A stretch of DNA of 64,000 nucleotides, from positions 1 through 64,000 of the forward strand of contig WOYV01000119.1 of NCBI GenBank assembly GCA_011620585.1, given 5' to 3'. Numbering within the stretch: position 1 is the stretch's first letter; every line of letters begins with the position of its first letter. A program made the translations under genes and the position numbers. This document shows positions 1-64,000 of the stretch, in pieces. Under the pieces are notes generated by a model that made no database searches, was not told the origin of the DNA, and saw only the letters and a list, made by a program, of their open reading frames with translations. The DNA comes from Draconibacterium sp. GTDB lineage: Bacteria; Bacteroidota; Bacteroidia; Bacteroidales; Prolixibacteraceae.

Positions 1-2
1 TC

Positions 3-45
3 CCCCGGCAAGAACCTGGTTTTCATTTTCACCCTGTTGCCGGGG
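3..45. repeat. 9-bp inverted repeat at window edge
   Basis: The arms CCCCGGCAA (3-11) and TTGCCGGGG (37-45) are perfect complements separated by 25 bases. It may be the terminator or end signal of a gene lying outside the window. There is no clear T-run, so its function is open. Confidence 0.4.
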
Positions 46-195
46 TATAAATGAGAATTAGTTCATAAAAAACGTTCGTTAATTCATCCTGGCAGGGTGT
101 TAATTCATGTCTGATGAGAATCTGTGTTCTTTCCAAAAATTCCTGATTTTGAAAATGCTCTGACTGGCTCTCTTGCAATAAAAACATAAACAACA

Positions 196-249
196 AAAGA
201 CACGATAAACCCGAATACTGTTTTTTTTTCGTGTCTTTCGTGTTTTTCG
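196..249. repeat. Inverted repeat and CGTGTCTTT-type direct repeat
   Basis: AAAGACACGA (196-205) pairs with TCGTGTCTTT (229-238), a 10-bp inverted repeat with a 23-base spacer. The right arm runs into a short tandem of TTCGTGT units up to about 249. Dispersed AACACGAAAGACACGAA-type repeats are common in Bacteroidota intergenic DNA. The rest of bases 1-296 shows no credible gene; the minus-strand ORF there is low complexity and matches nothing I recognise. Confidence 0.4.
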
Positions 250-296
250 CCGTTGTAAAAATATTGAATATCCGGCGATTCATCTGCAAAAATCAG

Positions 297-330
297 TTTG
301 TTTTCTTACAGGTTTTTTTTCGTAACTTTG
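297..330 (+). promoter_or_regulatory. Promoter of the antitoxin gene
   Basis: TTTG (297-300) lies 22 bases upstream of TAACTTTG (323-330), matching the Bacteroidota -33 TTTG and -7 TAnnTTTG boxes. The ATG chosen for the antitoxin begins 16 bases after the -7 box, which gives a very short leader and argues against the longer ORF start at 298. Confidence 0.65.
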
Positions 331-345
331 GGGAAATTTTACAAT

Positions 346-570
346 ATGACATTCGAAAAAACATATGAAATTAATAACAACGAACTGACGATTAAACTCC
401 CTGAAAAATTCAAGTCAGTTAAGAAAGTTCGTGTAATTATAGAGGAAGTTGAAAATGAAAGGAGTAAAAAAATTCAGTTACTCAAAAAAGCTTTAACTGA
501 TCCACTTTTTAACGCTGATTTAGAAGAAATAAGAAATGATTTCCAGTATTCAGATAAGGAAGCGATATGA
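346..570 (+). CDS. Orphan type II antitoxin (MazF/PemK-partner type)
   Basis: This 74-residue protein begins MTFEKTYEINNNELTIKLP and ends in an acidic helical tail (DLEEIRNDFQYSDKEAI). That layout, a short beta-rich DNA-binding N-terminus and a charged toxin-neutralising C-terminus, fits small antitoxins found upstream of MazF/PemK-like endoribonucleases in Bacteroidota. The ORF track starts at 298, but the promoter overlaps that start, so ATG 346 is preferred. Its stop codon overlaps the ATG of a toxin remnant (ATGA), the usual coupling in such operons. The toxin is gutted, so the antitoxin is now an orphan and may only repress its own promoter. The family call rests on recall of similar sequences, not a search. 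Confidence 0.7.
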   Translation: MTFEKTYEINNNELTIKLPEKFKSVKKVRVIIEEVENERSKKIQLLKKALTDPLFNADLEEIRNDFQYSDKEAI

Positions 571-654
571 AATATCGCAAATGGGATATCCTGTGAAAAG
601 TCGATTCAAAAAGAGATAATTGAAGCTCTAAAATTTCAGTTGGGGATCGAATAG
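567..654 (+). pseudogene. MazF/PemK-type toxin remnant (internal deletion)
   Basis: An ATG overlapping the antitoxin stop opens MKYRKWDIL and then hits TGA at 594. The opening resembles the conserved start of PemK/MazF toxins. In the next frame, 601-654 reads SIQKEIIEALKFQLGIE followed by TAG, which resembles the C-terminal helix of the same toxins. About nine N-terminal and seventeen C-terminal codons remain from a protein that usually has about 110 residues, so the centre has been deleted with a change of frame. This is inference from motif recognition; no other reading of the segment gives a longer protein. Confidence 0.6.
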
Positions 655-671
655 ACTTATATTGTCTTTTA

Positions 672-2012
672 TTATTGTCGGGTATCTAAATACATATCGA
701 TGAATCCCGCATAATAATAGGGCAAATTAAACAATGTGAATTCTTTTCCGGCAGATGTTCTGATTTTGTTTCTGCTTTCGAAGTTTCTCCAAAACCGTAT
801 AGCAATTTTTGATGTTGAATCTTGCATGAAAAGTTGCAGCGACTTTAACCTTGAACTGTCACTGCTTTTGACTTCTATGGGTACAATTCCGTGATTACGG
901 CTGATAAACAAAAAATCAAGTTCAGCCTGCGAATTTCTGGCCTCTCTTACCCAAAAATGACGTTCCTCCAGGAATCGGTTTGAAGCGCCCATAATTTCCT
1001 GCCCAATTATATGTTCAGCAATTAGCCCCCTCCAGGCATCTGAAATATCATCTTTATTGTATAATTCGTTCTGCATTGAAGCAGCATAGTTGACCAAACC
1101 TGTATCGAGCCACATAAGTTTGGGTTTCTTTTTCAAGTCCTTTTTTGCCGGCAGTTTAGTATCTGTTGTGGGATAAACCAGCTCAAGGAGGAGTGCTTTT
1201 TCCAGAGTCCGAAGAGTTTCCGCGATATCACGACTTTTATAGTTTGAATTGGCAAATTTCTCGAAAGTAATCCGCTGGGCTGCAAACTCCCATCCATATT
1301 TGATTACATATCTTAGGATTTCAGTTATTGCTGGCCTGGGAGCATATTTCTCCACATCGTCCCTGTAACCAGCTAAAAGAGTCTGGTAAATGTTATCAAG
1401 TGCAACAATATCTTTCTCATTTGCGAAATGGTCAATTACTTCGGGCATTCCTCCAATAATCGTGTACTGTTTGAATAATTCCATCAAACGGAAATGCAGC
1501 AATTCAGGTACAGAAACAGATGTTAGTTTTTCATTTAAAGGATCCTCCCCCAGGGCGCCTAAAAATTCTGAAAAGCTGCAAGGCCTTAGTGCAAGGTATT
1601 CAACCCTGCCGACCGGAAATGAGACTTGCTTTTGCATTAGGGATTCTAAAAGTGAGCCGGCTGCTACCAGGAATATTTCAGGCATTTCCTCATAAAAGTA
1701 ACGTAATGATTTTATTGCAACAGATGAATTTTGAATTTCATCTATAAAAAACAATACTCTTCCCTGCGGCTTTTGCAATCTTCTTGAAATGAGAACCGAT
1801 TCGAAGATCTGGATTACACTTGTTTCTTTTGAAAAAAAATTTAAATCCGCTTTTCTGTCCAGATTAAGCGAAATGTAAAGATCAAACTCTTTACCGAATT
1901 CATCAATTAATGATGTTTTTCCTACCTGTCGGGCGCCCCTGATGATAAGAGGTTTTCTGTTTTTCTTTTTTGCCCAATTTCTTAAATGACCAATAGCATG
2001 ACGATTAAACAT
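672..2012 (-). CDS. AAA ATPase with DUF4143 C-terminal domain
   Basis: The 446-residue protein has a Walker A loop GARQVGKTS (residues about 26-34), a Walker B FFIDEIQNS (about 88-96) and a sensor-like AAGSLLESL. The C-terminal half carries the DUF4143 features LDTGLVNYAAS and ELDFLFISR...VPIEVKSS, the latter resembling a PD-(D/E)xK nuclease fold core. Such ATPases are widespread in anaerobic and gut/marine Bacteroidota and archaea, often as recently acquired solitary genes; their cellular role is unknown. The length is normal and both motifs are intact. It stands alone, convergent with the toxin remnant, with 33-bp repeats just upstream of its start. Confidence 0.9.
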   Translation of the reverse strand: MFNRHAIGHLRNWAKKKNRKPLIIRGARQVGKTSLIDEFGKEFDLYISLNLDRKADLNFFSKETSVIQIFESVLISRRLQKPQGRVLFFIDEIQNSSVAIKSLRYFYEEMPEIFLVAAGSLLESLMQKQVSFPVGRVEYLALRPCSFSEFLGALGEDPLNEKLTSVSVPELLHFRLMELFKQYTIIGGMPEVIDHFANEKDIVALDNIYQTLLAGYRDDVEKYAPRPAITEILRYVIKYGWEFAAQRITFEKFANSNYKSRDIAETLRTLEKALLLELVYPTTDTKLPAKKDLKKKPKLMWLDTGLVNYAASMQNELYNKDDISDAWRGLIAEHIIGQEIMGASNRFLEERHFWVREARNSQAELDFLFISRNHGIVPIEVKSSDSSRLKSLQLFMQDSTSKIAIRFWRNFESRNKIRTSAGKEFTLFNLPYYYAGFIDMYLDTRQ

Positions 2013-2056
2013 GATAAAATTATTGAAAGTAAATTCAAAGATATGATTTTTTGCAT

Positions 2057-2131
2057 AAATCCAAAGTATAATATTGGATAATTCGACCCAAATCCAAAGT
2101 ATAAAAGAATAAAAGAGGACACAAATCCAAA
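2057..2131. repeat. Three degenerate direct repeats, 33-bp period
   Basis: AAATCCAAAGTATAA occurs at 2057-2071 and again at 2090-2104, and AAATCCAAA recurs at 2123-2131. The starts are exactly 33 bases apart. The units sit 45-120 bases upstream of the ATPase start on the minus strand, where they read TTATACTTTGGATTT. The remainder of the 2013-2317 gap is AT-rich and holds no gene I can support. Confidence 0.6.
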
Positions 2132-2304
2132 CAAACGAGGGTATAAAATCAAAAAAATGTGTTGGAAAGGAGCCAATTCATAGTCAATGATTGTATTTTT
2201 AACATTCCTTTGTTCCCAAACAAAGACAGAACTTCTTAAAGGGGATATTAAACTCCCCGCTACTTCACGATTGTATCGTGTAGTTTAATGCAACAGGTTC
2301 AATC

Positions 2305-2334
2305 AAAAAAGCTACTCTTATGAGCAGCTTTTTT
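2305..2334 (-). terminator. Terminator of the flavodiiron protein gene
   Basis: AAAAAAGCTACTC and GAGCAGCTTTTTT form a 13-bp stem with one A-C mismatch and a TTAT loop. Run-outs of A and T on each side make it able to act in both directions. The stop codon of the minus-strand flavodiiron gene lies in the loop. Confidence 0.75.
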
Positions 2335-3553
2335 TCTTTTTATCCTCGTAACCGGGTTCGCTATCCAAACCTAGCAATTTATCTGCCATTGCATTGGCCA
2401 GTTTAATTAATTCTTCGCTGGTTTCGATTTTCAGATTTCCTCTTTCCTCAATCGGTTCGTAAACCATTTCCCACTTAATTTTCTCGGCAAATGTTTTTAG
2501 GTTTTTTACTCCACCTCCATTCCACGAATAGTTCCCAAAAATACCAAGGTAGTGGTTTTTTGGTGCCATGTGTTCTATGGTTGTCAGCAATATTTCAACG
2601 TTCGGGAACATCGCATTGTTGTAGGCTGCGCTTCCTACAATAAATCCTTTGTATTTAAATATATCGTTGATTATGTACGACGAGTGAGTTTTTGAAGCGT
2701 CGTAAACACGGATGTTTTTTATTCCGCGAACTGCAATTTGGCGTGCAATGGTTTCGGCCATTTTCTTCGTATTTCCATACATCGAGCCATAAACAATTAC
2801 TGCTCCGCAATCCAGATCGTAAGAACTCCATTTGTTGTAACGCGTTAATATCCAGTCGAGATTACTTCTCCAGACAGGGCCATGTGTGGCTGCAATTATT
2901 TTAATATCAAGTGGTGCAAGTTTCTTAATTGCACGCTGGGTGTGCGGACAGTATTTTCCTACTATATTGGTAAAATAACGCATCACTTCAATTTCGTAGA
3001 AATCAAGGTTGATCTCGTCATCGAAAATTCCACCATCCAGTGTTCCGTAACTGCCAAATGCATCGCCCGAGAATAGAATTTTATTTGTTTCCTCGTATGT
3101 AACCATGGTTTCGGGCCAGTGTACCATCGGGATCATCTGAAATTGCAGGCGGTGTTTCCCTAACTCCAACACGTGATCGTCGTGTACCAGTAACGTATGT
3201 TTTGGTTTCAGGTAATAACTTTCAACATATTCGAAAGTTTTTTTATTGCCAACCAGCGTAATATCGGGATATTGATGAACGATGGCTTTTAAGGCCCCCG
3301 AGTGGTCGGGTTCCATATGATTGATTATGAGATAATCGACCTGACGATCTCCGATAATTTCTTCAATAGCATCAAGATAATCATCAATAAAAGCGCGTTC
3401 TACCGTATCAACCAACGCGATTTTTTCATCCACAATTAAATAACTGTTGTATGAAACGCCATGTGGAATTGGCCAGATATTCTCGAAAAGATGTGTTCTG
3501 CGGTCGTTAAAACCCAGGTAATAAATATCTTTGGCCAGATTGACTTGTAGCAT
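2318..3553 (-). CDS. Flavodiiron protein (A-type), oxygen/NO reductase
   Basis: The 411-residue protein joins an N-terminal metallo-beta-lactamase-like domain to a C-terminal flavodoxin domain. Di-iron ligands are all visible: H79, E81, D83 and H84 in HMEPDH, then H145, D164 and H224. The flavodoxin part begins near residue 250 with the FMN phosphate loop GSMYGNTKKMA. Flavodiiron proteins are cytoplasmic and reduce O2 to water or NO to N2O, protecting anaerobes; no extra rubredoxin domain is fused, which defines class A. Electrons would come from a separate rubredoxin not seen here. The tail KKKKSCS is an unusual lysine-rich end. The choice between O2 and NO as substrate cannot be made from sequence. 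Confidence 0.95.
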   Translation of the reverse strand: MLQVNLAKDIYYLGFNDRRTHLFENIWPIPHGVSYNSYLIVDEKIALVDTVERAFIDDYLDAIEEIIGDRQVDYLIINHMEPDHSGALKAIVHQYPDITLVGNKKTFEYVESYYLKPKHTLLVHDDHVLELGKHRLQFQMIPMVHWPETMVTYEETNKILFSGDAFGSYGTLDGGIFDDEINLDFYEIEVMRYFTNIVGKYCPHTQRAIKKLAPLDIKIIAATHGPVWRSNLDWILTRYNKWSSYDLDCGAVIVYGSMYGNTKKMAETIARQIAVRGIKNIRVYDASKTHSSYIINDIFKYKGFIVGSAAYNNAMFPNVEILLTTIEHMAPKNHYLGIFGNYSWNGGGVKNLKTFAEKIKWEMVYEPIEERGNLKIETSEELIKLANAMADKLLGLDSEPGYEDKKKKSCS

Positions 3554-3579
3554 AATCTTAGTTTTTCTGAATTACCGTG

Positions 3580-3587
3580 CAAAATTA
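3580..3587 (-). promoter_or_regulatory. -7 box of the flavodiiron protein gene
   Basis: On the minus strand the sequence reads TAATTTTG, a match to TAnnTTTG, 26 bases before the ATG at 3553. No convincing -33 TTTG was seen at the expected distance. Confidence 0.45.
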
Positions 3588-3721
3588 GTGATTTTAGACT
3601 GAACGCTGTAAAAAAAATTGGCTGCCAGCTATTATTTATTTCATGCTTAATGAAACCTTGCTTTTCTCTTTTGTAAAGCATGTCACATAATGACTGAATT
3701 GATGACACAATGATTTTATTC

Positions 3722-3729
3722 TATCTTTG
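3722..3729 (+). promoter_or_regulatory. -7 box of mltG
   Basis: TATCTTTG matches the TAnnTTTG consensus and lies 25 bases upstream of the mltG ATG. A TTGA near 3698 could serve as the -33 element. Confidence 0.6.
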
Positions 3730-3754
3730 AAAACAAAAATTAGATTTATTATTC

Positions 3755-4816
3755 ATGCCAATTGAACAAAAAAACCGTGCCATGGCGTTCCCAAGGGTTG
3801 GAAGAGCGATTATTATCGTTTTTGCCATTGCTTTTATTTTAGCCGGAGCTCGTGCTTACCAGCTCTACCATTATATTTTCGATGCCAATGTACAGTCGGA
3901 TTATGTGCTTTTGGTACGCGAAAAAATGAGTTTCGAAGAATTGTATGCTAAACTTGAAAGCGATCAAATATTAAAGAATTACAAGGCTTTTAAATGGGTT
4001 GCCAAAAAGAAAGAGTTTAATAAAAGTGTAAAGCCCGGAAGATACGAACTGACTGCTGGCATGAATACCAACGAACTGATCAATAAAATTCGGAGCGGCA
4101 ACCAGGACCCTGTGGATGTTACGTTTAATAATGTACGGTTTAAAGAAGAACTGGCCGGTAAAGTATGTAAATATCTCGAGGCCGACTCACTTTCGCTTCT
4201 TAACCTTTTTTCGAATATTGAGGAAATCACAAAATGGGGATTTGATGCTGAAAATTACAGGGCCATGTACATTCCAAACACTTATCAAATGTACTGGACA
4301 ACTACTGCTGAAGCTTTTGCCGAAAGAATGAACCAGGAATACCTGCGTTTTTGGAACGACGAAAGAAAGGCAAAAGCCGAAAAAATGGGTCTGTCCCCGA
4401 TCGAGGTTTCTATTCTGGCTTCGATTGTTGAATCGGAAACCGCTAAAAGCGATGAGCTAAAAACTGTTGCAGGACTGTATGTTAACCGCTTACACAAAGG
4501 CATTCCGCTACAGGCCGATCCTACAGTAAAATATGCGCTTGGCGATTTTTCGATCAAGCGCGTATTAAACAAACACCTCGAAATTGATTCGCCTTACAAT
4601 ACATATAAATTTGCGGGATTGCCACCCGGGCCTATTTGCTTCCCATCGATCACTTCAATTGATGCGGTGCTCAACTACGAAAAAAGCGATTACATCTATA
4701 TGTGTGCCAAAGAAGATTTTTCGGGCTACCACAATTTTGCGGCAACCCTGGCGGAACATAACCGGAATGCAGCCAAGTACCGCGCAGCGCTCAATCAAAA
4801 CAAGATATTTAATTAG
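3755..4816 (+). CDS. mltG: Endolytic murein transglycosylase MltG
   Basis: The 353-residue protein has one N-terminal membrane segment (about 17-36), a LysM-like region and a YceG/MltG catalytic domain. The catalytic glutamate is E226 in the family motif ASIVESET, and the conserved LQADPTVKYALG and SPYNTYKFAGLPPGPI blocks follow. MltG is an inner-membrane enzyme that cuts nascent glycan strands in the periplasm and is thought to set strand length during growth. Length and motifs are typical. It has its own promoter and is followed after a 133-base gap by an unrelated secreted protein, so it is probably transcribed alone. Confidence 0.96.
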   Translation: MPIEQKNRAMAFPRVGRAIIIVFAIAFILAGARAYQLYHYIFDANVQSDYVLLVREKMSFEELYAKLESDQILKNYKAFKWVAKKKEFNKSVKPGRYELTAGMNTNELINKIRSGNQDPVDVTFNNVRFKEELAGKVCKYLEADSLSLLNLFSNIEEITKWGFDAENYRAMYIPNTYQMYWTTTAEAFAERMNQEYLRFWNDERKAKAEKMGLSPIEVSILASIVESETAKSDELKTVAGLYVNRLHKGIPLQADPTVKYALGDFSIKRVLNKHLEIDSPYNTYKFAGLPPGPICFPSITSIDAVLNYEKSDYIYMCAKEDFSGYHNFAATLAEHNRNAAKYRAALNQNKIFN

Positions 4817-4949
4817 GATTTGTCATCAGTGTTATCGCCAGTCAGAAGGTTTAAGAAAGATTCCCTTATTTACAGAAATGACTTTTTAAATACAAAATAC
4901 CCCACCGGTGCATTCAGAATAATGCTATTTTTAAACCAAAATCAACCTT

Positions 4950-6164
4950 ATGAAAAACTGTCTGATTTGCCGGAAAACTTTCATTTATTCTTTTTGCGTT
5001 TTTTCCTTTTTACTGTTGAATGGACATCGTTTGAATGCCCAGCAGAAGCAGTCTTCTGATCCTGAATATTATGTAGCCGCATATGTGTGGCCGTCGTGCC
5101 ACCACGATGAACGTTTTGGCAATATGCTGTGGCCCGAAGGAATTGGCGAATGGGAAGTGATTAAAAAAGGCAACCCGCGTTTTGAAGGGCATTACCAACC
5201 CCGGCAGCCCTTGTGGGGCTACGAGATGGACGACGATCCGAATGTGGTGGAAAAATGGATTGATGCCGCTGCTGATCACGGAGTTAATATTTTTGTGTAC
5301 GACTGGTACTGGTTCGATGGTGGCCCTTTCCTGGAAAGCGCCCTTAACGATGGGTTTCTGAAAGCCAAAAATAATTCGAAAATGCAGTTCTACATTATGT
5401 GGGCCAACCACGATGTACGACGCAACTACTGGAATGTGCACAAGTTTAAAGACGACACCTCGCCGCTTTGGGATGGAGCTGTAGATTGGGATAATTTCAA
5501 AATTATTGTGGACCGGGTGATAAAGCAGTATTTTAAGCAAACCAACTATTTCAAAATCGACGGCAAACCCGTGTTTTCCATTTTTAGTATCGAAAATTTG
5601 CTTCAGGGTTTTAACGGAAGCGTGGAAGAGTCGCGTAAAGCGCTGGATTATTTCAGGGAAGAAGTAAAAAAAGCAGGTTTCCCGGGCTTGCATATTCAGT
5701 GGAATCAGGGTGGTGGCTCAATCATGTCGAAAGAGGCAGCCAAAGAGTTTTCCGACAAAGTGGCTCAAATGGGATTCAACAGTGTTGCCTTATACAACAT
5801 GGGAGGGACAAACGAAGATTACCTGGTTTACGGAGATAATTCTGTAAAAATCCGCACACAAATGGATTCCATACTGGATGTTCCGTTGTTTCCCTGTGTT
5901 TCCATAGGTTGGGACGATACACCACGGTTCCCTGCAAAAGGAACCCACGATGTAGTGTATTATCATAATACACCCGAAAGTTTTGCAGCCCTGTTATATA
6001 AAGCTAAAAAATATGCCGACAGCCATCCTGAACAGCCCAAACTGATAACTATTAATGCATGGAACGAATGGGTGGAAGGCAGTTACCTGCTGCCCGATAT
6101 GTTAAACGGATACGGTTATCTAAATGGAGTAAGAGAGGTGATGAGCGGGGAATACGGAAAGTAA
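4950..6164 (+). CDS. Secreted WbsX/GH99-like glycosidase-type protein
   Basis: The 404-residue protein starts with a cysteine-containing signal peptide that ends near NGHRLNAQ. The mature part resembles the WbsX domain (glycoside hydrolase family 99-like): AAYVWPSCHHDERFG near the N-terminus, GVNIFVYDWYWFDGGPFLES in the middle and NAWNEWVEGSYLLPD near the C-terminus. This domain occurs both as polysaccharide-cluster enzymes and as exported proteins of glycan-degrading Bacteroidota. The family's catalytic glutamates have not been assigned with certainty here. The substrate is unknown. It converges with murB with only 24 bases between the stops and is not part of a SusC/D locus. Confidence 0.8.
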   Translation: MKNCLICRKTFIYSFCVFSFLLLNGHRLNAQQKQSSDPEYYVAAYVWPSCHHDERFGNMLWPEGIGEWEVIKKGNPRFEGHYQPRQPLWGYEMDDDPNVVEKWIDAAADHGVNIFVYDWYWFDGGPFLESALNDGFLKAKNNSKMQFYIMWANHDVRRNYWNVHKFKDDTSPLWDGAVDWDNFKIIVDRVIKQYFKQTNYFKIDGKPVFSIFSIENLLQGFNGSVEESRKALDYFREEVKKAGFPGLHIQWNQGGGSIMSKEAAKEFSDKVAQMGFNSVALYNMGGTNEDYLVYGDNSVKIRTQMDSILDVPLFPCVSIGWDDTPRFPAKGTHDVVYYHNTPESFAALLYKAKKYADSHPEQPKLITINAWNEWVEGSYLLPDMLNGYGYLNGVREVMSGEYGK

Positions 6165-6188
6165 TACTTTGTTTTTGAAAGGTGTAAA

Positions 6189-7205
6189 CTAAATACAATT
6201 GACTTCGCGTTCGAGCAATACGCCAAATTTTTCGAAAACAGATTGCAAGATATGTTCAGAAAAATCCCATACTTCTTTTCCGGTGGCGCCACCGTAATTT
6301 ACAATTACGAGCGCCTGGTCTTTATGCACCCCGACATTGCCTTCGCGCCGGCCTTTCCAGCCGGCTTGCTCGATTAGCCAGCCCGCGGCCAGTTTAGCTT
6401 TTTCATCGCCTGCCGGATAAACCGGTACATCTCCAAATTCATTCAGCAACCGATCGGCCACAGCCATTTCAACCGCAGGATTTTTAAAGAAACTTCCTGC
6501 GTTTCCGAGATTTTTTACTGCCGGTAATTTTGAGTTCCGGATTTCGATCACTGCTTCACGAATTGTCTTTAAACTAACTTTGCCCTTTTCTTTTACCTTT
6601 TCTTCCAGAAACCCGTATTTCAGGTTAAACTCCGGGAATTTTCCGAGTCGGAAAACCACGGAAGTAATAATAAAACGATTCTTTAAATAAGACTTAAAAA
6701 TGCTGTCGCGATAAGCAAACTTACATTCATCAACCGAATATTCAGCCATTTGAAGGGTTTCGAGGTCAAAACCTTTCACGCGCTCCACCACGCTACAAAC
6801 TTCCTGTCCGTAAGCGCCAATGTTTTGTACCGGAGCAGCTCCAACATTTCCCGGAATCAGTGAAAGGTTCTCGACACCTCCCAGGTTATATGTAACACAA
6901 AAATCGACAAACTCGTCCCAAACCTCGCCTGCACCTACTTCTATCCGGTAAAACGAACGATCTTCACCTACTGTTTTTATTCCGGGAACTTTGGGGTGGA
7001 TTACCAGCCCTTCAAAATCGTCGAGAAAAAGAATATTGCTACCCTGCCCCAAAACGATCAGGCGTTGGTTTTTCCAGCTATGGTTACTATTCAGAAAAAC
7101 CGCCAGATCCTCGGGTTCGGTAAATTCAAAGAATGTCCGGGCATTGGCTTCGATACCAAAAGTGTTATAATTTTTTAGCGGGTAATTTTCGAAAAAACGG
7201 ATCAT
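6189..7205 (-). CDS. murB: UDP-N-acetylenolpyruvoylglucosamine reductase MurB
   Basis: MurB reduces UDP-GlcNAc-enolpyruvate to UDP-MurNAc with NADPH and FAD in the cytoplasm. The sequence shows the FAD-binding stretch VLGQGSNILFLDDFEGLVI, the IPGNVGAAPVQNIGAYGQE block, the catalytic serine region NAGSFFKNP and the C-terminal glutamate in LEREVNCI. The ORF track starts 26 codons upstream, but MIRFFENYPLKNYNTFG is the usual family start and a promoter box lies between the two, so ATG at 7205 is chosen (338 residues). It is divergent from the glycosyltransferase gene. Confidence 0.96.
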   Translation of the reverse strand: MIRFFENYPLKNYNTFGIEANARTFFEFTEPEDLAVFLNSNHSWKNQRLIVLGQGSNILFLDDFEGLVIHPKVPGIKTVGEDRSFYRIEVGAGEVWDEFVDFCVTYNLGGVENLSLIPGNVGAAPVQNIGAYGQEVCSVVERVKGFDLETLQMAEYSVDECKFAYRDSIFKSYLKNRFIITSVVFRLGKFPEFNLKYGFLEEKVKEKGKVSLKTIREAVIEIRNSKLPAVKNLGNAGSFFKNPAVEMAVADRLLNEFGDVPVYPAGDEKAKLAAGWLIEQAGWKGRREGNVGVHKDQALVIVNYGGATGKEVWDFSEHILQSVFEKFGVLLEREVNCI

Positions 7206-7220
7206 ACTATTGGTTTTGCG

Positions 7221-7228
7221 CAAAGATA
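7221..7228 (-). promoter_or_regulatory. -7 box of murB
   Basis: The minus strand reads TATCTTTG, matching TAnnTTTG, 15 bases before the murB ATG at 7205. It lies inside the longer ORF of the track, which supports the shorter start. Confidence 0.6.
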
Positions 7229-7271
7229 GCCGATTATACCAAACCATTCGGCATAAAAAAGCCGATCGTTT

Positions 7272-8450
7272 GTGCAAATGCAAAATATTTCGGCAAGCGA
7301 AAAGTTCTATATTTACAAGCGAATTGATTCTGCCAAATTGAAAACAACCAAAAAGAAAATCATCGTTTCAGTAACCAACGACCTGGTGTCCGATAACCGG
7401 GTGCACAAAGTTTGCACTACTCTTTTGCAAATGGGTTTTGATGTTTTACTGGTAGGCAGAATGTTACCACACAGTGCAGACATTCAACGTGATTATGGCA
7501 TAAAACGAATGATGCTTATTTTTAAAAAAGGGCCGTTTTTTTACGCTGAATATAATTTAAAGCTTTTCTGTTTTTTACTCTTTGCGAAAAGCGATGTATT
7601 ACTCTCCAATGACCTTGATTCGCTCGCTGCCAATTATTTTGCATCAACAATTAGAAACAAGCCTCTGGTTTACGATAGCCACGAATATTTTACAGAAGTA
7701 CCGGAACTGATTGGGCGACCGCGAATTCGGAAAATATGGGAACGAATCGAAGCCGGAATTCTTCCTAAAATAAAATATGCATACACCGTTTGTGATTCAA
7801 TTGCCAAAGTGTACCGTCAAAAGTACGGCACCGATTTTAAAGTAGTGAGAAATCTTCCACGTTCAAGAAAGTTAGCGTTAAAGAAAACAGAGAACGAGAC
7901 TAAAATTGTTCTTTACCAAGGAGCGGTGAATGTAGCACGCGGACTTAAACAAGCCATCCTTGCAATGAAATACTTAGATGGTGTTGAATTTGTGATTGCG
8001 GGTGATGGTGATATTAAAACCGAACTGGAAGAATTAGTAAAAGCAGAAAAGCTTGAAAACAAGGTTCGTTTTACAGGTCGCCTGCCTCTTGAAAAACTGG
8101 AGGAGCTAACCATCCAGGCCGATTTGGGTTTATCGATTGAAGAAGACTTTGGGTTGAATTACCGTTTCACACTTCCCAATAAATTATTCGATTACATTCA
8201 GGCACAAGTTCCGGTACTGGTTACCAACCTCCCCGAAATGGCTGCCATTGTCGATAAATACCAGGTAGGTACAATTACCGATTCGCTTGATCCTGAACTT
8301 CTGGCAAAGAAAATAAAAGAATCGCTTTTCGATCAGGAAAAAAGAAAGATATGGAAAGAAAACCTTCCGGCTGCCGCGAAAGAATTGGTTTGGGAGAACG
8401 AAGAAAAGGTATTGGTTGAAATATTCTCCAATGTAATTGTTACAAAATAA
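7272..8450 (+). CDS. GT4-type glycosyltransferase
   Basis: The roughly 390-residue protein has a two-domain GT-B layout. The N-terminal half opens KKIIVSVTNDLVSDNRVHKVC, and the C-terminal half has GAVNVARGLKQAI, VIAGDGD, FTGRLPLEKL and the donor-site region GLNYRFTLPNKLFDYIQAQVPVL. These fit retaining family 4 glycosyltransferases that use nucleotide sugars on the cytoplasmic face. The acceptor is unknown. The start is uncertain: a near-consensus TATATTTA box at about 7309 lies inside the first codons, and a TTG at 7338, just before the conserved block, may be the true start. The gene is alone rather than in a polysaccharide cluster. Confidence 0.85.
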   Translation: MQMQNISASEKFYIYKRIDSAKLKTTKKKIIVSVTNDLVSDNRVHKVCTTLLQMGFDVLLVGRMLPHSADIQRDYGIKRMMLIFKKGPFFYAEYNLKLFCFLLFAKSDVLLSNDLDSLAANYFASTIRNKPLVYDSHEYFTEVPELIGRPRIRKIWERIEAGILPKIKYAYTVCDSIAKVYRQKYGTDFKVVRNLPRSRKLALKKTENETKIVLYQGAVNVARGLKQAILAMKYLDGVEFVIAGDGDIKTELEELVKAEKLENKVRFTGRLPLEKLEELTIQADLGLSIEEDFGLNYRFTLPNKLFDYIQAQVPVLVTNLPEMAAIVDKYQVGTITDSLDPELLAKKIKESLFDQEKRKIWKENLPAAAKELVWENEEKVLVEIFSNVIVTK

Positions 8451-8542
8451 GCGCTGTCCTAAAATCAAATATTGAGGTTTCTTTTAGATTACGTTTTACG
8501 CACTTCGGGGTGAGCTTGGCGCTTTTTGCGCGACCAAACTTT

Positions 8543-9265
8543 CTAGTTATTCTCTTCTAGCAAACTTTCAAATTTAATTTCTTCTTTGATTTTTGCCGAA
8601 TCGGATAGTTTTCCATCGACACAGACCAGGGTGCGCGCCGATTTTTTGGCAATCACCGCATAATCGTGCGTAGCCATTAAAACCGTTTTGCCACGTTCGT
8701 TCAGGCGGATAAACAAATCGAGGATTTCCTCCGAAGTTTCGGGGTCGAGGTTTCCGGTAGGTTCGTCGGCCAGCAATAAATCCGGTTCATTTAATATTGC
8801 CCGTGCAATCACAATTCGCTGCTGCTCTCCCCCACTCAGTTCGTGCGGCATTTTATCAGCTTTATCAACCATACCAACAATTCCGAGTACTTCAATAACA
8901 CGCTTTTTTATAGCATCTTTCTGTTCCCAGCCCGTGGCTTTCAAAACAAAAGCAAGGTTGGCTTCCACATTCCGATCGGTTAGCAAACGAAAATCCTGGA
9001 AAACCACTCCTATTTTGCGGCGTAGCTGAGCTGTTTCCCTGCTTTTAATTCCTTTCAAATCAAAACCAAGTACAGTAGCATTTCCTTCTGTCAGTGGCAA
9101 TTCAGCGTTTAGCGTTTTAATCAAGCTGGTTTTGCCTGTCCCCACTTTCCCGATCACATAAATAAATTCACCTTCTTCCACTTCCAAATCAACCCCTGAA
9201 AGGATGAGAGTTTCGCGCTGGTAGATGTCTGCTCCGGTAAGTTTAATTACTTTTTGTGCTTCCAT
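8543..9265 (-). CDS. ftsE: FtsE-like ABC transporter ATPase
   Basis: The 240-residue ATPase has Walker A GKVGTGKTS, the Q-loop VVFQDFRLL, signature LSGGEQQR, Walker B LLLADEPTGNLD and switch histidine MATHD. The sequence around the Q-loop and the short length are those of FtsE, which with the membrane protein FtsX controls septal peptidoglycan hydrolases during division. No ftsX lies beside it; in Bacteroidota the two are often unlinked. An ABC ATPase of the LolD/MacB group is the main alternative. It is transcribed away from the TPR gene across a 216-base gap. Confidence 0.85.
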   Translation of the reverse strand: MEAQKVIKLTGADIYQRETLILSGVDLEVEEGEFIYVIGKVGTGKTSLIKTLNAELPLTEGNATVLGFDLKGIKSRETAQLRRKIGVVFQDFRLLTDRNVEANLAFVLKATGWEQKDAIKKRVIEVLGIVGMVDKADKMPHELSGGEQQRIVIARAILNEPDLLLADEPTGNLDPETSEEILDLFIRLNERGKTVLMATHDYAVIAKKSARTLVCVDGKLSDSAKIKEEIKFESLLEENN

Positions 9266-9481
9266 TTAGTTGAAATGTTGCGGCAAGTTAAATCGAAAAT
9301 ATTTACCCAACTGCATAATAAACAAAAGAAATAAACAGTTTCTTGTTAAGAATTACAAGAATTAGTGACCGTTCATCAAACCGATAATCTGTATTTTCGA
9401 TTTTGATAAATTTCCTTTAAAAACATTAGGACCGGGAACAACAGCCGAAGGCTAATTCACTTAACATGAGAAACTAAAAGC

Positions 9482-12400
9482 ATGAAGACAGTTCGGATAA
9501 TACTCTTTTTCGCTTATGCCCTCTTTTTTTCGCACCCCATTCAGGCTCAACAAAGCGCCTATTACAAAGAAGTGCAGAAAAATATAGATGTGGCAAAGCA
9601 GCTTTATTCCAAACAAAAATACGTTTCGGCCTACCGCGAATTTGAAAAAATTCAGAATCAGGTAGAACCAAAATCAGAGCTGTATTCCGAAGCCGAGTTC
9701 TACCGTTCGGTTTCTGCGCTTCAAGCCGGTTACCGCGCTGGAGAAAAACTGCTCGAAAATTTCATCACCCACTATCCCGAAAGCCCATACATCAACACGG
9801 CCTGGTTTAATATGGGCAAAAACCAGTTCGAACGCAAACAGTACCTGCGTGCACTTCGCAGCTTTCAGAATGTCGACCGCCGCGATCTTTCGGATAACGA
9901 CCGTATTGAACTGGCTTACCAAAACGGTTATGCCAACCTGATGCAGGACAATACAGCCGAAGCACTAAAAGATTTTGAAAAGATTAGAAACTCGAATAAC
10001 CTTTACAGTAAACCGGCTACCTATTATTGGGCACACATTCAGTACCTGAATGAAAATTACGCAGCAGCGCTCGAAGGTTTTTCGAAACTTAACGGCGATC
10101 CGTCGTACTCTCAGGTAATCCCAATTTACGTGAGTCACATTTATTACAAACAACAGAAATATTCCGAAGTAGTTAATTATACGACCTCGATAATCGATGA
10201 TGTTCCCGAAGAACAAAAAGCCGAACTTTCGAGAATTGTGGGCGATTCGTACTTTCATTTAAAAGAATACGGTAAAGCTATACCTTACCTGGAAACATAT
10301 TTTGAAACACCGGGGCCAAAAACCCGCGAGGAGAACTATATTCTGGGTTTTTCTTACTACCACAATGCAGAATACGAAAAAGCAGCTCCGTTACTCGAAA
10401 AGGCCTGCACCGGCGAAGATGAACTGACCCAAAACGCTTATTATCATTTGGCCGACTGCTTTATTAAGCTCGATCAGAAAGAAAAAGCAAAAACAGCCTT
10501 CAGCGCCGCTTCCGAATTCGATTTCAATCCAAAAATCAAGGAAGATGCCTTGTTTAGCTATGCAAAACTTTCGTACGAACTTTCGTATTCTCCTTTTAAC
10601 GAAACCATCAAAGCTTTTGATAAATACATTAGTTTATATCCCAATTCCGACAGAAACGCCGAGGCCTACTCTATTCTGGTGGAAGTGTACATGGTAACAA
10701 AAAATTACAAAGACGCGATTGCATCGATTGAAAAAATTAAAAATAAAACACCCGATATTTTAAGAGCCTACCAACGCGTTACCTTTTACCGCGGTTTGGA
10801 ATTGTTTTCAAATTCGGATTACAACCAGGCCATCGAATATTTCGATTTGTCGCTCGATAACGGCAAATACAGCCGCGAGTTGAATGCCCGCGCCCAATAT
10901 TGGAAATCGGAAGCTTTATACCGATTGGGAGATTACGACAACGCAGTAATCGCTTTTAACCGTTTTGAATCGATGGCAGGATCGACATCTGTTCCTGAAG
11001 CTGAAGGTTCGGACTACAACCTGGGTTATGCTTATCTGAAGATGGATGACAAGGAAACTGCTTTCACGCATTTTAAAAAATACGCACAAAAAATGCAGGG
11101 CAAGCGTACTCCAAAACTGGCTGATACTTTCAACCGCTTAGGCGATTATTATTTCATGAAAACAAACTACACCGAGGCTGTCGATAATTACCGGCGTGCC
11201 TACACCATGAAAATGTACGAAGCCGATTACGCGCTTTTGCAAATGGCTTTTTGTGAAGGATTACAACGCGCACAGGATGAAAAAATCGATAATCTGAACC
11301 GCTTGCTCACCGAGTTTCCCGAATCGGAATACCGCGACGACGCGCTTTATGAATTAGGACGTGCCTACGAACGGACAGGGAAAAATTACGAAGCTGTTCA
11401 GCAATACCAGCAAATTGTGAGCAACTACCCCGGAAGTTCGTTTTATCGGAATGCACTTTTGCAATTGGGTTTGGTGAACTACAACAACGGCGACTACAAT
11501 AAAGCGCTGCAGCAATACAAGGAAGTAGCCGAAAATTACCGGGGCACACCCGAGGCCGAAGCCGCACTTTCAGGAATTAAAAACTGCTATGTTGAATTGA
11601 ACAACGTGGATGCTTACTTTACTTACGCACGCCAGTTTGGAAGCGGTGCCGATGTGAGTGCAAGCGAGCAGGACGACCTCACCTACCGTGCAGCCGAACG
11701 TTTGTATATGGATGGCGATGCAAAAGCCAAACGCCAGCTCGAACAGTACCTTCGCCAGTTTCCAAACAGTAGTAATGCCGTTAACGCACATTTTTACCTG
11801 GCCGAGTTGCAATACAAAGACAGTGAGTTTGAGCAGGCCAACGAACACTATACATTTGTTGCCAATCAGCCCGACAACATTTTTAGCGAACAGGCGCTTT
11901 CCCGAGCTTCAGAAATGCAGTTTAATACCGGAAATTATGCCGAAGCGCTTTCGATGTTTAACCGTTTGGAAAAACTGGCCAACAGCAAATGGAACGTATT
12001 GCGCGCCAACATCGGCCAAATGCGTTGTTACATGATCGATAAAAACTACCCGCAGACGATCGTAGCAGCTCAAAAAGTAAAAAAACTTGACATAAGCAGC
12101 GATGCACTGAAATACGAAGCCGACTATGCAATCGGTAAAGCCTACTACGAATTGGGCAATCTGAACTCAGCCATCGATCCTTTAAAAGACGTGGCCAACG
12201 ACACCAAACTGGAACAGGGCGCCGAAGCCAAATACCTGCTGGCCGAGATTTATTACAAAAACAACAACCTGACAAAATCTGAGCAGGAAATTATCGACTT
12301 TGTGGATAAAGGAACTCCTTACACCTACTGGCTGGGTAAATCTTTCCTTTTACTGGCAAGTATCTACGAAGATAACAACGACCAGTTTCAGGCAAAACAT

Positions 12401-12553
12401 ACGCTGAAAAGTTTGGCTGATAATTACAATGAGGAAGATGATGGCATAGTTGCCGAAGCCACCCGTCGCCTGAACCTCATACTCGAAAAAGAAGCACAGC
12501 AGCAACAAAATGCCATCGACAGTTCATTCCAGATGCAAATCAAACAAAACTAA
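9482..12553 (+). CDS. Large secreted TPR-repeat protein
   Basis: A signal peptide ending at HPIQAQQ leads into about 1000 residues built almost wholly of tetratricopeptide-type helix pairs. Recognisable repeats include FYRSVSALQAGYRAGEKLLE, YYHLADCFIKLDQKEKAKTAF and YELGRAYERTGKNYEAVQQY. No enzymatic domain is visible. The gene is followed after 12 bases by an outer-membrane beta-barrel gene, so the two are surely co-transcribed and may form one periplasmic/outer-membrane assembly. Genes of this pair are common in Bacteroidota, but I know of no established function. TPR proteins usually act as scaffolds. The end QQQQNAIDSSFQMQIKQN is low in complexity. Confidence 0.85.
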   Translation: MKTVRIILFFAYALFFSHPIQAQQSAYYKEVQKNIDVAKQLYSKQKYVSAYREFEKIQNQVEPKSELYSEAEFYRSVSALQAGYRAGEKLLENFITHYPESPYINTAWFNMGKNQFERKQYLRALRSFQNVDRRDLSDNDRIELAYQNGYANLMQDNTAEALKDFEKIRNSNNLYSKPATYYWAHIQYLNENYAAALEGFSKLNGDPSYSQVIPIYVSHIYYKQQKYSEVVNYTTSIIDDVPEEQKAELSRIVGDSYFHLKEYGKAIPYLETYFETPGPKTREENYILGFSYYHNAEYEKAAPLLEKACTGEDELTQNAYYHLADCFIKLDQKEKAKTAFSAASEFDFNPKIKEDALFSYAKLSYELSYSPFNETIKAFDKYISLYPNSDRNAEAYSILVEVYMVTKNYKDAIASIEKIKNKTPDILRAYQRVTFYRGLELFSNSDYNQAIEYFDLSLDNGKYSRELNARAQYWKSEALYRLGDYDNAVIAFNRFESMAGSTSVPEAEGSDYNLGYAYLKMDDKETAFTHFKKYAQKMQGKRTPKLADTFNRLGDYYFMKTNYTEAVDNYRRAYTMKMYEADYALLQMAFCEGLQRAQDEKIDNLNRLLTEFPESEYRDDALYELGRAYERTGKNYEAVQQYQQIVSNYPGSSFYRNALLQLGLVNYNNGDYNKALQQYKEVAENYRGTPEAEAALSGIKNCYVELNNVDAYFTYARQFGSGADVSASEQDDLTYRAAERLYMDGDAKAKRQLEQYLRQFPNSSNAVNAHFYLAELQYKDSEFEQANEHYTFVANQPDNIFSEQALSRASEMQFNTGNYAEALSMFNRLEKLANSKWNVLRANIGQMRCYMIDKNYPQTIVAAQKVKKLDISSDALKYEADYAIGKAYYELGNLNSAIDPLKDVANDTKLEQGAEAKYLLAEIYYKNNNLTKSEQEIIDFVDKGTPYTYWLGKSFLLLASIYEDNNDQFQAKHTLKSLADNYNEEDDGIVAEATRRLNLILEKEAQQQQNAIDSSFQMQIKQN

Positions 12554-12565
12554 ATTCAGAGTACC

Positions 12566-14347
12566 ATGCAGAAATCTTCAAAATATATTCTCCTGATCCT
12601 GTTTTTAACAACGGTTTTTGGTGCACAGGCACAAACACGGCGCGATTCGCTTCAACGCGAAGTGGAGGTTACCAAAACCTACACCCCCACCGTTTCGGAT
12701 GCCAACAAACTGAACAGCATGCCCGAAACCGATGAGACAGAACACCAGAAACCCACTTTTAATTACCGGATCAACAGCCAGCCCGTTTTTAGTACCTTCC
12801 CGCTTACTCCGCTAAAAGCAGCAACCATCGAAACCACCCCACATGTTCAGAAAGGTTATGGTTTGGTTCGCGCCGGGTTTGGAAATTACTACAAACCTTA
12901 TGGCGAAGTTTTCTTTAACAATCTGAATTCAAAAAACTCTGTGTTTGGCATCCATGCGATGCACCTCTCCTCTTTCAGCAAAATCAATCTTAAAGGAAGA
13001 AAACATGTGGATGCACCATTTATGAATAATCAGCTTGAATTATTTGTAAAAAACAGCGTTAGGAATTCGATTCTTTCAGTTGATGCGAACCTGAAACACG
13101 ATGCCTTTCGTTATTACGGTTATCCGCTCGATCCTGTTCCCGATCTTTTGTTGGAAGATGATCAGCAGATCAATTATTTTGGAACCAAACAATCTTTTGT
13201 ACGAGGCGGTTTTCATATCAACCTGGATAATCCCGGAGCAGAAATGGATGAACAGGAAGTTGGCTTCGACTTCGACTACCATTACTTTGGAACCAAAACC
13301 GATCAGCGCGAGAATTACGTGAATTTTACCGTTGATTACCGTCAACCTCTTGTTACAGGGGTTGGTTTGATCGAAGGTGGAGTGGAATTTACAAATGCCA
13401 GCCAGATTTATTTACCTTCTGATACAACCCTGGGTAAAAAATCGACAACGGTTTTATTTGCGAAACCGGCCTGGTATATTGGCAATAAAAAAGCCAATGC
13501 TACCCTTGGCGTAAGTACCTGGTTTATTATGCAGAGCGACATGGACACCGAAGCTAAAATTGCCCCGAACATCAGGGCAAACTGGGCGCCGGTGGAAGAG
13601 ATCATTACCCTTTTTGCAGGAATCGACGGCGAGTTCATCAACAATTACTATTCAAAAATTGCCTACGAAAACCCGTTTGTCGATCCCACTCACAATGTTC
13701 GAAATTCGATGCAGCGCATTCGCTTTTACGGAGGTTTCGATGGAAAGCTTTCGAAAAAAACAGCCTTTAAAGTTTCGGGCGAATATGCTGTTATTGCCGA
13801 TCAGCCGCTATATTTTCTGAACGAAAACTACTATCTGACCCCGCTGGTAAATCCAAATCCATTAATTGTAGACAATACTTTTGCAGTTTTATACGATGAT
13901 ATGAACCGCATGAAGTTGAATGCCGAAATCTATCATGCGTCGTTGGATAAGCTTGATCTTTTGCTCTCGGTGAATTACTACAGCTACAAAATGAGTGAAC
14001 AGCAAGAAGCCTGGAACCTTCCACAATGGGATGCAACCGTTTCGTTAGGATACAAAATCACAGAACAATTAAGTGTAAAAGCTGATTTATTTATGATGGG
14101 AGAACGGAAAGCGTTGATTTTAGAATACCCCGGCCCTTCATATCTTGCAGTTGCAATTGGCCCCTCCAGAAAAACATATACCCTTGATCCGGTCTTTGAT
14201 ATTAATCTGAATGGTACCTATCAACTCACCAATAAATTTGCCTTATTTGCCCAACTCAATAACCTGGGATTCCAGGGTTACGAACGCTGGTTTGGGTACC
14301 CGGTCCAGAGCTTTAATTTCCTGGCCGGCATTAGTTACGCGTTCTGA
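12566..14347 (+). CDS. Outer-membrane beta-barrel protein, partner of TPR protein
   Basis: The 593-residue protein has a signal peptide (ending GAQAQTRR) followed by a short unusual segment, LQREVEVTKTYTPTVSDANK, and then a run of amphipathic strands such as GYGLVRAGFGNYYKPYGEVF. The C-terminus FNFLLAGISYAF-like stretch ends in phenylalanine, the usual barrel sorting signal. No plug domain is visible, so it is not a typical TonB receptor although it may be annotated as one. It directly follows the TPR gene. A rho-independent terminator lies 18 bases after its stop and ends the operon. Function is unknown. Confidence 0.75.
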   Translation: MQKSSKYILLILFLTTVFGAQAQTRRDSLQREVEVTKTYTPTVSDANKLNSMPETDETEHQKPTFNYRINSQPVFSTFPLTPLKAATIETTPHVQKGYGLVRAGFGNYYKPYGEVFFNNLNSKNSVFGIHAMHLSSFSKINLKGRKHVDAPFMNNQLELFVKNSVRNSILSVDANLKHDAFRYYGYPLDPVPDLLLEDDQQINYFGTKQSFVRGGFHINLDNPGAEMDEQEVGFDFDYHYFGTKTDQRENYVNFTVDYRQPLVTGVGLIEGGVEFTNASQIYLPSDTTLGKKSTTVLFAKPAWYIGNKKANATLGVSTWFIMQSDMDTEAKIAPNIRANWAPVEEIITLFAGIDGEFINNYYSKIAYENPFVDPTHNVRNSMQRIRFYGGFDGKLSKKTAFKVSGEYAVIADQPLYFLNENYYLTPLVNPNPLIVDNTFAVLYDDMNRMKLNAEIYHASLDKLDLLLSVNYYSYKMSEQQEAWNLPQWDATVSLGYKITEQLSVKADLFMMGERKALILEYPGPSYLAVAIGPSRKTYTLDPVFDINLNGTYQLTNKFALFAQLNNLGFQGYERWFGYPVQSFNFLAGISYAF

Positions 14348-14364
14348 TCAATCAATTCGGAAAG

Positions 14365-14396
14365 AAGAGGGGGCCACAGCGCTCCCTTTTTTATTT
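14365..14396 (+). terminator. Terminator of the TPR/beta-barrel operon
   Basis: AAGAGGGGGC pairs with GCTCCCTTTT through eight Watson-Crick and two G-U pairs around a CACAGC loop. A T-run (TTTTTT) follows directly. Confidence 0.7.
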
Positions 14397-14493
14397 TAAG
14401 CAAGCGCTATATCGCTCATTTTCAAGTTAATAACTTGTTAAAAAATACTCCTTTAAAAGGCTCCTAAAACGCCAACTCTTTCACGATTTTTTC

Positions 14494-14501
14494 TATCTTT
14501 G
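14494..14501 (+). promoter_or_regulatory. -7 box of gyrB
   Basis: TATCTTTG matches TAnnTTTG. The gyrB ATG lies 140 bases downstream, so the transcript would carry an unusually long leader for this window. No strong -33 was seen. Confidence 0.5.
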
Positions 14502-14623
14502 TCGGGTGATTTCAATACAAGTTTTAAAACGTCAAAAAAGCCTGAAAATCAATTAGTTTCCTTTTGAAGGGTTAAGCATCTTCAATACCTGGGAAACTAT
14601 TTTATTTTACAGATTCTGTTTGA

Positions 14624-16621
<1,998 letters not shown>

Positions 16622-16693
16622 TTAAGATATGAGACTTTAGCGCCGGGCAGTGAAATTTCCCGTTCATGCTGAAATTTCAAATAAAATATGGAT

Positions 16694-16720
16694 GAAAACC
16701 GGGTTAGCCCCGGTTTTCTT
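16694..16720 (+). terminator. Terminator of gyrB
   Basis: GAAAACCGGG and CCCGGTTTTC form a perfect 10-bp stem with a TTAGC loop, followed by a short T-rich run. Confidence 0.75.
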
Positions 16721-16757
16721 ATCTCAATACTTAATACCAATTACTAAAATCTTTTGA

Positions 16758-17342
16758 ATGAATATTTGTGTTTTTTGTTCGTCGAGTAATGCCATAGCAG
16801 AAGTATATTTCCAGGAAGCTCATCAGCTTGGAACCATGATTGGTAACAGTGGACACGCGTTAATTAATGGTGGCGCCAATGTAGGTTTAATGGAAGCCGT
16901 AACGGTTGCAGCCAGTAAAGCCGGGGCAAAAACAATAGGAATTATTCCCGAAAAAATGATCGGACGGTCGCTCGCATCAGATAATTCACACAAAGTCATT
17001 ATTACTCCTGATATGATGGAACGAAAAGCCAAAATGCGCGATATGTCGGATGCATTTATTGCGTTGCCCGGTGGTTTCGGAACACTGGAGGAAATTTTGG
17101 AAGTTATGACACTCCGTCAGCTTTCGTATCATACAAAACCTATTGTTTTTATAAATACAAACGGTTTTTTCGACGATCTTTTTCGTCAGTTTGAACGTTC
17201 GTACAACGAAATGTTTGCAAAAGACGTATACAAGAGACTTTATTTTGTAGCCGGAAATGCGGAGGAAGCCATGCATTATATTTTAAAGTACGAGGCTGAG
17301 GAACTCGATTCGAAATGGTTTGTGGTTCCCGAAAAGAAGTAG
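16758..17342 (+). CDS. LOG-family protein (TIGR00730 Rossmann fold)
   Basis: The 194-residue protein opens MNICVFCSSSNAIAEVYF, then shows GHALINGGANVGLMEAV and the family signature PGGFGTLEEILEVMTLRQL. These are features of LOG-type nucleoside 5'-monophosphate phosphoribohydrolases, cytoplasmic enzymes that release free bases from nucleotide monophosphates. The arginine/glutamate pair expected before the signature (MMERKAKM) is present. Bacterial members are often annotated as cytokinin riboside 5'-monophosphate hydrolases, although their usual substrate is more likely AMP or a damaged nucleotide. It is a single gene after the gyrB terminator. Confidence 0.9.
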   Translation: MNICVFCSSSNAIAEVYFQEAHQLGTMIGNSGHALINGGANVGLMEAVTVAASKAGAKTIGIIPEKMIGRSLASDNSHKVIITPDMMERKAKMRDMSDAFIALPGGFGTLEEILEVMTLRQLSYHTKPIVFINTNGFFDDLFRQFERSYNEMFAKDVYKRLYFVAGNAEEAMHYILKYEAEELDSKWFVVPEKK

Positions 17343-17559
17343 GGGAAAAACAGATAAGTTGGTATTATCGTTGTTTGGGCCCGCGAAAAAAAACTGACAA
17401 ACTTGCACTAATATCTGAATTTGCTTTTCACTTTTTAACAAAAGCCAGGCTTGCTTGTTAAATTATGCAAAATAGAACACCTGAAAAGTATATGCAGCCA
17501 CTAGTGGCAATAAATTTGCTGAAGGAGAACGCAATTATTAATTAAAAAATGAAAAGACC

Positions 17560-19002
17560 ATGAAAAAATTTGGAAGAGTTTCATTGACATTGTTACTGGT
17601 GATCGCCGGAGCTTTTGTGGCAGTTTGGGCATATAGCACCTTTTTCAACGAGCCCCAGGTAATACATGTAAAAGACGAACAGGCCGCATTAAAATATACC
17701 GGGTTACCCGCCGAAGGCGAGCAAACACTTCCCAACCTGACGTATGCTGCAGAAAATTCGGTTCATGCCGTAGTACATATTGCAACACAGTCTGTTCGAA
17801 CCGGCGAATGGTCAAGTGGCAATCCTTTTCTCGATGAATTTTTTGGATTAAGAAGAAGTGAACCCCAGGTACGACAGGGTTTTGGTTCGGGCGTTATTTT
17901 AAGTAACGATGGCTACATTGTTACAAACAATCATGTAGTGGAAGATGCTCAGAATGTAAAAGTGATTTTGAACGACAAACGTGAATTTGAAGCAAAAGTA
18001 ATTGGTACCGATCCTTCAACCGACCTGGCGCTGCTTAAAATTGACGCCGAAGATTTACCCTTTCTTACTTACGGAAACTCGGAAGACCTGAAACTCGGGG
18101 AATGGGTACTAGCCGTTGGAAACCCTTTTAACTTAACTTCTACCGTAACTGCAGGAATCGTAAGCGCACGCGCCCGTAATCTCGGCATCAATCAGGATAC
18201 CTATTCCATTGAGTCATTTATCCAAACAGATGCTGCCGTAAATCCCGGAAACAGTGGTGGCGCGTTGGTTAATCAGCAAGGTAAACTGGTTGGAATAAAT
18301 GCTGCGATTGCATCACGAACCGGTTCGTACACCGGATATTCTTTCGCCATTCCGGTGTCGATTGTGAAAAAAGTTGTAGCCGATTTAAAAGAATTTGGAG
18401 AGGTTCAGCGTGCCTTACTTGGTGTAAATATTGGGGATGTAAATGCCGAACTGGCAAACAAATTGAACCTCGAACGTGTTGAAGGTGTTTACGTAGGAGC
18501 AGTTACTGAAAACGGTGCCGCCAAAGAAGCAGGGATAAAAGCAGAAGATGTAATTATTTCAGTGAACGGTGAAAAAGTAAAAACGTCGGCCGAATTACAG
18601 GAAAAAGTCAGCCAGTTCCGTCCGGGTGACGATATCAAAGTTACTGTACTTCGCGACAACAAAGAGAAACAATTTACCGTTACTTTGCGTAACAGACACG
18701 GTGATACTCAAATTGTGAGGGATAACACCGTTATTTTAGGAGCCGAATTCGAATCGGTCGACGACAATGTAAAACGCGAACTCGATATCAATTCGGGTAT
18801 CGTGGTTACAAGTGTTAAAAATGGAAAACTAAAAGATATTGGTATAAAAAAGGGTTTTATCATCACTGCCGTGAACAAAAAGCCCATTTATGAGGTCAAT
18901 GATTTTAAGAGAGAGATAGGAAATGCAAGAGGAGGAATTTTTCTGGAGGGGGTTTATCCCAATGGTGAATATGCATACTACGTTTTACCCGCAGGTTACT
19001 AA
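17560..19002 (+). CDS. HtrA/Deg-family periplasmic serine protease
   Basis: The 480-residue protein has an N-terminal signal/anchor segment (about 7-28), a trypsin-like protease domain and two PDZ domains. The catalytic triad is visible in TNNHVVEDA (His), STDLALLKI (Asp) and NPGNSGGALV (Ser). The first PDZ begins near RALLGVNIGDVN and the second near NTVILGAEFESVDD. HtrA/DegQ proteins degrade or refold damaged envelope proteins. The second PDZ is short and diverged. An ATG twelve bases upstream is out of frame and closes at once, so ATG 17560 is used. It is a single gene, followed by rpoD with its own promoter. Confidence 0.95.
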   Translation: MKKFGRVSLTLLLVIAGAFVAVWAYSTFFNEPQVIHVKDEQAALKYTGLPAEGEQTLPNLTYAAENSVHAVVHIATQSVRTGEWSSGNPFLDEFFGLRRSEPQVRQGFGSGVILSNDGYIVTNNHVVEDAQNVKVILNDKREFEAKVIGTDPSTDLALLKIDAEDLPFLTYGNSEDLKLGEWVLAVGNPFNLTSTVTAGIVSARARNLGINQDTYSIESFIQTDAAVNPGNSGGALVNQQGKLVGINAAIASRTGSYTGYSFAIPVSIVKKVVADLKEFGEVQRALLGVNIGDVNAELANKLNLERVEGVYVGAVTENGAAKEAGIKAEDVIISVNGEKVKTSAELQEKVSQFRPGDDIKVTVLRDNKEKQFTVTLRNRHGDTQIVRDNTVILGAEFESVDDNVKRELDINSGIVVTSVKNGKLKDIGIKKGFIITAVNKKPIYEVNDFKREIGNARGGIFLEGVYPNGEYAYYVLPAGY

Positions 19003-19059
19003 TAAACCCTGTTTGCACTTTTAAGTTTGCATTAATAAAAATTCATTGATTTTTTCTCC

Positions 19060-19090
19060 TTGAATTGTAAGTATTTATGTGCTATATTTG
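19060..19090 (+). promoter_or_regulatory. Promoter of rpoD
   Basis: TTG (19060-19062) lies 20 bases before TATATTTG (19083-19090), a full TAnnTTTG match. The rpoD ATG is 21 bases further on. The gene product is presumably the sigma factor that reads this very motif. Confidence 0.7.
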
Positions 19091-19111
19091 CACGATTTTT
19101 AAGAAAACTAT

Positions 19112-19972
19112 ATGAGACAGCTAAAGATCACAAAGTCAATCACTAACCGTGAAAGTGCCTCTTTAGACAAGTATTTACAGGAAATCGGAAAGGAAGAACT
19201 GATTACTGTCGAAGAAGAAGTGGAATTGGCCCAGCGGATCAAGAAAGGTGATCAGGCTGCTTTGGAAAAACTCACAAGAGCAAACCTGCGTTTTGTGGTG
19301 TCGGTGGCAAAACAGTACCAAAATCAGGGACTGAGTCTACCCGACCTCATCAACGAAGGAAACCTTGGATTAATTAAAGCAGCTGAGAAATTCGATGAGA
19401 CCCGCGGTTTTAAATTCATTTCTTATGCAGTATGGTGGATTCGTCAATCGATTCTTCAGGCCTTAGCAGAGCAGTCGCGTATCGTTCGTTTGCCATTGAA
19501 CCAGGTAGGTTCACTGAACAAGATTAACAAAGCTTTTTCAAAATTTGAGCAAGAACACGAACGCAAGCCCTCACCCGAAGAATTAGCCGAATCACTGGAC
19601 TTACCTGCCGATAAGGTTGCCGACACTTTGCGTGTTTCTGGCCGTCATGTTTCTGTTGATGCACCGTTTGTCGACGGTGAAGACAACAGTTTGCTCGACG
19701 TGCTGGTAAACAACGACTCGCCAAATGCCGACCGCAGCCTGATCATGGAATCATTGTCAAAGGAGATTCATCGCGCGTTAGCTACATTGACCGAACGTGA
19801 GAGCGACATCATTCGACTGTTTTTTGGCATAGGGTGCCAGGAAATGACATTAGAGGAAATCGGTGAACGATTTGGATTAACCCGCGAAAGGGTACGTCAG
19901 ATAAAAGAAAAAGCTATTCGACGATTAAGACATACATCGCGAAGCAAATTATTAAAATCATATCTGGGATAA
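19112..19972 (+). CDS. rpoD: Primary RNA polymerase sigma factor RpoD/SigA
   Basis: The 286-residue protein begins with [26 protein letters not shown], the standard start in Bacteroidota, and has sigma regions 1.2, 2 ([22 protein letters not shown]), 3 and 4 with the -33-binding helix-turn-helix [21 protein letters not shown]. It lacks region 1.1 and the long non-conserved insert of the E. coli protein, as is usual for the phylum. This is the housekeeping sigma factor that recognises TTTG/TAnnTTTG promoters, many examples of which are visible in this window. A strong terminator follows the stop. Confidence 0.96.
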
Positions 19973-19980
19973 AAAATCGA

Positions 19981-20009
19981 AAGGTTGCCAACAGCGGCAA
20001 CCTTTTTTT
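19981..20009 (+). terminator. Terminator of rpoD
   Basis: AAGGTTGCC and GGCAACCTT form a perfect 9-bp stem with an AACAGC loop and a T7 tract. It lies between convergent genes and could also stop the antiporter transcript. Confidence 0.85.
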
Positions 20010-20016
20010 ATTTTTA

Positions 20017-21279
20017 CTAATCATTAATCCATTCCGGCATTTCAGGTACTATCCCACTTTCAATTGAAGTTGGCTCAGCGCCCCCACCCTTTTGATCTCC
20101 TCCTTTTTGCTTACGATAAGCAATTAAAGCCCAAGCCATAATAATACTGGTTATTATTATCACCAGAAAAAGTATCCCGTTTTCAAAACCTTCATACCTC
20201 AGAGAATCCGGAATCGCAAAAAACAAAAGGATAGAAATCAATCCGCGTGGTGCAATAAAGGTTTGTGGCATTATTTCTTTACGCTCGACAATAAAGAGCA
20301 ATCCAAAACGCAAAATATAAGTCACCAGTATAAATAAAATACTGATCAGCCAAACATGCCAGCTTAGCAACGAGGCAAGTGGTAGAGTCATCCCGAATAC
20401 CACGAAGAAGAAAGTGCGAACCAGAAACGAAGTTTCCACCGTAATCATTTTAAACTGATCGAACAGCGTTTCCATGCGTTCGTCCTTCAGCCACTTTTCT
20501 AATTTCCAGAAGAGTAATACTTTGTGATTGCGCAACAATAAGCCAAACATCAGAATAATGATTAATGACGAAAGATGAAATAACTTACCTACCGAGTACA
20601 ACAAAACAAGTACTGACAGGAAGAGGAAAAATTTAGTTTCACCCCTGATATTCTGAATAATGTATAACAGCACATAACTCAAGGTAACAGAAATAAAAAG
20701 GGTAAGAAGCAGGTTCCCGGTAATTACCAGGCTTAGTTGCCGTATTCCTTCTACGTCCACATTTTCAACAATCATATAAAATACCATGATCCCAAGTATA
20801 TCGGAGAAAGTACCTTCGTAAATCATGAATTCTTTTTTGTAAGCGCCGAGGTTGGCAACGCTTGGGATAACAATCGCGCTACTCATAATCGACAAGGGAA
20901 GCGCATAAACCAGGGCTTCTATAAATTGCATGTCAGGCTTAAAAGCCAACAGCAAAAACGATAAAGCCACGGACGTAAATGCCAGCGAAAGCGCGGCAAC
21001 TGTAAACGATTTCCAAATAACCGGCCATTTTTCCCTGGTCAGTTCAAGGTCGAGTGCAGCTTCCAGTACAATCATTATCAACCCAACTATTCCCAGAATT
21101 TCGAGCGAACTGTAATAATCGGGGTCAATATTAAAATAGATGAGTAACTGTTTTAAACCAATCCCCATAAGAATCAGCACCAATACGCTTGGGATGTTTG
21201 TTTTACGTGATAAAATATTCGTAAAAAACGATACGATGATTATCACACAAAGTCCTATCACAAAAAGGTATGAATTCAT
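20017..21279 (-). CDS. Cation:proton antiporter (CPA1/NhaP type)
   Basis: The 420-residue protein is almost wholly hydrophobic with about twelve predicted membrane helices, beginning YLFVIGLCVIIIVSFF. The pattern GLKQLLIYF, IMVLEAALDLELT and TFIAPRGLISILLFFAIP is that of monovalent cation/proton antiporters of the CPA1 superfamily. The acidic pair of the transport site cannot be assigned with certainty, though LEAALDLELT and the EGTFSDILG segment are likely parts. It would export Na+ or K+ in exchange for protons across the inner membrane. The polar tail (about 30 residues, rich in G, E and P) has no known role. It converges with rpoD. Confidence 0.85.
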   Translation of the reverse strand: MNSYLFVIGLCVIIIVSFFTNILSRKTNIPSVLVLILMGIGLKQLLIYFNIDPDYYSSLEILGIVGLIMIVLEAALDLELTREKWPVIWKSFTVAALSLAFTSVALSFLLLAFKPDMQFIEALVYALPLSIMSSAIVIPSVANLGAYKKEFMIYEGTFSDILGIMVFYMIVENVDVEGIRQLSLVITGNLLLTLFISVTLSYVLLYIIQNIRGETKFFLFLSVLVLLYSVGKLFHLSSLIIILMFGLLLRNHKVLLFWKLEKWLKDERMETLFDQFKMITVETSFLVRTFFFVVFGMTLPLASLLSWHVWLISILFILVTYILRFGLLFIVERKEIMPQTFIAPRGLISILLFFAIPDSLRYEGFENGILFLVIIITSIIMAWALIAYRKQKGGDQKGGGAEPTSIESGIVPEMPEWIND

Positions 21280-21449
21280 ACAAAACAGCAGTTTAGCTTA
21301 TTAATATTTCAGCAAAGTTTGAATAGGAAAGATAAGTTAAAAATATCCAATTTCCAGCATTCAATACCAAAAGTAATTATATGACGATGTAGAAAACCGT
21401 GCGACAATTTCATCTTCAGCTTTTTATAGGCGTAACCGTTAATTTCAAA

Positions 21450-21489
21450 TAAAAAACCGGGTTGGCTTTTGTAGCAGCCAAATCCCGGT
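21450..21489 (-). terminator. Terminator of the B12 uptake operon
   Basis: ACCGGG-TTGGCT pairs with AGCCAA-AT-CCCGGT with a two-base bulge. On the minus strand a run of six T follows, placing it as the end of the btuB-btuG-like transcript. Confidence 0.7.
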
Positions 21490-21538
21490 CCATCACGATT
21501 TTCAAAAAAGCGAATGCTCCGAAAAGCACTCAGAAATA

Positions 21539-22618
21539 TTATTCGGCTGTGAGCATTATAAATGGCGCTTTGCCTGTTTCGAATTCATCTATAAAAGCCC
21601 CGTCGGGTTGATAAGTTTGGGCTGTTCCGTTCGACGTAACGCTTTCGGCGATAAAAGTAAAAACCTGGTGATTATACCAACCCACACCATTAAGGCCTGA
21701 GAGGTTTTCGACCAGATTATTGGGTTCAAAACTTTTGGAAGCCACATCGAAAATGGCAATTGCTCCGCTGAGGTTCCAATTCGCATCGTAGGCCGAAGTC
21801 ATCACATATATTTTGCTGAAATCGGTATTCGCCGACAGAATATTTACATACGAAGTGCTCACCCCATCCAGTTGGTAGGTCCCTTCATATTCATCGCTAC
21901 TTGTGTTGATGTACCCTAATCCGGTATTTTCGGAATAGTCGCTGTAAGTGCTAACAAGCGAAACGTACAGATTTTCCTGTTTGTCTTTTACAAAATACGA
22001 AGTAACTGCAGGCGTTTCGATGTACGAAACCTGATCGTTGCCGAGGTCAACTATAGCGACACTGTCCTTATAATTCAGTGCCGCGTACAATTTGTTATTG
22101 GCAATCGCCATTCCTTCAGGCCCGCCCGGAAGTAAAATCTTTTTCTCTACTGTTTTACCCGAGATGTTGTATTTGGCAATGTACGACAACGACTCATCGG
22201 CCCAAATGTCGCCACCCCAGCACGTAATGTAGAGGTAGTTTCCGTATCCAACACCAAATCGAGGTTTAACGATATCGGCGCTTACACCATTTTCGGTTTG
22301 AGAAAAAGTTTCCGCATCGACCCAAAGCAACTCGTCGGGATTATTTCCGAGCATGTAAATTTTTCCATTGTAAGTGAACGCATGCTGGATGTTAGAAACC
22401 AAAGCTACATCATTCACATTCTGGTAATAATTATTGAATACCGTTCCGGTTTCTTTATAGAAAGCGGTAATGGTACTTTTGGCTCCGGCATAATCACCGT
22501 AGTTGATGATATAACTAACGGCAGGTTCCACTTCTTCCGGAACAGGATCGTTTTTAGTACACGAAAATAAACCGACAGTAATCGGGATCAGTAATAAAAG
22601 ATTGAATTTGTTTTTCAT
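21539..22618 (-). CDS. BtuG-like surface lipoprotein (DUF5074/YncE type)
   Basis: The 359-residue protein has a lipoprotein signal with lipobox GLFSC (Cys20) followed by an acidic linker. The rest is a series of beta-propeller-like blades, for example MLGNNPDELLWVDAETF and GPEGMAIANNKLYAALNY, typical of DUF5074/YncE proteins. In Bacteroides such lipoproteins, named BtuG, sit on BtuB at the cell surface and bind vitamin B12 with very high affinity. Here the gene lies just downstream of a BtuB-like receptor under one cobalamin riboswitch, so the same role is likely. Binding residues cannot be checked without alignment. Confidence 0.8.
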   Translation of the reverse strand: MKNKFNLLLLIPITVGLFSCTKNDPVPEEVEPAVSYIINYGDYAGAKSTITAFYKETGTVFNNYYQNVNDVALVSNIQHAFTYNGKIYMLGNNPDELLWVDAETFSQTENGVSADIVKPRFGVGYGNYLYITCWGGDIWADESLSYIAKYNISGKTVEKKILLPGGPEGMAIANNKLYAALNYKDSVAIVDLGNDQVSYIETPAVTSYFVKDKQENLYVSLVSTYSDYSENTGLGYINTSSDEYEGTYQLDGVSTSYVNILSANTDFSKIYVMTSAYDANWNLSGAIAIFDVASKSFEPNNLVENLSGLNGVGWYNHQVFTFIAESVTSNGTAQTYQPDGAFIDEFETGKAPFIMLTAE

Positions 22619-22733
22619 CCGTTTATATTTTTAATTTTTAAATGGTAACTCATGTAACTCGCATAATCATTGTATTGTATCTGATTGGAAGTTTTTTATG
22701 TTGCTCGTTTCATTATAAATTTTGTTTTTTGTA

Positions 22734-24665
22734 TTAATTGAATTGATATGTCACATTAACCCGGTAACTGGTCCCCGGCATTGCGTAGCCCCAGCCCGAC
22801 TGATAGGAGGTATTCAGTATATTTTGGATCATTCCGCTTAGCAGAACCTTGTTTTTGGCATTTATTTTAAATTCATACAATGCATTCGCATTCAGCAGGA
22901 AATATGGCTCCAGAACATTTTTATCATCCTCATCGGTGTATTGTTCACCTGTGTAAGTTCCATCCACTCCAACGATTAATTTATTCCAGCTTGTGTTTAA
23001 AAAGAAATTGCCGCTGTGCAGGGGCACGTATTCCATCTGCCGTTTTAAGGAATTGGTTTGATTAAGCGATTTCACTCTTTGCGTGGAGGTAAAAGTGTAA
23101 TTCAAGCCACTGGCAAAAGGAAGATTAAAAAGATTGAATTTCCAGCCGGTCATAAATTCAATTCCCTGGCTCACTACATTCTGCACATTTTCAGCATACC
23201 AGAACGAGCCACCGTTTTTCCACAATATCCAGTCATCAATATTTAATTGAAAAACATTCACTTTTATATTTCCTGAAAGTGACTTGTTACAGTAGTCCCA
23301 GCGCGAGCCCAATTCATAGCTCATTCCCTTTTCGGGTTTCAGGTCGGGATTGCCGCCCGGCACCCAAAAACGGTCGTTAAAAGTGGGGACCCGGTAGCTT
23401 CTCGAAATATTTCCTGTAAAATTGAGTACCCAGTTTTCTTCCGATAAAGCCAGCCAACTTGCCCCAACCGATGGGGTGAAAGGCACCTTGTAATTGCTTA
23501 CAAATCCCTGCCGGAGGTTGACCGTAGCAGAAATTGTATTGAGAATGCGCTGAAAAAAAGAGGCGTAAATATCCATCCGATTCTCATGATCCAATGAGCT
23601 TTCGTAAGCGTAAACCATTGGATTGATACGCATTACTTTTGTGCCGATTTTGTAGGAAGTATTTACTGAAAAGCCGTGTTCAAGTATGGCTTCAGCAATC
23701 CAGCGGCGAGTGCGTATTGTATCCGTGGAGTTTCCGTTATTTACGGCATTGTCGCTGACGTAACCTCCGTTCACTTCGTACTTCAACCTGTTTTTATGAT
23801 TTTTATAGCCAGCCCAAACACGGACATGTTCATCGAGGTATTCTTCCACGTAATCCGGATTGTTTAGATTGGTTTGCATGTTTTGCTGGTTTTGTCGCCA
23901 GTCGTGTTCGAGCCACACATTCGCGAAGAAATATTCACCCGGCTCCAGGCGGTAATTTAATTCCTGGAGCACCCCGTAATGTTCGAGGCTGGCATTTCTC
24001 TGAACATCCTCTTTTTCAAAAATTCCGTTTTCAAAATCGCGGTAAGTGGTGTTCAGAAAAGAAAAATTGTTGGTTTTGTAATAATAATATGCGCGTGTTA
24101 CACTCTCGAACTTCCCGTTTCCGGCAAAAAGTTTTGTTCCGTATAACTGCTCGCCAAACGAACCGTTCGACAATCGTGCCTCGGCCCGAAAACCTTCAGT
24201 CCAGTTATGGTCCAAGCCCAAATGAACTGCGCCGCCAATGCTTCCCGAACCGTTTACAGAGCTGGCGCTGCCAAACTGAACGCCCACGTTATCAAACAAA
24301 TAAACAGGCACGTTACTAAAATTAGATTGCCCCAGCGTGAGTGAATTGAGATCGATTCCACCAAAGTTGACGCTGGTGTGACCCGAACCGGTTCCCCTGA
24401 TCCGAATAGTGGACAAACCACCGGCATCGGTTTTAAAAGCAATCGGAAGTGTTTTTGAAAGAAGCTGTTCCAAATCGTCGCCTTTTGTGAGTAAAAAAGC
24501 CTCACTGCCAATCGACTCGATTTTTGAGCCGGCCTGATATTTTCGCAGGCTGCCATAACTCACAATCTCGTCCAAAACCACAGAGTCGGAAACAGAAAGC
24601 ATCTCTTGCGAGAATGCAGGCAATACTGCCAGAAACAAGAATCCTATAAACACAAACCTCCCCAT
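22734..24665 (-). CDS. btuB: BtuB-like TonB-dependent cobalamin receptor
   Basis: The 643-residue protein has a signal peptide (FVFIGFLFLAVLPAFSQ), a plug domain with STIRIRGTGSGHTSVNFGGIDLNS and SSVNGSGSIGGAV, and a 22-strand-type barrel ending in TYQFN. The size and short N-terminus match BtuB rather than SusC-like receptors. The cobalamin riboswitch directly upstream identifies the substrate as a corrinoid. The track's start is a GTG; the ATG one codon later is used. Expression is expected to fall when adenosylcobalamin is plentiful. A BtuG-like lipoprotein gene follows after 115 bases. TonB, BtuF/C/D are not in the window. Confidence 0.88.
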   Translation of the reverse strand: MGRFVFIGFLFLAVLPAFSQEMLSVSDSVVLDEIVSYGSLRKYQAGSKIESIGSEAFLLTKGDDLEQLLSKTLPIAFKTDAGGLSTIRIRGTGSGHTSVNFGGIDLNSLTLGQSNFSNVPVYLFDNVGVQFGSASSVNGSGSIGGAVHLGLDHNWTEGFRAEARLSNGSFGEQLYGTKLFAGNGKFESVTRAYYYYKTNNFSFLNTTYRDFENGIFEKEDVQRNASLEHYGVLQELNYRLEPGEYFFANVWLEHDWRQNQQNMQTNLNNPDYVEEYLDEHVRVWAGYKNHKNRLKYEVNGGYVSDNAVNNGNSTDTIRTRRWIAEAILEHGFSVNTSYKIGTKVMRINPMVYAYESSLDHENRMDIYASFFQRILNTISATVNLRQGFVSNYKVPFTPSVGASWLALSEENWVLNFTGNISRSYRVPTFNDRFWVPGGNPDLKPEKGMSYELGSRWDYCNKSLSGNIKVNVFQLNIDDWILWKNGGSFWYAENVQNVVSQGIEFMTGWKFNLFNLPFASGLNYTFTSTQRVKSLNQTNSLKRQMEYVPLHSGNFFLNTSWNKLIVGVDGTYTGEQYTDEDDKNVLEPYFLLNANALYEFKINAKNKVLLSGMIQNILNTSYQSGWGYAMPGTSYRVNVTYQFN

Positions 24666-24761
24666 CACATACTTTTTAAGGAGCTTTGGATAAACCGGTG
24701 AAAAATACTTTTTGAATATTTCTCAAGCTTTTATCCCGAAGCTTAAACATACCAAGAATTC

Positions 24762-24945
24762 AGGCAGGTCTTCTGGCTCATCCCGGTTGTTGGGCCTTCC
24801 CATCTCGCCTTGCGCGAGACAGTGGCTTGTAGTTCAACAACACTAATCGAATTAACGATTGGGATTTACAGCTGCGGGTACAGCTCCGGTTTTGCACCGG
24901 ATTCCCTCTTAATCGGTTTCACAGGCTGTGAAATTCCGAACCAAA
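24762..24945 (-). ncRNA. Cobalamin riboswitch
   Basis: On the minus strand the segment holds the conserved core AAGAGGGAATCCGGTG, then CCGGAGCTGTACCCGCAGCTGTAA, GCCACTG, GGGAAGG and the closing GATGAGCCAGAAGACCTGCC (B12 box and 3' element). These are the landmarks of AdoCbl riboswitches. It ends about 97 bases before the receptor ATG. Between them AAGCTT-N8-AAGCTT could form a hairpin and be part of the expression platform. The rest of the 24669-25117 gap holds its promoter and no gene. Confidence 0.95.
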
Positions 24946-24954
24946 ATTCGTGAT

Positions 24955-24986
24955 CAAAGATAGGGACAAAGATTTTAGATATACAA
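24955..24986 (-). promoter_or_regulatory. Promoter of the riboswitch/btuB transcript
   Basis: The minus strand reads CTTG, 21 bases, then TATCTTTG (24962-24955). Transcription would begin at about 24948, right at the riboswitch 5' end, which supports the assignment. Confidence 0.7.
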
Positions 24987-25117
24987 GCGTTGTTTACTCT
25001 TTTTAGGTTTTGTTGATAAAGAATTTAAACTGCCATGCCTCGACATCTGGCAAAATATTGACTATTTTGTAGGCAAAAGTTTGTCCTTGAAAATTCAAAT
25101 ACTTAAAAAACGAAACT

Positions 25118-25963
25118 ATGAAATCCAAAAACCTTTTATTTACTGTCAGTGCGCTGTTTATAATTGTATTTCACATCAAAGCCCAGGATCAAAGTACAAC
25201 CACAACTCCCCGGATCGACATGAAAAGGGACCTGTTGCTCGTGCAATACGATTGTAAAACCGATGTCGACGATCTGCATTCGGTAGCTGCTTTTCGCACG
25301 ATGTTGAACAATGCCGCTTGTTCAAAAATAAATTATCATGCTGTGGCCGGCGCTTACGGGATACAAGATGGTTTGTATGTCCCACCAAACGATTTGTTTC
25401 AACTTTCGTTCGGGAAAAACTGGAGTGATGCACACAGCGATTTTAAGACAGCAATTCAGCAGGTAAAAAAGAAAGCGTTTGCTACACTAAAACAAGGAGG
25501 TGACATTTGGATTGCTGAAGCCGGACAGTCGGACTTTACCTACGCAGTACTAAAAACTATTCAAGATGAGTTCCCAAACACCGATACAAAAAAACACATT
25601 CATGTGGTTCAGCACAGCAACTGGAATGAGGATGTAACCACACCTGAACAGTTGGCATTTGTAAAAGCAAACACCGACTATCATAAAATACCTGATGGAA
25701 ACGCGGTTGGAAACGGCAGCCCGGGATTTCGGTCGCCCGAATTTACAGAATGGCAAAGATATATTAACGATCCGGCGCTGATAAAAACATGGAAACTAGC
25801 GATTGAACTGGGAAATCGATACAATGGAAAAGACGGGCGCTACAATAATGAAGCCGTGGCAGCCGGCGGACTCGATTTTTCTGATACTGCCGAGGTATGC
25901 TGGATCCTGGGATTGGAAAATTTATCGGATGCTGAAGCTTTTTTCAATAATTTCAGAAATTAA
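25118..25963 (+). CDS. Secreted protein, possible nucleoside-hydrolase-like fold
   Basis: The 281-residue protein has a signal peptide (MKSKNLLFTVSALFIIVF, cut near IKAQ). The mature start DLLLVQYDCKTDVDDLHSVAAF carries a D-x-x-x-D-x-D-D pattern that recalls the calcium-binding N-terminus of inosine/uridine nucleoside hydrolases, and GGDIWIAEAGQSDFTYAVL could be the following Rossmann-type strand. The usual C-terminal motifs of that family are not obvious, so I do not assign an activity. It stands alone, divergent from the B12 receptor and convergent with truA, with a near-consensus promoter at most. A role in scavenging outside the cytoplasm is only a guess. Confidence 0.55.
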   Translation: MKSKNLLFTVSALFIIVFHIKAQDQSTTTTPRIDMKRDLLLVQYDCKTDVDDLHSVAAFRTMLNNAACSKINYHAVAGAYGIQDGLYVPPNDLFQLSFGKNWSDAHSDFKTAIQQVKKKAFATLKQGGDIWIAEAGQSDFTYAVLKTIQDEFPNTDTKKHIHVVQHSNWNEDVTTPEQLAFVKANTDYHKIPDGNAVGNGSPGFRSPEFTEWQRYINDPALIKTWKLAIELGNRYNGKDGRYNNEAVAAGGLDFSDTAEVCWILGLENLSDAEAFFNNFRN

Positions 25964-25972
25964 TTCTGAGTC

Positions 25973-26731
25973 TTAATCGATAGAAAAAATATCTTTTGGA
26001 TATTCAATATCTACTAAAAACAAGCCCTGTGCTGGGGCCGAAGCACCGGCTGCTACGCGGTCCTGTTTACTAATAATTTGCCTGAACTCTTCCACTGTAA
26101 GTTTGCCTCTTCCCACTTCAAGAAGGGTGCCTACAATGGCGCGAACCATGTTCCTGAGAAATCGGTCTGCTTTTATAACAAACAAGAGGCTGGCTCCTTT
26201 CCTTTTCCATTCAGCTTTGAAAATTTTACAATTGTTGGTCTTCACATCGGTATGTAAGCGGCTAAAACTGGTAAAGTCATTGTAATCGAAAAGCGTTTGC
26301 GCTGCTTTATTCATTGCGTCCATATCCAAAGGCAAAGTATATTGGAAACACGTTTCGGTTGTAAATGGATTTTTTTCGGTCGAAATAAAATAATGATACG
26401 TACGCGAAGTGGCGCTAAAACGCGCGTGTGCTTCGTTGTTCACCAGCCAAACCTTTTGAACGGCGATGTCTTCAGGCAAAAAACTGTTCAATTTATAAAT
26501 AAGGTCGTAGTTTGGGGGAATCGGGTTCGTCAGATCAAAGTGAAGCATATAAAACGAAGCATGCACACCGGTGTCGGTCCGACCGGCGCCTACCACGGCA
26601 ACCGGTTCCCGCAATAAAGTAGTGAGTGCATTTTCCATTACACCCTGCACCGAAACGGCATTGGGCTGAATCTGCCAGCCGTGGTAACGGGTACCTTTGT
26701 AACTACATTGCAGGAAATATCGCTGTGCCAT
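25973..26731 (-). CDS. truA: tRNA pseudouridine synthase A (TruA)
   Basis: TruA converts uridines 38-40 of the tRNA anticodon arm to pseudouridine. The sequence shows the start MAQRYFLQCSYKGTRYHGWQ, the catalytic loop VGAGRTDTGVHA with the essential aspartate, the RFSATSRTYHYFI block and FLRNMVRAIVGTLLEVG near the end. The ORF track starts 20 codons earlier with a charged stretch unlike the family, and that extension runs into the end of the CPBP pseudogene, so ATG 26731 (252 residues) is chosen. It lies 19 bases beyond that pseudogene and may share its transcript. Confidence 0.95.
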   Translation of the reverse strand: MAQRYFLQCSYKGTRYHGWQIQPNAVSVQGVMENALTTLLREPVAVVGAGRTDTGVHASFYMLHFDLTNPIPPNYDLIYKLNSFLPEDIAVQKVWLVNNEAHARFSATSRTYHYFISTEKNPFTTETCFQYTLPLDMDAMNKAAQTLFDYNDFTSFSRLHTDVKTNNCKIFKAEWKRKGASLLFVIKADRFLRNMVRAIVGTLLEVGRGKLTVEEFRQIISKQDRVAAGASAPAQGLFLVDIEYPKDIFSID

Positions 26732-26750
26732 AAAATGTCTATAAATTTTA

Positions 26751-27277
26751 TTATACCCCCACCATCGTTTTTTCGATCGACTTTCTTTCATAAAAAATGA
26801 TGATCAGTATCGCCAATGCTGCACACAAAATTGTGCAAACTACCGAACCTTCGAAACCAAAATCACCTCCGCTCATCATTGGTTTACCAATTGGCGTTGC
26901 CGATAAACCGGGATTCATGCTGTGCAGGGCCGCAAAAAGCGCCGAGCTGATCAGCAACGCCACGTATTTATTTGTAACCGTTAAAAGATTGTTCAGAATA
27001 TAACCCCGCATCATCAATTCTTCCATGATGGCCACTCCAATAAAACTGATAAAACTAAAAACAAGGGAATTAAACTTATTAACTCCATCAGCATCTTAAC
27101 TGCCGCATTAAGTTCCCGGCCTTTTGCAATTTCATCGATACCAATCCCAGCCAAACGCATTCCGATAAACTGGAATAGGCCCATTCCAAAAATTACAGCT
27201 ACCAGGTATAAAAAAATGCGTAAAGCCACATGCAAACGCGGGTTGTCCGCCTTTTCCAATGCTTCAGTTTCTTCCAA
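26751..27277 (-). pseudogene. CPBP/CAAX-type membrane protease, internally deleted
   Basis: Two overlapping minus-strand frames together look like one CPBP intramembrane protease. The first (27277-27014) gives MEETEALEKADNPRLHVALR and two membrane segments, then is cut short as EWPSWKN. The second frame supplies FISFIGVAIMEELMMRGYIL, the EExxxR active-site motif, and a C-terminal membrane part. Only about 175 codons remain of a protein usually 250-300 residues long, and the region between the second membrane helix and the EExxxR helix is missing with a frame change. The track shows it as two small genes; I read it as one decayed gene. Confidence 0.7.
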
Positions 27278-27508
27278 TATAACAGAAATTAACTGTTTAA
27301 AATGTAAACCTACAAAAATCAGAAGACAATTTGGAGGACCATAAATGTCAATGATTTCTAAATACTTTCTTAATAAACTGTTATTCTTTGTTAACCGTAC
27401 TTTTATATTCCGCTTAACTTAATTTTTTTTAACAAATGAATAGGGGAATAAACATCATAATGCTTTAAATTCGTGCCTTCGTAAAATCAGCGAAAAATTT
27501 ATAAGCAT

Positions 27509-28504
27509 ATGACACAAGCTGTTGACATAAAAGAATTGAACGAGAGAATTCAGAAAGAGAGTTCTTTTGTCGATATGATTTCGATGGAGATGAACAAAGT
27601 GATCGTAGGTCAGAAACACCTGGTCGAGAGTTTAATGATTGGACTTCTATCCAACGGGCACATTTTGCTCGAAGGGGTTCCCGGGCTGGCAAAAACTTTG
27701 GCGATCAAATCATTGGCACAGACCATCAGTGCTAAATTTGCGCGTATACAGTTTACACCCGACTTGCTGCCGGCAGACCTTTTGGGAACCATGATTTACA
27801 GTCAGAAGAAAGAAGAATTCAGCATTAAGAAAGGGCCCATTTTCGCCAACTTTATTTTGGCCGATGAGATTAACCGTGCCCCCGCAAAAGTTCAGTCGGC
27901 GCTTCTCGAAGCCATGCAGGAACGCCAGGTTACTATCGGCGACAATACATTTAAACTCGATGAGCCTTTCCTGGTTATGGCTACACAAAACCCGATTGAA
28001 CAGGAAGGGACTTACCCGCTGCCCGAAGCGCAGGTCGACCGTTTTATGCTGAAAGTGGTGATCAACTATCCCAAAAAGGAAGAGGAACGCCAGATCATCA
28101 ACCAAAACCTGCTCCGCCTTTTTCCTGAAACATCAACTATTCTAAAGACAGAAGATATTATAAAAGCCCGCGATGTAGTAAAAGATGTGTATATGGATGA
28201 AAAAATCCAACGTTACATTGTCGACATTGTGTTTGCCACCCGCGAGCCCGAAGAATATAAACTCGGGAAGTACCAGGATATGATTTCGTATGGAGCCTCT
28301 CCAAGGGCAGGAATCAGTTTGGCACAGGCTGCCAAGGCTTTTGCTTTCATTAAGCGCCGCGGTTATGTAATTCCTGAAGATGTGCGTGCGGTTTGCCCCG
28401 ATGTGCTCCGTCACCGAATCGGCCTGAGTTACGAGGCAGAAGCAAATAACATTACTTCGGAAGAAATTATTACCGATATCCTGAACACGGTGGAAGTACC
28501 TTAA
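27509..28504 (+). CDS. MoxR-family AAA ATPase
   Basis: The 331-residue cytoplasmic ATPase has Walker A GVPGLAKTL, Walker B FILADEINRA, sensor MATQNPIEQEGTYPLPEAQ and the lid region YGASPRAGISL. MoxR proteins act as chaperone-like partners of VWA-domain proteins and are the first gene of Bat operons. Here it is followed by DUF58 and BatA to BatE genes in one direction. A 131-base gap with a REP-like element separates it from the DUF58 gene, the largest gap in the first half of the operon. The upstream 231 bases hold at best a near-consensus TAAATTCG promoter box. Confidence 0.95.
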   Translation: MTQAVDIKELNERIQKESSFVDMISMEMNKVIVGQKHLVESLMIGLLSNGHILLEGVPGLAKTLAIKSLAQTISAKFARIQFTPDLLPADLLGTMIYSQKKEEFSIKKGPIFANFILADEINRAPAKVQSALLEAMQERQVTIGDNTFKLDEPFLVMATQNPIEQEGTYPLPEAQVDRFMLKVVINYPKKEEERQIINQNLLRLFPETSTILKTEDIIKARDVVKDVYMDEKIQRYIVDIVFATREPEEYKLGKYQDMISYGASPRAGISLAQAAKAFAFIKRRGYVIPEDVRAVCPDVLRHRIGLSYEAEANNITSEEIITDILNTVEVP

Positions 28505-28507
28505 AAC

Positions 28508-28633
28508 AGCCCCCTCCAACTCCCCCAAGGGGGAGAATAAGAAGTAAAAACAATGCAAGATGAAGTATTTGAGCATAGTACCTGTTTTTTAATTTTTCCC
28601 CCTCGGGGAAAAGACCCGAAGGGAAAGGGGGCT
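28508..28633. repeat. REP/MITE-like palindromic element
   Basis: The 126-bp element is bounded by exact 8-bp inverted termini, AGCCCCCT (28508-28515) and AGGGGGCT (28626-28633). Inside are two further hairpins: CTCCCCC-AA-GGGGGAG (28520-28535) and TTTTCCCC-CTC-GGGGAAAA (28594-28612). GC-rich elements of the CCCCCTCCAACTCCCCCAAG type are widespread between genes in Bacteroidota. It ends two bases before the DUF58 start codon. Confidence 0.75.
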
Positions 28634-28635
28634 TT

Positions 28636-29514
28636 ATGGAAACGACTGATTTATTAAAAAAAGTACGGAAGATTGAGATTAAGACACGTGGACTCTCGCG
28701 GAATATTTTTGCGGGAGAATACCACAGTGCGTTTAAAGGCCGGGGTATGGCCTTTTCAGAAGTACGCGAGTACCAGTTTGGCGACGATATCCGCAACATC
28801 GACTGGAACGTTACAGCCCGATACAATCATCCGTTCGTTAAAATTTTTGAAGAAGAACGCGAACTTACGGTGATGCTCCTGATTGATGTGAGCGGTTCGC
28901 GCGAGTTCGGAAGTTTCGAGAAACTAAAGAAAAATGTGATCACAGAACTTTCGGCGGTACTTTCATTCTCGGCTATTCAGAACAACGACAAAATTGGAGT
29001 GATCTTCTTTTCAGACAGAATAGAGAAATTCATTCCACCCAAAAAAGGGAAAAGCCATATTTTAAGAATCATTCGCGAATTGATCGATTTCGAACCCGAA
29101 CACCGGAAAACAAATGTTGCCGCAGCAATAAAGTACCTTACCAACGCGATCAAAAAAAGGTGTACTGCTTTTGTGATTTCCGACTTTATCGACGACAACC
29201 CCGAACTGGAACAGGCGCTTTCGATTGCCAATAACAAACACGATGTGGTTGCCCTGAAGATTTACGACGAGCGTGAAACTGAGCTTCCATCAATTGGGAT
29301 GATCAAACTAAAAGATGCGGAAAGTGGCGAATACATTTGGGTAGACAGCAGTTCGCGAAAAACACGCCAGGGTTACCAAAAGTGGTGGCTCGATCATGCA
29401 AAAAAAACCGATGTAATGTTTAAAAAGTGCCGGGTCGATTATGTGTCGGTGAACACCAACGAAGATTACGTGAGATCGCTGATGACATTGTTCAGAAAAA
29501 GGGCTTTGAAGTAA
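28636..29514 (+). CDS. DUF58 protein of the Bat operon
   Basis: The 292-residue protein carries the DUF58 signature FGDDIRNIDWNVTARYNHP followed by a VWA-like core whose first strand is VMLLIDVSGSREFGS (DxSxS metal site). Proteins of this type are the usual second member of moxR/bat operons, probably cytoplasmic partners of the MoxR ATPase. Unlike many DUF58 proteins it has no N-terminal membrane helices. It sits directly behind the REP-like element and 5 bases before the next gene. Its role in oxidative or envelope stress is known only by association. Confidence 0.9.
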   Translation: METTDLLKKVRKIEIKTRGLSRNIFAGEYHSAFKGRGMAFSEVREYQFGDDIRNIDWNVTARYNHPFVKIFEEERELTVMLLIDVSGSREFGSFEKLKKNVITELSAVLSFSAIQNNDKIGVIFFSDRIEKFIPPKKGKSHILRIIRELIDFEPEHRKTNVAAAIKYLTNAIKKRCTAFVISDFIDDNPELEQALSIANNKHDVVALKIYDERETELPSIGMIKLKDAESGEYIWVDSSSRKTRQGYQKWWLDHAKKTDVMFKKCRVDYVSVNTNEDYVRSLMTLFRKRALK

Positions 29515-29519
29515 AACAA

Positions 29520-30527
29520 ATGAGATTAGAATTAAAAATATTAGGTTTATTGATGTTGGCATTGCTAACCGGAAATACCCGGGCCCAGCAAATAAAAGCC
29601 ACGGCCAGTCTCGATTCGGCCAACATTTTACTGGGCGACCAGGTAAAGCTGTTTCTCGAGATCGACCATCCGAAAAGTGTTGACGTTTCTTTTCCACAGG
29701 TGCCCGATACCATTGCCGGGCTCATCGAAGTTTTAGGACACACCGATATTGATACTTTTGAAGGCAATAAAGCCGATAATATCAAACAAATCCGCTCGTA
29801 TACCATCACCTGTTTCGACAGTGGCAGTTACCGGATTCCGCCCTATTGGTTTGGCATCAATGCCGATGGAAACATCGACTCGGTTCCGAGCAACGGAGTT
29901 ACTCTTAATGTGCACTCGATGCAAATTGATACCACCAAAGGCCCAACCGACATTAAAATGCCTTACGGAGCCCCGCTAACCTTAAAAGAAGTAACACCTT
30001 ATATTTTGGGAGTGATCCTTATTGGCGCCATCATTTTCTTCCTGCTTTATTCGATTAAACGGAAGAAAAAGAACAAGCCTCTGTTTGTACTTCCGAAGAA
30101 ACCAAAACTGCCGCCACATGTGGTTGCGTTGCGGGAGCTCGACCGGATAAAAGACGAAAAAATCTGGCAAAAAGGGAAAAAGAAACTATACTATTCAGAA
30201 CTCACTGATACCCTTCGGACTTACATTGAGGAGCGTTTCGAAATACGCGCAATGGAACAGGTTACCGACGAAATCTTGCAAAGTTTCCGTCAACAAAAAG
30301 GTTTGTTAAGCGATAAAGCTTTGGGTAACCTGAGTCAGATTTTACAACTGGCCGACCTGGTAAAATTTGCGAAATACGAGCCACTCCCCGACGACGATAA
30401 TCTTTCGCTGGTAAATGCTTACTTTTTTGTAAACGAAACCAAGGAAGAAGAACTTAAAAAAGGTACAGGCGAAGAAAAAGGCAAAGGTAAAGACGATAAT
30501 AATGTTGAAGAAGTAGAAATTAAATAG
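29520..30527 (+). CDS. Membrane-anchored Bat-operon protein
   Basis: From ATG 29520 the 335-residue protein has a signal peptide (LGLLMLALLTGNTRAQQ), a beta-rich periplasmic domain with sequence like the BatD domain (SVDVSFPQVPDTIAGLIEVLG), one membrane segment (PYILGVILIGAIIFFLLYSI) and a basic cytoplasmic tail that ends in a lysine/glutamate-rich stretch. The track's earlier start overlaps the DUF58 gene in another frame and lacks a signal peptide. This position in the operon is often filled by such a protein, sometimes termed BatI or annotated DUF4381-like; the exact family is not certain. Confidence 0.75.
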   Translation: MRLELKILGLLMLALLTGNTRAQQIKATASLDSANILLGDQVKLFLEIDHPKSVDVSFPQVPDTIAGLIEVLGHTDIDTFEGNKADNIKQIRSYTITCFDSGSYRIPPYWFGINADGNIDSVPSNGVTLNVHSMQIDTTKGPTDIKMPYGAPLTLKEVTPYILGVILIGAIIFFLLYSIKRKKKNKPLFVLPKKPKLPPHVVALRELDRIKDEKIWQKGKKKLYYSELTDTLRTYIEERFEIRAMEQVTDEILQSFRQQKGLLSDKALGNLSQILQLADLVKFAKYEPLPDDDNLSLVNAYFFVNETKEEELKKGTGEEKGKGKDDNNVEEVEIK

Positions 30528-30533
30528 GAGAAG

Positions 30534-31541
30534 ATGTTTGAAGGACTGACATTTAAAAACCCCGAATTGTTCCATATTTTATGGGTGTTGATACCCATGA
30601 CTTTGTGGTACATCTGGCGACAGAAACGAAGTACTGCCAGCATTCAGGTATCTACTACTGCTTCAGTGTTCAAAGCGCCAAAAACAATACGACATTACCT
30701 GCGGCACCTGGTCTTTGTTTCGCTTTTATTCTCAATTGGCTTTTTTGTGGTGGTACTCGCAAGGCCGCAATCTTCCAGAAACTGGGAAAAACAAACCACC
30801 GAAGGAATTGATATCGTGATTGCACTCGATATTTCGAGCTCGATGCTTGCCCAGGATTTTCAGCCCAACCGACTGGAAGCGGCCAAAAATGTAGCCATGG
30901 AATTTATTTCAGGTCGCGAATACGACCGGATGGGATTGGTGGTTTTTGCCGGTGAAGCGTTTACACAATGCCCGCTGACCACCGACCGTGCTGTTCTGCT
31001 CAACCTTTTTAAAGACATCGAAAGCGGCATGATCGAAGACGGAACAGCAATTGGCAACGGACTGGCAACCGCAGTAGCCCGTTTAAAAGACAGCGAAGCT
31101 ATCAGCCGGGTAGTTATCTTGCTTACCGACGGTGAGAACAACCGCGGAGAAGTAGCGCCGGTTACCGCTGCTGAAATTGCGAAAACCTTTGGGATCAGGG
31201 TCTACACCGTTGGTGTGGGAACTATCGGGACTGCACCCTACCCTGTGCGTGTTCAAACGCCGTTTGGCGAACAGGTCCAGGTACGCGACATGGAAGTAAA
31301 AATTGATGAAAAAACGTTGCAGGAAATCTCGACCATCACCGATGGAAGATATTTCAGGGCAACCAGCAATACAAAACTCGAAGAGATTTATAAAGAAATT
31401 GATGCACTCGAAAAATCGAAAATCGAAGTACGCGAATTCAGTAGAAAATCCGAAGAATTTCTCCCCTTCGCGCTTTTGGGTGCTTTGTTTTTAATATTAA
31501 GCCTGGTGCTTCGCGAAACTATATTTCGTAGCATCCCTTAA
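30534..31541 (+). CDS. batA: BatA, VWA-domain membrane protein
   Basis: The 335-residue protein has two N-terminal membrane helices, a periplasm-facing or cytoplasmic VWA domain with the metal-ion site DISSSM and LLTDGENNRG, and a C-terminal membrane helix. BatA and BatB are paralogous VWA proteins of the Bacteroides aerotolerance operon; they are thought to form a complex that supports survival under oxygen or envelope stress. An AGGAG lies just before the ATG. The gene ends directly at the start of batB. Confidence 0.92.
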   Translation: MFEGLTFKNPELFHILWVLIPMTLWYIWRQKRSTASIQVSTTASVFKAPKTIRHYLRHLVFVSLLFSIGFFVVVLARPQSSRNWEKQTTEGIDIVIALDISSSMLAQDFQPNRLEAAKNVAMEFISGREYDRMGLVVFAGEAFTQCPLTTDRAVLLNLFKDIESGMIEDGTAIGNGLATAVARLKDSEAISRVVILLTDGENNRGEVAPVTAAEIAKTFGIRVYTVGVGTIGTAPYPVRVQTPFGEQVQVRDMEVKIDEKTLQEISTITDGRYFRATSNTKLEEIYKEIDALEKSKIEVREFSRKSEEFLPFALLGALFLILSLVLRETIFRSIP

Positions 31542-31553
31542 TTGTGTGAAAGT

Positions 31554-32591
31554 ATGGAAATGTTTAGGTTTGGAAATGGCGAATTTTTGTGGGGCTTGTT
31601 GATCATTCCCGTGCTCACCATGATTTTTACCTGGTCGAGAATAGCACGCCGGAGTGCCCTGAAAAAATTTGGGAACGAGGAAATTCTCAGCACACTGATG
31701 CCCTACACATCGAAAGGCAGGCCAATATTGAAATTCATCATTTTAATGCTGGCATTGGCGTTTTTCATAACAGGAATCGCGCGTCCGCAATTTGGATCGA
31801 AATTAAAAACCGTTAAACGCGAAGGGGTTGAACTAATCATCGCGCTTGATGTTTCGAACAGTATGATGGCAGAAGACATTCAGCCCAATCGGCTCGAACG
31901 GGCCAAAAGAGCGATTTCAAGATTGGTTGACCGCTTAAAAGATGACAAGATCGGGTTGGTTGTGTTTGCAGGCGATGCCTACACGCAACTACCCATTACC
32001 ACCGATTATAATTCGGCAAAATTATTTCTGAACGCTGTAAATACGCAAATCGTTCCAAAACAGGGAACGGCTATCGGATCCGCTATCGATCTGGCACACA
32101 AATCATTCACTCCTGATGGAGAAGCCAACAAGGCTATCATTGTAATTACCGACGGCGAGAACCACGAGGATGATGCGGTTTCGTCGGCCAAAGCTGCGGT
32201 GGATGATGGAATTGTAGTTCACACGATCGGAATGGGGCTACCGTCTGGTTCGCCAATCCCGGTATTAAGGAACGGACAAACCGATTATTTGAAAGACCGC
32301 GATGGAAACGTGGTGGTTACCAAATTGAACGAACAAATGTTGGAACAGATAGCCGCAGCCGGAAAGGGAATTTATGTACGTGCCAACAACGCACAGGTAG
32401 GACTGAATTCGCTGTTCGACGAGATCAATAAAATGGAAAAACAGGAAATGGAAACACGCACTTACTCGGAATACGACGACCAGTTCCAGTATTTTTTTGC
32501 GGTGGGTTTGTTCCTGCTCTTGTTAGAGTTTGTGATCCTCGATCGTAAAAACAAGTATTTAAAAAACATTCACCTGTTTAAAACCAGGTAG
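31554..32591 (+). CDS. batB: BatB, VWA-domain membrane protein
   Basis: This protein repeats the BatA plan: two N-terminal helices (FLWGLLIIPVLTMIFTW and ILKFIILMLALAFFITGIA), a VWA domain with DVSNSMMAED and VITDGENHED, and a C-terminal helix. The track begins at a TTG adjoining the batA stop; ATG 31554 (or ATG 31560, MFRFGNGEF, the usual family start) is more likely. It follows batA with almost no gap, so the two are translationally close and presumably made in similar amounts. Confidence 0.92.
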   Translation: MEMFRFGNGEFLWGLLIIPVLTMIFTWSRIARRSALKKFGNEEILSTLMPYTSKGRPILKFIILMLALAFFITGIARPQFGSKLKTVKREGVELIIALDVSNSMMAEDIQPNRLERAKRAISRLVDRLKDDKIGLVVFAGDAYTQLPITTDYNSAKLFLNAVNTQIVPKQGTAIGSAIDLAHKSFTPDGEANKAIIVITDGENHEDDAVSSAKAAVDDGIVVHTIGMGLPSGSPIPVLRNGQTDYLKDRDGNVVVTKLNEQMLEQIAAAGKGIYVRANNAQVGLNSLFDEINKMEKQEMETRTYSEYDDQFQYFFAVGLFLLLLEFVILDRKNKYLKNIHLFKTR

Positions 32592-32623
32592 GTTGAAGTT
32601 GGACAAATGAAGAAAAGAAGACA

Positions 32624-33400
32624 ATGAAACGAATTATTTATATAGTATTTCTGATTTTGATTGCCACTCATGTTTTTGGGCAAAACGAACGAAAGTTTGT
32701 TCGCAGCGGAAACCGGCTGTTTATGGACGGCGTTCGCGACACCACCCGCATTGATTCGGTAAAATTCAGCAATGCTGAAACCGAATACCGGAAAGCGTTG
32801 AATAAACGCCCAAACGATCAGAAATGGAATTACAACCTGGCAGATGCGTTATACAAACAACAGCGTTTTGACGAAGCTGGCGCTAAATTCTCGGAGTTAG
32901 CCGGGAAAATGGAAGTGCCAGTAGATCGTGCCCGCGCAAACCACAACCTCGGCAATACGCAATTGATGCAGCAAAAACTCGACGAAAGTATCGAATCGTA
33001 TAAAAAGGCGCTGCGCGACAATCCTTCCGATCTGGAAACCAAATACAACCTCGCCTATGCTCAAATGCTGAAAAAACAGCAGGAGCAACAACAACAGAAT
33101 CAAGACAAAAACAAAGATCAGAATAAGGATCAAAATAAAGATCAAGGCAAGAATCAGGACCAGAACGAAGACCAAAATAAAGATCAGCAGCAAAACCAGG
33201 GCCAGAATAAGCAAGATCAAAACAAGGATCAGCAAAATAAAGATCAACAACAGCAGCAGCCTCAGCAGAATAAAATCTCAAAACAGGATGCCGAGCAGTT
33301 ATTACAGGCTTTGCAAAACGACGAACGCGATATTCAGGATAAAGTAAAGAAAGAAAAGGCAGCAAAAGCCAAACGAACCCGAACGGAAAAAGAATGGTAA
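32624..33400 (+). CDS. batC: BatC, TPR protein with Gln/Asn/Lys/Asp-rich tail
   Basis: The 258-residue protein has a signal peptide (ending HVFGQNER), two to three TPR units (EYRKALNKRPNDQKWNYNLADALY and following) and then about 65 residues of almost pure N, Q, K and D, with a repeated NKDQ core. A short charged helix closes the protein. BatC is the periplasmic TPR member of the operon. Linkers of this kind occur in family members but this one is unusually regular and long. Its length may vary between strains because the underlying DNA is repetitive. Confidence 0.88.
   Translation: MKRIIYIVFLILIATHVFGQNERKFVRSGNRLFMDGVRDTTRIDSVKFSNAETEYRKALNKRPNDQKWNYNLADALYKQQRFDEAGAKFSELAGKMEVPVDRARANHNLGNTQLMQQKLDESIESYKKALRDNPSDLETKYNLAYAQMLKKQQEQQQQNQDKNKDQNKDQNKDQGKNQDQNEDQNKDQQQNQGQNKQDQNKDQQNKDQQQQQPQQNKISKQDAEQLLQALQNDERDIQDKVKKEKAAKAKRTRTEKEW
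33077..33270 (+). repeat. Low-complexity CAR/AAY/AAR repeat inside batC
   Basis: About 190 bases encode repeats of NKDQ and polyglutamine using few codons (AAT/AAC, AAA/AAG, GAT/GAC, CAA/CAG). Units such as AATAAAGATCAG recur. It is the coding basis of the batC tail. Confidence 0.7.
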
Positions 33401-33509
33401 GTAAAGATGAAGAACTACTTACAAAGAATGTAGTTAGATTTGAGATGTTAAGCTTGCGGCACATTGCACGGGGTTCATAGCTAAAAATTAATAATTTTGT
33501 AAGCTGAAA

Positions 33510-35345
33510 ATGATTAGGACACTCGCAACATACATTTTATTACTGAGTCTGGCTCTGGCAGCCCGGGCCGAAGACACGCGCTTTATCATGTCGGCGCCAA
33601 CGGCTGTGGAAAACGGACAACAATTCAGGTTGAGTTTTACCTTGAACCAACGCGGGAAGAACCTGCAGCTACCTCCCGGATTATCGGATAATTTCCAGAT
33701 TCTGATGGGGCCAAGCACCAGTCAGTCAACAAGTATTCAAAGTATAAACGGAAGGACAACCACCGAAATAACCTATTCGTTCACCTATATTTTAAGGGCG
33801 AGCAAAGAAGGTAGTTTCGAAATCCGCCCGGCATCGATTGAAGTTGGAGGGAAAGTGATCGAATCGAATTCGCTGAAACTCCAGGTGGTAAAAGCACAGT
33901 CGCAACCGGCACAGCAAAATAGTGGCAGTGGCGGTGCAGCTCAGCCGCAAGGCAACACGGCTGCCGATGTCGATCTTGGGAAAGACAATCTTTTTGTGCG
34001 TGTCGACCTGAACAAACGAAGCGCTTTCCGTGGCGAGCAGATTATTGCCACCGTAAAATTATACGTAAATCCGAACATCCCGATTGCCGGTTTCGATGAA
34101 GTTAACCTGCCCACCTACGAAGGATTTTATACACAGGACATTGAGATTCCGCAACAGATTAACTTTACGCGTGAAGTTTATAATGATAAAATTTACCAGG
34201 TGGGTGTGCTGAAAAAAACCATCCTGTTCCCGCAACAAAACGGACAGATTAAAATAGACCCCTTCAGCATGGCCTTACTGGTTCGTCAGCGCACTGCAGC
34301 CCGTAGTTTCTTCGACGATTTTTTTGATAACTACCGAACCGTGAAAGCCCGGATGACCAGCGACCCGGTAACGGTGAACATAAAAGACTTGCCTCCTTCT
34401 CCTGCCAGTTTTATGGGAGGTGTTGGCGAATTCAACATCAGTTCCGACATCAGCAGCGAAAATGTTACAACAAACGATGCCGTCACGCTGACTTTAAAAA
34501 TTACTGGTAACGGGAACATTCGGCTCGTTCGCACGCCTGAGCTGAAATTACCGAGCGATTTTGAAGTGTACGACCCACGTGCCACCGACAATGTAAAGGC
34601 CGGGAATAACGGAGTTTCAGGGACCAAAACCATCGAGTACCTGTTCCAGCCCCGTTTCGAAGGCGATTACACTATTCCGTCGATCAGCTTTGCGTATTTC
34701 GATCCGGCCAGTGGAAAATACATTACCAAATCAACTCCCGAATATCAGCTTCATGTAAAAAAAGGAAGCCAGGAACAATCCGCTACCGTAGTAAGTTCTT
34801 TACGAAAAGAAGACGTGCTGCTAATTGGTCAGGACATTCGTTTTATCAAGCAGGGAAAAGCAAATCTCCATCCAATGGGGGCTACTTTCTACGGTAGCAA
34901 CTTGTTCTATCTCATATATTTGGCAAGTGCTTTGGCATTTGTTGTATTATACCTGGTGTACCGTAAAAAAGCACGCGAAAACGCCAACATCGCGTTAATG
35001 CGTAATAAAAAAGCCAACCGTGTGGCCACCAAACGTTTAAAAGCGGCTTCCGGTTTTATGAAACAAAACAACAACGAAGCCTTCCACGACGCTATTTTGA
35101 AAGCTTTCTGGGGATACCTGAGCGATAAATTAGGGATTCCGGTAGCCAAGCTAAACCGCGACAACGCACTGGCCCGCTTGCGCGAAAAGAATGTGACTGA
35201 AGAAGTAATCAATGATTTTGTAGATGTGATCGATCAGTGTGAATTTGCACGTTATGCGCCTTCGGGCGGATCGGAAGCACGCCACGAATTGTATAAAAAA
35301 GCGGAGTCGACCATGAGCCGCTTCGAGAAACAGATTAAAAAATAA
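33510..35345 (+). CDS. batD: BatD, oxygen-tolerance protein
   Basis: The 611-residue protein has a signal peptide (LLLSLALAARAEDTR), tandem beta-sandwich domains with the BatD pattern (LFVRVDLNKRSAFRGEQI and NISSDISSENVTTNDAVTLTLK), and one membrane helix (about 465-487) before a basic cytoplasmic tail. It belongs to the Bat operon, where the large periplasmic part is thought to bind partner proteins. A TAATTTTG box lies just upstream (33492-33499), so batD and batE may also have a promoter of their own. The 109-base gap before it is the other long gap in the operon. Confidence 0.9.
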   Translation: MIRTLATYILLLSLALAARAEDTRFIMSAPTAVENGQQFRLSFTLNQRGKNLQLPPGLSDNFQILMGPSTSQSTSIQSINGRTTTEITYSFTYILRASKEGSFEIRPASIEVGGKVIESNSLKLQVVKAQSQPAQQNSGSGGAAQPQGNTAADVDLGKDNLFVRVDLNKRSAFRGEQIIATVKLYVNPNIPIAGFDEVNLPTYEGFYTQDIEIPQQINFTREVYNDKIYQVGVLKKTILFPQQNGQIKIDPFSMALLVRQRTAARSFFDDFFDNYRTVKARMTSDPVTVNIKDLPPSPASFMGGVGEFNISSDISSENVTTNDAVTLTLKITGNGNIRLVRTPELKLPSDFEVYDPRATDNVKAGNNGVSGTKTIEYLFQPRFEGDYTIPSISFAYFDPASGKYITKSTPEYQLHVKKGSQEQSATVVSSLRKEDVLLIGQDIRFIKQGKANLHPMGATFYGSNLFYLIYLASALAFVVLYLVYRKKARENANIALMRNKKANRVATKRLKAASGFMKQNNNEAFHDAILKAFWGYLSDKLGIPVAKLNRDNALARLREKNVTEEVINDFVDVIDQCEFARYAPSGGSEARHELYKKAESTMSRFEKQIKK

Positions 35346-35373
35346 GAACTTGATTGATTCAATTAAGAAACAG

Positions 35374-36129
35374 ATGAAATTTAGGATCGCAATCATATTA
35401 TTCCTCTTCCCTTCTTTCCTGTTTGCTCAGGAAAGCAACAGTGAATTATGGGAAAAGGCAAATAATTTTTACACAACAGAGGAGTACCAGCAGGCTGTAT
35501 CGGTTTACGAACAAATTCTGCACAATGGAGAAGAATCGGCCAAACTCTACTTTAATCTCGGAAATGCATATTACAAAACCGGCGATGTAAACAACGCCAT
35601 CCTGAATTACGAACGTGCCAAAGTACTGGCCCCGCAGGACGAAGACATTGAGTTTAACCTGAAAATAGCCAACCAGTTTGTAGTCACAAAAATTGAAGAA
35701 TTGCCACAACCTTTCTTTTTGCGATGGAGAACTTCAGTGGCAAATAAATACCCTGCCGATACCTGGGCAATCATCAGTGTTTCGGCATTTCTCCTGTTTC
35801 TGTTTCTGCTCGGCTTTTTCTTTTTTAGCCGCAGCGTAGCTGTTAAACGACTGGGCTTCTGGATCGGAATTGTAGCAATCGTGTTTTCGGGATTTACCTT
35901 TTCGCTTGCTGCACAGCAGAAGAAAAAGATCAATACCCGCGATCACGCCATCGTTTTTTGTCCGCGCGTAACCGTAAAAAGCTCGCCATCAGAAACAGGA
36001 ACCGATCTGTTTCTGATCTACGAAGGGCTGAAAATCCAGGTCACCGACAGTTTAAGTAACTGGAAAGAGATTAAATTAGCCGATGGGAACCAGGGCTGGT
36101 TACCCGATTCCTGCATCGTAAAAATCTGA
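35374..36129 (+). CDS. batE: BatE, TPR and SH3-like protein
   Basis: From ATG 35374 the protein has a signal peptide (MKFRIAIILFLFPSFLFAQ), a TPR region (AKLYFNLGNAYYKTGDVNNAILNY), two membrane helices near the middle, and a C-terminal bacterial SH3-like domain (VKSSPSETGTDLFLIYEGLK). That order is the standard one for BatE. The track's start is a TTG eight codons earlier; the ATG gives a proper signal peptide. It is the last gene of the operon and its 3' end overlaps an antisense DUF4395 fragment. Confidence 0.9.
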   Translation: MKFRIAIILFLFPSFLFAQESNSELWEKANNFYTTEEYQQAVSVYEQILHNGEESAKLYFNLGNAYYKTGDVNNAILNYERAKVLAPQDEDIEFNLKIANQFVVTKIEELPQPFFLRWRTSVANKYPADTWAIISVSAFLLFLFLLGFFFFSRSVAVKRLGFWIGIVAIVFSGFTFSLAAQQKKKINTRDHAIVFCPRVTVKSSPSETGTDLFLIYEGLKIQVTDSLSNWKEIKLADGNQGWLPDSCIVKI

Positions 36130-36300
36130 TACTAAAAAATTTCGGGTATTGCTTAGCCGAATAAATTGCTTGGCGGCTCGCTGAATAGAAATAAACATGA
36201 GCATGAAAAGCATTCCCGCAGCTGCACGGATTTCACGCTCGTTTAAAACCGAAATAGTGTAACCTTCAACGGTTTCGCCAAATTGGATCAATTTTTTCAT
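36100..36300 (-). pseudogene. DUF4395-type membrane protein, truncated
   Basis: The first 40 residues, MKKLIQFGETVEGYTISVLN...EIRAAAGMLFMLMFISI, look like the start of DUF4395 membrane proteins, whose INERE/VNERE-type motif precedes the first helix. After about residue 40 the sequence becomes polar and unlike the family, and the frame runs into the batE coding region on the other strand. Members normally have about 140 residues with four helices, so most of the gene has been deleted. The family call is from memory of the N-terminal motif. Confidence 0.5.
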
Positions 36301-36892
36301 TTTTGGGTTATAAAATGTTACAATATTTCAAGAGGCGAAATATAGCAGATTTTTGAGAAGTTCGAGATTCAGTTTCAAATAAAAATGTATGAATCAAAAT
36401 TATCCCGAAACCGCTATATTAATTATTTAAAGTAAAGTGATGTTTCCCCGTGACGATCTGAGTGATTAAATGGTGAGTCAGTAAAATACCATTTTAACGA
36501 TACACTGAAACCAATCCTAAATTATGTTCATCGGGAATTAAACACCGGAAATCAGACAAAATTGTGTTTATTCGCTTATGCTTCGGTTATTCTGAATTGT
36601 TGATCCAAGTATGGTTTTATTGAAATTTAGCTTTCGCTAAATCGTAAGATTTTACTATCTTAATCGCCCTTTTAGGGATGATGTGTAACATAAAATACAT
36701 AGTAATCTATGTGATATTTGTTACACAACGAAAGCGGCAAATTTCCTTTTTTTACAGGGGCCAAAGATCCATCTTTAAAAAATTGAAATACTTGAACTTT
36801 TTAGGACAATTCCATCAACTTTTCAAAGGAGTGGTTGTTAGAATTTGTGACCTTGGAAAAAATGAAAAAATAATCGAATAAATAGGATACTT
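36301..36892. other. 592-base non-coding region before the TCA operon
   Basis: I see no credible gene here; the one 67-codon plus-strand ORF lacks protein-like composition. The region holds a hairpin ATTTAGC-TTTC-GCTAAAT (36625-36642), the extended palindrome listed separately, and probably the aconitase promoter, for which TAGAATTTG at about 36838 is only a partial match. Confidence 0.6.
36683..36726. promoter_or_regulatory. 44-bp extended palindrome, possible operator
   Basis: Outer arms GTGTAACA (36683-36690) and TGTTACAC (36719-36726) and inner arms ACATAG (36697-36702) and CTATGT (36707-36712) share one centre, with 16 of 20 positions symmetrical. It lies 166 bases before the aconitase ATG. 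The symmetry suits a dimeric regulator or a cruciform; no T-run follows, so it is not a terminator. Confidence 0.5.
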
Positions 36893-39154
36893 ATGTTTGA
36901 TCTTGATCTAATTAAAAAAGTGTATGCCGGACTGCCTGAAAAAATAAATCAGGCGAAAAAACTGCTAAACCGTCCGATGACCTATGCAGAAAAGATTTTA
37001 TATTCACATCTGTTTGAAACGCAGGATATGGCATCTTTTGGCAGAGGAAAAGATTATGTTGATTTTGCCCCCGACCGTGTAGCCATGCAGGATGCCACTG
37101 CCCAAATGGCTTTACTTCAGTTTATTAATTCAGGGAAAAAACGCACCGCAGTTCCCTCCACAGTTCACTGCGATCATCTGATTCAGGCACAGGTTGAAGG
37201 AAAAGCGGATCTGACTGTTGCAAAAAGTGCCAACAAGGAAGTGTATGATTTTCTTGAATCGGTTTCAAATAAGTATGGAATCGGATTCTGGAAACCCGGT
37301 GCAGGAATTATCCACCAGGTAGTACTCGAAAATTATGCTTTCCCCGGTGGAATGATGATCGGAACCGACTCTCACACCGTTAATGCAGGTGGTCTGGGAA
37401 TGGTTGCCATTGGCGTTGGTGGTGCCGACGCCGTTGATGTAATGGCCGGCATGGCCTGGGAACTTAAAATGCCAAAAATGATCGGGGTAAAACTTACCGG
37501 ACGTTTAAATGGCTGGGCAGCTCCAAAAGATGTGATCCTAAAAGTAGCCGGAATTCTAACCGTTAAAGGCGGTACCGGCGCTATTATCGAATATTTTGGA
37601 GAAGGCGCCAAGTCGCTTTCTGCAACCGGAAAAGGGACCATTTGTAATATGGGTGCCGAAGTGGGGGCAACCACCAGTATTTTCGCTTACGACGAAAGCA
37701 TGGAACGCTATCTGAAAGCCACCGGCCGTGCCGATCTGGCCGAATTAGCCAATACCATTAAAGATAATTTGGATGCCGACCCGGAAGTGTACGCCGATCC
37801 TGAAAAATACTATGACCAACTCATCGAAATCAATCTTTCGGAACTTGAGCCCCATGTAAACGGGCCGTTCACTCCCGACCGCGCCACTCCTATTTCTGAA
37901 ATGGGAAAAGTTGCCGCCGAAAATGGCTGGCCGCTTGAAGTCTCGGTGGGGTTAATCGGGAGTTGTACCAACTCTTCGTACGAAGATATTTCGCGCGCAG
38001 CTTCCATTGCCCGGCAAGCCGAAGAAAAAGGGTTGATCACCAAAGCTGAATTCACTATTACTCCCGGTTCGGAGCAGGTCCGTTATACCATCGAACGCGA
38101 TGGTTTTATCGACACCTTTGAAAAAATTGGAGGGAAAGTATTTGCCAACGCCTGTGGACCATGTATCGGACAGTGGTCGCGGGAAGGAGCCGACAAACAG
38201 GAAAAGAACACCATCGTTCACTCCTTTAACCGGAACTTTTCGAAACGCGCCGACGGGAATCCAAATACACACGCCTTTGTAACCTCGCCCGAAATGGTGA
38301 CTGCCCTGGCTATCGCCGGTCGTCTCGATTTCAATCCGGAAACAGATACATTGGTCAACAAAAACGGGGAAGACGTAAAACTGGATCTTCCCAGTGGATT
38401 TGAACTTCCTCCCAAAGGGTTCGATGTGGAAGACCCTGGATTCCAGGCGCCTGCCGAAGATGGATCGAATGTAACAATTAATGTAGCCGACGATTCAAAA
38501 CGTTTGCAGTTGCTGTATCCTTTCGAAGCCTGGGATGGCACCAATATTACAGGCGCAAAGTTGCTGATCAAAGCACTGGGGAAATGTACCACCGACCACA
38601 TTTCGATGGCCGGGCCATGGTTGCGTTTCCGTGGTCATCTCGATAACATTTCGAATAACATGCTGATTGGTGCGGTAAACGCGTTTAACGGAGAAACCAA
38701 CAAAGTGAAAAACCAGTTGAACGGCAGTTACGATGAAGTGCCAAAAGTACAACGCGAATACAAAGCTGCAGGCATTCCAACAGTTGTGGTTGGCGACCAA
38801 AACTACGGCGAAGGATCGTCGCGCGAGCATGCTGCCATGGAACCACGTCACCTGGGGGTGAAAGCTGTTATCGTCAAATCGTTTGCACGTATCCACGAAA
38901 CCAACCTGAAAAAGCAGGGAATGTTGGGTCTTACTTTTGCCAAGGAAAGCGATTACGACCTGATTTTCGAAGATGATTCATTCAATTTTATCGACCTGGT
39001 TGATTTTGCACCAAACAAACAACTCACGCTCGAAGTGGTACATACCGATGGATCAAGCGATACAATTAAATTGAACCACACCTACAATCAGCAACAAATT
39101 GAATGGTTCAAGGCAGGGTCAGCATTAAACCTGATCAGGCAGCAAAATGCATAA
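36893..39154 (+). CDS. acnA: Aconitate hydratase (mitochondrial type)
   Basis: The 753-residue enzyme interconverts citrate and isocitrate. The three [4Fe-4S] cysteines are visible in [10 protein letters not shown] (about residue 358) and ACGPCIGQW (about 421 and 424), at nearly the same positions as in mitochondrial aconitase. The swivel domain with [17 protein letters not shown] follows near the C-terminus. Size and order fit the AcnA/mitochondrial class rather than AcnB. It is first in an operon with two isocitrate dehydrogenases and citrate synthase, making a continuous citrate-to-2-oxoglutarate unit. A long non-coding region with a palindrome lies upstream. Confidence 0.95.
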
Positions 39155-39264
39155 ACAGAATTAAGGGAAGCTCGGTTACCCCGGAGTTTACCGGGGCTAT
39201 CCGAACTACGACTTATTACATAAAAACCAAATATTAGATAACCAGTAAATTAATTAAAAAAACC

Positions 39265-40491
39265 ATGCAAAAAATCAAGGTACTTAATCCGGTCGTGGAG
39301 CTCGACGGCGATGAAATGACCCGGGTAATCTGGGATTTCATAAAACAAAAGCTCATTTTACCCTATCTCGATATCGATCTGAAATATTACGATTTGGGAA
39401 TTAAACATCGCGATGCTACCAACGACCAGGTTACAATCGATGCAGCGAATGCCATTAAAAAATACGGTGTAGGTGTAAAATGTGCAACGATCACACCCGA
39501 TGAAGCACGAGTGGAAGAATTCGGGTTGAAACAAATGTGGAAATCACCTAACGGAACCATCCGGAATATTTTAGGTGGGACCGTATTTCGCGAACCCATA
39601 ATCTGCAACAATGTGCCACGCCTGGTACCGGGTTGGACAAAACCAATTTGTATTGGCCGTCATGCTTTTGGAGACCAGTACCGTGCAACCGATTTTCTGA
39701 CTAAAGGAAAAGGGAAACTTACAATAAGTTTTACTCCCGAAGACGGCGGCGAACCAATCTCGCACGAAGTGTTCGATTTTGAAGGCGACGGCTTGGCCAT
39801 GGCCATGTACAACACCGATGAATCGATTATTGGTTTTGCCCGCTCGTGTATGAATATGGCTATCGAGAAAAAATGGCCTTTGTACATGTCGACAAAAAAC
39901 ACGATTCTGAAAAAATACGACGGTCGGTTTAAAGATATTTTTCAACAGATTTTTGAAACTGAATTCAAAGAAAAATTTGAAGAAATTGGGATTACCTACG
40001 AACACCGTTTAATCGACGATATGGTAGCCGCAGTCATGAAATGGGAAGGCGGTTATGTATGGGCATGTAAAAACTACGACGGCGATGTACAAAGCGATAC
40101 AGTTGCCCAGGGGTTTGGTTCTCTGGGTTTGATGACTTCTACTTTGGTAACTCCGGACGGACTTACAATGGAAGCAGAAGCTGCACACGGCACAGTAACC
40201 CGGCATTATCGTCAGCACCAAAAAGGAAACCCAACTTCAACCAACCCGGTCGCATCCATTTTTGCATGGACAGGTGGACTGGCATTCCGTGGAAAACTTG
40301 ATAATAATCAAGAGCTTATCCGTTTTGCCAATGCGCTTGAAGAAGTTTGTGTTGAAACCGTTGAATCAGGAAAAATGACAAAAGACCTCGCCTTGCTCAT
40401 TCATGGTAAAGATCTGACCGAAAATGATTACCTGACGACCGAACAATTCCTGGAAACACTAAACGTGAATCTTCAACAAAAATTAAATTAG
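39265..40491 (+). CDS. NADP-dependent isocitrate dehydrogenase, type II
   Basis: The 408-residue enzyme is of the homodimeric, eukaryote-like type. It shows [18 protein letters not shown] at the start, the substrate loop [19 protein letters not shown] and the cofactor segment [16 protein letters not shown], whose Arg-His pair (human IDH1 R314/H315) marks NADP+ use. It oxidatively decarboxylates isocitrate to 2-oxoglutarate in the cytoplasm. It lies 110 bases behind aconitase and 52 bases before a second, unrelated-class isocitrate dehydrogenase. Confidence 0.95.
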
Positions 40492-40543
40492 TATAGCTCG
40501 AAAATAAACCGAAATTAGCTGTTTTTTGTAACTTGGTGCACTT

Positions 40544-41809
40544 ATGACGAACACGATCAGGATAGTGGATGGAAAGCTGTTGGTGCCGGATCAGCCAATC
40601 ATCCCTTTTATCGAAGGAGATGGTATCGGTAAGGATATTACCGGGCCTTCGCAGAGGGTGATCGATGCTGCAGTGGCAAAAACCTATGGCAATAAAAAGA
40701 AGCTGATCTGGAAAGAAGTACTGGCCGGAGAGAAAGCCTATCATGCTACCGGGAACTACCTTCCTGAAGAAACACTGGAAGCATTTAAAGAATACCTGGT
40801 TGGGATTAAAGGACCTCTGCAAACTCCGGTAGGTGAAGGCATCCGTTCGTTGAACGTGGCTTTGCGGCAAACACTCGATCTTTATGTTTGTGTTCGTCCG
40901 GTTCGCTGGTTCAAAGGAGTCCCCTCTCCCATTCGTTACCCGTCGATGGTGGATATGCATATCTTCCGTGAAAATACCGAAGACATATACGCCGGTATCG
41001 AATACATGGCAGGTGACGAAATCAACAAAAAATTCCGCGATTTTCTAATCAACGAAATGGGTGTGGACAAAATCCGTTTCCCCGAATCCTCGTCATTTGG
41101 TGTAAAACCCATTTCGAAAGATGGTTCGGTCCGTCTTACAAAAGCAGCTATCGAATACGCCATTCAACGAAATCTTCCATCTGTTACCATTGTTCACAAG
41201 GGTAATATCATGAAATACACAGAGGGAGCTTTTAAGAACTGGAGTTATGATCTGGCAGAAAGTGAATTTGGAGATAGTACCTTTACCTGGCGACAATACG
41301 AAAATATTAAAAAGGAAAAAGGACAGTTAGATGCTGATAAAGCATTGGAAGGAGCTAAAAAGTCAGGCAAGGTAATTGTTAAGGATTGTATTACAGATGC
41401 CTTTTTACAGGAATCGTTATTGCATCCGTGGGATCATTCAGTGATCTCGACTATGAACCTGAACGGTGATTACATTTCAGACCAGTTGGCTGCCATGGTT
41501 GGAGGAATCGGAATTTCGCCCGGCGCCAATATAAACTATCAAAGTGGTTATGCCATATTTGAAGCCACACACGGAACAGCGCCTAACATTGCCGGAACCG
41601 GTAAAGCCAATCCGGGATCGCTGATTCTTTCGGGGGTGATGATGTTGGAATACCTGGGCTGGAACGATGCAGCCGAGCATGTTTATGATGCCATGGAGCA
41701 CGTATTTGCCAAACGCCGCGTAACATCCGACCTTCATTCACAAATGGAAGGCGCTACACTGCTGACCACTTCAGAATTTGCTGACGAGATCATAAAAAAC
41801 ATGCATTAA
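40544..41809 (+). CDS. icd: Isocitrate dehydrogenase, type I (E. coli Icd class), probably NAD-dependent
   Basis: The 421-residue enzyme aligns by eye with E. coli Icd: [14 protein letters not shown], the phosphorylation-site segment [36 protein letters not shown] and [11 protein letters not shown]. The residues that hold the 2'-phosphate of NADP+ in E. coli are all replaced: Lys344 by Asn348, Tyr345 by Ile349, Val351 by Ala355, Tyr391 by Ser395 and Arg395 by Ser399. Ile, Ala and Ser at three of these sites are the same changes used in published NAD-converted Icd. So this enzyme is predicted to prefer NAD+, unlike the type II enzyme upstream. Database tools will probably call it NADP-dependent. 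Confidence 0.9.
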
Positions 41810-41841
41810 ACCAAAAAGAACAAATTAAAAACTATAAACAG

Positions 41842-43161
41842 ATGGAATACATTAAGTACAGATTTTATCAAAAAGCAAACCGTTGCGCCGCCGAGTTCCA
41901 GCGTCTTAAAAAAGATCACGCCGACGTAGTCCTCGGACAGGTTACTCTTGGACAAGTCCTTACCGGAATGAAAGGCATACCTGCCCTGGTTACCGACACG
42001 TCGAAACTTGACCCGGATGAAGGGATCCGTTTTAAAGGTTATTCAATTCCTGAGCTTCAGGAAAAGTTACCAAAACTCAGCGACGACGATGAACCGCTGC
42101 CGGAAGCACTCCTGTATTTGATGCTGATTGGTGAAATACCAAACCTGGAGGATACGCTTAACTTGTCGAAAGACCTGGCAACCCGGGCTCACGTACCACA
42201 GCATACCTTTGATGTGATTGATGCACTTCCAAAAACAGCCAAACCGATGACACAGTTCGCTGCTGCTATTCTTTCCATGGCTACAGAATCTATTTTCCAG
42301 AAAGCATATCGTGCCGGTGTAGGTAAAAATTTCTACTGGGATGCCACTTACGAAGACATCATGAACCTGATTGCACGTTTGCCGCACATCGCAGCCTATA
42401 TTTACCGTCGTATGTTCCATGGCGATAAGCACATTGATCCTAATCCACGTTTGGACTGGGCCGGTAACCTCGCTCATATGATGGGTTTTGATTCAGAAGA
42501 TATTCGACGGCTTTTCCGTATGTATATGTTAATTCATGCCGATCATGAAGGCGGTAACGTTTCTGCTCACACTGCCCACCTGGTTGGTTCGGCATTGAGC
42601 AATTCATATTACGCTTATGCAGCAGCGATGACCGGTCTGGCAGGCCCTTTGCATGGTTTTGCCAACCAGGATGTTATTTTCTGGATATTTGAAATGATCG
42701 AACAACTTGAAACAGATACTCCAACTGACGAACAGGTTGCAGCATATTGCAAACGTACTTTGGAAGAGGGTCGTGTAATACCGGGGTACGGACATGCCGT
42801 TTTGCGTAAAACAGATCCGCGTTTTACTGCTCAGGAAAAGTTTGCAAATAAATATGTCAAAGACGACAAGCTGATCAACCTGGCTAACCAGTTGTATCGT
42901 GTTGTTCCGCCAATTCTCGGTTCAATAGGTAAAATCAAAAATCCCTGGCCCAATGTTGACGCATATAGCGGTGTTTTGTTGTATCACTACGGAATCAAGG
43001 AATACACTTTCTACACCGTGCTGTTTGGCGTATCGCGTTCACTTGGCGTGTTGGCTTCGTTGGTTAACGACCGTATTTACGGTATGCCTATCGAACGTCC
43101 GTCATCGTATCCGTTAAGCTGGTTTAAACAACAAGCAGAAGGAACTCCCGGAGACTGCTAA
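41842..43161 (+). CDS. Citrate synthase, eukaryote-like (mitochondrial) type
   Basis: The 439-residue enzyme condenses acetyl-CoA and oxaloacetate. The three catalytic groups are seen: the first His in HADHEGGNVSAHT, the second in GYGHAVLRKTDPRF and the Asp in NVDAYSGVLL. The surrounding sequence matches the mitochondrial class rather than the NADH-inhibited GltA class, as is common in Bacteroidota with the companion aconitase and type II IDH. It closes the TCA operon 32 bases behind icd, with a strong terminator 22 bases after the stop. Confidence 0.95.
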   Translation: MEYIKYRFYQKANRCAAEFQRLKKDHADVVLGQVTLGQVLTGMKGIPALVTDTSKLDPDEGIRFKGYSIPELQEKLPKLSDDDEPLPEALLYLMLIGEIPNLEDTLNLSKDLATRAHVPQHTFDVIDALPKTAKPMTQFAAAILSMATESIFQKAYRAGVGKNFYWDATYEDIMNLIARLPHIAAYIYRRMFHGDKHIDPNPRLDWAGNLAHMMGFDSEDIRRLFRMYMLIHADHEGGNVSAHTAHLVGSALSNSYYAYAAAMTGLAGPLHGFANQDVIFWIFEMIEQLETDTPTDEQVAAYCKRTLEEGRVIPGYGHAVLRKTDPRFTAQEKFANKYVKDDKLINLANQLYRVVPPILGSIGKIKNPWPNVDAYSGVLLYHYGIKEYTFYTVLFGVSRSLGVLASLVNDRIYGMPIERPSSYPLSWFKQQAEGTPGDC

Positions 43162-43183
43162 GAACTCTTGTTCATTATATATT

Positions 43184-43210
43184 GAAAAGCCGGTACTAAC
43201 CGGCTTTTCT
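43184..43210 (+). terminator. Terminator of the TCA operon
   Basis: GAAAAGCCGGT and ACCGGCTTTTC form a perfect 11-bp stem with an ACTA loop, followed by a T-rich stretch. Confidence 0.85.
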
Positions 43211-43358
43211 TATTTCACCCCCTTTAAGGATTCTAAACACCTGCCAGACAGGGTAATTAAAGTCACATATCATGCCCGAGAACATAACAAAAATCAGTCG
43301 ATTCAGATAACCTTAAATATTACATTTTGTTTAAACAAAAAACTAATATCACAAGCTT

Positions 43359-44221
43359 ATGAAAGTCGTTGTCCTGGTCGCAGGAATTTCCGGAGACACC
43401 GCTGCCGCGTTTCTAAAGAAAAAATTAGGCAAAAGCTGTGGCCATTCATCCCGAAGAAGATAAAAGCTCTAATACTGCATTTATCGATATAGAATACACC
43501 TCGGAACATAAGCGTGGCCAAAGTGGAATAGTGGAGTACGATTACCTGGTGAATGCCACTGGCCCAAAATTGAATTTTGAAGCTACAGAAGGACTGGGAC
43601 CCGGCAAAAACACAGTTTCGGTTTGTAAGTGTGATCACGCTGCCCACGCCTGGGAAGAATTGGGCAAGAGCATCGAAAAGATGAAGAATGGCGAAAAGTA
43701 ACGTTTCCTCATCGGAACCGGAAGTCCAACTGCTACTTCTTCGAATATGCACTCAATATTGCTTTCGGATTAAAACAACGCAAGCTTTCACATATGGCCG
43801 AAATAACCTGGATCTCGAATGAATACGAGGTCGGTGACTTCGGAATAGGTGGTGCGTTTGTTAAACGTGGAGGCTACATTACCCCGACCAACGTTTTTAC
43901 TGAATCGGTTTTTGCTGAAAACAATATTAAATGGACTAAATGCCGGAGGATATAAATTTGCACCAATGGTTTTATGAAAGTAGATGCTGATTATAATGCC
44001 AAACCATACGAAGAATGGAGTATTAACGATTGGCCGCAAACATACCAAGGTCCGGTATACACAAATATTTATGCTACCGGAATCGCCTTTGCTCCACCCC
44101 ACTCCATTTCGAAGCCGATGAAAAGCCCGGGCGGCAGGGCCATTTTTCCGGCGCCACCACGTACAGGTCATCAGGCGTTATCGGGAAGATTGTTGTGTTT
44201 ACCTGTAGCGCGATAATTTTT
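43359..44221 (+). pseudogene. SQR-like NAD(P)/FAD oxidoreductase, frameshifted and deleted
   Basis: Fragments in several frames line up with one sulfide:quinone-reductase-like flavoprotein. They are MKVVVLVAGISGDTAAAFLKK (FAD-binding start), then YTSEHKRGQSGIVEYDYLVN and HAAHAWEELGKSIEKM, then FLIGTGSPTAT, then ITWISNEYEVGDFGIGGAFV and YITPTNVFTESVFAENNIKW, and finally KPYEEWSINDWPQTYQG and a C-terminal VIGKIVVFTC. At least two internal deletions (after the first 25 codons and between NNIKW and FMKVDADY), a short deletion after SPTAT and a frameshift near the end are needed. The usual protein has more than 400 residues; about 290 codons remain. The single ORF listed at 43438-43701 is only the middle fragment. 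Confidence 0.85.
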
Positions 44222-44348
44222 CGGTAGAACGCGGCAAAAATAACCGGGGCATTTCTTTATCCAAAAATGCCCTCGGGCTCCACCGCTTTCTAAATAAAGT
44301 ATAAATGTCTTCGGTAATTTCTGTTGTAGGTAATTCTATTGTTTCCAT
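44199..44348 (-). pseudogene. Nitroreductase N-terminal fragment
   Basis: A 49-codon minus-strand frame absent from the track starts METIELPTTEITEDIYTLF and contains RKRWSPRAFLDKEMP, the conserved N-terminal motif of nitroreductase-family flavoproteins. After this the sequence loses similarity and stops at 44199. Family members have about 190-220 residues, so the gene is reduced to its first 35 codons or so. It lies 5 bases behind the pirin gene and its end overlaps the 3' end of the SQR-like pseudogene on the other strand. Confidence 0.7.
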
Positions 44349-44353
44349 GTCCT

Positions 44354-45070
44354 TTAACTTAATTGCATCGGCGCTTCCATCAGCAGTACTCTCGAATCTT
44401 TTATAGATGTAAATTCCAGTTCCTGAACTTCATTTATTCCCAAACCATCTCTTTCTGATAATACCTGCCCATTTATATTTACCTCGCCTGAGATCACAAA
44501 AGCATAAACTCCGTTTGTTGGACTGTGAAAACGATAATTTGTTTGTAACCCGGAATCAAAAGTCCCAAGACTGAACCAGGCATCCTGGTAGATCCAAACT
44601 CCCTGATCGTCGGGATTTGGCGAGAGCACCTGGTAAAATTCATTTTTAATGAAAATATCGCGGATCGAAATCTGGTCGTATCGCGGATGAACATTCTTCT
44701 TATTCGGGAAAACCCATATCTGAAGAAGTTTCACGGCTTTGTCAGGGTTGTTGTTAAATTCGCTGTGATACACCCCCGAACCGGCACTCATTACCTGAAC
44801 ATCGCCCTCGCGAATCACTTCATGGTTTCCCATATTGTCCTGATGACGCAGATCGCCTTCAAGCGGAATGGTAATGATCTCCATATTATCGTGCGGGTGC
44901 ATCCCAAATCCCTTGCCTCCGGCAATATAATCATCGTTTAATACACGTAATGTACCAAAATGAACCCTTTCGGGATCGTAATAATTGGCAAAGCTAAAGG
45001 TGTGATGCGTTTTTAACCATCCATGATCAGCATGACCCCTGCTTTCTGCTTTGTGTAATATGGTTTTCAT
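44354..45070 (-). CDS. Pirin-family protein
   Basis: The 238-residue protein has the bicupin pirin plan. Metal ligands are visible at H58 and H60 (GFGMHPHDNME), H102 and E104 (GVYHSEFN), matching human pirin H56, H58, H101 and E103. The start THHTFSFANYYDPERVHFG is typical. Bacterial pirins of this type bind iron and some have quercetin dioxygenase activity; the physiological role is mostly unknown. It was probably co-transcribed with the nitroreductase whose remnant follows it. Confidence 0.92.
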   Translation of the reverse strand: MKTILHKAESRGHADHGWLKTHHTFSFANYYDPERVHFGTLRVLNDDYIAGGKGFGMHPHDNMEIITIPLEGDLRHQDNMGNHEVIREGDVQVMSAGSGVYHSEFNNNPDKAVKLLQIWVFPNKKNVHPRYDQISIRDIFIKNEFYQVLSPNPDDQGVWIYQDAWFSLGTFDSGLQTNYRFHSPTNGVYAFVISGEVNINGQVLSERDGLGINEVQELEFTSIKDSRVLLMEAPMQLS

Positions 45071-45239
45071 TTTCCCCGCCCCACTGTTTTATTTTCTGAT
45101 CGACCTTAAAACCAGCGTTGGCCCGGGGCTCTCACTCCTCAACCCTGGCCATACGCGGTTTCAAAATTGTTGTTTTCTGTCTCTCCCTTCCCTTCGTATA
45201 CGGGAATTTGAGCATTATTAACTGCTTTCCTGTAATATT

Positions 45240-45857
45240 TTATAACGATGTAAGTTCATCGGTAGATTTTGCCACTAATTCGAAACGAATCTCAAAATCA
45301 TCATAAATCATTTTATCGCCTAAATCGGTAAAGAATTTTCCCGAACCATAGCGAATGTCCCATTTTGTACGATCAAGTGTGGCGGTTCCGCTGGCAGTTA
45401 AGGTACTTTTCTCAAATTTTGTTTCTACCGGGAATTCAATCTCGTTGGTAATTCCTTTTATCGTAAGATCTCCTTTAACGGCGCTTGTAGTTCCCGAAGT
45501 TTTAACCGATTTTACTTTAAAAGTTGCTATCGGATGTTTTTCAACCGAAAAGAAATCGTCTGATTTTAAGTGGCCAACTAATTTATCTTTCCACTCTCCC
45601 TCCAAATCGGTATTTTCAATCGAGTTCATATCCATTTTTATTAGAGCGTCTTCCAGTTTGCCATTTTTTAATACTACCGAACCAGCATCTATAAGCACAT
45701 AACCCGAGTGCTCGCCGCTTACCTTTTTAGCGGTCCAATACACTTTGCTTGCTTTGTTGTCAACTTTTAAAGTCGACTGCCCTTCCGATTTATTTCCGGC
45801 GAAAGCTGCAACTACGGCAAAAAGGACCATTACCGTTAATACAAATAATTTTTTCAT
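45240..45857 (-). CDS. YceI-family periplasmic lipid-binding protein
   Basis: The 205-residue protein has a clear signal peptide (MKKLFVLTVMVLFAVVAAFA) and a lipocalin-like YceI domain with KVDNKASKVYWTAKKVSGEHSG, LVGHLKSDDFFSVEKHP and TLDRTKWDIRYGSGKF. YceI proteins bind isoprenoid-type lipids in the periplasm. It lies in a same-strand run Crp regulator - YceI - pirin - nitroreductase remnant, a combination that suggests control by the regulator upstream. The 169-base gap to pirin shows no gene. Confidence 0.92.
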   Translation of the reverse strand: MKKLFVLTVMVLFAVVAAFAGNKSEGQSTLKVDNKASKVYWTAKKVSGEHSGYVLIDAGSVVLKNGKLEDALIKMDMNSIENTDLEGEWKDKLVGHLKSDDFFSVEKHPIATFKVKSVKTSGTTSAVKGDLTIKGITNEIEFPVETKFEKSTLTASGTATLDRTKWDIRYGSGKFFTDLGDKMIYDDFEIRFELVAKSTDELTSL

Positions 45858-45947
45858 GACTAATAATTTTAAGTTTTACAATAATTATACGGCAAAACTA
45901 TCTCGTGTTAAAGTCAAAAAAAATAAACTAGTTTAATAAATAAAGAC

Positions 45948-46523
45948 TTATTTGTCTTTTTTAGATTTTTTTGCACGAATTTTACTGAGAAAAACGGGAG
46001 TAACTCCTAAATAAGAAGAGATATGGTATTGTGGAAGCCGTTCGATGAGTTCAGGATGATCTTCAAGTAGCTCGTCATAATTTTCTTCTGCTGTTTTTGA
46101 AAGAATGGAAACAAAACGTTTCTGCAGAAAAACATATGATTTGCGAATGTAATTGGATAGTTTGAGATATCGTTTGTACAAGATATTGAAATTATCTTCC
46201 GAGATAGAAAAGACAACACTGTTTTCAACGGTCTCGATAAAATAAGGTGTTTCTGAAGGAGTCCCCAAATCTCCGATCCACTGTTTTTCACGGGCAAAAA
46301 GTATGTTGAATTCTTTTCCGTTTTGGTCAATAATAAATAAGCGAAGTAATCCTTTTTCTACATAATAATGACGGGTATTCGAATCGCCGGCTTTCATTAA
46401 AAGCGTTTTCCTTTTAATTGTTTCCCTCTTAAAGTATGTAGAAATTTCGGCAAGCTCCTCTGTATTAAGTGGCTCACCTTTAATATGTTCGAAATACGAT
46501 AATATGATGGAGTAATCGGCCAT
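45948..46523 (-). CDS. Crp/Fnr-family transcriptional regulator
   Basis: The 191-residue protein has a cyclic-nucleotide-binding-type beta-barrel (TIKRKTLLMKAGDSNTRHYYVEKGLLRLF) and a C-terminal helix-turn-helix (LPQYHISSYLGVTPVFLSKIRAKK). No cysteine cluster for an iron-sulfur sensor is present. The track starts at a TTG ten codons upstream; ATG 46523 (MADYSIILSYFEH) is the usual start. In Bacteroidota such regulators commonly stand before the genes they control, here YceI and pirin. The ligand is unknown. Confidence 0.88.
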   Translation of the reverse strand: MADYSIILSYFEHIKGEPLNTEELAEISTYFKRETIKRKTLLMKAGDSNTRHYYVEKGLLRLFIIDQNGKEFNILFAREKQWIGDLGTPSETPYFIETVENSVVFSISEDNFNILYKRYLKLSNYIRKSYVFLQKRFVSILSKTAEENYDELLEDHPELIERLPQYHISSYLGVTPVFLSKIRAKKSKKDK

Positions 46524-46598
46524 ATAGTTGAATAATACCTTCAAAGGTAGCAATCTGTTGCAATCGGCAAAGTAGCTTCCGGCTATCTTAAAATTAGG

Positions 46599-47798
46599 TT
46601 ATGGATGAACCTCTTTATAAATGGCATCCAACAAACCACCTTCTCTTTCGGTATCACCACCCAATTCCCAGAACATGATGCCACCGAGCTTCTGATCGAT
46701 CACAAATTGCGTTTTTAAGGATACCGACTCTGGATCGTCGTAGGTAATAAAAATACTATCAGCCGGATTATATAGATACGGCGCTTTTGCCAGCGGGTCC
46801 CAGTATCGTGTAAAACCATTCTTGTCGATGAACTCTTCCCGCAATTTACTATAATTTGCTCCTTGTATTCCTCCATGATTTTGTTGAAACAGTCCATTAT
46901 CCGCAGGTTCCACACCTTTCCAGCCCTTGCCGTAAAAAGCGGCGCCCACTACTATTTTTTCTATCGGACAACCATTTTGAATACAATATTCAACAATGTT
47001 TTCCATCGACTGTGGTTCCCAGGGATTAACGCCTTCAGGCAAACCGGCATTCTGTTTTTTCATTTCAATTCCCAGTGGTGTGCTTGCCATATCAGCCAAT
47101 GTTCTCTTTCCCAGCGCCGTGTGATGAGTCGTAAAACGATTTGCCCCACCTGCCTGATCGTAGGTCATCAGGTTAATATAATCTACATATTTAATCACTT
47201 CCCGAAGTTCGATGAAATTGAAATATCCTTTCCAGCCGGCTGCTGCAAAAGTAAGCGTTTGTGGCCGGCCAACCTGATTCATTGCTTCGCGTAAACCTTT
47301 TATAAATGCAGTAAAATTCTCCTTATCCTCGGGACGCGCTTTTATTCCGGCTTCATCGCTGGTAGGATATTCCCAGTCAATGTCGATCCCATCCAATTGA
47401 TATTTCTCAATCATATCCACTGCGCTGGCAATAAAAACTTTACGGCTTTCTTCTGTCAGTACCGCATCTGAAAAGCCATCCGCGGTCCAACCGCCACAGG
47501 CAACCATTACTTTTAACCCGGGATATTTTTGTTTCTGAAGCACCAGTTCTTCGAGTCGTTTCCCGCTCTCTTCGTTTCTGAACTGCATCCTACCATCAAT
47601 TACATTACTAAAACTAAATATCAGGTGTGTGAGTTTATCAAGTTGCAACTGGTCAATATCAAATTCTTCCCTTGGAAAATAATAAGCCATAATATTTATT
47701 CCGGCATCCTGAATCGTTTTCTGTTTTGTTTCCTTTGGGTTACAAGCAAATACGAACAGAAAGAACAGCAAAAGCAAAAGTCGTGTATTCATAGTCAT
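46599..47798 (-). CDS. Lipoprotein glycoside hydrolase family 18 (chitinase-like)
   Basis: The 399-residue protein has a lipoprotein signal (Cys19 in LFVFACNP) and a TIM-barrel GH18 domain. The catalytic motif DGIDIDWE (D136, D139, D141, E143) is complete, and YINLMTYDQAGG and GGIMFWELGGDT supply further family blocks. It should cleave beta-1,4-linked N-acetylglucosamine chains such as chitin or chitooligosaccharides at the cell surface or in the periplasm. An ATG two codons inside (MNTRLLLL) is an alternative start. It is a single gene, not in a chitin utilisation locus. Confidence 0.92.
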   Translation of the reverse strand: MTMNTRLLLLLFFLFVFACNPKETKQKTIQDAGINIMAYYFPREEFDIDQLQLDKLTHLIFSFSNVIDGRMQFRNEESGKRLEELVLQKQKYPGLKVMVACGGWTADGFSDAVLTEESRKVFIASAVDMIEKYQLDGIDIDWEYPTSDEAGIKARPEDKENFTAFIKGLREAMNQVGRPQTLTFAAAGWKGYFNFIELREVIKYVDYINLMTYDQAGGANRFTTHHTALGKRTLADMASTPLGIEMKKQNAGLPEGVNPWEPQSMENIVEYCIQNGCPIEKIVVGAAFYGKGWKGVEPADNGLFQQNHGGIQGANYSKLREEFIDKNGFTRYWDPLAKAPYLYNPADSIFITYDDPESVSLKTQFVIDQKLGGIMFWELGGDTEREGGLLDAIYKEVHP

Positions 47799-48028
47799 TA
47801 ATTGTCTTTCAATATTTTTGATAAATTTCAGATATAAAAATACTAAAACCAGGCTTTAAATAATGAGTGCCAGTCATTTTCTCCGGTTCATTACAAATTT
47901 TGGCTTTCAATTAAAATTCTTTCTGATATTCGTCTATGATTCACACATCTAAATAATTATCTTTAGCGTCAGGATTTAAACCAATTATTAACTTAAAAAT
48001 GCACTGAAAAGTGAACAAACATGTGATT

Positions 48029-48766
48029 ATGAAAAAGAACATCTATTTTGCATTATTTATTGCCTCGGCACTTTTAGTGTCTGCAAACAGTTTTGCCCAA
48101 AAATCAAATCAGCTGTCGAAAAAGGAAAAAAAAGAAGGTTGGGTTTTATTATTTAACGGGAAAAACTTCGATGGATGGAGACAATGTAACGGGACGCAAA
48201 TGCCGGCAAACTGGGTTATTGAAGACAATGCGATGAAAGTATTTACCGGGGAAGGAAAGGAACCGGGTCAGGGTGCAAACGGTGACGTTGTATTTGGAGA
48301 GAAGAAATTCAAAAATTTCGAGTTATCCATCGACTGGAAAGCAAGTAAAATGGCTAATTCAGGAATATTCTACAATGTTCGCGAAGTACCGGGCAAACCG
48401 GTTTATTACGCGGCTCCCGAAATACAGGTACTAGATAATGTTGACGCGACCGACAACAAAGTGGACAGCCACCTGGCAGGTTCGCTTTATGATATTATTG
48501 CTGCTGATCCGAAAACCGTACACCCTGCGGGTGAGTGGAATACAATTGTGGTTAAAGTAAAGGATGGCAAAGTTACGCACACTCAAAATGGAGTTGAAGT
48601 TGTATCCTACACTTTATGGACTCCTGAATGGGATGCAATGGTTGCGAATAGTAAATTCAAAGATTTCCCTGGATGGCAGGAAGGAATTGACAAAGAAGGT
48701 TATATTGGCCTTCAGGATCATGGCTATACGGTATGGTTTCGGAATATTAAAATTCGGGAATTGTAA
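48029..48766 (+). CDS. Secreted DUF1080 (3-keto-disaccharide hydrolase) protein
   Basis: From ATG 48029 the 245-residue protein has a signal peptide (MKKNIYFALFIASALLVSANSFAQ) and one DUF1080 domain: EGWVLLFNGKNFDGWRQCNG, ANSGIFYNVREVPGKPVYYAAPEIQVLDN and GYIGLQDHGYTVWFRNIKI. Members act on 3-keto-glycosides made by Gfo/Idh-type oxidases. The GTG six codons earlier in the track is less likely. Its TAA is followed in the same frame by the start of a GH92 remnant, which suggests the two genes were once separated by sequence now lost. Confidence 0.92.
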   Translation: MKKNIYFALFIASALLVSANSFAQKSNQLSKKEKKEGWVLLFNGKNFDGWRQCNGTQMPANWVIEDNAMKVFTGEGKEPGQGANGDVVFGEKKFKNFELSIDWKASKMANSGIFYNVREVPGKPVYYAAPEIQVLDNVDATDNKVDSHLAGSLYDIIAADPKTVHPAGEWNTIVVKVKDGKVTHTQNGVEVVSYTLWTPEWDAMVANSKFKDFPGWQEGIDKEGYIGLQDHGYTVWFRNIKIREL

Positions 48767-48778
48767 TCCTTAATTCAT

Positions 48779-50273
48779 TTTAACAATTCTTTTAATTCTG
48801 AAGAAACCGATTATACCCAACTTGTGGACCCGATGATCGGAAGCGACTACCACGGACACGTTTTTGTGGGAGCCAGCACACCTTTTGGCGCTGTACAACT
48901 CGGGCCAAATAATCCAACACAAGGCTGGGACTGGTGCTCGGGTTATCATTTTTCCGACTCGTTATTGATTGGGTTTACACACATGCACCTGGGTGGTACC
49001 GGAATTGGCGATTTGGGTGATGTTCTTTTTATGCCTTTATCGGGTGATTACACTCCTGTTTTTACCGAAGAAAAACCATACGACTGGCAGGCAAAATACT
49101 CACATGCAGATGAAGTGGCTGAAGCCGGGTATTATTCTGTCAACATAGCAAAATACAAAGTAAAAACAGAGTTCACCGCTACCGATCGAATTTGAAGGAA
49201 ATGGGGTTTTAATGGCAAAAACGGCAATTATCGCGGAACCGACAAGGAAGTTTACACAAACCCGGGCTTTGATAATTATACTGTCTTTTCGCTTTGGGAC
49301 ACCTACCGTGCGGCGCATCCACTGTTAACACTGGTTCAGCCCAATCGTATTAATGACATCGTTAATTCCTTGCTGGCTGCTTTCGACCAGCAGGGCAAAC
49401 TTCCGGTATGGCACCTCGAAGGAAACGAAATAAACACCATGGTAGGTTATCATGCAATACCGGTTATTGTAGATGCTTATCTAATATGAACTGTTCTCGA
49501 AACGGGCAAAATATTATGAAAATTACTTCGATCCAACGATTAAATTTATGCGGGGAAAACTTTCTGATGGTAGCTGGCGAACACCTTTTAATCCCATTTC
49601 GTCGCAACATCGTGAAGACGATTTCTGTGAAGGCAACAGCTGGCAATATACCTGGTTGGTTCCTCAAAATCCCGAAGGGTTGATCGAACTTCAGGGAGGT
49701 GAAGATGCATTTATCAGTAAACTCGACAGCCTGTTTTCGCTGCCTTCCGGTCAGGTAGAAGGGGCTTCGGGCGATATTTCCGGATTGATCGGTCAATATG
49801 CACACGGAAACGAACCCAGCCACCACACCACCTATTTATACGCATACGCCGGCCAGCAATGGAAAACTGCTGAAAAAGTCCGGGAGATTTGCAGAACCAT
49901 GTACACCGACCAACCCGACGGTTTATGCGGAAATGAGGATTGCGGACAGATGTCGGCCTGGTATGTACTTTCCTCGATGGGGGTTTACCCGGTAAATCCT
50001 GCCAACGGTTCGTATGTTTTTGGTAGTCCTCTTTTCGATAGTGTTGAGCTGGCACTTCATGAAGGAAGAACTTTTAAAATAAAAGCACTGAATAACAGCA
50101 AACTAAACCTTTATATACAGTCTGCAGAATTGAACGGAAAACCCTACTCAAAAACGTTCATCACCCACAAACAGATTATGGAAGGCGGTGAGTTGGTATT
50201 AACTATGGGAAACACTCCAAATACTGAATTTGGGAAAAATCCGGATGACCGGCCACAAAGTATTGTTTATTAA
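48779..50273 (+). pseudogene. GH92 alpha-mannosidase, multiply deleted
   Basis: Three pieces in different frames match one family 92 alpha-mannosidase. Piece one (to 49195) has LVDPMIGSDYHGHVFVGAST and CSGYHFSDSLLIGFTHMHLGG. Piece two (about 49220-49489) has FDNYTVFSLWDTYRAAHPLL and LEGNEINTMVGYHAIPVIVD. Piece three (about 49490-50273) has FDPTIKFMRGKLSDGSWRTP and GNEDCGQMSAWYVLSSMG. The signal peptide and upstream region are also lost. About 490 codons remain of a family that usually has about 750, so roughly a third of the protein is missing at two internal sites. The third piece is long and open, so tools may annotate it as a gene. Confidence 0.88.
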
Positions 50274-50373
50274 TTTTCGGAAAATAAAAAAAGTCAGACT
50301 AAAAAGCAGAATACCTTTCGTTCAAATTGGTTTATAATTGGATATATACAAACAAGCGCCCCTGTTAAATCGT

Positions 50374-50381
50374 TATCTTTG
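50374..50381 (+). promoter_or_regulatory. -7 box of ilvA
   Basis: TATCTTTG matches TAnnTTTG and lies 14 bases before the ilvA ATG, giving a very short leader. No good -33 element was found. Confidence 0.55.
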
Positions 50382-50395
50382 AAAAAAATATTGAA

Positions 50396-51658
50396 ATGAG
50401 CTCGGACCAACCATATTTTCCTCAGATACAGGATATCACAAAAGCCAAACTCGGCTTAAACGAAGTGATTCTGCACACTCCTTTGCAAAAAAATCTGGAC
50501 CTGTCGGAAGAATTTAAAGCCAATGTTCTGCTGAAAAGAGAAGATTTGCAGGTGGTGCGTTCGTATAAATTGCGCGGAGCCTACAACAAAATCTCTAACC
50601 TTTCGCCAAAAGAACTCAAAAAGGGAATTGTATGTGCGAGCGCCGGAAACCATGCACAAGGAGTTGCCTATTCGTGCCGTAAACTGGGTATATTTGGTAA
50701 AATTTATATGCCGGCCACCACTCCCAAACAAAAAATCCGTCAGGTAAACATGTTTGGGAAAGACAATGTTGAAATCGATCTTCTCGGCGACACCTACGAC
50801 GATTCGTACAAACTCGCACTCGAATACTGTCAAAAGAACGGTATGGTTTTCATCCATCCTTTCGACGATCGTGAAATTATCGAAGGCCAGGCCACCATGG
50901 GAATCGAAATTCTTCAGGACACAAAAAAACAGGTTGATTACCTCTTTATCCCTATTGGCGGCGGTGGATTGGCCGCCGGTGTTGGCGCCTATTTCAAACA
51001 AGTGAGTCCGCATACCAAAATTATTGGTGTCGAACCTGCCGGCGCCCCATCAATGAAAGCATCACTGGAAGCCGGCAAAGTAATAACACTCAATTCTATC
51101 GATAAATTTGTAGATGGCGCCGCCGTTCAACGTGTTGGCGATCTAACTTTCGATATATGCCGCCAGGTGGTCGACCAGGTCATTCCCGTTCCGGAAGGAA
51201 AAATATGTACCAAGATCCTTGAATTGTACAACCGCGACGCCATTGTTCTTGAACCTGCAGGCGCCTTATCGATTGCAGCGCTCGATTTTTTCAAAGATGA
51301 AATTAAAGGAAAAAACGTGGTTTGCATTGTTAGCGGGAGCAACAACGACATTACACGTACTGAAGAAATAAAAGAACGCTCACTGTTGTACGAAGGACTA
51401 AAACATTATTTCATCGTACGTTTTCCGCAGCGGGCCGGGGCTCTCAGAACTTTTGTTGATATCGTGCTTGGACCAAACGACGACATTACCCATTTTGAAT
51501 ACTCGAAAAAAACCAATCGCGAAAAGGGCCCGGCGGTAATAGGGATCGAAGTTCAACGCAAGGAAGATTTCCAGGGACTGATACAGCGCCTCGAAGAAAA
51601 TGGGTTTATTTACGAGTACCTTAACGAAAAACCCGGCCTGTTTCAGTTTCTGATTTAA
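50396..51658 (+). CDS. ilvA: Threonine ammonia-lyase (threonine dehydratase)
   Basis: The 420-residue PLP enzyme converts threonine to 2-oxobutyrate and ammonia, the first step to isoleucine. The PLP lysine is K58 in VRSYKLRGAYN; the phosphate loop is IPIGGGGLAAGVG, and SGSNND closes the catalytic domain. The last 80 residues (YFIVRFPQRAGALRTFVDIV) form one ACT-like regulatory domain, the shorter arrangement. Having one ACT-like domain leaves open whether isoleucine inhibits it. No other ilv gene is next to it. Confidence 0.94.
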   Translation: MSSDQPYFPQIQDITKAKLGLNEVILHTPLQKNLDLSEEFKANVLLKREDLQVVRSYKLRGAYNKISNLSPKELKKGIVCASAGNHAQGVAYSCRKLGIFGKIYMPATTPKQKIRQVNMFGKDNVEIDLLGDTYDDSYKLALEYCQKNGMVFIHPFDDREIIEGQATMGIEILQDTKKQVDYLFIPIGGGGLAAGVGAYFKQVSPHTKIIGVEPAGAPSMKASLEAGKVITLNSIDKFVDGAAVQRVGDLTFDICRQVVDQVIPVPEGKICTKILELYNRDAIVLEPAGALSIAALDFFKDEIKGKNVVCIVSGSNNDITRTEEIKERSLLYEGLKHYFIVRFPQRAGALRTFVDIVLGPNDDITHFEYSKKTNREKGPAVIGIEVQRKEDFQGLIQRLEENGFIYEYLNEKPGLFQFLI

Positions 51659-51707
51659 CACTAAATAATATGAAAGCAAATCAATAAACACAGCCAACTT
51701 GAATATT

Positions 51708-53240
51708 GTGAAACAAATACTCCTCATCTTTTCCATTGGTTTTACACTTGGATCAACAGCTCAACCTTTTCGTTATCGGGACTTACTTTTTGATGCGGGC
51801 GATACCTTCAAAAATGTTGAATATGCGCAGGCAGAATGGCTTAATAATCCTATTGAAATTCTTTCTGACTATAATATCCATGAAGGTGAAACGATAACTG
51901 AAACGCGGGTTTTGGAAATGGATATTTTTGTACCCCGAAACGATACCCTTACCAAAAGACCTGCCATCATTTTTTCGCACAGTGGGGCATTTTTATTGGG
52001 ATCGAGGCAAAACGACGACATGATTGCATTTTGCGGCTCATTTGCCAGAAGAGGTTATGTAACTGCCACTATTGATTACCGATTAGGCATGGGGGCTGAT
52101 GTTGCACGCTTTCTGGGAATAATTGTAGGACTTAATGTTAATGAAAAAAATGCACAAAGAGCAGGTTACCGCGCGGTACAGGACGGCCGGGCTGCCATCC
52201 GCTTTTTGAAACAAAATGCAGAAATATATGGTATCGATTCCTCTAAAATATTTATGGTTGGAAGCAGTGCAGGTGCCATTCAGGCACTATCTGTTTTGTA
52301 CCTCGACCACGAAAATGAGATTCCCGGGTCAGCCCGGGCAGAACCTGAACTTGGCGCACTGGATGCGGTTGGCCTTGCTGGACCTTCATCGAAACCAACC
52401 GCCGTTGTTTCGATGTGGGGCGCAACCTGGAATACCGAACAAATTGAAGACAATACAACGCCGCTGTTTCTGATTCATGGAGAAGACGATAACATTGTTC
52501 CGTTCAAAAAAGGAATTCCGTTGGAAGGGACCATCCCGGATAATCCTTTTGTACATTTCAACATGCCTGAAACCTACGGCAGCTTTTGCATCGATACGGC
52601 ATTAGCCAATAAAGATATCCCGCATGAAACCTATTTTGTGAAAGGAAAAGGACATGAATTCTATGGTGTAAATACGGGTATGTTTCCTCCCGAAGGACCA
52701 AATCAATACTGGGATACAATCCATCAGAAAATAAGTAGCTTTTTATTTGAACAAATTAAGCCTGAAGTACAATTTGAAGTAGAGCTTGATGAGAACAAGA
52801 TGGCCATAATAAATAAATCGTCGGAAAACAATTACGTTTTATGGAACTTTGGCGACGGGGAAACCAGTGAAGAATGGCAACCCGAACACATTTTTAATAC
52901 AAAGGGCGAATACACGGTTACATTAAAAGTGTGCAACGATATCTTGGCTTGCGACACTTCGTCACAAATCGTTGAAATTAGTCAGATTACTAATTCTTCA
53001 TATGTCTCGACCAACAACATTTCAGTTTTCCCCAATCCAGTTTCCGACATATTATATATTCGTGGAGCCCCAAATTTATTTGATGCTTACCTGTTTGACC
53101 TAACCGGACAGGTTCAATATCAAAGAGAGAACCTTTCACAGAATCAGCTCGATGTTAGTTTACTGGCGCCCGGAATATATATTCTAAAAATAAATTCAGG
53201 CAACACTTCCCTCATTCAGAAGATCAGCATAATAAACTAA
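51708..53240 (+). CDS. Secreted esterase with PKD domain and T9SS tail
   Basis: The product of about 510 residues has a signal peptide (KQILLIFSIGFTLGSTAQPF), an alpha/beta-hydrolase domain, a PKD-like beta-sandwich (YVLWNFGDGETSEEWQPEHIF) and a type IX secretion C-terminal domain (VFPNPVSDILYIRG...GIYILKINSGNTSLIQKI). The catalytic serine is in VGSSAGAIQ, the aspartate in HGEDDNIVP and the histidine in GKGHEFYG. It is likely a surface-anchored carboxylesterase. The track's start is TTG; the GTG three codons later gives a better signal peptide and is used here. No ATG is available. Confidence 0.85.
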   Translation: MKQILLIFSIGFTLGSTAQPFRYRDLLFDAGDTFKNVEYAQAEWLNNPIEILSDYNIHEGETITETRVLEMDIFVPRNDTLTKRPAIIFSHSGAFLLGSRQNDDMIAFCGSFARRGYVTATIDYRLGMGADVARFLGIIVGLNVNEKNAQRAGYRAVQDGRAAIRFLKQNAEIYGIDSSKIFMVGSSAGAIQALSVLYLDHENEIPGSARAEPELGALDAVGLAGPSSKPTAVVSMWGATWNTEQIEDNTTPLFLIHGEDDNIVPFKKGIPLEGTIPDNPFVHFNMPETYGSFCIDTALANKDIPHETYFVKGKGHEFYGVNTGMFPPEGPNQYWDTIHQKISSFLFEQIKPEVQFEVELDENKMAIINKSSENNYVLWNFGDGETSEEWQPEHIFNTKGEYTVTLKVCNDILACDTSSQIVEISQITNSSYVSTNNISVFPNPVSDILYIRGAPNLFDAYLFDLTGQVQYQRENLSQNQLDVSLLAPGIYILKINSGNTSLIQKISIIN

Positions 53241-53340
53241 ACGCTTAGTACAAAAGGGCTATCATTAATGTGAATTGGATAAATCTCCAATTTGCAACAG
53301 AAAAAGCAAAGGAATTTTGAAATTAAAAATTTATTAATTT

Positions 53341-53357
53341 ACTTTGCGTTTCAAAGT
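53341..53357. promoter_or_regulatory. Palindrome ACTTTG-N5-CAAAGT, operator copy 1
   Basis: ACTTTG (53341-53346), CGTTT, CAAAGT (53352-53357) lies 11 bases before the membrane-protein ATG. The left half overlaps a near-consensus -7 box (TTACTTTG). An almost identical site stands before creD. Confidence 0.6.
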
Positions 53358-53368
53358 ACTTTTAAAAA

Positions 53369-53989
53369 ATGAAAACAACCGAGAATTATTTGTCAGAGAT
53401 CAGCGAGATCAGAAAAATGATGCAGGAATCGAGCCGTTTCCTCACCTTAAGCGGTTTATCAGGAATTCTGGTAGGAATTTATGCATTGGCAGGAGCAGTT
53501 ATGGCTGACAGTTTGCTGTTTACATCCCATATTTTTAGCTGGTTAAAAGGGAATAACGTTGTGGCCGATCTATCTGTATTGGCGGGTATTATTCTCTCTT
53601 TATCGATAATAACGATTGTGATACTCACCTCGATTCGGGTAAAAAAGGCTGGCAAAAAGTTCTGGAATATCGGTTCGCGACAAATGTTGCTCAACCTTTC
53701 AGTTCCTTTGCTTAGTGGAGGCTTGTTAATTATAGTGTTCGTATTTAAGGAATTTTATGAGATTGTAATACCGGGAACTTTGGTATTTTATGGCCTCTCG
53801 CTGGTTAACGCAGCCAAATTTACCCGAAACGAAATTTTCTATCTCGGACTATTTCAACTCATACTCGGAATTGTCGCCGCCATTCTGCCATCGATCGGCA
53901 TTCTGCTTTGGGCCCTTGGATTTGGCCTTCTGCATATTATTTATGGCGTATTGATGTATTTCAGGTACGAATATTCTCCAAAGGGTTAA
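53369..53989 (+). CDS. Four- to six-helix membrane protein of the CreD module
   Basis: The 206-residue protein has a cytoplasmic N-terminus (TTENYLSEISEIRKMMQES) and about six predicted membrane helices, with none of the polar motifs of a transporter or enzyme. I do not recognise the family. It ends 4 bases before a GTG-started winged-helix regulator gene, so the two are translationally linked, and a palindrome near its start recurs before creD. Such small membrane proteins often accompany regulator/CreD pairs in Bacteroidota. It may sense the membrane signal for the regulator, but that is only inferred from position. Confidence 0.7.
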   Translation: MKTTENYLSEISEIRKMMQESSRFLTLSGLSGILVGIYALAGAVMADSLLFTSHIFSWLKGNNVVADLSVLAGIILSLSIITIVILTSIRVKKAGKKFWNIGSRQMLLNLSVPLLSGGLLIIVFVFKEFYEIVIPGTLVFYGLSLVNAAKFTRNEIFYLGLFQLILGIVAAILPSIGILLWALGFGLLHIIYGVLMYFRYEYSPKG

Positions 53990-53993
53990 CGCC

Positions 53994-54290
53994 GTGAAAA
54001 ACAGTTTTCAAAATCTAAATAAAGCATTCGACAACAAAATCCGGCTGGGGATCATGTCGGTGTTGTCGGTAAATCCAAAAGTTTCTTTTAACGATTTAAA
54101 GGAGATGCTGGACGTTACCGACGGAAATCTGGCCAGCCACCTGAAATCGCTCGAGAACGCCGGATACATAAATGTTATAAAATCATTTATTGACCGAAAA
54201 CCTAATACCCGGTACGAGATCACTAATGAAGGCTCAACCGCTTTCGACAGTCATTTAAAGGCCCTGGAAGAAATATTAAAACAGCTTTAA
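53994..54290 (+). CDS. Winged-helix transcriptional regulator
   Basis: The 98-residue protein is a single winged helix-turn-helix domain: KIRLGIMSVLSVNPKVSFNDLKEMLDVTDGNLASHLKSLENAGYINV, followed by the wing NTRYEITNEG. It resembles small ArsR/MarR-like regulators that act without a ligand domain. It starts with GTG. Palindromes ACTTTG-N5-CAAAGT on both sides, before the gene pair and before creD, are its likely binding sites. Confidence 0.85.
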   Translation: MKNSFQNLNKAFDNKIRLGIMSVLSVNPKVSFNDLKEMLDVTDGNLASHLKSLENAGYINVIKSFIDRKPNTRYEITNEGSTAFDSHLKALEEILKQL

Positions 54291-54305
54291 TTTTTTTATC
54301 TATTT

Positions 54306-54322
54306 ACTTTGAATTTCAAAGT
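54306..54322. promoter_or_regulatory. Palindrome ACTTTG-N5-CAAAGT, operator copy 2
   Basis: ACTTTG (54306-54311), AATTT, CAAAGT (54317-54322), 26 bases before the creD ATG. It shares TTTACTTTG-nn-TTTCAAAGT with copy 1, a match of 17 out of 19 positions. Confidence 0.6.
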
Positions 54323-54348
54323 GCGCAACAACACTAAATAAAAGAAAT

Positions 54349-55671
54349 ATGGAAACAAAAAATTCGTTAAACGACAAACAAAAATCAATCAACTGGCAAC
54401 TTACACTCAAGGTGTTTATAATCGGGATTATTGCTATCGCTTTACTTGTGCCCAAATTTATGATCCTGTCGTTAATCGACGACCGTCAGGCAACTGCCGA
54501 ACTCACAACATTGGAAGTCATGCAAAAGTGGTCGCTGTCGCAAACCGTGCGCGGACCGGTTCTGTCGGTTCCATACATCGAACGTACTTTCGACACCGAA
54601 GGGAAAGAAGTTAAAGAAGAAACCCGTGAGTTTTATGTGCTTCCAAAAACTCTAAAAGTTAATGGAGAGATCCTTCCTCAGGAACGAAAACGAAGTATTT
54701 ATGAAACCGTGGTTTACGAGTCAGAACTAGAGATATCTGGTCAATTCGACATTTCAGAGCTCAGTGATCTGAAAATCGCGGCCAAGGATATTTTATGGGA
54801 AAAATCGAAACTACTGGTTTCCATCAGCGATTTGCGTGGAATTAACGACAAGATATCATTAAAATGGAACCAGGCCGTATTTGCATTTTCGCCGGGAATG
54901 GAAAATCCGCTGATTGGCACCAACGGCATTTCTCTCAATCTACCTGAACTTTCGCTGCAAGGTTTTCCGGGCAATTTTAGTTTCAAACTTCCCCTGAAAG
55001 GTTCTGAATCACTGAATTTTGCTCCGCTTGGCGAAACGACCGAAATTGCGCTTCAATCAAGTTGGGAAGATCCGGGGTTCGATGGTAATTTCTTACCGGC
55101 AGATTACCAGGTTGATAAAGATGGTTTTACGGCAAACTGGAAAATACTAAACTTTAACCGCAACTTTCCACAGCAATGGAAAAACAACGAATACCGAGTT
55201 ACCGATGCCGATTTTGGAGTTAGATTGGTTACAGTAGCCGATCATTACCAAAAAAGTTCACGTTCGGCAAAATATGCAATCCTTGTTATCCTGTTTGTAT
55301 TTCTCTCCTTTTTCCTGACCGAGGTTATTACCAAAAACAGGGTTCATCCATTCCAGTACATTTTAGTTGGTTTTTCGGTACTGATATTTTATCTATTGCT
55401 ATTGTCGATTTCCGAACAACTCGGGTTCAACCTGGCCTACCTTATTTCGGCGCTGGCCGTTTTGCTTATGGTTTTGTTGTACTCGCGCAGTTTCCTTCAC
55501 AACTGGACCAATGCAATCATCCAAACTTTGATATTGACATTTTCATATGGTTTCATTTTTGTGCTGATGCAGCTCGAAACCTATGCACTTATGGCAGGAA
55601 GCATCGGACTGTTTGTTGTTCTGGCACTCACCATGTTCTTCACACGAAAAATTAACTGGTACAACGACTAA
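54349..55671 (+). CDS. creD: CreD-type inner-membrane protein
   Basis: The 440-residue protein has an N-terminal helix (LKVFIIGIIAIALLVPKFMIL), a periplasmic domain of about 270 residues with ETREFYVLPKTLKVNGEI and WGIRGL-like variants, and a C-terminal bundle of about five helices (FLTEVITKNRVHPFQYILVG). That order fits CreD, an envelope integrity protein of unknown mechanism. The conserved RVHPFQY motif is present. It is set apart from the regulator by 58 bases that hold the second palindrome. Confidence 0.93.
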   Translation: METKNSLNDKQKSINWQLTLKVFIIGIIAIALLVPKFMILSLIDDRQATAELTTLEVMQKWSLSQTVRGPVLSVPYIERTFDTEGKEVKEETREFYVLPKTLKVNGEILPQERKRSIYETVVYESELEISGQFDISELSDLKIAAKDILWEKSKLLVSISDLRGINDKISLKWNQAVFAFSPGMENPLIGTNGISLNLPELSLQGFPGNFSFKLPLKGSESLNFAPLGETTEIALQSSWEDPGFDGNFLPADYQVDKDGFTANWKILNFNRNFPQQWKNNEYRVTDADFGVRLVTVADHYQKSSRSAKYAILVILFVFLSFFLTEVITKNRVHPFQYILVGFSVLIFYLLLLSISEQLGFNLAYLISALAVLLMVLLYSRSFLHNWTNAIIQTLILTFSYGFIFVLMQLETYALMAGSIGLFVVLALTMFFTRKINWYND

Positions 55672-55709
55672 GAAGCTGGAAATGAAGTCGGAAGCGCGAA
55701 GTTGGAAAA
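55672..55709 (+). repeat. Short 12-bp repeats of the GAAGTYGGAAR type
   Basis: GAAGCTGGAAAT, GAAGTCGGAAGC and GAAGTTGGAAAA follow each other directly after the creD stop, with two bases between the second and third. Similar dispersed repeats occur between Bacteroidota genes. Confidence 0.45.
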
Positions 55710-55823
55710 AAAAGAAATCATTCCGGCTTCGTGCTTTTGATCCAACCAGGTCCTGAACTGTTTTTGTAACAAAATCATTAATCCTGGCAAACGAAAACTT
55801 TAGTCCGAAAAAACACCAAAGTG

Positions 55824-55854
55824 TTTGATAAATAACATTTTATTTCTACTTTTG
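55824..55854 (+). promoter_or_regulatory. Promoter of rpsF-rpsR-rplI
   Basis: TTTG (55824-55827), 19 bases, then TACTTTTG (55847-55854): a full match to the phylum consensus and the best promoter in the window. The leader to rpsF is about 45 bases. Confidence 0.75.
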
Positions 55855-55906
55855 CACGTCCAAAAAATTGGATAAAAATATTTAACCATTTAAAAATTAG
55901 ATGATT

Positions 55907-56263
55907 ATGTTGAATCAGTATGAAACCGTTTTCATTTTTACTCCCGTTTTATCTGAGCCACAGGTAAAGGAAGCGGTAAAAAAATTCAGGGACATCATCA
56001 CCGAACATGGAGGTGAGATGATCCACGAAGAAGATTGGGGTATGAAAAAACTGGCTTACCCAATCCAGAAAAAGTCAACTGGCTTTTACCATTTATTTGA
56101 GTTCAAAGCCGATCCTGCATTTATAACCAAGTTTGAAACAGATTCTCGCCGTGACGAACGAATCATGCGTTTCATGACTGTTAAACTCGACAAGTATGCT
56201 GCTGCATACAGCGAGAAGAGAAGAAAACTTCAGAAAGAAAAAACAGAAAAAAAGGAGGATTAA
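55907..56263 (+). CDS. rpsF: 30S ribosomal protein bS6
   Basis: The 118-residue protein begins [24 protein letters not shown] and carries [24 protein letters not shown] and [10 protein letters not shown], all standard for bS6, with a lysine/glutamate-rich tail. bS6 pairs with bS18 on the platform of the 30S subunit. The track's ATG two codons earlier (MIMLNQYE) is a possible start. It is first in the usual rpsF-rpsR-rplI operon and has no Shine-Dalgarno, unlike the next two genes. Confidence 0.96.
56252..56258 (+). promoter_or_regulatory. Strong Shine-Dalgarno of rpsR
   Basis: AAGGAGG lies 8 bases before the rpsR ATG, inside the end of rpsF. Strong sites of this kind are uncommon in Bacteroidota and are otherwise absent from most genes here. 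Confidence 0.75.
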
Positions 56264-56266
56264 ATC

Positions 56267-56536
56267 ATGGCACAGAGTTCAAGCGAAATCAGATACCTGA
56301 CCCCGCCGTCAGTTGAGATTAAAAAGAAAAAATATTGCCGTTTCAAGAAAAACGGAATCAAATATGTAGACTACAAAGACCCGGAATTCCTGAAAAAATT
56401 CCTGAACGAACAAGGTAAAATTTTACCTCGCCGTATTACCGGTACTTCGCTGAAATACCAACGCAAAGTTGGCCAGGCCATTAAGCGTGCCCGCCAGATT
56501 GCTTTACTGCCGTTTGTAGCTGACATGTTGAAATAA
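56267..56536 (+). CDS. rpsR: 30S ribosomal protein bS18
   Basis: The 89-residue basic protein shows [26 protein letters not shown] and the RNA-binding core [32 protein letters not shown]. bS18 binds with bS6 beside the 3' end of 16S rRNA. Translation is probably boosted by the preceding AAGGAGG. It starts 3 bases after the rpsF stop. Confidence 0.96.
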
Positions 56537-56538
56537 AA

Positions 56539-56545
56539 AAGGAGG
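56539..56545 (+). promoter_or_regulatory. Strong Shine-Dalgarno of rplI
   Basis: AAGGAGG lies 7 bases before the rplI ATG, the same sequence as before rpsR. Confidence 0.75.
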
Positions 56546-56552
56546 ACTTGAA

Positions 56553-56999
56553 ATGGAAATTATATTGTTACAGGACGTTGAACGTTTAGGAAGTAAGGAT
56601 GACATTGTTAATGTGAAAGACGGCTACGGTCGTAACTTCCTAATTCCACAAAAAAAAGCAATTGTTGCTACGTCTTCTGCCAAGAAAATTCTGGCTGAAA
56701 ACATTAAACAACGTGCACACAAAGAGGCTAAGCTGAAAGAAGAAGCCACCAGGATTGCAGAACAGATTGTTGCCAAGAAAATTACGATTGGCGCAAAAAC
56801 AAGCTCTTCAGGCAAGATTTTTGGTTCGGTAAACACTATTCAGTTGGCCGAAGCTATCAACAAAAAAGGATTCGAAATCGACCGCAAGCAGATTACAATT
56901 CCTGAAGACAGTATCAAAGAAATAGGCACACACAAAGCAATCATCAAACTGCACAAAGCAGTTGTGGTTGAGATTGAATTTGAAGTTATCGCTGAATAA
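56553..56999 (+). CDS. rplI: 50S ribosomal protein bL9
   Basis: The 148-residue protein has the N-terminal rRNA-binding domain (MEIILLQDVERLGSKDDIVNVKDGYGRNFLIPQ), the long central helix and the C-terminal domain (GKIFGSVNTIQLAEAI, DRKQITIPEDSIKEIGTH) typical of bL9. It closes the operon and is followed by a terminator. Confidence 0.96.
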   Translation: MEIILLQDVERLGSKDDIVNVKDGYGRNFLIPQKKAIVATSSAKKILAENIKQRAHKEAKLKEEATRIAEQIVAKKITIGAKTSSSGKIFGSVNTIQLAEAINKKGFEIDRKQITIPEDSIKEIGTHKAIIKLHKAVVVEIEFEVIAE

Positions 57000-57022
57000 G
57001 CCGGTATTATTACAAGATACAG

Positions 57023-57057
57023 AAAGGGTTTCCGGGGTTCCGGGAACCCTTTTTTTT
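57023..57057 (+). terminator. Terminator of the ribosomal operon
   Basis: AAAGGGTTTCC pairs with GGGAACCCTTT (one G-U), followed by an eight-T run. Confidence 0.8.
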
Positions 57058-57190
57058 GTTGAAATGAAACTCGTCAAAGGTTAAAAACCTTCAAACCGTT
57101 TGTCCTGTTTTTCGTACAAAGCAAAAACTGGTGTGACAAAAGCCAGATACTAATTGTTTGTTGATCAACTATTAACTTTAAACCATTGCC

Positions 57191-57958
57191 ATGAAAAAGT
57201 ATTACTACCTGGTAGCCACTCCCGAATCTTTGATCGCATCGCACCTAAATCCAACCGACTTTGGCAACTACCTGGCAGTTGGAACGAAAAAGAACCTTCG
57301 TTCTCAATCCATTTTTTTTGAACTTGATCCTGACAAGCTGGATCTCCCGCTCGAATATATTAATCAAAAACTGGTTCCTTATGACAACGGCGAACCCAAG
57401 AGATCGGTTTATCTCTCGATTTACCGTGTATTTGAGTCCATTCCAATGGAAGCTTTGAAAAGTCTTTTTCTTGTAACCGACGATGGGAAAATCCTCGAAC
57501 TAAAAAGCAAGGATCATATTCCTGAAAAGAAAAGAGAGATTCATTTGTATCAACAGTTCAATCCGTTTAAGACGATGGTGGCCAGCAAATTAAATCCGGT
57601 TGAATTTATCGTATTCCTGACCGATCCGAACAAACCCGTTTCGGTACCTAAATTGTTTTTTGTTGAATTACAGTTAAATCAACTTGCCAACGATCCAACT
57701 TTGCCTTTGAAAAACCTGCCGTACCGCAATCCTGCACATTTACGCGAATGTTTGATTAAACTGCATCAATCGGGTGAACGACTAACAAAAACAGTTCTCA
57801 GAGAGCGACAGACAGAACTCCCCTATCGTACAATTGAAGATGGGTTCTACATCGGTGACCATAGTAATTTTCTTTTCTATCCCTTTCCAGGTTATGAAGA
57901 ACTGGAATCGACCTATTTTTCCTGGTGGCGCTCCGCCCTTGTTCAGCACTTTCAGTAA
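57191..57958 (+). CDS. Hypothetical protein with two related halves
   Basis: I do not recognise this 255-residue protein. It has no signal peptide or membrane helix. Its two halves look like copies: ESLIASHLNPTDFGNYLAVG with SIFFELDPDKLDLPLEY in the first, and KTMVASKLNPVEFIVFLTD with LFFVELQLNQLANDPTLPL in the second. A C-terminal aromatic tail (FYPFPGYEELESTYFSWWRS) follows. The duplication points to an old tandem domain; the function is unknown. It has a near-consensus promoter box (TAACTTTA, just before the gene) and stands between the ribosomal operon and a convergent dioxygenase gene. Confidence 0.8.
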   Translation: MKKYYYLVATPESLIASHLNPTDFGNYLAVGTKKNLRSQSIFFELDPDKLDLPLEYINQKLVPYDNGEPKRSVYLSIYRVFESIPMEALKSLFLVTDDGKILELKSKDHIPEKKREIHLYQQFNPFKTMVASKLNPVEFIVFLTDPNKPVSVPKLFFVELQLNQLANDPTLPLKNLPYRNPAHLRECLIKLHQSGERLTKTVLRERQTELPYRTIEDGFYIGDHSNFLFYPFPGYEELESTYFSWWRSALVQHFQ

Positions 57959-57974
57959 AACGAACAAAAGAAAA

Positions 57975-58799
57975 TTATGAGCTGATTTTCACCGAAGTCA
58001 TGGTGAGTGAACCTGCGAGTGCTTTGTCGTTAAACAATTGCACCGTATCGTTTTTCCCTTTCAGGGCCAGCACGTACAATAAGGGCAGGTAATGTTCGGG
58101 TGTAGGTATCGACAAGCCAAATTCAATACCCTGATTTCGATAATTGATTAACGATTGATGATCATCATTTAAAATAAACTTATTGATCTTTTCCCGGGCT
58201 ACGGTTGCCCAATCGTAGGCATGGCCCACTTTATTCATATTTCGCCAATCTACCATACCGAGGTTATGTACAATGTTTCCGCTACCAATGATTAATACTC
58301 CCTTTTCGCGCAGAACGGATAGTTCTTTCGCCAACTGGTAATGATCACCAGCAGCCATGTTCCGGTTTAAACTGAGTTGAACAACCGGAATATCAGCTTT
58401 TGGATACATTTGCCGAATTACACTCCAGGCGCCGTGATCAAGTCCCCTCTTATCGTCCATATTGATAGTTGTGGCCGTAACTAAGTGTTGAGTTGCTTTT
58501 GCCAGTTCAGGATTTCCGGAAGCCGGGTACTGAACTTCATAGAGTTCTTGCGGAAAGCCACCAAAATCGTGAATGGTCCTTGGTTTCTCCATTGCAGTTA
58601 CATAGGTTCCGCGGGTTTCCCAATGTGCCGAAACACACAAGATGGCTGCAGGATGCGGTATTTCTCCGGCTACTTTACGAAAGCCTGCCACAAATTCATT
58701 TTCGTCGATGGCATTCATCGGACTCCCATGCCCGAGAAAAAGCACCGGCATTTTTTCAGTATTTGTTAAGCTTGGTGAAATTCTGCCAAATTCGTTCAC
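57975..58799 (-). CDS. ygiD: YgiD-type extradiol (4,5-DOPA) dioxygenase
   Basis: The 274-residue protein belongs to the class III extradiol dioxygenases. Likely metal ligands sit in FLGHGSPMNAIDENEF, CVSAHWETRG, LDHGAWSVIRQMYP and GNIVHNLGMV, the last typical of the LigB fold. YgiD of E. coli opens DOPA at the 4,5 position. The track's GTG start gives an N-terminus like that of many family members; ATG 58751 (MPVLFLGHG) is the alternative. It converges with the hypothetical gene at 57958. Confidence 0.9.
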   Translation of the reverse strand: MNEFGRISPSLTNTEKMPVLFLGHGSPMNAIDENEFVAGFRKVAGEIPHPAAILCVSAHWETRGTYVTAMEKPRTIHDFGGFPQELYEVQYPASGNPELAKATQHLVTATTINMDDKRGLDHGAWSVIRQMYPKADIPVVQLSLNRNMAAGDHYQLAKELSVLREKGVLIIGSGNIVHNLGMVDWRNMNKVGHAYDWATVAREKINKFILNDDHQSLINYRNQGIEFGLSIPTPEHYLPLLYVLALKGKNDTVQLFNDKALAGSLTMTSVKISS

Positions 58800-59023
58800 A
58801 TTTCTGATTTATGTTGAAATGGGTAAAAAAAACCGGCATCTTCAGAAATTCATTTCTGCCCAGGTTCATCCTTTGGTACTTACTGGAATTTTCTATCCAA
58901 AACCGATTTAAATGTCAACAAGCAATACCAATAAATAGTTCGATTCAAGAAACAAAGAGCTTCGAAAATTCAGAAAACTGCTTTATGACTAACTATAAAA
59001 ACAGGAGTGATAATTGCCAAAAT

Positions 59024-59404
59024 TCAGGCTTTGACAGCCACGGTTTCAATTTCGACCAGCACTCCCAGGGGAAGTTCCTTTACCGCAAAAGCAGCACGGG
59101 CAGGTGGGTTTTCAGAATAGAATGAACCGTAAACTTTATTCATAGCCTTGAAATTAGCCATATCGCTGAGCAAACAGGTTGATTTTACGACATCGGAAAA
59201 AGAATAACCGGCTTCGTCTAAAATGGCACCGATGTTTTTCATCACTTGTAATGTTTGCTCCTGTATGCCTCCTTCAACAACTTTCATTGTTTCGGGAACC
59301 AGCGGTACTTGCCCGGAAATGTACAGTGTTCCGTTTACTTCTACTGCCTGACTATAGGGCCCTATTGCCTGCGGTGCGTTACCTGTTGAAATTATGCGTT
59401 TCAT
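59024..59404 (-). CDS. ridA: RidA-family enamine/imine deaminase
   Basis: The 126-residue protein shows ISTGNAPQAIGPYSQAV, LYISGQVPLVPET and the catalytic arginine in ENPPARAAFAVKELPLG. RidA hydrolyses reactive 2-aminoacrylate-type enamines released by PLP enzymes such as threonine dehydratase, whose gene lies 8 kb away. It lies only 10 bases beyond the stop of the lptD-like gene on the same strand and is probably co-transcribed. The 219-base gap to the dioxygenase gene shows nothing I can name. Confidence 0.95.
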   Translation of the reverse strand: MKRIISTGNAPQAIGPYSQAVEVNGTLYISGQVPLVPETMKVVEGGIQEQTLQVMKNIGAILDEAGYSFSDVVKSTCLLSDMANFKAMNKVYGSFYSENPPARAAFAVKELPLGVLVEIETVAVKA

Positions 59405-59414
59405 ATTTTTGAAT

Positions 59415-62114
59415 TTAAAAGTCGGAACGATCGTAGTGACTTTGTTGTTTTTGAAGTTTCAAATCCTTTAGCATGGATGATTTGGCGCTGATGGTAAAAC
59501 TGTAGCTTTTACGAAAACCAAACGGAACAAAACTGAACGACATAGCCCAGCAGTGCAAATCGCGGCTTAAATTAAAATTTGTGAAGGAGAATTTACCCGC
59601 CATAATATCGAAGTTGGTATTCATATTTAGCTTCCATTTTTCGGTGATGCTCAAATTGCCCCGTACTCCAATCGTTTGCGAAACTTTTCCATTTGGGTAG
59701 GCGCTTGATTTTCCGGTGTAATTAAAACTGTAGTCGAAGCCAACATCCCATGGCATACTAAAATCCATATAATTGTCGTATGCCGAAGGTAAAACAGGCA
59801 CTGGTTCTTCATCGTCTGCCACACCAACAGTTTCCGATTCCCCGGTTGTCAGGCCCTGTCCTTGCCCCTGCCCTTGCTTGTCACCCTTATTTTTCGATTT
59901 TAAGCTCATTCCAAACGAAAGGTTGGCTTGTGTAATTCTACCCAGCTTCGAAATCCCCGACCGTTCATTCCATGCATATTTGTTGATGCGTCGGTAATTT
60001 TTATCCACCACATACGGGTCGAGGGTGGTGCCCATATTAATATTAACACCTGCGACCGTAGTCCGGGCTTGTATCCTAAAAGGTGCAAGGTTCAACGAGT
60101 CTCTAATAAAATCGTATGATGAGTTGATACTTAAGTTATCGATCAACTTAACTTTTTTATAGTTCTGTTCAGCATCAGTTTTTGTTGAATCATTTGTATC
60201 AAGCACTTTCATTTCCAGGTTATTATTTATCCCAAAAGAAATTGAAGCCGATTCTCCCCTGCCCGGTGAAGCGCCGTAAACACCACCTGCATTTATATCG
60301 AAGTATTGCATATTACCTGCCGAATCGACCTGAACATGTTGATAGTAGCCAAAACGTTCGGCACCAAAATCAGGCCGGTAGCTAAATGCAATCGACGGAG
60401 TCATTTTATGGCGTATTCCTTTTATTTTCGAAGTAGGATCTTTCGGTATAAACATTCCGTAAATAGTAGTCGAAGAACTTAAACTGTATGCATAATCGTA
60501 CACCCTGTTAAAACCTGCGATAGTATCAACACGCACTGTGCCTGGCACACCGGATGGATTGTTCTGGAAGTTGCCACCCTCAACATATTCGTAATTAAGT
60601 TTTTTGAAATACCACTTTTCGTTGTACCCAATACCAGGGCTAAAGTTGATATACTTAAACAGGTTAAAACTCGGAAAAGCCAGTGGAATATTGTGTTTGA
60701 GACCATTTTTCCAGTCTTTTGAGAACGAGCTTTGCAGCAACATGCTTTCTTTGGTATCAATTGTATTTTTAAAATTACCGGTATAAGTGATCCCAAATTT
60801 CTCGTAGAATTTAAGTTTACCTGTACGGTTCTTACTCCGGAAAGGATATACCTTTGCCATACTGAATGTAAGCTCGGGGAAAGATAACGAAATGGTTGAA
60901 TCCCTTGTATTTTGCGAATGGCGCAAGTTCATCGATACGTTAAACGGGGTATTTTCAAACCGCCGGGTGTAAGACACGCTCGAAGACTTGGTAGTGGTAA
61001 GGTAATCGTTAGTATTATAGGCATTCTGTTTATCATATCCACTCGACGACAAGTTCACGCTCGCCGAAAAGGTCTGGTTGGGATTAGCTTTGGAATCCTG
61101 CGTGTGCGACCACATGACTTTATATTGTTTTGACCGCTGGTAGGTGTCGAGTCCTTTTTCGCCATAAGCGTTTATTGCATAATCGAAACTAAAGTTTCCG
61201 CTGAATTTGTACCGAACCTTGTAATTTGTGCGCATCCGTACGCCCCACGAACCTTTTGAATAAATGTCTCCCTGAACAGCCAAATCAAAGTACTGACCTG
61301 CTGCCCAGTAATATCCTCCATCCCGCAGGAAAAACCCCCTGTTCTGTTCTTCACCATATTTAGGAATAAGTATACCTGAAGAGTAAGTTGGCGAATTCGG
61401 GAAATAGCCAAAAGGAAGTAAAGGAAAATATATCGGAAAATCTTCGAGCACCAAATACGCAGGCCCCGTAATAATCTTTTTATTTGATATTACTTTGGCC
61501 TTTGTCATATTTAGATAGAAGTGCGGATGATCGGCATCGCAGGTGGTGTACTTGGCATCTTCGGTAATAAAAACTTCTTCTCCGATCTTCTTAGTCCGGT
61601 CGCTGTGAATAAATCCTTCGCCCTGTTTCGACACCACTTTGGTAATAAAAGCCTTCTCAGTTTCGAAGTTGTACCGCATTGTCTCCGATTCGTATTCTTC
61701 AATTCCCTGTTTAAATATCGGTTTCTGGGTCATTTCCCCCGTCGAATCGATAAAGCCGGTTGCAAAAATCTCTTTTGTTTCCAAATCGAGTTCAATGTAG
61801 TAAGCGCCCAGTTCGATATTCTGATAAGTTACCTGAGAATTATTGTAGAGGAATACCTTTTGTCCGTCGAGCGACACGATCATCGAGTCCTCGGCGTTAT
61901 ACTTTATCGGGGCATCGAGCATAGGAGGCGCCTGCTTTACAGTGTCTTCTATTGCAAGTTGCGTTGAATCCATAACCACAGTATCGAGCGCTGGTAAGAA
62001 TGACGTAGAAATATCCGCCGTTCTTTTCAGTTCGGGAAGATTATCCGGCTCCTGTGCCAGTAATACAATGAATGGAAAAACAATAAAGAGATATGTTAGA
62101 AATATTCTATTCAA
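59415..62114 (-). CDS. lptD: LptD-like outer-membrane LPS assembly protein
   Basis: This protein of about 900 residues has a signal peptide (NRIFLTYLFIVFPFIVLLAQE), an N-terminal OstA/LptA-like beta-jellyroll region (YNAEDSMIVSLDGQKVFLYNNSQVTYQNIELGAYYIELD has its pattern) and a long C-terminal barrel with repeated aromatic strands. The pattern LPFGYFPNSPTYSSGILIPKYGE is a strong LptD feature. It would insert lipopolysaccharide in the outer leaflet. No ATG is available: the track's start is TTG 62150, overlapped by a -7 box, so TTG 62114 is chosen. A glycine/glutamine repeat (GQGQGQG) lies near residue 760. Confidence 0.85.
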   Translation of the reverse strand: MNRIFLTYLFIVFPFIVLLAQEPDNLPELKRTADISTSFLPALDTVVMDSTQLAIEDTVKQAPPMLDAPIKYNAEDSMIVSLDGQKVFLYNNSQVTYQNIELGAYYIELDLETKEIFATGFIDSTGEMTQKPIFKQGIEEYESETMRYNFETEKAFITKVVSKQGEGFIHSDRTKKIGEEVFITEDAKYTTCDADHPHFYLNMTKAKVISNKKIITGPAYLVLEDFPIYFPLLPFGYFPNSPTYSSGILIPKYGEEQNRGFFLRDGGYYWAAGQYFDLAVQGDIYSKGSWGVRMRTNYKVRYKFSGNFSFDYAINAYGEKGLDTYQRSKQYKVMWSHTQDSKANPNQTFSASVNLSSSGYDKQNAYNTNDYLTTTKSSSVSYTRRFENTPFNVSMNLRHSQNTRDSTISLSFPELTFSMAKVYPFRSKNRTGKLKFYEKFGITYTGNFKNTIDTKESMLLQSSFSKDWKNGLKHNIPLAFPSFNLFKYINFSPGIGYNEKWYFKKLNYEYVEGGNFQNNPSGVPGTVRVDTIAGFNRVYDYAYSLSSSTTIYGMFIPKDPTSKIKGIRHKMTPSIAFSYRPDFGAERFGYYQHVQVDSAGNMQYFDINAGGVYGASPGRGESASISFGINNNLEMKVLDTNDSTKTDAEQNYKKVKLIDNLSINSSYDFIRDSLNLAPFRIQARTTVAGVNINMGTTLDPYVVDKNYRRINKYAWNERSGISKLGRITQANLSFGMSLKSKNKGDKQGQGQGQGLTTGESETVGVADDEEPVPVLPSAYDNYMDFSMPWDVGFDYSFNYTGKSSAYPNGKVSQTIGVRGNLSITEKWKLNMNTNFDIMAGKFSFTNFNLSRDLHCWAMSFSFVPFGFRKSYSFTISAKSSMLKDLKLQKQQSHYDRSDF

Positions 62115-62147
62115 GATGTTCTCTGTTTCAACAATACGTAGGATCGA

Positions 62148-62155
62148 CAAAAATA
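62148..62155 (-). promoter_or_regulatory. -7 box of lptD-like gene
   Basis: The minus strand reads TATTTTTG, a full TAnnTTTG match. Transcription would begin near 62141, downstream of the track's start codon, which supports the TTG at 62114. Confidence 0.5.
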
Positions 62156-62323
62156 TAAATATGCGGTATACTATTAAGCTAATAAATGCAAAATAATTCT
62201 AAATTTCTATTTTTACGAAACAAAGCGTAATCAGAGCGTTTTACTAATAATAAATAGTAAGTGCAGAATACTAAATCAGAATTTATACACGTACTTACTC
62301 GGAGACAGGAACAATTACGTACA

Positions 62324-63490
62324 ATGAGAATTCAAAATAAGAAATACTTCAGTTTCTTTTTCTTTATAATGGTTCTGCCACTATTGCTTTTTAGCATCAT
62401 ATCGGCAGGACAAGAAAAGGTTAACGCAGGTATATCAGTTGTGGTGATCGATCCTGGACATGGTGGGAAAGACCCTGGTACGGTGGGCGGAAACCTTGAG
62501 GAAAAAAACGTTGTTCTCGACATTGCCCTTCGTTTAGGAGATTACATAAAAGCCAATTACCCCGATATAAAAATTATTTATACCCGAAAGTCGGATGTAT
62601 TTATACCCCTTCATAAACGAGCCGAAATAGCAAATAAAGCCAGCGCCGATCTGTTTATATCGATACATGCCAACGCAGTTGAACAAAAATATGTTCAGGG
62701 AACTGAAACTTTTGTGCTCGGGCAACACCGTAGCCAGGATAACCTGGATGTGGCTAAAAAAGAGAACTCCGTGATTCTGCTCGAAGACGATTACCACACA
62801 AGGTACGAAGGGTTCGACCCCAATTCATCGGAGTCTTACATCATGTTCGAACTCGTGCAGGACGAATACAAGGAACAAAGTATTTCATTGGCCAACGAAA
62901 TCCAGAATGAATTCAGGCTGTATGCTCAACGAAAAGACCGCAGTGTAAAAGAAGCCGGGTTCCTTGTGCTGCGCCGGACGACCATGCCATCTGTTCTGAT
63001 TGAAACCGGTTTTCTAAGCAACAGTGCAGATCGCCAGTTTATGTCCAGTAAAAGCGGGCGGGATCAGCTTGCAGCAGCAATTTTCAAAGCTTTCAATGCC
63101 TATAAAAACGATGTCGAACAAAAAAGCAGCTTTCGCCTGCTTAGCGAAACCACTCAGGAAGAACCGGTTAAAAACGAACCTACCCTGAAAGAAAAACCGG
63201 AAATCATCACAAAAACACGGGATCAACAAGCGGGAGCTGATTTGTACTTCTCGGTTCAGATTATGGCATTAAAAAGAAAACTCGAACTTAATCCGGCAAA
63301 TTTCAATGGACTAAAAAACGTATTTCGACAGGATTCCAGTAATTTGAGCAGGTACTTTTCGGGAAAATACAAAACCATTGAAGAAGCTGAATTACAATTA
63401 AAAATGATTCAAACCAAATACCCAGGAGCATTTGTGGTAGCCTTCAAAAACAATGAGTTAATTTCTGTGAAAAAGCTAAGCGAAGAATAG
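62324..63490 (+). CDS. N-acetylmuramoyl-L-alanine amidase with SPOR-like end
   Basis: From ATG 62324 the 388-residue protein has a signal/anchor segment (YFSFFFFIMVLPLLLFSIISA), an Amidase_3 domain with zinc ligands in VVIDPGHGGKDPGT (His), EEKNVVLDIA (Glu) and LFISIHANAVEQK (His), the catalytic glutamate in VLIETGFLSN, and a C-terminal SPOR-like domain (YFSVQIMALKRKLEL...TIEEAELQLKMIQTKYPGAF). It cleaves the stem peptide from glycan strands, probably at the septum. The track's GTG start (62261) lacks a typical signal start. It is divergent from lptD and followed by an MCE gene. Confidence 0.93.
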   Translation: MRIQNKKYFSFFFFIMVLPLLLFSIISAGQEKVNAGISVVVIDPGHGGKDPGTVGGNLEEKNVVLDIALRLGDYIKANYPDIKIIYTRKSDVFIPLHKRAEIANKASADLFISIHANAVEQKYVQGTETFVLGQHRSQDNLDVAKKENSVILLEDDYHTRYEGFDPNSSESYIMFELVQDEYKEQSISLANEIQNEFRLYAQRKDRSVKEAGFLVLRRTTMPSVLIETGFLSNSADRQFMSSKSGRDQLAAAIFKAFNAYKNDVEQKSSFRLLSETTQEEPVKNEPTLKEKPEIITKTRDQQAGADLYFSVQIMALKRKLELNPANFNGLKNVFRQDSSNLSRYFSGKYKTIEEAELQLKMIQTKYPGAFVVAFKNNELISVKKLSEE

Positions 63491-63539
63491 AATTACAAGC
63501 TGAATTCGCTAATTTTACAATAAATTGCAAAATTTGAAC

Positions 63540-64000
63540 ATGAAACTTTCTAAATATACAAAGCTCGGATTCCTGATTGTCGTTTCACTTACTATACTTA
63601 TTTGGGGCCTCTCCTATTTAAAGGGCAACGACTTTTTCTCAAGCAGTCAGTACTATTACGTTTTTTACGATCGAATTGATGGTCTGGAAGAATCGAGTGA
63701 TGTAACATTGAATGGCTATAAAATCGGGAAAGTACGCCATGTTGAGTTCACTTCCGATAACAGTGGCCGGCTAATGGTTACCCTGGCGTTAGATGCCGGT
63801 TTTCAGATTCCTAAAAAATCCGTAGCGCAAATCGTTAGCAGCGACATTATGGGAACCCGATCTGTTAAACTGTTACTGAGCAAGGAAACAGAAATGTATC
63901 ATGCCAATGATACCCTGGTTGGAGCCATTGAAGAAGACTTAAAAGAACAAGTCAGCATGCAGGTACTTCCCTTAAAAAATAAAGCCGAAGAACTTTTAGG
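63540..64000 (+). CDS. MCE/MlaD-family protein (cut by window end)
   Basis: This gene runs off the end and is missing from the ORF track. The 153 visible codons give one N-terminal helix (KLGFLIVVSLTILIWGLSYLKG) and an MCE domain with YVFYDRIDGLEESSDVTLNGYKIGKV and IPKKSVAQIVSSDIMGTRSVKL. MCE proteins form periplasmic hexamers that carry phospholipids in Mla-type systems. It follows the amidase by 49 bases on the same strand. The remaining C-terminal part lies outside the window. Confidence 0.9.
   Translation, partial: MKLSKYTKLGFLIVVSLTILIWGLSYLKGNDFFSSSQYYYVFYDRIDGLEESSDVTLNGYKIGKVRHVEFTSDNSGRLMVTLALDAGFQIPKKSVAQIVSSDIMGTRSVKLLLSKETEMYHANDTLVGAIEEDLKEQVSMQVLPLKNKAEELL

Follow-up and report, generated by a model that had tools for sequence, protein, structure and literature searches.

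CreD is known from a proteobacterial two-component regulon, and in Draconibacterium sp. its gene stands beside a different, linked regulator, which raises the question of what controls creD in this organism and how far such control extends beyond it. The DNA analyzed was a 64,000-nucleotide stretch (assembly GCA_011620585.1, contig WOYV01000119.1, positions 1 to 64,000 of the forward strand; hereafter the window), in which mem, hth and creD are consecutive genes, all on the + strand:

53369..53989, + strand: mem, an unnamed 206-aa membrane protein with an ATG start and an N-terminal helix followed by six more
53994..54290, + strand: hth, a 98-aa single-domain winged-helix regulator of the HTH_34 family with a GTG start (PF13601, E=2.6e-29)
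54349..55671, + strand: creD, a 440-aa CreD inner-membrane protein, the putative controlled gene (PF06123, E=4.7e-151; NCBIfam NF008712, 1.2e-145)

The hth product scored 101.7 bits against the HTH_34 profile (cut-off 27) and covered profile positions 1-80 of 80, while the creD product scored 503.9 bits against PF06123 (cut-off 23) and 485.7 bits against NF008712 (cut-off 275). The mem product matched nothing in Pfam, and no NCBIfam family above cut-off. Within the window creD is flanked by mem-hth upstream and by ribosomal genes downstream, with no adjoining creBC two-component genes. The downstream region (55901-56999) holds three + strand ORFs of 120, 89 and 148 aa, which by eye are rpsF-, rpsR- and rplI-like, and upstream of the module (51699-53240) is the gene of a BD-FAE type esterase that carries a PKD domain and, at its C-terminus, a type IX secretion signal.

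An earlier note on this DNA had pointed to twin ACTTTG-N5-CAAAGT palindromes, one before the first gene and one before creD, alike at 17 of 19 positions and with a single-domain winged-helix gene between them. These observations were borne out. Both palindromes are exact, ending 11 bases before the mem ATG (53369) and 26 bases before the creD ATG (54349), and positions 53339-53357 and 54304-54322 agree at 17/19 over TTACTTTG..CAAAGT, with the 98-aa HTH_34 gene at 53994-54290 in between. The predicted sites are as follows:

53341..53357, no strand assigned: predicted operator 1, exact ACTTTG-N5-CAAAGT (ACTTTGCGTTTCAAAGT)
53358..53362, + strand: third half-site ACTTT of operator 1, kept across the phylum
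54306..54322, no strand assigned: predicted operator 2, exact ACTTTG-N5-CAAAGT (ACTTTGAATTTCAAAGT), its third half-site absent in the Draconibacterium genome

A genome-wide pattern search found only these two exact copies in 3.94 Mb, both at mem-hth-creD. When one mismatch was allowed, 9 sites were found in the whole genome against 24 for the reversed pattern, and sites outside the module are therefore taken as background; no further regulon members stood above background in the Draconibacterium genome at this stringency.

Conservation was assessed first among 61 related genomes, each searched separately for creD, the palindrome, hth and mem. By our own count, the 32 relatives with mem contained 64 exact palindromes, of which 58 were at the mem-hth cassette, and 22 occurrences of the mirror pattern; the 29 relatives without mem held 8 exact palindromes in all. 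Close relatives with the three-gene module carried the palindrome in both places, rarely in one. The hth profile was then searched in 396 Bacteroidota genomes, where close orthologues (E<=2.5e-37) were found in 119, separated by a clear gap from the next match (4.6e-32). Among 121 unlike mem-hth loci, at least 9 of the 10 arm bases were present at the first site, before mem, in 103/114 loci (81 perfect) and at the second site, after hth, in 108/121 (97 perfect), and it was this search before orthologous genes that the earlier note had set as the test that could refute it; its reading passed this test. Related species in this set are non-independent draws, the loci coming from many families with orthologues averaging 57% identity. 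Control windows from the same loci reached at least 9/10 in 17 of 1542 cases (1.1%), none perfect, and mirror arms did so at 2/114 first and 2/121 second sites. Seven cassettes had a weak or absent second site.

One explanation for the twin sites is chance similarity of two AT-rich promoters, and two-mismatch matches in the window do occur at chance level. Both places are, however, conserved in more than 100 unlike loci with mirror controls near zero, which leaves this explanation a practically negligible probability; a chance palindrome is ruled out by the mirror and window controls.

It is the regulator, not creD, that the palindrome accompanies. Two genomes that have no creD (G038 and G046) keep mem-hth with both palindromes; behind the second of these comes either a DUF4153 membrane protein or an XrtN-system VIT protein with an exosortase after it, and palindromes were also seen to flank mem-hth where another gene stands in place of creD. 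Conversely, where creD has no linked hth, 34 of 37 unlike genes lack a site that reaches 9/10 arm bases. One of the three exceptions is G132, a natural example of an unlinked target, in which creD keeps the palindrome although 16 kb of the same contig separate it from the hth cassette. In another genome (G109) the CreD profile matched creD in two separate places, which a frameshift or a sequencing error might explain.

Alignment of the sites gave the consensus TnACTTTGnAtTtCAAAGTACTTTtaA, with a third half-site 3' of the palindrome. The usual form is ACTTTG-N5-CAAAGT-A-CTTT, that is, three half-sites, which is larger than the palindrome first reported; over 102 first sites the A of the third half-site is conserved at 85% and CTTT at 98-99%. 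The exact 22-mer ACTTTGN5CAAAGTACTTT occurs in 81/396 genomes and its mirror control in 0. An HTH homologue (E<=1e-18) is present in 205/396 genomes overall and in all 81 with the 22-mer, so that the 22-mer is found in 81/205 genomes with such a homologue vs 0/191 without. Tallied by us against the close orthologue, it is found in 76/119 genomes with the orthologue vs 5/277 without, and 43 of the 119 genomes with an orthologous regulator have no exact 22-mer.

The operator assignment is thus strongly supported by comparative genomics, and both palindromes are very probably binding sites of the HTH_34 regulator coded between them. It might be argued that a different, unlinked factor reads the palindrome and that HTH_34 merely travels along, as the poor sites at some orthologous cassettes and the missing close orthologue in 5/81 of the 22-mer genomes would allow. 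Against this, sites track hth and not creD, an HTH homologue accompanies the 22-mer in 81/81 genomes, and in three of the five genomes without a close orthologue (G200, G324 and G406) the 22-mer lies beside an HTH_34 gene that is more distantly related. The operator occupies both places of a sister cassette, composed of a membrane protein and an HTH_34 gene, in G200 and G406. We consider an unlinked reader improbable and retain the linked HTH_34 protein as the likely one. The sister cassette with the same three-half-site operator was seen at L251, L252 and L253 (G200, G324 and G406), and at L252 and L253 the operator is followed by a gene for a TPR-like protein and one like those of TonB-dependent receptors.

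The promoter context of the two sites differs. The Bacteroidota promoter consensus is TTTG / TAnnTTTG (PMC7366714), and the relevant elements in the window are:

53316..53319, + strand: TTTG, a -33-like element separated by 19 nt from the -7-like box, at the commonest TTTG offset in 102 aligned first sites
53339..53346, + strand: TTACTTTG, a -7-like box that shares bases with the left arm of operator 1, with 5/6 fixed letters of TAnnTTTG
54291..54298, + strand: T-tract TTTTTTTA, whose distance to operator 2 downstream is fixed

The earlier note had placed a near -7 box under the left half of each site. At site 1 this held: TTTG-N19-TtACTTTG is conserved in orthologous loci and overlaps the site, with the -7-like box in 102 first sites showing T(-3) at 90%, A(-1) at 95% and CTTTG at 100%. 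At site 2 the upstream context is instead a conserved T-tract, and the -7-box promoter reading is therefore weaker there. TTT was found at -12..-10 in 105/108 second sites, as a T-tract or as an A-tract ending in TTTA, and the spacing of 9 nt before the operator holds even where the second site is 100-250 nt from hth. Scans for sigma-70-type promoters and terminators returned no more than shuffles; they rely on an E. coli consensus that is not suited to this phylum.

Since operator 1 lies over a -7-like box, a regulator bound there should repress its own operon. A conserved operator at the regulator's own promoter, overlapping the -7-like box, is the arrangement of an autoregulated operon and was found at 103/114 loci. 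At site 2 the T-tract replaces TTTG, and the regulator could therefore act as an activator there. A regulator that binds these operators and activates at site 2, perhaps generally, would accord with the fixed T-tract 9 nt before the operator and with the lack of a TTTG-N19-(-7 box), which means that the core promoter need not be covered. We judge activation unlikely, given that operator 1 covers a conserved -7-like box in the promoter that serves the regulator itself, the usual autorepressor geometry, and that the structural neighbours of the protein are mostly MarR/ArsR-type regulators, which are largely repressors. From the sequences we infer direct binding and repression, a reading that is conditional above all at site 2.

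The palindromes could also act as RNA hairpins (attenuator or terminator) and not as protein sites, and the window copies do fold, if weakly (-4.5 and -5.9 kcal/mol; z -1.3 and -2.2). The arm letters are, however, fixed, and a hairpin is rejected because departures from them disrupt pairing in 35 cells and preserve it in only 4. Site 1 moreover lies over the promoter and not in the leader, the third half-site outside the stem is conserved and the stem has no following T-run. Such a role is highly improbable, and we continue with the palindromes as protein-binding operators.

The AlphaFold2 model of the HTH_34 protein (pLDDT 94.5) is a compact winged helix, its best fold match being 1UB9 (PH1061; TM 0.87) and its structural neighbours mostly MarR/ArsR-type regulators. 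The protein consists of one winged-helix domain without a ligand domain. The recognition-helix residues TDGNLASH are almost invariant, and cysteine is nearly missing (mean 0.04 Cys per protein in 91 homologues). A similarity of the regulator to CRISPR-associated Csa3 was weak, was probably confined to the winged-helix part and was set aside. The model of mem (pLDDT 90.9) has 7 helices, one N-terminal plus six, and the conserved motifs are GxxGxxxG, FYG and GFGxxHIxYG. No PDB sequence match or PDB fold match was obtained for mem, and 19/100 of its homologues match DUF308 weakly. A remotely homologous second membrane protein (hhalign 94.7%) pairs with the more distant HTH_34 in several genomes.

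The specificity of the operator, with zero mirror matches in 396 genomes, suffices to pick genes by the DNA pattern alone. Genes after the second operator in the cassette encode CreD, DUF4153, Coq4-like, DUF1361, DUF2809, a metallophosphoesterase and unnamed membrane proteins, and Peptidase_C92 and DUF218 genes also occur within cassettes. In five flavobacterial cassettes Peptidase_C92 (YiiX-like), DUF218, Coq4-like and DUF1361 recur together with CreD. A further 37 stretches were examined, most of them around unlinked 22-mers, and the unlinked operators mostly stand before families found inside cassettes in other genomes: CreD (two loci), DUF4153 (one), Peptidase_C92 (six), Coq4-like (two), XrtN-VIT (one), DUF2809 (one) and radical SAM (one), as well as unnamed membrane families of ~100-190 aa and ~414 aa. 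Two Prolixibacteraceae loci have a distal site upstream of the gene for a 96-aa membrane protein, whose family, judged by sequence resemblance, is found within the cassettes of other genomes (L164, L205). At three loci (L225, L227, L249) no sensible gene followed the site. The XrtN-system VIT-domain protein lies directly behind the operator in L144 and L239, with exosortase N too in L144, and this position links the protein-sorting system to the same putative regulator. The interpretation in the earlier note was thus supported, with a correction: mem-hth is constant with sites flanking it, but the unit is not closed, as different genes can take the controlled position and part of the targets lie away from the cassette.

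Taken together, we consider it likely that an HTH_34 autorepressor, paired with a membrane protein that may be its signal source, governs inner-membrane and envelope genes, linked or unlinked, across Bacteroidota. The HTH_34 protein probably binds ACTTTG-N5-CAAAGT as a dimer, usually followed by the third half-site ACTTT. On operator 1, over the mem-hth -7 box, it would repress its own operon, and operator 2, at the creD promoter, would put CreD under the same regulator; upon a disturbance of the inner membrane, the membrane protein may hold or release the regulator. The membrane protein is proposed as the signal source because of its recurrent pairing with a regulator that has no ligand domain and almost no cysteine, and we suggest tentatively, at slightly less than an even chance, that the mem product senses or conveys the signal, from the gene pairing and the regulator's lack of a sensing domain. 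We regard as evenly balanced the wider proposal of a Bacteroidota-wide membrane-surveillance regulon, in which the six-helix membrane protein would pass an inner-membrane signal directly to a one-domain HTH_34 repressor acting through a three-half-site operator on a swappable set, linked or unlinked, of CreD, DUF4153, Peptidase_C92, Coq4-like, DUF1361, the XrtN exosortase system and unnamed families. Roughly twelve families of membrane and envelope proteins, several of them without a known function, would be grouped into one probable response, and the relation of DUF4153, Coq4-like proteins or XrtN to CreD becomes experimentally addressable.

In the literature searched, with subscription papers and regulon databases excepted, this regulator, its operator and its regulon are undescribed in Bacteroidota, and the same appears to hold for a set of membrane-protein genes under common control throughout the phylum, with CreD as just one member. 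Among HTH_34 proteins, PH1061 of Pyrococcus horikoshii (1UB9) shares fold and domain with the regulator, and the same searches returned no operator or regulon for 1UB9 or HTH_34 regulators. Like MarR/ArsR-type local autorepressors, the regulator is a small winged helix with a palindrome over its own promoter, but it lacks metal- or redox-ligand cysteines, has a membrane-protein partner and is associated with three half-sites at linked and unlinked genes. It falls outside the metal/redox-sensing ArsR/MarR group, with 31.1 bits against NF033788 (cut-off 55) and the mean of 0.04 Cys.

In Proteobacteria CreBC controls CreD via TTCAC-N6-TTCAC, and CreD supports envelope integrity in Stenotrophomonas (PMC4689548). 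The point in common with the CreBC/CreD regulon of E. coli, Pseudomonas, Aeromonas and Stenotrophomonas is the expression control of the inner-membrane protein CreD, whereas CreBC is a two-component system and the Draconibacterium module has a one-domain HTH_34 protein and a different operator. The cre-tag had no match at <=1 mismatch anywhere in the window, and CreBC control through it at creD was rejected. In Bacillus subtilis, SdpI holds the autorepressor SdpR at the membrane upon signal (PMC1626106), and the module here resembles it in that a two-gene operon pairs the gene of a small, probable autorepressor with that of a multi-pass membrane protein. The HTH_34 protein lies outside the SdpR family (NF033789, 18.2 bits against a cut-off of 100) and the mem product, which has no Pfam match or NCBIfam match above cut-off, outside the curated SdpI family; the order of mem-hth is reversed and other envelope genes are also under putative control. 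By analogy, we infer that SdpR/SdpI is the best working model for mem-hth.
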